From: a virus
Virus record (IMG/VR): IMGVR_UViG_3300042893_001931
Span: 1 to 21,669 of that record
Length of the DNA stretch: 21,669 nt
Direction: 5' to 3' (one strand)
This document shows positions 1 to 21,669 of this stretch, piece by piece. A program made the position numbers and the translations under genes. Each line of letters starts with the position of its first letter. The first letter of the stretch is position 1. The notes beneath the pieces were generated by a model. That model saw only the letters and a list, made by a program, of their open reading frames with translations. It was not told the origin of the DNA and made no database searches.

Positions 1-799
1 TAACATTTGCAAGATTATTTATATTCTCATCTTGCCATGCGTAATACTCATCACCGTTTTCATCATATAAAACACCATAAATCCAACTGGATACCGTTCT
101 AGGATACATACCACATTTACCATCCGATACAAAAAATATCTTATTGAATTTTCTCTTCCACCACGATAAAAAATCTCTAACAAAGTCATTTCTTTGAGAA
201 TCGTCAGAGGATAGGGTTTTAAATCTGCTAGTATCACCAACATTTTTACATCCCATTCTTTTTATCTTCTTAGTTTTTATTTCATCACCAGTTACTTTGT
301 CTTTTTCACCAGTTGGTATATATGTTCCATCAGTGACTGCAAATGTTTTACTATCAACTTTTCCACCACCTGCAACCCATTTCACATATTCAGCACCTTT
401 ATCAAAATAAGCGTTTTTAAGAGCATTTGACGTTTTGTATTTTGATGGAGCTTTGTCAATCGACAACTTACCCATCTTTGTTTTATCTCCATAATCAGGA
501 AATTTTGATAATAACCAAGCTCTAAACGCATCACTCTCTGAAGTTTTTGTAAATGGTAATTTTACTTCACTATAAGATTTTACGTCTTTTTTTTCTTTTT
601 CAGTTTCAACTGGTTTTGGGGTCGGTGGAGTTGCAGATGCAATATAACCATAAAAAAAGGTTTCAACATTTTGAAACTTTCCGTTTGGGTCACTTTGTTT
701 CTTTTTTTTCCACTCAGCTTGTGTTAATGACTTGTATCCCTCTTTTTTATATTTAGCAATAAGCTTTTCTTGTGCTGGGGTTTGTTCTAATATAATCAT
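1..799 (-). CDS. partial large protein with a DAFRxW domain, unknown function
   Basis: The frame is open from an ATG at 799 to the window edge (266 codons, C-terminus missing). The protein begins MIILEQTPAQEKLIAKYKKE, followed by a Pro/Lys/Glu-rich stretch and then a segment around residues 78-140 (TSESDAFRAWLLSKFPDYGD) that resembles residues about 187-240 of the protein at 2284-4488, so the two share a domain. Further on it has a Lys-rich region and aromatic residues (WKRKFNKIFFVSDGKCGMYP). The start lies 3 bases after the stop of the upstream gene at 803, so it is translated as part of the same unit. The N-terminus resembles the leader segments seen elsewhere in the window only weakly. A virion-associated or ejected protein is a guess from context; no enzyme family was recognised. 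Confidence 0.8.
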   Translation of the reverse strand, partial: MIILEQTPAQEKLIAKYKKEGYKSLTQAEWKKKKQSDPNGKFQNVETFFYGYIASATPPTPKPVETEKEKKDVKSYSEVKLPFTKTSESDAFRAWLLSKFPDYGDKTKMGKLSIDKAPSKYKTSNALKNAYFDKGAEYVKWVAGGGKVDSKTFAVTDGTYIPTGEKDKVTGDEIKTKKIKRMGCKNVGDTSRFKTLSSDDSQRNDFVRDFLSWWKRKFNKIFFVSDGKCGMYPRTVSSWIYGVLYDENGDEYYAWQDENINNLANV

Positions 800-802
800 A
801 TG

Positions 803-2251
803 TTATGTAACTATAATTTTACCATCTGTTAATTTGGCAGTACCTGTTAATCCACTGGCATCAGTATACGCATATTCTGTTTTATTTTCTTCATCAGGTG
901 TTAATGTTATAGGTTCAGTATATCCATTATTCTTAATAGCTTCAATTGCTTTAGCCTTAGTCATTGTTGTAAGAGTAGTATCTTTCGCAGATTTAACCCC
1001 ACCAATTTCTTCAACTGTCTTATCCGCAAGTTTTGCGTCTCCACAATTAATTTGAATTTCCTCACCTATAGCATTCTTTTTAGAAAGATAAAACGCACCT
1101 TCTTTTTGTTTAACTGACTCTAAATTTCCGTCATAAACTACTTTAGCGTAATATTCATCAAAACCGTCATCAGAACCCATAGTTTGGACGTGGTCAACAG
1201 TTATTTTGTTGTTTGGACAAGAAGTAATTAAACCCTTTAAAAGGTTTTCCGCTTCCTCTTTAGTTTTACTAAAATAATCTAACCCAACATAACTGGCAAT
1301 AATCACTCCAATAGTTAATACTGTCAAAGCCGCCTTTACTGGCTTAGTAAGATTAAGTTTTGGTAGAAAACTATTAAAAAAGTCCCATTTTTGTTTTATT
1401 TCTTGTCTCCCCACCTCATTTGATTCACTATAAATTTTCTTTAGTTTTGTTTGTGATTCCGCCAATTTTGTTTCTAATTGTGTTATATCTAAATTTTTAT
1501 ATTGATTAATAAAATTTTTCGCCTTTGTTTGTAAAACCGTAGGGTCAACCTTTAGATTGGTTGCCAAATCGTTTACAATTATTTTTGTATCTTCTGATAA
1601 CTCACCGAACTCATCCAATAATCCTGTAAATTCTTTAGTAACTGTAGTGGTAGTAACTTTTGTAACGTCTTGAACTACATCTGGAACAAAATTTGGTGCA
1701 TTTATAATATCTTTTCTATTTTTGTAATTTACCCATAATAATACTAATAACTCATCTTTGACTTCCTGTGACTCACCCAAATTATCAATTTTAATATAAT
1801 ATTCATCATACAATTCATCTAATTTAATTTCATCATTAGCACTTGCAAATTTATTTGGGGATGATATCTCAGCCGACAACTTTTTAAGAGTTGGATTTGT
1901 ATTAATAAATGCGTTAGCCATTTTTTGACTAACTTCTTGATTTGTTGACTTTACAAGTTTCTCAGCGATGGTAGAGGCTAGTTCATCAGATAAATTACCT
2001 GTTCTAATATCACTTAATATATCGTCAATAGTTTTACCTCCAGGTAATTGAGCAATTTCATCAAAACTATTTTTAAGCGATTTTGCAATATCAGTAGAAC
2101 CATTTTTAACCAAATCTTCAAAGTCATCGGCACTTTTACCAAAAAGAGTTAAAAACTCATCAATAATACCACCACCAACGGATTCTTTTAAAAGTGGTAA
2201 TCCTAAAATTTCTCTAAATCTATTTATCTCATATAAAATTTCTTTTTCCAT
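803..2251 (-). CDS. putative virion-associated protein with leader and one membrane segment
   Basis: 482 residues. The N-terminus (ILYEINRFREILGLPLLKES) is an amphipathic leader like that of the PPK2-lysozyme protein, with an L-x-E tripeptide at 21-23. The next 280 residues are mostly helical, polar and Asp/Glu/Lys-rich, with a Thr run near 200 and a probable coiled region at 255-290. One hydrophobic segment lies at about 306-324. The region after it contains two cysteines (C345, C403) and ends in two short beta-rich segments around 365-405 and 420-482, the last with an AKAIEAIKNNGYTEP motif reminiscent of small periplasmic or PepSY-like repeats. The gene is followed after 3 bases by the partial gene at 1-799. 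An internal or ejection protein is inferred; the family is not recognised. Confidence 0.82.
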   Translation of the reverse strand: MEKEILYEINRFREILGLPLLKESVGGGIIDEFLTLFGKSADDFEDLVKNGSTDIAKSLKNSFDEIAQLPGGKTIDDILSDIRTGNLSDELASTIAEKLVKSTNQEVSQKMANAFINTNPTLKKLSAEISSPNKFASANDEIKLDELYDEYYIKIDNLGESQEVKDELLVLLWVNYKNRKDIINAPNFVPDVVQDVTKVTTTTVTKEFTGLLDEFGELSEDTKIIVNDLATNLKVDPTVLQTKAKNFINQYKNLDITQLETKLAESQTKLKKIYSESNEVGRQEIKQKWDFFNSFLPKLNLTKPVKAALTVLTIGVIIASYVGLDYFSKTKEEAENLLKGLITSCPNNKITVDHVQTMGSDDGFDEYYAKVVYDGNLESVKQKEGAFYLSKKNAIGEEIQINCGDAKLADKTVEEIGGVKSAKDTTLTTMTKAKAIEAIKNNGYTEPITLTPDEENKTEYAYTDASGLTGTAKLTDGKIIVT

Positions 2252-2270
2252 AACAATTGTTTTTTTTTAT

Positions 2271-2279
2271 TATAAATAT
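2271..2279 (-). promoter_or_regulatory. ATATTTATA motif upstream of the 803-2251 gene
   Basis: In the direction of the gene the sequence reads ATATTTATA and ends 19 bases before the ATG at 2251. It is one of about fourteen similarly placed copies in the window; promoter or leader function is inferred. Confidence 0.4.
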
Positions 2280-2283
2280 AGGG

Positions 2284-4488
2284 TTATTTGATAACGGGTT
2301 CATCTAATACAATTAATTCTATCTCAGTGTTAGATTCTTCTACTTTTTTAACAGATTCTTCCATTATTTTACGCATTTCTTTGATTAATTCTTCTGCCGA
2401 TTTTTTTCTATCTTCTTCGTTTTTTATTGTTTCAGTATAATATTGTTTTTGTATTGATTGTTGAATTTTAGGATTTGAAACTAACTCATCCAAATCTTTA
2501 TCACTTAAATTATTTAATGAATTAACAAATTCGGTTCTGTCATCACCATTTAAAAATGATAGAGCCATCGCCCAAATTTCTTGTTCTTCCTGAGTTAATC
2601 CTTTCTTACCTCTATTTTTTAATATTTCATCTATTTTATTTACTTGTTTAACTAAATAAACACCAGCAGGTGCACCATAAACTAAAATATTAATTAAAGG
2701 ATTAGATATCTTTCGGCCTATTGGTGCTTTAGCAGTTTTATTAAGACCATCCACCACATCTTTACTTGCCTTTTGAACCACATCTTTATATTCTTCAGTA
2801 CCAAGTTCTTTAATAACTCTTTGTTCCTGAGGTGTCATATTTTTTAACAAGTCATCAACTTGTGTTTTGGTCGCATTAGGTGGTAATGATTTTAATTGCG
2901 ATTCAACAGATTCAATGACTTCATCACCAAATTTTGCGGATTTTAACGCAGCTCTGACAGGACCTGACGCCATTAATAAAGGTAAAAAGACATACGCCAA
3001 GTCCAGTTTAATTGCATCATCATCTTGTGCTTCAACACTTTTACTTAAAGAATATAAATTAAGTGCCGTATCGGCGGCCAACTCAAGAAATATTGCTGCA
3101 GAAGGTCCTAAACCTAAACCACCTGATAATATTGAAATTGCTACCATACCTCCTAATTGAATATATACTCCGTAGTCCCTCCAAAACGGAGTTACACAAG
3201 GTATTTTTGGTGAATTCCATTTTGCCATATAGGATTGTCCTTTAGAATTTCTATAATATTTTCCAACAATGTCACCACTTTTATTTTTCTTTGTTCCATT
3301 AATTATTTCTTCAAAAAATGATAAAACACCTTCTTCATCACAATTTTCAAGTGCGTAATCAATTGCTTCTTTAGTAAATAATTGATTAATTAATGGACTA
3401 TTATTAATTGTTGTAATTAATTCATCCTTTTTTTTATTTTCTTGTTGTAATTCGTATAAATCAATTAATTCTTCTAAAACTTCGTATTTAGTTTTTCCCT
3501 GTATATATACTTTTATTTTTGTTTTCGGTTCAGTCCAATAATTAAATTTATAACCTCCATAATCACCTGTCGTTTTATTATATTGTGTTAATGGTAACTC
3601 ATTTGGGAAATTTGAGAAATCAAAAACATTATCCATATATTGCTGTGCAAGTTCTGATATTTTACCAGTAATTTTTATGTTTGTCATCCCATTTGATTTA
3701 TCTTTGACAATACCTGACACGGCATTTTGTTGAGATTTTACATTAAGATAAACATCATAAACTTTTTTACCTTTAGACATACCTTCTTTAAATGTCGCAT
3801 TTGCAACCTTATTAATATAAGAATTACAAAATGCTCCACTTCTATCTAATTGATTTTTTTGAGCTAACTTTGGGTAAGAATTATTAAACCACTCTCTAAA
3901 CGCATCTCCTTCAGTTTTATTATTAAAAAAACATCCTGAAGCAACTGCATTTTGTTTTGTTTTTTTTTGTTGAGCGGACGCTCTTTGTTTTTGAAGTTCA
4001 TCTAATAATTGACCTGATGTTTTTCCAAATAAATTTTTTCTTTGGGGGGGGATATCAGGGATTAACGTTGACTGAGGCCCTGTTGGTTTAATACCTGCGT
4101 TCAATCCTTTAGATTTTCTATTCTCGTAATTTTTGAGAGATTTTACGTAAATATCATTTTCCAAAACTATGGATGCTGGTGTAGGATTTGGTTTATTAAA
4201 TCCTTGTAAACCAAAATCAGGACTTATTGCCCCATACCCTGCATCTGAAAATCCTTTTTGTATTTTCATTAAATCAGGTAAAGTAGTTGCCTTTAATCCA
4301 TTTAAATAAGTTTCCCACTCAGGACCTGAAAATGTATTATTTTTAGATAAGTTTAAACCTTGTTGTAAAATAGTCGGCCAAGTATATTGTTCAGTTATTA
4401 ACTGAGTATTTTCATTCAATGTCTTTGACGAGTCATATTTCATCATCAACAAAACTCTTTCTAATATTTCTTTTTGATTATTATTCAT
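2284..4488 (-). CDS. large putative virion internal/ejection protein with hydrophobic segments
   Basis: 734 residues from the ATG at 4488; a TTG at 4497 would add three residues, but the ATG sits 2 bases after the upstream stop and is preferred. The N-terminus (ILERVLLMMKYDSSKTLNEN) is a leader with L-N-E at 24-26. Residues about 187-240 carry CFFNNKTEGDAFREWFNNSYP, matching the DAFRxW segment in the neighbour at 1-799. Residues about 305-345 are Tyr-rich and beta-like. Gly/Ala-rich hydrophobic segments lie at about 441-480, 495-515 and 596-615, and the C-terminus is Glu/Lys-rich. This build (leader, small domain, membrane-active middle, charged tail) fits a protein ejected with DNA, but no family was recognised and the role is inference. 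Confidence 0.83.
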   Translation of the reverse strand: MNNNQKEILERVLLMMKYDSSKTLNENTQLITEQYTWPTILQQGLNLSKNNTFSGPEWETYLNGLKATTLPDLMKIQKGFSDAGYGAISPDFGLQGFNKPNPTPASIVLENDIYVKSLKNYENRKSKGLNAGIKPTGPQSTLIPDIPPQRKNLFGKTSGQLLDELQKQRASAQQKKTKQNAVASGCFFNNKTEGDAFREWFNNSYPKLAQKNQLDRSGAFCNSYINKVANATFKEGMSKGKKVYDVYLNVKSQQNAVSGIVKDKSNGMTNIKITGKISELAQQYMDNVFDFSNFPNELPLTQYNKTTGDYGGYKFNYWTEPKTKIKVYIQGKTKYEVLEELIDLYELQQENKKKDELITTINNSPLINQLFTKEAIDYALENCDEEGVLSFFEEIINGTKKNKSGDIVGKYYRNSKGQSYMAKWNSPKIPCVTPFWRDYGVYIQLGGMVAISILSGGLGLGPSAAIFLELAADTALNLYSLSKSVEAQDDDAIKLDLAYVFLPLLMASGPVRAALKSAKFGDEVIESVESQLKSLPPNATKTQVDDLLKNMTPQEQRVIKELGTEEYKDVVQKASKDVVDGLNKTAKAPIGRKISNPLINILVYGAPAGVYLVKQVNKIDEILKNRGKKGLTQEEQEIWAMALSFLNGDDRTEFVNSLNNLSDKDLDELVSNPKIQQSIQKQYYTETIKNEEDRKKSAEELIKEMRKIMEESVKKVEESNTEIELIVLDEPVIK

Positions 4489-4490
4489 AT

Positions 4491-4742
4491 TTACCAAACT
4501 TGATTTGCCGAACCACGTTTAACGCCTGAGTCCCATTTCTCACCCTTCTTACCTAACATGTTTGCGGGTCCTCTGACTGTCACATATAATTCACTCCAAT
4601 TTGACCCTCTTTTATTAGTATTACCTCCTCCACCAGCAGGAGCGGCATCTTGTTCACCTAATTCATCTTTACTACCTTTTTTTCTATTATCAGTAGTTAA
4701 TTCTTTAATCAATGAAATTATGTAATCAACGTCTTGTGTCAT
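4491..4742 (-). CDS. small hypothetical protein, Gly-rich linker
   Basis: 83 residues starting MTQDVDYIISLIKELTTDNR. A short N-terminal helix is followed by a low-complexity Ala/Gly stretch (AAPAGGGG) and a basic C-terminal half with WSELYVTVRGPANMLGKKG. Its stop lies 2 bases before the ATG of the 734-residue gene at 4488, so it is the first gene of a three- or four-gene minus-strand unit that runs to the left edge. An ATATTTAT motif sits 6 bases before its start. No family recognised. Confidence 0.72.
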   Translation of the reverse strand: MTQDVDYIISLIKELTTDNRKKGSKDELGEQDAAPAGGGGNTNKRGSNWSELYVTVRGPANMLGKKGEKWDSGVKRGSANQVW

Positions 4743-4748
4743 TATTAC

Positions 4749-4756
4749 ATAAATAT
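4749..4756 (-). promoter_or_regulatory. ATATTTAT motif upstream of the 4491-4742 gene
   Basis: Reads ATATTTAT toward the gene, 6 bases before its ATG. It is the only such copy in the gap at 4743-4784 and would head the unit that continues to the window's left edge. Confidence 0.4.
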
Positions 4757-4784
4757 AACACTACCGATAAAAAAAGTGGAGTTA

Positions 4785-5120
4785 TTAGAACAAAAACGAT
4801 GGTGGAATTTTCTTTGGGTTTGATGTGTAGAATTCTTCCATAAAATTCTTCAACTCATCGGTATCAACTTCGTATTCTTTTTCATCTGACGCTTCTTCAT
4901 CAATAATTAATTCGTCAGTATCTTCTTCATATATAATAGGGAAATCACTTGATTCGTAATCATAGTTTTCCAAAATGAAAAAACCAGACTTTTCAACAAA
5001 GTCCAGTTCAAATTCATGTTCTCTTATTTCGTCTTCACCGTCCTCTTTTAATCTAAAACTAACTTGTATAATTTCAGATTTTGGATTGTAATAGTAATCA
5101 ACGATTTCCTTAATTTTCAT
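4785..5120 (-). CDS. acidic hypothetical protein
   Basis: 111 residues from ATG at 5120 (MKIKEIVDYYYNPKSEIIQV). An in-frame ATG at 5159 would add 13 residues and overlap the preceding gene by 35 bases; the start at 5120 lies 4 bases after that gene's stop, with AAGGAA directly before it, and is preferred. The protein is very rich in Asp and Glu, particularly in the second half (DELIIDEEASDEKEYEVDTD), with a beta-rich first half. It is coupled to the Cys-repeat gene upstream. No family recognised. Confidence 0.72.
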   Translation of the reverse strand: MKIKEIVDYYYNPKSEIIQVSFRLKEDGEDEIREHEFELDFVEKSGFFILENYDYESSDFPIIYEEDTDELIIDEEASDEKEYEVDTDELKNFMEEFYTSNPKKIPPSFLF

Positions 5121-5124
5121 TTCC

Positions 5125-5592
5125 TTAAATGATTTTCTTGAACCACTTAAGTGATTCATTGATTTGTTCTTGTACTAAATAAGCCTTTGATTTTACTTTA
5201 ATACCTTCTTCAATTTCTTCCATAGAATATGATTTAGTTGCACACTGTTCACATTGTTCACCCTCTTTTATTCCACCACCACACTGCTCACACATTTCAC
5301 CTTCTTTCATGGATGAACATTGTTCACACATATCACCTTCATATAATCCAGTACATTGTTCACAAACTTTTTTAAGTTTTTGATTAATATTGGTGTTTCT
5401 ATATTCGGTTACATCACCTTTATTATTAACGGTAATTCCTTTTTCATCTAACGCCAAATTTTCAACATTAAGGATTTGTTCTTTTGGTGTGTTAAATCCA
5501 CGAGTAACATATCCATCATATTGACTTCTGTGTTTATCTTGTATTGATTCTTTTTCTTCTTTAGTAATATTCAAAAAAAATGCGTTTCTCAT
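5125..5592 (-). CDS. CEQC-repeat protein (putative zinc knuckles)
   Basis: 155 residues. The N-terminus (FFLNITKEEKESIQDKHRSQ) resembles the ITESEKQRILxMH leader found in other proteins here, though no [L/I]-x-E follows at the usual distance. The middle holds four copies of CEQC at 77-80, 89-92, 101-104 and 114-117, spaced 12, 12 and 13 residues and separated by short (M/I)KEGE-type loops. Paired CxxC motifs commonly bind zinc, so two small knuckles or a stacked metal-binding rod are possible. The C-terminus is a helix (AYLVQEQINESLKWFKKII). The following gene starts 4 bases downstream. Function unknown; metal binding is inference from the motif. Confidence 0.8.
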   Translation of the reverse strand: MRNAFFLNITKEEKESIQDKHRSQYDGYVTRGFNTPKEQILNVENLALDEKGITVNNKGDVTEYRNTNINQKLKKVCEQCTGLYEGDMCEQCSSMKEGEMCEQCGGGIKEGEQCEQCATKSYSMEEIEEGIKVKSKAYLVQEQINESLKWFKKII

Positions 5593-5609
5593 ATATAATT
5601 GTTTTCTAG

Positions 5610-5617
5610 ATAAATAT
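5610..5617 (-). promoter_or_regulatory. ATATTTAT motif upstream of the CEQC-repeat gene
   Basis: Reads ATATATTTAT toward the gene, 17 bases before the ATG at 5592, in the divergent gap shared with the epimerase gene at 5657. Confidence 0.4.
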
Positions 5618-5656
5618 ATGGTTGATTGAATAATATTAATTTATTATATTTTACAC

Positions 5657-6166
5657 ATGGAAAAACCTTATCAACTATTACAACCAGTTTTTAAAGACCA
5701 TCGTGGGTCTTTTACACCAATTAAACTTTCTGACAAGTGGGTTCAATCAAACATTAGTATAAACGACGATATATTTGTATTTCGTGGATTACATTATCAA
5801 GATGACCCAATGGCTCAATCCAAATTAGTTTCAGTTATTCAAGGAAAAGTAATTGATTTTGTTATCAACTTAGATAAAGACAGTGAAGACTTCGGTAAGT
5901 TAGAAACATTCATTTTAACATCAGGTGAATCGGTATATGTTCCAAAAGGATACGCTCACGGATTTTTAACACTTCAAAGTGGAACAATCGTTAACTACTT
6001 AGTAGATAATGAATATTCAAAAGAACACGAAGGATGTATTCAATGGGATACCGTAGAAGAAGTGAAAGATATTATCACAAAATACATGAGAGGATTTAAC
6101 TTTAAAGTTAAGATTAGTGATAAAGACACCGAAGGAATCACACTGAAAGAATACAAAAACAAATGA
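5657..6166 (+). CDS. rfbC: RmlC-like dTDP-4-dehydrorhamnose 3,5-epimerase
   Basis: 169 residues, cupin fold. The family signatures are present in order: DHRGSF (14-19), VFRGLHYQ (41-48) with the conserved Arg43 and catalytic-type His46, the K-V-x-x-x-G-K-V-x-D strand (56-67), YVPKGYAHGFLTL (94-106), and Tyr114/Tyr120 near the position of the catalytic Tyr. The enzyme epimerises dTDP-4-keto-6-deoxyglucose at C3 and C5 on the way to dTDP-L-rhamnose, in the cytoplasm. It is about 10 residues shorter than typical bacterial RmlC. No rmlA, rmlB or rmlD is in the window, so it may act on a host-supplied nucleotide sugar or have a related substrate. The stop overlaps the start of the next gene by 4 bases (ATGA). 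Confidence 0.9.
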   Translation: MEKPYQLLQPVFKDHRGSFTPIKLSDKWVQSNISINDDIFVFRGLHYQDDPMAQSKLVSVIQGKVIDFVINLDKDSEDFGKLETFILTSGESVYVPKGYAHGFLTLQSGTIVNYLVDNEYSKEHEGCIQWDTVEEVKDIITKYMRGFNFKVKISDKDTEGITLKEYKNK

Positions 6167-6399
6167 CAAAAGAAGAAGTAGAAGAATTAGCTGAAGGAGC
6201 AATTCTATTAGACGGATTTGATGATTGTATTACAGGAGTTGTTGAAGAGTTTGGTAATGGTATAAGAATACTTTATTCACGTGATAAAATACTTGAGTCA
6301 TTACAAAAAGATATGTCTTATGAAGATGCTTTAGAATATTACTACTACAACATTGTTGGTGGACACTTTGGTGAGAGAAATCCTTTGTTTTTACTTTAA
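6163..6399 (+). CDS. conserved small phage-type protein
   Basis: 78 residues. The segment YEDALEYYYYNIVGGHFGER resembles a small protein recurrently seen in phage genomes with a D-A-x-E-Y-x-x-x-N-(V/I) core; this match is from memory of the motif and no function is assigned. The first half (GAILLDGFDDCITGVVEEFG) is beta-rich. It overlaps the epimerase gene by 4 bases and so is co-translated. Its stop overlaps the stop of the convergent minus-strand gene by 3 bases. Confidence 0.78.
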   Translation: MTKEEVEELAEGAILLDGFDDCITGVVEEFGNGIRILYSRDKILESLQKDMSYEDALEYYYYNIVGGHFGERNPLFLL

Positions 6400-6998
6400 A
6401 AGTAATTTGAGTAAAATGAAATAATTTTTGGAGAGTATCTTCTTAAATAAGCATTGATTCTTTCTACGGTTACTTCTTTATTTTCGTCTTCAATTATACT
6501 GATTACTCCGTTTACCATTTCACCTTGAGCCTTATTAGCCATATCTAGTAATTCATCAAATGCTTCATTAGTATCATTATACTTGTGTTCGTGAGCTAAT
6601 CTTTCTTTACCCATATAAAGATATGGTGACGCCGCAAGCATATTAACAACACTAGACTCTCTTAATTTATTTAGATATTTTTTCAAATACAACATGTTGA
6701 AATGTTTTACTAACATCGCATGTAGTGTTAAATCAGTTGATTTATTTTCCTGAATATTTTTTTTTCTTTTTCTTTCTCTCATTTCATCAAACTCAGATTC
6801 ATACATCCATTTATCTTCATCCAATAAATAAAGACTTGACCCATTGTCCCATTTAACAACATACTGAACAAATCCAGGTCCTTTTTGAATTCCTTTAACA
6901 GTTCCTCTATCACCAAAAGATAATTGAGGTTCACCTAATAGTTCAATGACAACAATTCTATCATCAGGTTTAAGTTCAGGATTTAATTTCTTACTCAT
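6396..6998 (-). CDS. DUF4314-like domain protein
   Basis: 200 residues from ATG at 6998; upstream in-frame codons to 7088 would run into the divergent gene and lack the expected start of the domain. Residues about 9-70 (KPDDRIVVIELLGEPQLSFG, then DRGTVKGI and VVKWDNGSSLYLLDEDKW) match the small SH3-like DUF4314 pattern: GDR-V, GTV, V-x-W-D-x-G-S, ending in the acidic E-D-x-W. Residues 75-90 are a Lys/Arg helix. The C-terminal half (LKKYLNKLRESSVVNMLAAS to YLRRYSPKI) is helical and probably a second conserved domain. It diverges from the membrane protein at 7014 with only 15 bases between starts. The function of the domain is not known. Confidence 0.82.
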   Translation of the reverse strand: MSKKLNPELKPDDRIVVIELLGEPQLSFGDRGTVKGIQKGPGFVQYVVKWDNGSSLYLLDEDKWMYESEFDEMRERKRKKNIQENKSTDLTLHAMLVKHFNMLYLKKYLNKLRESSVVNMLAASPYLYMGKERLAHEHKYNDTNEAFDELLDMANKAQGEMVNGVISIIEDENKEVTVERINAYLRRYSPKIISFYSNYF

Positions 6999-7012
6999 AT
7001 ATTTATAAATAT
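6999..7012. promoter_or_regulatory. divergent ATATTTATAAATAT palindrome
   Basis: The bases at 6999-7012 form a palindrome, so both the minus gene ending at 6998 and the plus gene starting at 7014 have ATATTTATA in their own orientation, within a few bases of the ATG. It may be a bidirectional promoter or operator. Confidence 0.4.
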
Positions 7013-7013
7013 A

Positions 7014-7634
7014 ATGAAATATATAATTAAAGAATCTCAAAAGCAAATTATCCTTGAAGCAATAAATGATAGGATTAAAGAAGTTCAAGAAGATGGTGTT
7101 GAACTAACTAAAAAGATTGTTGAAGACACTAAATCACATGCTTCAATAAACTTAAAGATGATGCTTACATGGGGTGCCGCAATTGGAGGGTTTATGGGTC
7201 CAATTATGCAATGGTTAAATGGACAAGTACCAGAGTTAACAGAAAAAGATTCATCATTGATTGCTGCCGGTATTGCGTCAGTAATATTCTTCCAAGAAAG
7301 AAGTTTTACCAAATCAATTATTAAAAAGATTAAAGAAGACGGACTTGAAGAACCATTTAAATTGGGAGCAATTAAAGCTAATCAACTTAAAACTGTTTTG
7401 GTAGGTTTTTTAAAGAGTTTGAATTTATCAGCATTCAGTGTGACAAATATGTTAAGTTATGCATTCTTGGTTCCAATTATACCAATGATATATGACGCTG
7501 TCTCTGAAGGTATATGGGATATAAAAGATACTGAAATGTTGGTTAAATCATTATCGGCATTTGGATTAATAACAATTTCAGGTAATTTCTTAAAACGACT
7601 TATGGATTTAATCGTTGATAGAATTACTAAATAA
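7014..7634 (+). CDS. multi-pass membrane protein with leader
   Basis: 206 residues. The N-terminus MKYIIKESQKQIILEAINDR follows the leader pattern of the window, with I-L-E at 13-15 and I-K-E at 21-23. Hydrophobic segments lie at about 50-67, 80-94, 126-160 (long enough for a hairpin) and 178-195, separated by Lys/Glu-rich loops. It is one of the very few plus-strand genes bearing a leader, and is preceded by the palindromic ATATTTATAAATAT. A holin or virion membrane component is possible, but there is no lysis gene beside it, so this is only a guess. Its end overlaps the convergent cupin gene by 8 bases. Confidence 0.82.
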   Translation: MKYIIKESQKQIILEAINDRIKEVQEDGVELTKKIVEDTKSHASINLKMMLTWGAAIGGFMGPIMQWLNGQVPELTEKDSSLIAAGIASVIFFQERSFTKSIIKKIKEDGLEEPFKLGAIKANQLKTVLVGFLKSLNLSAFSVTNMLSYAFLVPIIPMIYDAVSEGIWDIKDTEMLVKSLSAFGLITISGNFLKRLMDLIVDRITK

Positions 7635-7893
7635 AATCAATCTTTAATTCCAAATCAGACGTTCCTCTGAATATTCTGTGATAAGTTCCTTCAGGGATTA
7701 ATAATACTTGTCCTTCAGTTAACTCTATAGGTAGTTGATTATCCATTTGAAATTTCCATCCATCACTTTGTACCACTTCAATCAATCTATCTTCTCTATC
7801 ACGATGCCATTGTAGTTCACCACTATCAATATTGGATTTAAAAACTCTAATCTTTGAGGTTTCTGTTAGTTTTCTATCTTTATACGGTTTCAT
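7627..7893 (-). CDS. small cupin-like protein
   Basis: 88 residues from ATG at 7893, which lies 1 base after the stop of the upstream gene; an in-frame TTG at 7938 would overlap that gene by 44 bases and is disfavoured. The sequence contains the cupin-type pattern WHRDREDRLIEVV (29-41), GWKFQMDNQLP (45-55), a Gly turn (LTEGQ) and LLIPEGTYHRIF (64-75). Histidines 30 and 72 are candidate metal ligands. Similar small WHRDREDR proteins occur in phages, without a known reaction. It is the last gene of a minus-strand unit with the genes at 7895-8494 and 8491-8694. Confidence 0.8.
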   Translation of the reverse strand: MKPYKDRKLTETSKIRVFKSNIDSGELQWHRDREDRLIEVVQSDGWKFQMDNQLPIELTEGQVLLIPEGTYHRIFRGTSDLELKIDFI

Positions 7894-7894
7894 A

Positions 7895-8494
7895 TTACCA
7901 AAATCCTGGATAAGTTTTACCGCCCCAGAGGTAACCAAAGCGATTGAGTCTACATGCCCAGTACCCCGCAGTTAATCTATCTTTCTTTTTAGAACACTGA
8001 TGTCTTGCAGCGAATGATTTACGAGCTTTAGGGTTAGATACCTTAGCAGTTAAACCACCTTTAACATCACCAAATGAAATCTTTTTAACTCTACCTGTTG
8101 ATGGGTTCTTTACATAAACAACATATTTCTTTCCACCACCACTATTTCTTCTTGGTTTACCAAGTTCAACTTTTTTTCCGTTATGTTCTGCCTCAGAAAT
8201 AAATTCTTCTTCCATAGGAGTATCCAAGTAAATAACTCTACCACTTGATAATCTAACCTGTGTTCCAAAATCAGATTCAATAAGTTCAACATCATCTTCA
8301 TTTAATTCAACCATTCCTTCGTAATATAACTCACGAGCTTCGTTAATAACATTAAAGAACTCTTCTGAACCAAATCTGAAGATATTATCATTCAAGGGAA
8401 CTTCATTTGTTATATGATAATTAAGGTGTTCTGAAATAAGTGGTTTTTCCACCGATTCTGTAAGAACTTTTTTGATAAGTTTTTTGATATTCAT
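7895..8494 (-). CDS. leader protein with C-terminal DUF5872-like domain
   Basis: 199 residues. The N-terminus (MNIKKLIKKVLTESVEKPL) is leader-like, with L-T-E at 11-13 and I-S-E at 20-22. Residues 30-105 are acidic. From about 106 the chain becomes basic: KKYVVYVKNPSTGRVKKISF, FGDVKGGLTAK, then NPKARKSFAARHQCSKKK and YWACRL. This matches the DUF5872 pattern seen in phage proteins, with conserved His165, Cys167 and Cys181 that could hold a metal. The start overlaps the upstream membrane-protein gene by 4 bases (ATGA), and the cupin gene follows after 1 base. Its function is unknown; a basic C-terminal domain suggests nucleic acid or capsid contact. Confidence 0.82.
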   Translation of the reverse strand: MNIKKLIKKVLTESVEKPLISEHLNYHITNEVPLNDNIFRFGSEEFFNVINEARELYYEGMVELNEDDVELIESDFGTQVRLSSGRVIYLDTPMEEEFISEAEHNGKKVELGKPRRNSGGGKKYVVYVKNPSTGRVKKISFGDVKGGLTAKVSNPKARKSFAARHQCSKKKDRLTAGYWACRLNRFGYLWGGKTYPGFW

Positions 8495-8694
8495 TTTTTA
8501 CTTCGTAATAAGAAATACAACCCAAATAACAATGCTGAAATACAGTAAAAAATTCCTGTGGTAATCCAATAAGAACTTGTGTAGTCTAAAATTGCTTTGA
8601 ACATTATGTCGAATCCTAGTGGGTTGAAAAACATTGCGAGCATAAGGCAGTAAGTGGCAACATTTTCCTTTAGAATTCGTTTCATTTTTGTCAT
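8491..8694 (-). CDS. small two-helix membrane protein
   Basis: 67 residues beginning MTKMKRILKENVATYCLMLA; the Met at residue 4 is an alternative start that makes the beginning (MKRILKEN) resemble the leaders, with L-K-E just before the first membrane segment. Two hydrophobic segments lie at about 13-35 (MLAMFFNPLGFDIMF) and 43-63, with a basic C-terminal RSKK. It is translationally coupled by a 4-base overlap to the DUF5872-like gene. A +1-shifted frame (8498-8728) covers the same DNA but yields an unlikely composition. A small inner-membrane protein is clear from composition; its role is not. Confidence 0.78.
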   Translation of the reverse strand: MTKMKRILKENVATYCLMLAMFFNPLGFDIMFKAILDYTSSYWITTGIFYCISALLFGLYFLLRSKK

Positions 8695-8721
8695 TATCCA
8701 TTAACGTGGGTTTAAAGTTTA

Positions 8722-8734
8722 TGAACAAAGTTCA
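8722..8734. promoter_or_regulatory. perfect 13-bp inverted repeat TGAACAAAGTTCA
   Basis: Two 5-base arms flank an AAA spacer in the divergent gap between 8694 and 8809. Position and symmetry suit an operator for a dimeric regulator; no regulator is known. Confidence 0.35.
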
Positions 8735-8741
8735 CTTTATT

Positions 8742-8750
8742 TATAAATAT
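8742..8750 (-). promoter_or_regulatory. ATATTTATA motif upstream of the 8491-8694 unit
   Basis: Reads ATATATTTATA toward the minus gene, 47 bases before its ATG, with the 13-bp inverted repeat in between. Confidence 0.35.
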
Positions 8751-8751
8751 A

Positions 8752-8782
8752 TTTGTGTGGAGGAATATTTTGTGTATATTTG
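8752..8782 (+). promoter_or_regulatory. Bacteroidota-type promoter TTTG-N19-TATATTTG
   Basis: TTTG at 8752-8755, 19 bases, then TATATTTG at 8775-8782. This matches the Bacteroides/Flavobacterium housekeeping consensus TTTG-N19-21-TAnnTTTG. The start codon lies 26 bases further on. The extension TATATTTGTAGAA is shared with two other genes here. Confidence 0.8.
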
Positions 8783-8808
8783 TAGAAATAATTAAATAAT
8801 CAAGTCCT

Positions 8809-9261
8809 ATGAAAAACTTATTTTTTTCTCTTGTTTTAGTAATGGTTGGTTTAGTTGCCAATTCACAAGTATTTGTTGTAAAAACTGATACTATCCAAAA
8901 ATTTCAACACCCAAAAGAAGTTAATTTTATTCCATCATTGGAAAATGGTTTAATCACATACACCACTCTTGGTCAGGGGGAAGTTGTTTACACTATTGAT
9001 GTCGACAATAAATCTTTAACTATGAAAAATGGTGAGGGTGTGGTGTTTAATTTTGTAATCACTGAGGTATTCAAAAATCCATCAAACGATATTTTAGTTT
9101 CTTTTGAATGTGTCGATACTAAAGGTTTTAAAGGTGTTGTAGTCGTTTACAAAAATGATAATAAATCAGTTAATATGTTAGTTGAGTATGACATTAATAA
9201 TGAAACCACTGAAGGTTACATGTGTTTTGATGTTAAATGTAAAAAGAAAAACCCTCGTTAG
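8809..9261 (+). CDS. secreted protein of unknown function
   Basis: 150 residues. The first 20 residues (MKNLFFSLVLVMVGLVANSQ) form a typical signal peptide, with cleavage predicted after ANS. The mature part is beta-rich (VYTIDVDNKSLTMKNGEGVV, ILVSFECVDTKGFKGVVVV) with two or three cysteines near the C-terminus. The signal peptide ending in NSQ is common in flavobacterial secreted proteins, so this may be a host-derived gene. It has its own host-type promoter and a terminator whose loop contains the stop codon, so it is a self-contained unit that host polymerase could transcribe early. No family recognised. Confidence 0.85.
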   Translation: MKNLFFSLVLVMVGLVANSQVFVVKTDTIQKFQHPKEVNFIPSLENGLITYTTLGQGEVVYTIDVDNKSLTMKNGEGVVFNFVITEVFKNPSNDILVSFECVDTKGFKGVVVVYKNDNKSVNMLVEYDINNETTEGYMCFDVKCKKKNPR

Positions 9262-9271
9262 AGGGTTTTTT
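9249..9271 (+). terminator. rho-independent terminator after the secreted protein
   Basis: Stem AAACCCTC / GAGGGTTT with loop GTTA and a T run. The stop codon TAG lies across the loop and stem. The A-rich left flank means it could also end the convergent minus transcript. Confidence 0.88.
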
Positions 9272-9273
9272 AA

Positions 9274-10173
9274 TTAGATAGTTTGAATCCTTATATAATC
9301 ATTTGTAGAAAATACCCGTTCCATATCTTCGTTACCATCAACAAATACAGTACATTTCGCAGATACACCTGGAAAACCATTTATACGATAAAAACTTGTA
9401 GGCTTTAAACCACTACAAAAAGCATTCATAGCTTGATTTGAATTCGGGTTATCAAAGAAATTCTTTGAGGCTTGACTGTAATCAGAGTCCATAAAATTAC
9501 CTCCTGAATAATCCCCTTTAACTTTAGGATGAATGTGCCTATTCACTCTATCGTCAGGACATCCTGGTGTTCCTCTTTCATTAAGTATTTTATTAAATAA
9601 ATTCCATGGTAATGGTTTAACAACGTAATTAGAAGAATCATTACCTGCCTTAAATGTGTATACCCAACCGGTAGGATTATTTTTATCTTTTTTACCTGTC
9701 CATTTTGGTTCAGAACAATGTTCCCCTTCCACAACAGTAATACCTTTGTCTGATAATAATTTTTGATACGCCTCTTTTTTAACTACAAGCATTCCTGGAT
9801 AATTTCCACCCACGTCACTCATTATCTCATATTTACCCACACCATAAACTTTATCACCAGTTTGTTTGGCAATTTCTTCTATATTACGACTTTGTTTTTG
9901 AGGAACCTCAACGACTTTAACACCACCATTAAGTGTTTTTATACCTAAATTAGATAAGTCAGGACTTTGAGTTATAGTTTGTGTTGTACCAGTAGGTTGA
10001 GTTGTCGCTTGTGTTGTCGATTGTGTTGTCGCTTGTGTTGTCGATTGTGTTGTAGGTTGTGTTGTCGCTTGTGTTGTGTCTAGTTCACTTAAATAATTTC
10101 TCTTGGTGGCACTTACGTGCATTTCCAATATTCTCTGTTTTTCTTCTGAAGAAATTTCAAATAGGTTTTTCAT
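9274..10173 (-). CDS. leader protein with TTQ repeats and Cys-containing C-terminal domain
   Basis: 299 residues. The N-terminus is a leader (ISSEEKQRILEMHVSATKR) very similar to that of the gene at 18051-18662, ending in L-S-E at 28-30. Directly after it come seven tetrapeptides TTQ[A/S/P] (33-60), then TGTTQTITQS, a likely flexible linker. The C-terminal 220 residues contain EGEHCSEPKWTGKKDKNNPT, GTPGCPDD, NRHIHPKV and several Asn/Tyr/Phe-rich segments, with four cysteines (in EHCSEP, TPGCPDD, AFCSGL and AKCTVF). The repeat of nearly identical 12-base units has kept the frame. The layout (leader, stalk, domain) suggests a packaged or displayed protein. Family not recognised. Confidence 0.84.
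   Translation of the reverse strand: MKNLFEISSEEKQRILEMHVSATKRNYLSELDTTQATTQPTTQSTTQATTQSTTQATTQPTGTTQTITQSPDLSNLGIKTLNGGVKVVEVPQKQSRNIEEIAKQTGDKVYGVGKYEIMSDVGGNYPGMLVVKKEAYQKLLSDKGITVVEGEHCSEPKWTGKKDKNNPTGWVYTFKAGNDSSNYVVKPLPWNLFNKILNERGTPGCPDDRVNRHIHPKVKGDYSGGNFMDSDYSQASKNFFDNPNSNQAMNAFCSGLKPTSFYRINGFPGVSAKCTVFVDGNEDMERVFSTNDYIRIQTI
9994..10077 (-). repeat. seven 12-bp units encoding TTQ[A/S/P]
   Basis: Seven tandem 12-base units, each reading as Thr-Thr-Gln plus Ala, Ser or Pro, inside the gene at 9274-10173. Because the unit is a multiple of three, copy-number change would alter linker length without a frameshift. Confidence 0.88.
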
Positions 10174-10245
10174 AATTTAATTTTTATTTAATAAATAGAT
10201 GTCATTTTAAAAAAATTATATACTTATTGCTAAATAAATGAAATA

Positions 10246-10377
10246 ATGGCAGCTAAAGCAACAGGTTCAACGAAATTATCATTCGGAGTTAAGAAATCAG
10301 GTAAATCATCAAAGAAATTTACCTCAAATAAAACAAGTAAGAATTACAAAAAACCTTATAAAGGTCAAGGGAGGTAA
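10246..10377 (+). CDS. small basic protein ending in KGQGR
   Basis: 43 residues: begins MAAKATGSTKLSFGVKKSGK and ends KNYKKPYKGQGR. It is almost entirely Lys, Ser, Thr, Gly and Asn. Small basic proteins with an LSFG motif and a C-terminal YRGQGR or KGQGR recur in phage genomes of Bacteroidota and others, so the start and stop are well supported although the gene is short. Such proteins are plausible DNA- or RNA-binding factors, but this is inference. The last codons and stop overlap the ribosome binding site of the next gene (GGGAGG ends at 10374; ATG at 10381), indicating one operon. Confidence 0.82.
   Translation: MAAKATGSTKLSFGVKKSGKSSKKFTSNKTSKNYKKPYKGQGR
10369..10374 (+). promoter_or_regulatory. 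strong Shine-Dalgarno GGGAGG
   Basis: GGGAGG sits 6 bases before the ATG at 10381 and inside the end of the preceding gene. It is notable because almost no other gene in the window has a recognisable Shine-Dalgarno. Confidence 0.65.
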
Positions 10378-10380
10378 AAC

Positions 10381-10695
10381 ATGAAAGAATACATTAAAAA
10401 ACAAATCGGAAATATCAAACAGTTTTCATTCGCAGAGATGACTTCCAATAGTTCAGGAAAGACATCAGGAAGTGGAACGGCGGGTCTTTACATTGTCTTT
10501 ATCGGAGGTTTGACATTCTTCATGGGTTGTGTGGATAAAATGTTTTTAAACAAGGATATTGACGTTATTACACAATCAGTAGTCCTTGTTGGTATCGGAG
10601 CAACTCTTTTAGGTTATAGAAAATCTAAAGATAAAACAGAAGAACCTACGGTAGAAGAAGTAACAGAAACTACTGAAGAAGAAATTAACGGTTAA
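10381..10695 (+). CDS. two-helix membrane protein with acidic tail
   Basis: 104 residues. Hydrophobic segments lie at about 35-54 (LYIVFIGGLTFFMGCVD) and 64-80 (TQSVVLVGIGATLLGY), after an N-terminal FAEMTSNSSGKTSGSG segment, and the protein ends in a Glu/Thr-rich cytoplasmic-type tail. Placed in an operon behind the small basic protein, with a strong Shine-Dalgarno. The topology could suit a holin or a virion/membrane anchor, but no sequence family was recognised. Its stop overlaps the stop of the convergent gene by 3 bases. Confidence 0.82.
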   Translation: MKEYIKKQIGNIKQFSFAEMTSNSSGKTSGSGTAGLYIVFIGGLTFFMGCVDKMFLNKDIDVITQSVVLVGIGATLLGYRKSKDKTEEPTVEEVTETTEEEING

Positions 10696-11288
10696 TTCCA
10701 CCATCTTTCAATATTTTCACTCAATATTTTGAAAAGTAACTTTCTTGCCCTTTCGTGATTGTATCTTCCGATATTCAAAGCGATTCTTGATTTAACCTCG
10801 TATGAAGTTAAGTCCTCGTTATCTATTTTAAAAATATGATACTTTTTATCGGTAACAATTTTCTTATATACCAATGGATATTTTTTGAAAAAGTCATTTA
10901 AGTTTTCTTTTTTCAAACGTGTCTCCATATAATAACCACCCAACACATCTTCAATATCATCACCTGTCGGAACAAAGAAAAAATCTTTATCCTCATAGTC
11001 CATGTACTCCATTGTATAAAACTCTTCCTGAACTTTTTCCATCAGTTTGACACACAACATCATTCGTTTAGCATCAAGGTCTGAATTAGTGTGAAATCCT
11101 TTTTCTTTAATGTACTTAGCCTGTTTCTCTAACTTGAACTTGAATACCTCAAAAATATAATGGTCGTCCCAATCCCTGTCTTTCCAAATAACAGGAAACC
11201 ACTTGATTAGATTACCAACAGATGTAGAAAAGTTTCTAACGGGATTTCTAAAATATTTCCAAATAAAATCACTTATTTTTTCTTTCAT
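10692..11288 (-). CDS. conserved phage hypothetical protein (RNPxRN...WFPVIWKDRDWD)
   Basis: 198 residues. The segment NPVRNFSTSVGNLIKWFPVI followed by WKDRDWDDHYIFEVFKFKL, and the C-terminal HERARKLLFKILSENIERWW, match a family that recurs in tailed phages of varied hosts with the same two end motifs and a variable middle. The role is not established; the aromatic- and charge-rich motifs suggest a soluble helical protein. The gene overlaps the upstream gene by 4 bases (ATGA), so the pair is coupled. Confidence 0.82.
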   Translation of the reverse strand: MKEKISDFIWKYFRNPVRNFSTSVGNLIKWFPVIWKDRDWDDHYIFEVFKFKLEKQAKYIKEKGFHTNSDLDAKRMMLCVKLMEKVQEEFYTMEYMDYEDKDFFFVPTGDDIEDVLGGYYMETRLKKENLNDFFKKYPLVYKKIVTDKKYHIFKIDNEDLTSYEVKSRIALNIGRYNHERARKLLFKILSENIERWWN

Positions 11289-11506
11289 AATTCAAGAATT
11301 GCTTTCTTACTGATTAAACTTTTATTTAAAAAGACAATACTACAATCAAAGTCCAAAGAATATTGTGTTAATTCTTCAGAATTTTCATACTTTTTAACAT
11401 AAAAATCAATCAGATTTTCCGCAGATTGAATTTGTCCGAAATGTGTTATTGAACCAATAACTTTACGTATCCATTGAAAGTCCCTATCCATAGGACAAAT
11501 ATACAT
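11285..11506 (-). CDS. small hypothetical protein
   Basis: 73 residues, start MYICPMDRDFQWIRKVIGSI; a Met at residue 6 is an alternative. It contains a helical part (SAENLIDFYVKKYENSEELT) and a short beta-rich end. The stop overlaps the start of the 10692-11288 gene by 4 bases. It lies 8 bases after the stop of the metalloprotease-like gene. No family recognised. Confidence 0.68.
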   Translation of the reverse strand: MYICPMDRDFQWIRKVIGSITHFGQIQSAENLIDFYVKKYENSEELTQYSLDFDCSIVFLNKSLISKKAILEL

Positions 11507-11514
11507 AATCTTTC

Positions 11515-11898
11515 TTAATTATACAACAACTCAGTTAATTGCGGATTACTTTTTTCATACATACGTATCATAATCCCCGCTTCAGAGTTTGCAAAGTTTT
11601 CTTGAGATACGGTGTTAAACCCTTGCAATTTGATATTTCTTTGACGAGCAAACTCATGAACCCACTCGTGGGCAACAGTTCTTAAAATATCAATTAACAT
11701 TCTTCCACCAGCAAGAACTTTAATTCTACCAAGTATTTCACTACCTGTAGTCATCTTACCAAAACGTTCACCAAGAAGCTGGATGTCAACGTCTTTCTTA
11801 AGTGGAGAGTTTTTTTGGCAAAATCTCAAGAAGTCCTGAATAACATTTATCTGTTCAGAACCAAGCCCACTAGATTTATCATATAAATTTACTTTCAT
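11515..11898 (-). CDS. HExxH zinc metalloprotease-like protein
   Basis: 127 residues. The core TVAHEWVHEFARQ carries the HExxH zinc motif (H77, E78, H81), and Glu100 or Glu106 (SQENFANSEAG) could be the third ligand, as in gluzincin-like families. The rest is a compact helical/beta domain of the size seen in the small phage and ImmA/SprT-like zincins. It presumably hydrolyses peptide bonds, target unknown; a role in capsid maturation, host takeover or anti-defence cannot be told from sequence. It has an ATATTTAT motif 7 bases upstream and is divergent from the gene at 11940. Confidence 0.85.
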   Translation of the reverse strand: MKVNLYDKSSGLGSEQINVIQDFLRFCQKNSPLKKDVDIQLLGERFGKMTTGSEILGRIKVLAGGRMLIDILRTVAHEWVHEFARQRNIKLQGFNTVSQENFANSEAGIMIRMYEKSNPQLTELLYN

Positions 11899-11905
11899 CT
11901 TAACA

Positions 11906-11913
11906 ATAAATAT
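11906..11913 (-). promoter_or_regulatory. ATATTTAT motif upstream of the metalloprotease-like gene
   Basis: Reads ATATTTAT toward the gene, 7 bases before the ATG at 11898. Confidence 0.4.
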
Positions 11914-11939
11914 CTTATATTTCTTTTGTATATATAATT

Positions 11940-12209
11940 ATGAAAAAGAGTTTTTTTGAAAAAGTCTTAAATAAAACAAACAAACAAGACATCGACCAAT
12001 GGTTTGGTGAAAATTCTGAAATCAAAGTTACGGAATTTTCTCATTCAATTAGTCAGAAAAAAAACATTTTATCAGTAAAATTATACCCATCAAATTATGA
12101 ATACGCTATCGAACTTTTTCCGGAAGGCCTGGAAATTCTTGTCTTACATACTATCAAAAGTCTTTCACTTCCTGAGGATTATATATTAACAACATCTATA
12201 GAACACTAA
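11940..12209 (+). CDS. hypothetical protein
   Basis: 89 residues, start MKKSFFEKVLNKTNKQDIDQ. The N-terminal helix is followed by a beta-rich domain (ILSVKLYPSNYEYAIELFPE). It is 3 bases upstream of the DUF6915-like gene and so in the same unit. No family recognised. Confidence 0.75.
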   Translation: MKKSFFEKVLNKTNKQDIDQWFGENSEIKVTEFSHSISQKKNILSVKLYPSNYEYAIELFPEGLEILVLHTIKSLSLPEDYILTTSIEH

Positions 12210-12212
12210 ATT

Positions 12213-12566
12213 ATGGCACATCCAATAATCCATGCAAAATCATCGGTAAAAAAATTCGGAGGAAAATGGGAAGATTATATCCATTTACACGAATGGTTAG
12301 ATGAAACAAAAGGTTGGTATGGACATTCATCACACAGAATGTTTCGTCATCACTCTGAAGGTATATTTGAAATGGAACAACGTTTTGGTGCCGAATTTAA
12401 GAATAGTGATGGAAAAACTGTATACACCCGTTATGTTGGTGAACAACATGTAATGGAAGATTGTAACGGATATATCCCATCAGCAAAAGAATGGGTGTTA
12501 GCATTAGAAAATAAACAAAGACCTTTATGGATGATTAAAACCATGAAGTTAGAAATTGATGATTGA
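12213..12566 (+). CDS. DUF6915-like protein
   Basis: 117 residues. The start MAHPIIHAKSSVKKFGGKWE, followed by EDYIHLHEWLDETKGWYG, HRMFRHHSEGIFEMEQRFG and YVGEQHVMEDCNGYIP, matches the DUF6915 pattern (MAHPxIHAxSS, FGG, EDYxxIHxWxD, RHHxEGIF, GEQHVxED). The concentration of conserved His, Glu and Asp makes a metal-binding site likely. Family members occur in bacteria and phages, with no known reaction. It forms a unit with the genes at 11940 and 12578 (the latter starts 11 bases downstream). Confidence 0.85.
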   Translation: MAHPIIHAKSSVKKFGGKWEDYIHLHEWLDETKGWYGHSSHRMFRHHSEGIFEMEQRFGAEFKNSDGKTVYTRYVGEQHVMEDCNGYIPSAKEWVLALENKQRPLWMIKTMKLEIDD

Positions 12567-12573
12567 TATTTAT
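12566..12573 (+). promoter_or_regulatory. ATATTTAT motif upstream of the 12578 gene
   Basis: Reads ATATTTAT just after the DUF6915-like stop codon, 4 bases before the ATG at 12578. Confidence 0.35.
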
Positions 12574-12577
12574 TATT

Positions 12578-13276
12578 ATGAAAGAATTATTAAATAACCC
12601 TGAAACTATAAAAAATTTTAAACTTTTACATTATATCCTATTAAGTAATGGTCTTACTCGTGTCAGTAATGACTTTTATGTTGATTACTACGGAAATGTT
12701 GATTATCACTTCTCACCTTGGACTAATAAAGGTGGAGCTTATGATATTATACCTAATAAATTATTTGATTTTTTAGATAATTTTTTTGATTCTATTAAAG
12801 ATGAAGTTTTAGATTCATTAGAAGGTGATGGTGATTCTAGAGCAACGGTGTCATGTGAGTATTCAACAACAGACAAAACTTTAATAATTGAAGAAAATAT
12901 TCAAACTATGGGTTATGAATCGTATTACCAAGAGTTTGAAATTGACGAAAAGGAATTACTTGAGGATATGGTTCAGTGGAAAGAAGATGGTAAACTTAAA
13001 ATTAGAGTTAATTTTAGCGGTGGTGGTGATTCAGGTTATATTGATGACGTTGGTCTAATCAATGATACTGATGACAAACATTATGAATTTACAGCGGTTT
13101 GGGAAAGTAAGTTATACAACATTTTGGAACAAAATCATGGTGGATGGGAAATAAATGAAGGTTCTGAGGGAACGTTCATAATTGATAATGAAAACCAAAT
13201 TATAGAACTAGATTTTCGTATGAATGTTGAAGAATCTTCAACAGGTTACGAATTTAAACACCAATTTGAGTTTTAA
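12578..13276 (+). CDS. acidic hypothetical protein with SGGGDSGYIDD motif
   Basis: 232 residues from ATG at 12578; an in-frame TTG at 12563 adds five residues and overlaps the previous gene, so the ATG is preferred. The sequence is strongly acidic, with VNFSGGGDSGYIDDV and LEQNHGGWEINEGSEGTF. The combination G-x-G-D-S-G ... H-x-G-W-E-x-N ... G-T-x-x-x-D recurs in phage and bacterial proteins of unknown function. Its stop overlaps the stop of the convergent gene at 13273 by 4 bases. Confidence 0.8.
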   Translation: MKELLNNPETIKNFKLLHYILLSNGLTRVSNDFYVDYYGNVDYHFSPWTNKGGAYDIIPNKLFDFLDNFFDSIKDEVLDSLEGDGDSRATVSCEYSTTDKTLIIEENIQTMGYESYYQEFEIDEKELLEDMVQWKEDGKLKIRVNFSGGGDSGYIDDVGLINDTDDKHYEFTAVWESKLYNILEQNHGGWEINEGSEGTFIIDNENQIIELDFRMNVEESSTGYEFKHQFEF

Positions 13277-13590
13277 TAAACCTGAATAGTTCTTTGTGGT
13301 CTGTCATCACCAAAGTCAGGACAGAAATAAACATTGTTACCATCGTGGTAAATTGTTCCACCAACTCCATTAGGAATTTTGTGTTTTTCATGGAATTTTT
13401 CACCCAAATCTATTTGGTGATTACCATCTTTGATAATAAAACATAAGTTTTCAAAATCACACTTATATTGTTGGTCCTTGTTTTTATGTTTCATAAACTC
13501 GTCAAAAGACATTACATATCTCGCATCTTCGTTAAGGTATCTTTTAACGATAAATTCTAATTGGTTTTCTGTGATAATAAACTTTTTCAT
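13273..13590 (-). CDS. leader protein, hypothetical
   Basis: 105 residues. The N-terminus MKKFIITENQLEFIVKRYLN with L-N-E at 19-21 is a clear leader. The remainder is polar, with GNHQIDLGEKFHEKHKIPNG and a short C-terminal beta part ending FCPDFGDDRPQRTIQVY; three cysteines. It has its own ATATTTATA motif 4 bases upstream and lies 18 bases downstream of the PPK2-lysozyme stop. No family recognised. Confidence 0.8.
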   Translation of the reverse strand: MKKFIITENQLEFIVKRYLNEDARYVMSFDEFMKHKNKDQQYKCDFENLCFIIKDGNHQIDLGEKFHEKHKIPNGVGGTIYHDGNNVYFCPDFGDDRPQRTIQVY

Positions 13591-13594
13591 ATTC

Positions 13595-13603
13595 TATAAA
13601 TAT
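13595..13603 (-). promoter_or_regulatory. ATATTTATA motif upstream of the 13273-13590 gene
   Basis: Reads TTATATTTATA toward the gene, 4 bases before its ATG, in the 18-base gap after the PPK2-lysozyme gene. Confidence 0.4.
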
Positions 13604-13608
13604 AAGGG

Positions 13609-15396
13609 TTAAGAATAAATTCCTTGACTATAAATTTTCCATTCTTTTTCTCTTCTGTCAGGGTGAGAAAAATCTAAAAAGTTAACTTTAACTGAGTTAG
13701 AATTTGGATTAATTTTTAAAGAACTACTTAATTTCGGAGCCTTTGTCGTACAACCCGCAAATCCAACTTGATAACATAATGATGATAATGCGTCAACTTG
13801 TTTTTGATTCAAATTAGGATATATTGATAATAACTTACTTGCCAATTTATTTAAAGTTGTTTTTAAATATACTTTAGCCTTATCTTTTGTTATTGATGGG
13901 TCTTTAGGTGTTACTTTTCTACCATCAGGGTAATAAACGGTACCATAACCAATTGTTGGAGTTCCTGATGCGGTTCTACCTTTTAAACAACAATCAGATT
14001 CTCCTCTAATACATTTACCACCTTTAGCATCATCATAAACACAAGGAACAAAAAACTCAATATTACCTACAAAATCTACAAGTTTATCTGAAACACCTGT
14101 AGGTTTTGGATTGTTTTTTTTATTTTTTTCAGATACCGCACTTGCCGCTTTTTCAAGTCCCGTTTTAATTGTTTTATTTATATCACTAACAACACCTCCT
14201 GATGCTGGTTTCATTTGGTCTTTTGGTTGTCCCATAGAAGACCATTTATCCATAAAATTGGGTTCTTTATTTGACTTGTTAAAACCCATAGTTTTATTAA
14301 TGTCATCAAAAACTGATTGTTCATTAATATTTGGTTTTAATACAGTCATTGCTTCAGGAAAATCCTTATTTAAAACATCCTCATCTTTATTTGTGTAAGG
14401 AATATTTTGCAAAACGTATCTAATAGAGTTTAGACCTGAAATCTTTTTATCGTTAGAATCCAAAACAACCCACGGATGATTCACTGTAGATGTCTTATCA
14501 AAAAGTTTTTGTTTATATTCTGTAAACTTTTCCCACACATCTTGCATCTTCTCATCATTCTCAGAATACTTCCAATATTTCAATGGTGACTTCTGTCTGA
14601 AATCAAATCTCTTAGCTTGAGTTTCTTTATCTATTGAGAACCAAAGTTTAAATAAGTAATCCCCATCAACAACCAATGATTCTTCAAAATCCTGAACATT
14701 ATCCATAAAGTCTTCGTACTCTTCTGACGAACCATAACCCATTACAGGTTCAACTAATCCTCTATTGTACCAACTTCTATCAAAGAAGTTTATCTTACCT
14801 TTTTCAATTTGATTACTGTATCTATCCCACCAGTTCTTTCTTTCATCAGGTGTTGGGATACCAAGAGCAATAACTTTATAATATCTTGGATTTAAATTTT
14901 CAGTGAATTTCTTAATTGTAGAACCTTTACCTGCCGAGTCTCTTCCTTCAAAAACAATAATAACAGTTTTACCTGTTTGTTTTAACCATTCCTGTAGTTT
15001 TAATAATTCAACTTGAAGGAAAAATAATTCTTTCTTATAAATGTCTTTATCTAAAATTGACGGTTCCTCTTCGGGACTAACAACTTCTTTTTTATTTTTT
15101 CTTTTCTCTAATGATTTAGTAAGTTGTTTAAAAAATTCAAAAACATGAATATCTTTACTACCTTTTAATTTTAAAGTTTTTTCAATACCTCTTGTAAGTA
15201 AACTAAAATCAACTAAACCTTGTTTAGAATATTCTTCAATCTTATTAATAAATTTTTGGATTTGAGCACTATAAACTTTATTGTCTTTTAAAAATTCAAT
15301 AAGTGATTTTACCTCAGGGCTATATTTTGGCTTATCTGCCTCTTGTAAACCCATCATGTTTTTCATCTTACTAACTTCAGTCAATAAATTCCTCAT
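13609..15396 (-). CDS. PPK2 (polyphosphate kinase 2) fused to a GH24 lysozyme, with leader
   Basis: 595 residues. The leader is LLTEVSKMKNMMGLQEA (4-20), L-Q-E at 17-19. Residues about 118-335 are a PPK2 domain: KELFFLQVELLKLQEWLKQT, Walker A GRDSAGKGS (151-159, Lys157), NPRYYKVIALGIPTPDE, NFFDRSWYNRGLVEPVMGYG (203-222), KLWFSI and SPLKYWKYSENDEKMQDVW. PPK2 enzymes move phosphate between polyphosphate and nucleotides. A polar linker (340-435) leads to a GH24 muramidase (about 437-595): Glu447, Asp455/456, Thr481 in PTIGYGTVYYPDG, and QKQVDALSSLCYQVGF. The Glu-Asp-Thr order is that of T4 lysozyme, but the loop between Asp and Thr has a Cys-containing insertion (KCIRGESDCC). The chain is continuous, with no stop or shift. 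An injected protein that both opens peptidoglycan and supplies nucleotides is one reading; it is inference. Confidence 0.92.
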   Translation of the reverse strand: MRNLLTEVSKMKNMMGLQEADKPKYSPEVKSLIEFLKDNKVYSAQIQKFINKIEEYSKQGLVDFSLLTRGIEKTLKLKGSKDIHVFEFFKQLTKSLEKRKNKKEVVSPEEEPSILDKDIYKKELFFLQVELLKLQEWLKQTGKTVIIVFEGRDSAGKGSTIKKFTENLNPRYYKVIALGIPTPDERKNWWDRYSNQIEKGKINFFDRSWYNRGLVEPVMGYGSSEEYEDFMDNVQDFEESLVVDGDYLFKLWFSIDKETQAKRFDFRQKSPLKYWKYSENDEKMQDVWEKFTEYKQKLFDKTSTVNHPWVVLDSNDKKISGLNSIRYVLQNIPYTNKDEDVLNKDFPEAMTVLKPNINEQSVFDDINKTMGFNKSNKEPNFMDKWSSMGQPKDQMKPASGGVVSDINKTIKTGLEKAASAVSEKNKKNNPKPTGVSDKLVDFVGNIEFFVPCVYDDAKGGKCIRGESDCCLKGRTASGTPTIGYGTVYYPDGRKVTPKDPSITKDKAKVYLKTTLNKLASKLLSIYPNLNQKQVDALSSLCYQVGFAGCTTKAPKLSSSLKINPNSNSVKVNFLDFSHPDRREKEWKIYSQGIYS

Positions 15397-15400
15397 ACTG

Positions 15401-15422
15401 ATAAATACTTTTTAATAAATAT
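15401..15422 (-). promoter_or_regulatory. two ATATTTAT-like motifs upstream of PPK2-lysozyme
   Basis: In gene direction ATATTTAT ends 18 bases and GTATTTAT ends 4 bases before the ATG at 15396. Confidence 0.4.
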
Positions 15423-15469
15423 TTTGTTAATCTTGATTATTTTTAATAAAACGCATATATTTAATTTTA

Positions 15470-15538
15470 ATGACTACAAAAAAAGTTAAAAGAAAATTAC
15501 GAAATTTAAATAACAATAATATTTTTAAGAAATCCTGA
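15470..15538 (+). CDS. possible 22-residue basic peptide
   Basis: ATG to TGA with 22 codons: MTTKKVKRKLRNLNNNNIFK plus two residues. It is strongly basic, like a short nucleic-acid-binding peptide. Its stop codon falls inside the stem of the terminator at 15531, as for the secreted-protein gene at 8809, which suggests a real transcript ending here. A TTG-N20-TATATTTA element just upstream (TTG at 15433-15435) resembles a weak host promoter. It could also be a non-coding transcript; confidence is low because of its length. Confidence 0.35.
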   Translation: MTTKKVKRKLRNLNNNNIFKKS

Positions 15539-15558
15539 CATTTGTCAGGATTTTTTTT
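15531..15558 (+). terminator. strong rho-independent terminator
   Basis: Stem AATCCTGACA / TGTCAGGATT, a two-base loop and eight Ts. It lies between the PPK2-lysozyme gene and the Asx synthetase-like gene, so a plus-strand transcript must begin in the gap at 15397-15530. Confidence 0.9.
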
Positions 15559-15593
15559 GCCCTTTTAATAAATAAAACAAAAAAAACAAAAAA

Positions 15594-16418
15594 ATGAAAA
15601 ACACAGAAACTTACAACGAGTTAGTTCAAAAAATGAGAACATTCTTCCAAAACAAAGGTTTTAAAGAAGTTCCAACCCAATCAAGATTGTCAATCTTGGC
15701 AGCGTGTGAAAATCCACACTCAATAACAACATTTAATTATCAAGGAGAAGTGTGGCCACTACCACAGACAGGTCAAATGTGGTTAGAATACGAACTTCTT
15801 AAAAATCCTGAATGGAATGGTGTATATTGTATTTCAACGTCGTATAGACAAGAAAAAGACCCAATCCCAGGTCGTCATGAAATGATTTTTCCAATGTTTG
15901 AGTTTGAATCAAAAGGTGGAATGAAAGAAATGTTAAAACTTGAATCAGAACTTTTAGACTATCTTGGATTTGATAGTGAGGTAGAAGTTAACTACGACGA
16001 TGTTTGTGAAGAATATGGTGGAGTATCCATTTTAGAGAACGAACACGAGACAAAAATGTGGGAAGAAAAAGGACCAGTAGTGTCTCTACAAAACTTTCCT
16101 TACAGAACAAATCCTTTTTGGAACATGAGAGAAGGTAAAAACAAAATATTCAACAAAGTTGATGTAATTCTTTACGGACAAGAGACTATCGGTTCTGCTG
16201 AAAGAAGTTCTAACGTAGAAGAAATGAGAAATAACTTCTACACAATAGAAAATGGAAAATACTCTGAAAAACTTTTTGAATTATTCGGAAAAGAAAGAGT
16301 AGAAAAAGAATTGGAAGAGTTTTTATCACACGATTTCTTCCCACGATTTGGTGGTGGAATAGGAATGACTCGTTTATCAAGAGCTTACGAACTACTACAA
16401 CAAGAAGTAACAGTATAA
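15594..16418 (+). CDS. class II aminoacyl-tRNA synthetase-like protein (Asp/Asn type), catalytic core only
   Basis: 274 residues. Class IIb signatures are visible: PLPQTGQMWLEYELLKN (56-72, the substrate-binding strand), motif 2 CISTSYRQEKDPIPGRHEMI (79-98; Arg85, Glu87, Arg94-His95) followed by FPMFEFE, a strand with YGQETIGSAERSSN (194-207), and motif 3 FGGGIGMTRLSRAYEL (252-267). These are most like the aspartyl/asparaginyl group. The protein is about 60% of a full enzyme and lacks the N-terminal OB anticodon-binding domain. Known stand-alone relatives include archaeal asparagine synthetase of AsnRS type. It may therefore make asparagine or modify another molecule rather than charge tRNA; this is inference. 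It sits alone between terminators. Confidence 0.85.
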   Translation: MKNTETYNELVQKMRTFFQNKGFKEVPTQSRLSILAACENPHSITTFNYQGEVWPLPQTGQMWLEYELLKNPEWNGVYCISTSYRQEKDPIPGRHEMIFPMFEFESKGGMKEMLKLESELLDYLGFDSEVEVNYDDVCEEYGGVSILENEHETKMWEEKGPVVSLQNFPYRTNPFWNMREGKNKIFNKVDVILYGQETIGSAERSSNVEEMRNNFYTIENGKYSEKLFELFGKERVEKELEEFLSHDFFPRFGGGIGMTRLSRAYELLQQEVTV

Positions 16419-16424
16419 ATTACA

Positions 16425-16452
16425 AATCCCCTCAAATGAGGGGATTTTTTTA
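16425..16452 (+). terminator. rho-independent terminator after the synthetase-like gene
   Basis: Stem AATCCCCTC / GAGGGGATT, four-base loop, T run. The convergent small gene at 16450-16614 ends on its right edge. Confidence 0.88.
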
Positions 16453-16614
16453 TTCTTTAATCTCTTTCATCAACTTACCCCACAACACTGTCTGTAATAG
16501 GATGAGACCAACACTTAAAACAAATACAGGTAATGATGGTGAGGTTACCATTAATACAACTGATAATACAAGAGCGAACATTGCTGAAGTCAATTTTAGT
16601 TTTAAGTTTTTCAT
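16450..16614 (-). CDS. small two-helix membrane protein, 54 residues
   Basis: Read from ATG at 16614 to TAA at 16450: begins MKNLKLKLTSAMFALVLSVV, continues with LMVTSPSLPVFVLSVGLILL, and ends QTVLWGKLMKEIKE. Two hydrophobic helices (about 11-24 and 28-45), basic N-terminus, charged C-terminus. A TATATTTGTAGAA box identical to those of the genes at 8809 and 17781 lies 25 bases upstream (16640-16647), which strongly supports the gene. The plus-strand frame over the same DNA has no such support. Function unknown; likely an early inner-membrane protein. Confidence 0.72.
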   Translation of the reverse strand: MKNLKLKLTSAMFALVLSVVLMVTSPSLPVFVLSVGLILLQTVLWGKLMKEIKE

Positions 16615-16639
16615 AGTAGTGTTAGTGTTAATTGTTCTA

Positions 16640-16647
16640 CAAATATA
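16640..16647 (-). promoter_or_regulatory. TATATTTG box upstream of the 16450-16614 gene
   Basis: In gene direction TATATTTGTAGAA, as at 8775 and 17731. No TTTG is present 19-21 bases upstream, because the neighbouring terminator occupies that place. Confidence 0.55.
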
Positions 16648-16651
16648 AACA

Positions 16652-16677
16652 AAAAAACTCCCGATTGGGAGTTTTTT
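16652..16677. terminator. bidirectional terminator AAACTCCC-GATT-GGGAGTTT
   Basis: Stem of at least 8 bp with A run on the left and T run on the right, so it can work in both directions. It separates the 16450-16614 and 16696-17112 genes. Confidence 0.82.
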
Positions 16678-16695
16678 ATTATTTTTTTTAAAAAA

Positions 16696-17112
16696 TTAAC
16701 GTCTTCTAATGTGTCTTCTGATACTCTCAGCCATTGGGTCCATTGGTGCTTCATCTTCCGTATCCATATTATCTACTTCAACCTCAGAATCCATTTCTTC
16801 ACCTGAATCCATTTGATTACTTTCATAATTACTGATGATAGATTTAAGTTCCATAGCTTCTTGTTCTTTTCCTTCAGTTTTTCTTAATTCTCTGTATAAA
16901 TCTTTAAGATAATCCCATCCAGCAATACCTAAAAGTCCAATAGTTGTTCCAACCATTGTTACGATAGCACCACCAGTACTCATAGCTTCAGGATTAAAGA
17001 AGTTTTGAAGCTCTTCGTTAACACCATTTCTTTTATTTCTTTTTGTTTCTTTAACTACTGTTTTAATTAAGTTAGTTAATTCTGATTCTGATAATCTTAC
17101 AACTTTTTTCAT
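16696..17112 (-). CDS. leader protein with single membrane segment
   Basis: 138 residues. The N-terminus MKKVVRLSESELTNLIKTVV is almost the same as that of the gene at 19806 (MKKIIRLTESDLTQIIKRVI), although the remainders are unrelated; V-K-E at 20-22 is the position of [L/I]-x-E in relatives. A hydrophobic segment lies at about 47-66 (GAIVTMVGTTIGLLGIAGW). The C-terminal half is acidic (EEMDSEVEVDNMDTEDEAP) and ends in a basic RRHIRRR. It has an ATATTTATA motif 46 bases before its start. No family recognised. Confidence 0.83.
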   Translation of the reverse strand: MKKVVRLSESELTNLIKTVVKETKRNKRNGVNEELQNFFNPEAMSTGGAIVTMVGTTIGLLGIAGWDYLKDLYRELRKTEGKEQEAMELKSIISNYESNQMDSGEEMDSEVEVDNMDTEDEAPMDPMAESIRRHIRRR

Positions 17113-17158
17113 TTTTTTATATTTTTTTTTATTTTAAGTATTAATCACATTAATATGT

Positions 17159-17167
17159 TATAAATAT
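17159..17167 (-). promoter_or_regulatory. ATATTTATA motif upstream of the 16696-17112 gene
   Basis: In gene direction ATATTTATA, 46 bases before the ATG at 17112, in the divergent gap with the FKBP gene. Confidence 0.35.
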
Positions 17168-17223
17168 TCAGAAATTTTGATTTTTCACTTTGAAAATACA
17201 TTTTTTTCATTTATTATTGAAAT

Positions 17224-17649
17224 ATGACAAAAATTAAAAACGGTGATAATGTATCTGTTCATTATACAGGTAAATTAGAAGATGGTTCAGTATTCGACAC
17301 ATCTTTAGCTGAGGGTAGAGAACCTCTTACAGTAACATTAGGTCAAGGACAATTAATTCCAGGTTTTGAAAACGGATTAATTGATATGACCGCAGGCGAA
17401 ATGAAAACAATTGAAATTGAGCCAGAAAATGCTTACGGAGATATTAAACCTCAAATGGTTAGTGAAGTACCACTATCTCAAGTCCCTGAAGGTGTTAAAG
17501 CTGGGGATATGTTACAAGGACAAAACCAATTTGGTCCTGTAAACGTTGTAGTTACAGAAGTTAAAGAAAGTACTGTTGTGTTGGACATGAACCATCCACT
17601 AGCAGGTAAGAAACTTATCTTTGATTTAGAAGTTGTATCTGTAAACTAA
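17224..17649 (+). CDS. slyD: SlyD-like FKBP-type peptidyl-prolyl isomerase
   Basis: 141 residues. Order of signatures: VSVHYTGKLEDGSVFDTS (10-27), PLTVTLGQGQLIPGFENGL (34-52), AGEMKTIEI, AYGDIKP (70-76), then an inserted-in-flap segment (about 77-118), and VVLDMNHPLAGKKLIFDLEV (118-137). NHPLAG with LxF is the SlyD-type C-terminal mark. SlyD enzymes speed cis-trans isomerisation at proline and bind unfolded chains through the inserted flap. The metal-binding His/Cys tail of E. coli SlyD is absent. Host promoter sequence is weak (TTTG-N19-TATTATTG, ending 4 bases before the ATG). A cytoplasmic folding helper for phage proteins is likely; acquisition from a host is inferred. Confidence 0.92.
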   Translation: MTKIKNGDNVSVHYTGKLEDGSVFDTSLAEGREPLTVTLGQGQLIPGFENGLIDMTAGEMKTIEIEPENAYGDIKPQMVSEVPLSQVPEGVKAGDMLQGQNQFGPVNVVVTEVKESTVVLDMNHPLAGKKLIFDLEVVSVN

Positions 17650-17674
17650 TACAATTTCATTTATTTTAAAAATT

Positions 17675-17699
17675 TCCCACTTTTGTGGGATTTTTTTTT
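17675..17699 (+). terminator. rho-independent terminator after the FKBP gene
   Basis: TCCCAC / GTGGGA stem with loop TTTT and nine Ts. Confidence 0.85.
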
Positions 17700-17707
17700 A
17701 AAATAAA

Positions 17708-17738
17708 TTTGTATAATCAAAAAACATGTGTATATTTG
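17708..17738 (+). promoter_or_regulatory. Bacteroidota-type promoter TTTG-N19-TATATTTG
   Basis: TTTG at 17708-17711 and TATATTTG at 17731-17738, 19 bases apart, the same as the promoter of the secreted protein at 8809. The following bases (TAGAA, ATAAT, CAA) are shared too. The start codon at 17781 is 42 bases on. Confidence 0.8.
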
Positions 17739-17780
17739 TAGAAGATAATCAAACAATAACCCTCTAATACTTACAACAAA

Positions 17781-17981
17781 ATGAAAAAATTCACCTTCGC
17801 AATCGTAACACTCTTCATCATCTCTACATTGTTAGTTAACTTATTAAGTGTGGGATGTCCAGTTCAATTCATTAATACTGTAAATTTAATCTCAGCGTTA
17901 AATAAACTAACTCTTATTTTCTTGGTTGTTCCAAGTGTGATGATTACTATTTACCGTTCAACAAAAAATGTTATCAAATAA
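17781..17981 (+). CDS. small two-helix membrane protein, 66 residues
   Basis: 66 residues: MKKFTFAIVTLFIISTLLVN, then LSVGCPVQFINTVN, a second hydrophobic segment LTLIFLVVPSVMITIY and a basic tail. Two membrane spans at about 5-23 and 43-58. It has a full host-type promoter and its own terminator, so it is a single-gene unit expected to be read by host RNA polymerase, i.e. early. It resembles in build the small membrane proteins at 16450 and 8491 but not in sequence. Confidence 0.82.
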   Translation: MKKFTFAIVTLFIISTLLVNLLSVGCPVQFINTVNLISALNKLTLIFLVVPSVMITIYRSTKNVIK

Positions 17982-18013
17982 AAAAGGAGGGGTTTAACTA
18001 TCCCTCCTTTTTT
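17981..18013 (+). terminator. rho-independent terminator, GGAGGG stem
   Basis: AAAAAGGAGGG pairs with CCCTCCTTTTTT across a ten-base loop, directly after the stop codon of the 17781 gene. Confidence 0.85.
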
Positions 18014-18050
18014 ATTTAAAAAGTATATTAACTACAGATTCAATTCAGAT

Positions 18051-18662
18051 TTAAGGGTTAATTCCTCCGTCGCCTATAACCTTACTTACCTTATTTAATC
18101 CACTATTAATCGTTTTAGTTGCTCTAGTTTTAAAATTTCCTTTACAACCAGCAGGAAGTGAAGTATAACCACTATATTCACCACACGTAAATTCAAACCC
18201 ACCTTTCTTAGGGTCACCCTTGTCACCACCATAAGCTTTTTCCGCGGAATTACATAATCCGCTTAAATGTTTATTAATAGGGTTTACATAGTATGGAACA
18301 TCGATAGCGCCAAATGTATCCTCACCTCTAAACATACGTTTAACTGCGAAAGCAGTAACATCACAATAATTATCTTGGACATTCTCCCTAATATTATGTA
18401 ATATTGTAATATACAAGTCAACAGTTTTAATACCATAAACTAAGTTAGCAATTGCCTCTTCATCAACCGTTCCAGCTAAACCAGCCTTTTCAGCTGCGGT
18501 AACTCCATCAATGAATCTCCAAGCAGCATCATTATTTTGTTGTAGTATTCTATCCAAAGTTTGGTTTCCAGTACTCTCAAGTAAGTTTAATTTTTTTGCT
18601 GCGGTTTTGTGCATTCCCAAAATTCTTTGTTTTTCCGATTCTGTTATAACTAATCTTTTCAT
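18051..18662 (-). CDS. leader protein of unknown function
   Basis: 203 residues. The N-terminus VITESEKQRILGMHKTAAKK (5-24) and L-L-E at 27-29 match the leader of the gene at 9274 most closely. The body is helical (TLDRILQQNNDAAWRFIDGV, TVDLYITILHNIRENVQDNY), followed by a Gly/Lys-rich part with three cysteines (CDVTAFAVK, GLCNSAEK, FTCGEYSG) and a basic C-terminus (KTRATKTINSGLNKVSK). Its own ATATTTATA motif lies 23 bases upstream. A packaged protein is inferred from the leader; the fold was not recognised. Confidence 0.82.
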   Translation of the reverse strand: MKRLVITESEKQRILGMHKTAAKKLNLLESTGNQTLDRILQQNNDAAWRFIDGVTAAEKAGLAGTVDEEAIANLVYGIKTVDLYITILHNIRENVQDNYCDVTAFAVKRMFRGEDTFGAIDVPYYVNPINKHLSGLCNSAEKAYGGDKGDPKKGGFEFTCGEYSGYTSLPAGCKGNFKTRATKTINSGLNKVSKVIGDGGINP

Positions 18663-18685
18663 AATTTTAATTTTAATTTTATTAC

Positions 18686-18694
18686 TATAAATAT
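18686..18694 (-). promoter_or_regulatory. ATATTTATA motif between divergent genes
   Basis: In the minus direction ATATATTTATA, 23 bases before the ATG at 18662. The plus-strand reading TATAAATATA lies about 35 bases before the gene at 18730. Confidence 0.4.
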
Positions 18695-18729
18695 ATCAAA
18701 CAATGAAAAAAAATAACTATTTTTACATT

Positions 18730-19263
18730 ATGAATATTTTCTTTTTGGATTGGGACACAAAAAAATGTGCAGAATACCACTGTGATAAACACGTGGTTAA
18801 GATGATACTTGAGACTGCACAACTATTATGTGGCGCCCACCATGTAACCCACCAAGTACCCACCAAGTACCGCCCAAGTACCGCCCAAGTACCGTACAAG
18901 TTATCACACAAAAATCACCCCTGTTCAATATGGGTTAGAGAGTCATTATCAAACTATCTTTATCTTTGTGAGTTAGGACTTGAGTTATGTAAAGAATACA
19001 CTTATAGATACGGAAAACGTCATAAATCACAGGATGTGATTGAATGGTGTTTAACAAATAAATTAAACATTCATGACAAAGGTTTTACAGAACCTCCAAA
19101 AGCAATGCCCGATGAGTACAAAGTAAAAGACGTTATAGAATCATACAGAAACTATTATAACGGAGCTAAAAAAGATTTTGCTAAATGGAAAAATAGAGAT
19201 ATCCCTGAATGGTTTATCCCTGCATCAACTGTTGCATCTGACCAACAAGTTGTCCTTGTTTAG
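18730..19263 (+). CDS. conserved phage protein (KHVVKM... SHKNHPC...), possible DNA-repair type
   Basis: 177 residues from ATG at 18730; an upstream ATG (18703) adds nine residues that relatives lack. Conserved-looking blocks: MNIFFLDWDTKKCAEYHCDKH (read as two parts), HVVKMILETAQLLCGAHH, SHKNHPCSIWVRESLSNYLY, CKEYTYRYGKRHKSQDVIEW, PPKAMPDEYKV and FAKWKNRDIPEWF. I recognise this as a family recurrent in phages, sometimes labelled a pyrimidine-dimer glycosylase type, but that label is uncertain and no catalytic residue can be assigned. An 11-bp tandem repeat lies in the variable part (residues about 41-57). The end overlaps the minus gene at 19214 by 50 bases. Confidence 0.82.
   Translation: MNIFFLDWDTKKCAEYHCDKHVVKMILETAQLLCGAHHVTHQVPTKYRPSTAQVPYKLSHKNHPCSIWVRESLSNYLYLCELGLELCKEYTYRYGKRHKSQDVIEWCLTNKLNIHDKGFTEPPKAMPDEYKVKDVIESYRNYYNGAKKDFAKWKNRDIPEWFIPASTVASDQQVVLV
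18853..18901 (+). repeat. 11-bp tandem repeat in coding sequence
   Basis: CAAGT recurs at 18853, 18864, 18875, 18886 and 18897, exactly 11 bases apart, with units near CAAGTACCGCC. Because 11 is not a multiple of three, gain or loss of one unit shifts the frame of the 18730 gene. Confidence 0.9.
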
Positions 19264-19402
19264 ACTGTAATACACGAATTCTACCCATCTGTTCATCATT
19301 CATCTCAAAATGTTCTGCCTTAATCTCATTAATTTGATTATCTAAACGAGTATGTTGTAATAATAGATTACTATACAATTGTGATTTTTGTTCTTGTGTC
19401 AT
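19214..19402 (-). CDS. small coiled-coil protein
   Basis: 62 residues, MTQEQKSQLYSNLLLQHTRL and further Gln/Leu/Met/Glu-rich helix to QLVGQMQQLMQG. The composition and heptad-like spacing fit a coiled coil. It runs 50 bases into the 3' end of the convergent gene at 18730. AT-rich leader with no clear ribosome site. Probably genuine because of its composition and a weak resemblance to small phage helical proteins. Confidence 0.65.
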   Translation of the reverse strand: MTQEQKSQLYSNLLLQHTRLDNQINEIKAEHFEMNDEQMGRIRVLQSKQGQLVGQMQQLMQG

Positions 19403-19433
19403 AAAATAAAAATAAAAATAAATTTAAAAAAAT

Positions 19434-19456
19434 AAACCCCTTTTTACAAGGGGTTT
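19434..19456 (-). terminator. rho-independent terminator for the 19461-19616 gene
   Basis: Minus strand: AAACCCCTT, five-base loop, AAGGGGTTT, then a T-rich run. Just downstream of the stop codon at 19461. Confidence 0.85.
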
Positions 19457-19460
19457 AAAA

Positions 19461-19616
19461 TTACTTGTTTGACCAATTAAAGTTCAATACAGTGAAAGAA
19501 ACTTTTTTTGCTGACCAATCCAATTCAATTGAAAGAATTGTAAATGCTAAGACTTTAACAGTGATATTGATTTCATCAATTTCCTGTAATTTTAACCAAA
19601 GGTTGTTGAATTTCAT
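19461..19616 (-). CDS. small hypothetical protein, 51 residues
   Basis: Read from ATG at 19616 to TAA at 19461: begins MKFNNLWLKLQEIDEINITV, then KVLAFTILSIELDWSAKKVS, and ends FTVLNFNWSNK. Amphipathic start, then alternating hydrophobic beta-like segments. Has an ATATTTATA motif 20 bases upstream and a terminator directly after it, which is why I accept it despite its size. No family recognised. Confidence 0.68.
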   Translation of the reverse strand: MKFNNLWLKLQEIDEINITVKVLAFTILSIELDWSAKKVSFTVLNFNWSNK

Positions 19617-19636
19617 AATAATAAGTTTTTATACTA

Positions 19637-19645
19637 TATAAATAT
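19637..19645 (-). promoter_or_regulatory. ATATTTATA motif upstream of the 19461-19616 gene
   Basis: In gene direction CTATATTTATATAG, 20 bases before the ATG at 19616; the motif touches the stop codon of the preceding small gene. Confidence 0.4.
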
Positions 19646-19647
19646 AG

Positions 19648-19746
19648 TTAACTTTCACAATAATCATCACATTCGTCTAACAATTCTCCATCATCATAAA
19701 CTTCTTGGTCGTAATCTTCTTCGTCAGGGAAATTGTTTAGTGTCAT
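19648..19746 (-). CDS. small acidic protein, 32 residues
   Basis: Read from ATG at 19746 to TAA at 19648: MTLNNFPDEEDYDQEVYDDG, then ELLDECDDYCES. Fourteen of 32 residues are Asp or Glu, with two cysteines. A TATATTTG box lies 20 bases upstream. Very acidic small phage proteins can mimic DNA, but at this size that is only a suggestion. Confidence 0.55.
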   Translation of the reverse strand: MTLNNFPDEEDYDQEVYDDGELLDECDDYCES

Positions 19747-19766
19747 ATTGTTTTTATTTTAGATTA

Positions 19767-19774
19767 CAAATATA
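19767..19774 (-). promoter_or_regulatory. TATATTTG box upstream of the acidic mini-gene
   Basis: Minus-strand TATATTTG, followed by TAATC rather than TAGAA. No TTTG is found 19-21 bases upstream, so only the -7 element is present. Confidence 0.45.
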
Positions 19775-19805
19775 GTAAAAAAATTCAATTATTGGTTTTT
19801 TTTAA

Positions 19806-20105
19806 TTAACCTTTAGCGCAACTTTGTGTTCCAGTACATGTGTAATTTTTTCCATTAAAAATAAACTTAATGTATTTACCTGATGTAGGAACTGCATTAG
19901 TTACTTCAATATTCCCATAATTATGGTCAGTAATTTTAGTTGTATATCCACTTTTTAGTGTTACTTTTCTTTCGTTACCTTTTATTGTAATTTTTATTGC
20001 ACTATCTCCTTGTGTTGGACTGTTAGAAGACGTTTGTTGTTCTTTAATAACTCTTTTAATAATTTGAGTTAAATCTGATTCAGTTAATCTAATAATTTTT
20101 TTCAT
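19806..20105 (-). CDS. leader protein with small C-terminal beta domain
   Basis: 99 residues. The leader MKKIIRLTESDLTQIIKRVI with I-K-E at 20-22 is followed by a Ser/Thr/Gln linker (QQTSSNSPTQGDS) and a basic beta-rich domain of about 60 residues with two cysteines (NYTCTGTQSCAKG). The leader is close to that of the gene at 16696. ATATTTATA lies 13 bases upstream. No family recognised. Confidence 0.82.
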   Translation of the reverse strand: MKKIIRLTESDLTQIIKRVIKEQQTSSNSPTQGDSAIKITIKGNERKVTLKSGYTTKITDHNYGNIEVTNAVPTSGKYIKFIFNGKNYTCTGTQSCAKG

Positions 20106-20118
20106 TATGTTTTTTACT

Positions 20119-20127
20119 TATAAATAT
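20119..20127 (-). promoter_or_regulatory. ATATTTATA motif upstream of the 19806-20105 gene
   Basis: In gene direction ATATTTATA, 13 bases before the ATG at 20105, just after the stop of the gene at 20145. Confidence 0.4.
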
Positions 20128-20144
20128 CTGGTTTATTCTAAAAA

Positions 20145-20492
20145 TTACCAATCAATTCCAGGACCAAATCTCCTTTCATCAATAATATCGTTTATGTATA
20201 ATTCAATATTGGGTAACAAATCTTCTAATCTATATTGAATTTCCGCCCTAATATTATCAAAATCATCTCTTAACTGAGTTCTATAAATATTAATAAGAAC
20301 TTTTATCTTACCTGACATTACAATATCAACAACCTCAATCTTATCAACAGATTCAACTTCGTGTAATTCATCCATCTCACCCATTCCCCATTCTTCAGAT
20401 TCTTCTCTTAAACTATCTAATTTAGAATTAATTAATCCCTGAATTAAATTTTTTGTCTTTTCTAATTGTTTTTGGTCTATGATGTACTTCAT
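20145..20492 (-). CDS. leader-like hypothetical protein
   Basis: 115 residues. The beginning MKYIIDQKQLEKTKNLIQGL is a weaker member of the leader set, with L-R-E at 28-30. An acidic part with paired Glu/Met (EEWGMGEMDELHEVES) precedes a C-terminal alpha/beta segment (KIKVLINIYRTQLRDDFDNI to DERRFGPGIDW). It is the third gene of the unit 21669-20145, 16 bases after the 20509 gene. No family recognised. Confidence 0.78.
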   Translation of the reverse strand: MKYIIDQKQLEKTKNLIQGLINSKLDSLREESEEWGMGEMDELHEVESVDKIEVVDIVMSGKIKVLINIYRTQLRDDFDNIRAEIQYRLEDLLPNIELYINDIIDERRFGPGIDW

Positions 20493-20508
20493 ATATTATA
20501 TATATACC

Positions 20509-21213
20509 TTACTCAACGATAATATTTACATCAACATATTGCCAGTCTCTGTTTATCATTGTTTTATATTGACCCAAATTTTCTATAATACAATCCCATA
20601 CAGGGTTTTCAAACAATTCATCATTATCATACTTTATATCATAAACCAAGTGAATCATTTCATCATAATTTTCCATAAAATGATGAACCTTTCTAACAAG
20701 GTCATCAACAAATATTTTTTCAATTTTAAAAGTGATGTCTATTCTAAAAGATTCACTACTTTCCCAATACATTTCAAAGTTATCATCAACAATATATTTT
20801 CCATATATTGTATATATTATGCTGTTATTATCTCTGTATTTTATCTCAACGGTATCTGTATTTAAACATTTCCTTAATTTTTTTTCATTTTCTTTAGGAA
20901 TATAAAACTCTCCTTTATTGAAATCATTTAATACTATAAGTGATGGACGTTGATATGATTTAATTGATACATTGGCAAAATTTCCAACAGTATCTAATTC
21001 ATCATCAAGTAAAGAGCTGAGTGCATTGTATGAAAACGGAATGTTATTTGGATTTTTTATCTTTAAGATTGGGACCTTAACTAGTTCATTATCCAAATAA
21101 ACTCCAGTATATTCGTTATCATGATAAATTATTAATCCGTAAATCTCTTTTGACTTAAAATAGACGGACATTACTTTAGAAAACGCTTTGTATTTGGGAC
21201 GTAAATTACTCAT
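20509..21213 (-). CDS. hypothetical protein
   Basis: 234 residues, starts MSNLRPKYKAFSKVMSVYFK. Beta-rich first two-thirds with many Tyr, Asn and Asp (EIYGLIIYHDNEYTGVYLDN), then a helical C-terminal third (IEKIFVDDLVRKVHHFMENY). No leader at the N-terminus. It starts 3 bases after the stop of the upstream gene, so the two are coupled. No family recognised. Confidence 0.8.
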   Translation of the reverse strand: MSNLRPKYKAFSKVMSVYFKSKEIYGLIIYHDNEYTGVYLDNELVKVPILKIKNPNNIPFSYNALSSLLDDELDTVGNFANVSIKSYQRPSLIVLNDFNKGEFYIPKENEKKLRKCLNTDTVEIKYRDNNSIIYTIYGKYIVDDNFEMYWESSESFRIDITFKIEKIFVDDLVRKVHHFMENYDEMIHLVYDIKYDNDELFENPVWDCIIENLGQYKTMINRDWQYVDVNIIVE

Positions 21214-21216
21214 ATA

Positions 21217-21669
21217 TTATATTTCGTATTCGTCAGGGATTATTTCTTCAACGTCTTCTTCTGTCGTATTAATCACTCGTTTCATATCTCTCCAATCAAT
21301 ACCATTGATTGATAGGACATGTACCATTGTCATACCTGAATTAAGTTTTTTATCGTTAAGTAATGCCCATTCATCCGCAGTATCATCCTCATACATTTTC
21401 AAATAATTATATAAGATTGCAATATCAACTTCATCAGTAACTTCAGGTATTATTACATCAACATAAACGTCATACATTTCTCCAAAGTAGTCATCTGCCT
21501 CTTCAACAGCTTTTATTTGAACAGGAAGTCGGTACCTTTTGGACAAATCGTCAAGATAGAACTCAATATTACCTCCTAACTTTGAATCAACCAATGCTTT
21601 TAGATATGGATATTGGGAAACTTTTTGAATGAATTGTTTCAAACCACCAAAAAACTTGGCAATATCCAA
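21217..21669 (-). CDS. partial hypothetical protein (5' end outside the window)
   Basis: 150 codons are visible and the frame is open at the right edge; the codon at the edge is TTG, so the true start is probably further right. The visible part begins with DIAKFFGGLKQFIQKVSQYP, continues with YDVYVDVIIPEVTDEVDIAI and ends in an acidic tail (TEEDVEEIIPDEYEI). It is the most upstream visible gene of a minus-strand unit with the genes at 20509 and 20145. No family recognised. Confidence 0.78.
   Translation of the reverse strand: MDIAKFFGGLKQFIQKVSQYPYLKALVDSKLGGNIEFYLDDLSKRYRLPVQIKAVEEADDYFGEMYDVYVDVIIPEVTDEVDIAILYNYLKMYEDDTADEWALLNDKKLNSGMTMVHVLSINGIDWRDMKRVINTTEEDVEEIIPDEYEI

Follow-up and report, generated by a model that had tools for sequence, protein, structure and literature searches.

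Two large proteins encoded on a viral contig share a segment of ~60 residues, roughly PFKNxxEGNxFRxWVNxxYPxxAKxxxLDxxGSxxNSYIxKAWxxxGxxY, and our sequence comparisons confirm that this resemblance is real homology, beyond chance. We favour, with moderate confidence, a reading in which this segment, hereafter the FRxW domain, is a mobile and mainly helical domain that binds a ligand in the envelope of Bacteroidota-type hosts, most likely peptidoglycan, and in which the two proteins carrying it may be packaged in the phage head.

The stretch of DNA analysed, referred to as the window, spans its virus record completely (21,669 bases, 21.7 kb; G+C about 26–34%), and the features discussed below are collected in Table 1. 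The window appears to be a piece of a large, T4-like phage; its relatives range up to 240 kb, and the 240-kb relative (G009) encodes terminase, portal, head maturation protease, major head protein and tail sheath. One IMG/VR contig (L002/L023) is identical to the window over both carrier proteins, and L002:9569-11287 supplies the complete, 572-aa form of the left-edge protein, being identical to the truncated ORF over its 266 residues. Homologs of the 734-aa protein were found in L002–L010 and L026. The hydrophobic stretches of this protein may contact a membrane, and the homologous region is present in L009, L011, L012 and L086.

Table 1. Positions of the carrier proteins, the intervening protein and their parts in the window
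Feature	Coordinates	Strand	Basis and remarks
734-aa protein	2284..4488	-	ORF; parts: tag-like N-terminus, FRxW domain, hydrophobic stretches, C-terminal part
FRxW copy in 734-aa protein, residues 185-250, has GCFFNNKTEGDAFREWFNNSYPKLAQKNQLDRSGAFCNSYINKVA	3739..3936	-	HMM match; domain E 4e-32, the protein's own family being part of the profile
Left-edge gene, cut by window edge	2..799	-	long ORF
FRxW copy in left-edge protein, about residues 80-148, has KLPFTKTSESDAFRAWLLSKFPDYGDK	about 356..562	-	HMM match
482-aa protein between both carriers	803..2251	-	ORF; tag-like N-terminus MEKEILYEINRFREILGLPLLKE
Hydrophobic stretches of 734-aa protein, residues 440-481 and 495-518	2935..3171	-	19-residue hydropathy maximum 1.67
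Tag-like N-terminus of 734-aa protein, MNNNQKEILERVLLMMKYDSSKTLNEN	4387..4488	-	about residues 5-35 match alone in other loci

An initial annotation had pointed out the same pattern in the two proteins and described them as otherwise different, and both statements were borne out. Direct BLASTP comparison of the two copies gave 15 identical columns in 55 (E 3e-6 for this single comparison), and alignment of family against family with hhalign gave a probability of 96.5 and an E-value of 8.8e-10. Profile searches showed that the homologs of each carrier retain the segment; once the domain is masked, each protein falls in its own cluster. The Lys/Gly-rich end that had been included in the pattern proved not to be a conserved feature of the family. 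An outside profile of 30 segments, none from either window family and most collected via the motif itself, was run against the window ORFs. It retrieved the 734-aa protein at E 5e-21 (65.9 bits) and the left-edge protein at E 4e-7 (21.3 bits), the next ORF following at E 0.33, and it did not find the domain in the 482-aa protein. The top scores from 2000 shuffles of each protein were far lower, 13.1 bits for the 734-aa protein and 14.1 bits for the left-edge protein.

Since the segments in this profile had mostly been collected via the motif, the 13 motif residues were masked and the comparison was repeated. The masked 734-aa copy still reached 21 bits (E 4e-7), and the masked left-edge copy gave no significant score. 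The latter is divergent, has a longer central loop and is recognisable mainly via its first helix. Its failure under masking, together with a model pLDDT of only 66.4 (see below), would be expected if only one amphipathic helix matched, by chance or by convergence, and the window proteins had no domain in common. We consider this very improbable in view of the hhalign result and of the behaviour of homologs of the same gene. L086:9189-11114, which outside the domain shares 29% identity with the left-edge protein (195 columns), still gives E 4e-6 under masking and L012 gives 1e-4, with L004 and L011 at about 0.01–0.03 (E for 100 sequences). The left-edge cluster also passes the leave-cluster-out test described below, and the 572-aa protein matches a Bacteroidota protein (L262) over the FRxW stretch at E 4e-4 in a database of only eight sequences. 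Because the masked copy fails and its homologs score, we regard the left-edge copy as a divergent member of the family.

Structure prediction is in keeping with a small helical domain. AlphaFold2, supplied with a 52-sequence alignment, modelled the copy of the 734-aa protein (positions 3712-3948) at pLDDT 91.5 and pTM 0.81 with four helices, at residues 11-24, 26-31, 43-50 and 63-78 of the model. The model of the left-edge copy (positions 314-580) reached pLDDT 66.4 and pTM 0.56, with helices at 13-26, 28-34 and 52-70. The first helices come in the same order in both models. A shared domain, against which the initial annotation would have counted two unrelated folds, is thus not contradicted by the models, although the low confidence of the left-edge model keeps it from proving that the fold is shared. 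In the 52 aligned copies the motif residues F, R and W are invariant and the P of the YP pair is conserved in at least 90%, in an alignment gathered partly by the motif. Searches of the PDB gave no convincing fold match (Foldseek best E 2.7; VIA Z 2.2), and the best hit of a PDB profile search, at E 0.47, was dismissed. In BFVD one likely relative came up, the uncharacterized phage protein A0A6J5L6E4 (probability 0.97, E 0.05, 33% identity).

In a non-redundant set of 75 copies, cysteine is absent from 64, single in three and double in eight; independence would predict 14.7 copies with one and 1.9 with two, the copies being counted regardless of relatedness. One cysteine pair is common to the 734-aa family and both L009 copies, and pairs lie at other places in L012/L004, L086, L103 and L265. 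The pairing hints at a disulfide, as would fit a location outside the cytoplasm.

The initial annotation took the segment for a mobile or duplicated domain, and its distribution supports this view. At E<=1e-3 we collected 109 ORF sequences, fragments and near-duplicates included, which fell into 37 mutually dissimilar clusters once the domain was masked. An earlier list of loci left out a chance match (L056) and eleven duplicate loci (L001, L023, L051, L059, L067, L081, L090, L094, L097, L101 and L106); the domain list left out L056, L001, the window and repeated segments. The pattern scans proved noisy. A profile match in any frame was seen in 56 of 62 pattern-scan stretches in one set (L046–L107), in 3/62 in another (L120–L181) and in 43/80 in the last (L182–L261). 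Such six-frame counts are inflated for stretches found by the motif, which by itself accounts for much of the score, and a stricter test was therefore applied, in which the motif was masked and the profile was built without the cluster in question. Under these conditions the second half of the domain sufficed for E<=1e-3 (for 109 sequences) in 32 of the 37 clusters, both window families among them. The five that failed (L206, L228, L213, L011 and L210:8191-9621) are retained in the count of 109 sequences and 37 clusters. Tandem copies occur in L009/L010, L048 and L064, and the left-edge homologs of L012 and L004 have two copies each, the second in L004 being weak (E 0.05). Conversely, L011 and L012 have homologs of the 734-aa gene in which no FRxW copy was found, and in L012 the gene next to this homolog has two copies.

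What the domain does is best judged from the company it keeps. CHAP was recognised by Pfam in all three scanned members (L158, L162 and L185) of a seven-member cluster, N-terminal to the FRxW domain; the five members viewed are 231–238 aa long and each ends in it. L060 combines Amidase_2 (Pfam; phrog_822 amidase, E 7e-46) with an FRxW domain at residues 162-219 of 219. An endolysin-type arrangement, with FRxW C-terminal to a peptidoglycan hydrolase domain, was thus encountered, and only in these relatives of the window proteins. Other Pfam matches in carriers are M23 in two stretches (L254), M23 with NlpC/P60 (L183, whose own FRxW match is weak), a TseH-like domain (L072), YkuD at 5e-4, below the cut-off (L048), LysM (L221) and PG_binding_1 at residues 40-104, separate from the FRxW domain (L199). 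Weak hints of GH19 (0.006, L249) and PG_binding_1 (0.04, L170) were also noted. Altogether, a cell-wall domain at E<=1e-3 was present in 7/37 clusters (28 of the 37 have a scanned member), compared with two PG_binding_1 and two Amidase_2 matches in a control of 50 ORFs from the same loci (among the 25 listed of 58 families). This comparison does not demonstrate an enrichment of cell-wall domains over neighbouring ORFs; we argue from what the partners are and where they lie. Many carriers are large phage proteins in which no domain is recognised. For the two window carriers and the scanned relatives from L002, L009 and L026, Pfam recognised no hydrolase domain; the window carriers have no recognised catalytic domain of any kind, and Pfam and PHROGs gave only weak matches to both of them.

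Several candidate assignments were rejected. L035, L058, L187 and L214 had been read by eye as L,D-transpeptidase-like, and Pfam found YkuD in none of them; PDB sequence searches with the C-terminal part of L214 and with the CHAP protein L158 returned nothing. A PHROGs match to 'internal head protein' (E 0.16, in 1/20 copies) was set aside, as was a PHROGs match at residues 273-329 of L049 labelled endolysin/peptidase, which lies outside the FRxW domain.

The location of the domain in the CHAP and Amidase_2 proteins also bears on whether it has a wall ligand of its own. There it forms the C-terminal part unassigned by Pfam, the usual place of a binding domain. This speaks against the idea that FRxW is a general protein–protein or self-association module, or a regulatory appendix of hydrolases, which we consider quite unlikely; it would agree with the finding of no match to a known wall-binding fold and with the co-occurrence of LysM, PG_binding_1 and SPOR, any of which could supply the binding instead.

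Carriers were also found outside phages. No ORF was confirmed in a first scan of bacterial genome contigs; a second pattern scan yielded eight stretches, seven with a confirmed ORF and one (L269, Desulfovibrio) in which no ORF was confirmed. Six confirmed loci (L262–L266 and L268, of which L262, L264 and L268 are close relatives) come from Bacteroidota MAGs and encode seven proteins, and the seventh is a short ORF in a MAG labelled Alphaproteobacteria. By eye, hydrophobic or lipoprotein-like N-termini were seen in all five Bacteroidota carriers with a visible N-terminus, and the domain lies at or near the C-terminus of these envelope-type proteins. Pfam scans of eight genome proteins gave YkuD below the cut-off in four and SPOR in two, one of them above it. 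Neighbouring genes, which by eye include those for an amino-acid permease (four loci), GTP cyclohydrolase, FabD and biotin carboxylase, read as housekeeping genes, and hence the Bacteroidota carriers do not look like prophages. They are rare: 1/395 genomes drawn from the phylum and 2/5 and 2/52 in two families, the carriers in these samples all being among the genomes already found.

Turning to the other end of the window proteins, the 734-aa protein starts with NQKEILERVLLMMKYDSSKTLNEN, and about residues 5-35 are its only part matching in L013–L022, ten loci of which some come from near-identical contigs. The N-terminal peptides of both the 734-aa and the 482-aa protein contain (L/I)xE, which is the consensus of the T4 head protease. 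In G009, tag-like N-termini were counted in 30 of 224 ORFs, 28 of them within the first 40 kb; leaving aside the MKYLITE type, 17/224 ORFs were tagged as against 0/1179 internal 45-mers. Several otherwise different proteins thus have an N-terminal (L/I)xE peptide in common, a result that concerns the peptide and does not extend to its cleavage. G009 encodes a head maturation protease (L111:6499-7215; phrog_207, E 1e-43), presumably of the T4 type, and its major head protein has a LINE-A site near residue 60, ahead of the part matching the PHROGs model. No head maturation protease was identified among the ten window proteins scanned. Carriers of the domain were tagged more often than neighbouring ORFs (9/32 phage clusters versus 48/518, p 0.003), the regular expressions for this comparison having been written after the tags were seen. 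These features suggest that the window carriers may ride in the phage head and act at the wall during entry.

The preference for carriers to be tagged could also be read as a sign that FRxW docks proteins to a phage component such as capsid, baseplate or portal, so that carrier enzymes would be virion-bound. Consistent with this, there are phage carriers in which Pfam matches no enzyme, for example L203, L244 and, in its C-terminal part, L220, and the domain stands at the C-terminus of the L104/L069 family. Likewise, a tape-measure match (TMP_2, Pfam; residues 220-264, E 2e-5, below the cut-off) overlaps the end of the domain in the L026 homolog of the 734-aa protein; in the window protein itself TMP_2 matches elsewhere (665-723, E 0.22), and we take the match for helical low complexity, although it would favour a structural role if real. 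We nevertheless judge such docking unlikely as the general function, because the short CHAP and Amidase_2 proteins end in FRxW and because the Bacteroidota carriers, with their YkuD-like and SPOR matches, lie amid housekeeping-like genes and have no capsid to attach to. The initial annotation had left the choice between cell wall and capsid undecided; on these grounds the wall is favoured, and some carriers may still dock to the virion.

We infer that FRxW is an unnamed cell-envelope-binding module, with peptidoglycan as its most likely ligand, and by binding an envelope ligand it would play the part that a cell-wall-binding domain has in endolysins. In the relatives it would hold the adjoining catalytic domains (CHAP, amidase, M23, NlpC/P60 or YkuD-like) at the wall. 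For the window proteins, a plausible sequence of events is that the prohead takes up the tagged proteins, the head maturation protease trims them and they leave with the DNA; FRxW would then grip them to the wall during entry, and the 734-aa protein would touch the membrane with its hydrophobic stretch. More tentatively, and with some doubt on our part, large T4-like phages of Bacteroidota may load their heads with many tagged proteins, a subset of which bear FRxW anchors or hydrolases (including a polyphosphate kinase–lysozyme fusion of the window). The ejected cargo would assemble at the peptidoglycan and let the DNA through, and the shared anchor would have been acquired from YkuD-like envelope proteins of the host or passed on to them.

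If the envelope-binding reading holds, it gives a name to a recurring, unannotated module of phages and of a few Bacteroidota envelope proteins, and many 'hypothetical' phage proteins could be read as directed to the cell wall. Lysins aimed at Gram-negative Bacteroidota could then be given new binding domains, and the crossing of the wall would be tied to head-packaged proteins in a way that can be tested.

No family name for the domain was found in Pfam, PHROGs, the PDB or the literature searched, where the tag string had no match and the motif string appeared only in one snake-venom paper. Searches of named phages by tblastn gave no matches with both full proteins and none at E<=0.1 with a canonical FRxW copy; matches in haloarchaeal phages (E>=1) were not accepted as relatives. 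PMC9723584 describes a block of terminase, prohead protease and capsid genes in Bacteroidetes-infecting freshwater phages, and no FRxW-like domain was found in the passages of PMC12596118 consulted.

Among known systems, the capsid-targeted internal head proteins of T4 resemble the window proteins in their short N-terminal (L/I)xE peptide, and the relative G009 encodes a head protease; the tags here differ from the T4 capsid-targeting sequences and are mostly longer. The YkuD-like/SPOR proteins of Bacteroidota (L262–L266 and L268) have the same domain, likewise at or near the C-terminus, but are cellular and rare. PG_binding_1 (PF01471) is a helical peptidoglycan-binding domain in which a helix, a D..G loop and a second helix follow each other. 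FRxW is likewise small and helical and, by eye, somewhat similar in this order. It differs in that L199 carries PG_binding_1 separately and in that PF01471 had no match at E<=1 in either window protein or in the relatives from L002, L009 and L026. Foldseek and VIA gave no convincing PDB match in this comparison of folds. From the cell-wall-binding domains of endolysins FRxW is set apart by the window carriers, which have no recognised catalytic domain, and by the scanned proteins, where no Pfam binding-domain model matches it. It nonetheless resembles them in being small, mobile and sometimes duplicated and, in the relatives, in standing C-terminal beside CHAP or Amidase_2.

Eight differing proteins of the window begin, by eye, with short tag-like peptides of the types RLTESDLxxIIKRVIKE, SEEKQRILxMHxxAxK and MKYII..., and many tag peptides of window proteins appear to end in an (L/I)xE-like motif. 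Similar peptides in G009, a 240-kb relative, are concentrated in its first 40 kb. The tagged protein at 5125-5592 carries Cys-rich repeats (EQCxxxxEGExCEQC) and has weak Pfam matches to EGF and zinc-ribbon domains.

Window proteins with tag-like N-termini
Feature	Position	Strand	Basis
Tag-like start	5125-5592	-	by eye
Tag-like start	7895-8494	-	by eye
Tag-like start	9274-10173	-	by eye
Tag-like start	13273-13590	-	by eye
Tag-like start	16696-17112	-	by eye
Tag-like start	18051-18662	-	by eye
Tag-like start	19806-20105	-	by eye
Tag-like start	7014-7634	+	by eye
595-aa protein, tag-like N-terminus	13609-15396	-	Pfam: polyphosphate kinase 2 + phage lysozyme

The C-terminal half of the left-edge protein (ESLENKITGKLKLMKENKSLSES...LGGLSEQ onward), which lies outside the window in the complete form (L002:9569-11287), is its most strongly conserved part relative to the related loci L004, L012 and L086. 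Several LxE-like sites were seen there by eye and are perhaps protease sites.

Among FRxW-domain carriers outside the window, L049:798-2501 combines this domain with a SET domain (Pfam PF00856, 8e-7); L095:474-3200 was grouped with it as a SET-FRxW protein, the PF00856 score being that of L049 only. By eye, L035, L058 and L072 have a further small unnamed module (approximately YDYKKEGxxYxxKxKxSxxWxxxxG), located after the N-terminal tag and before the FRxW domain.

The 595-aa protein unites polyphosphate kinase 2 (PF03976, 5e-71) and phage lysozyme (PF00959, 2e-10) domains, an odd pairing. In G009, an ORF of equal length (L109:8908-10695) has a closely similar N-terminus.
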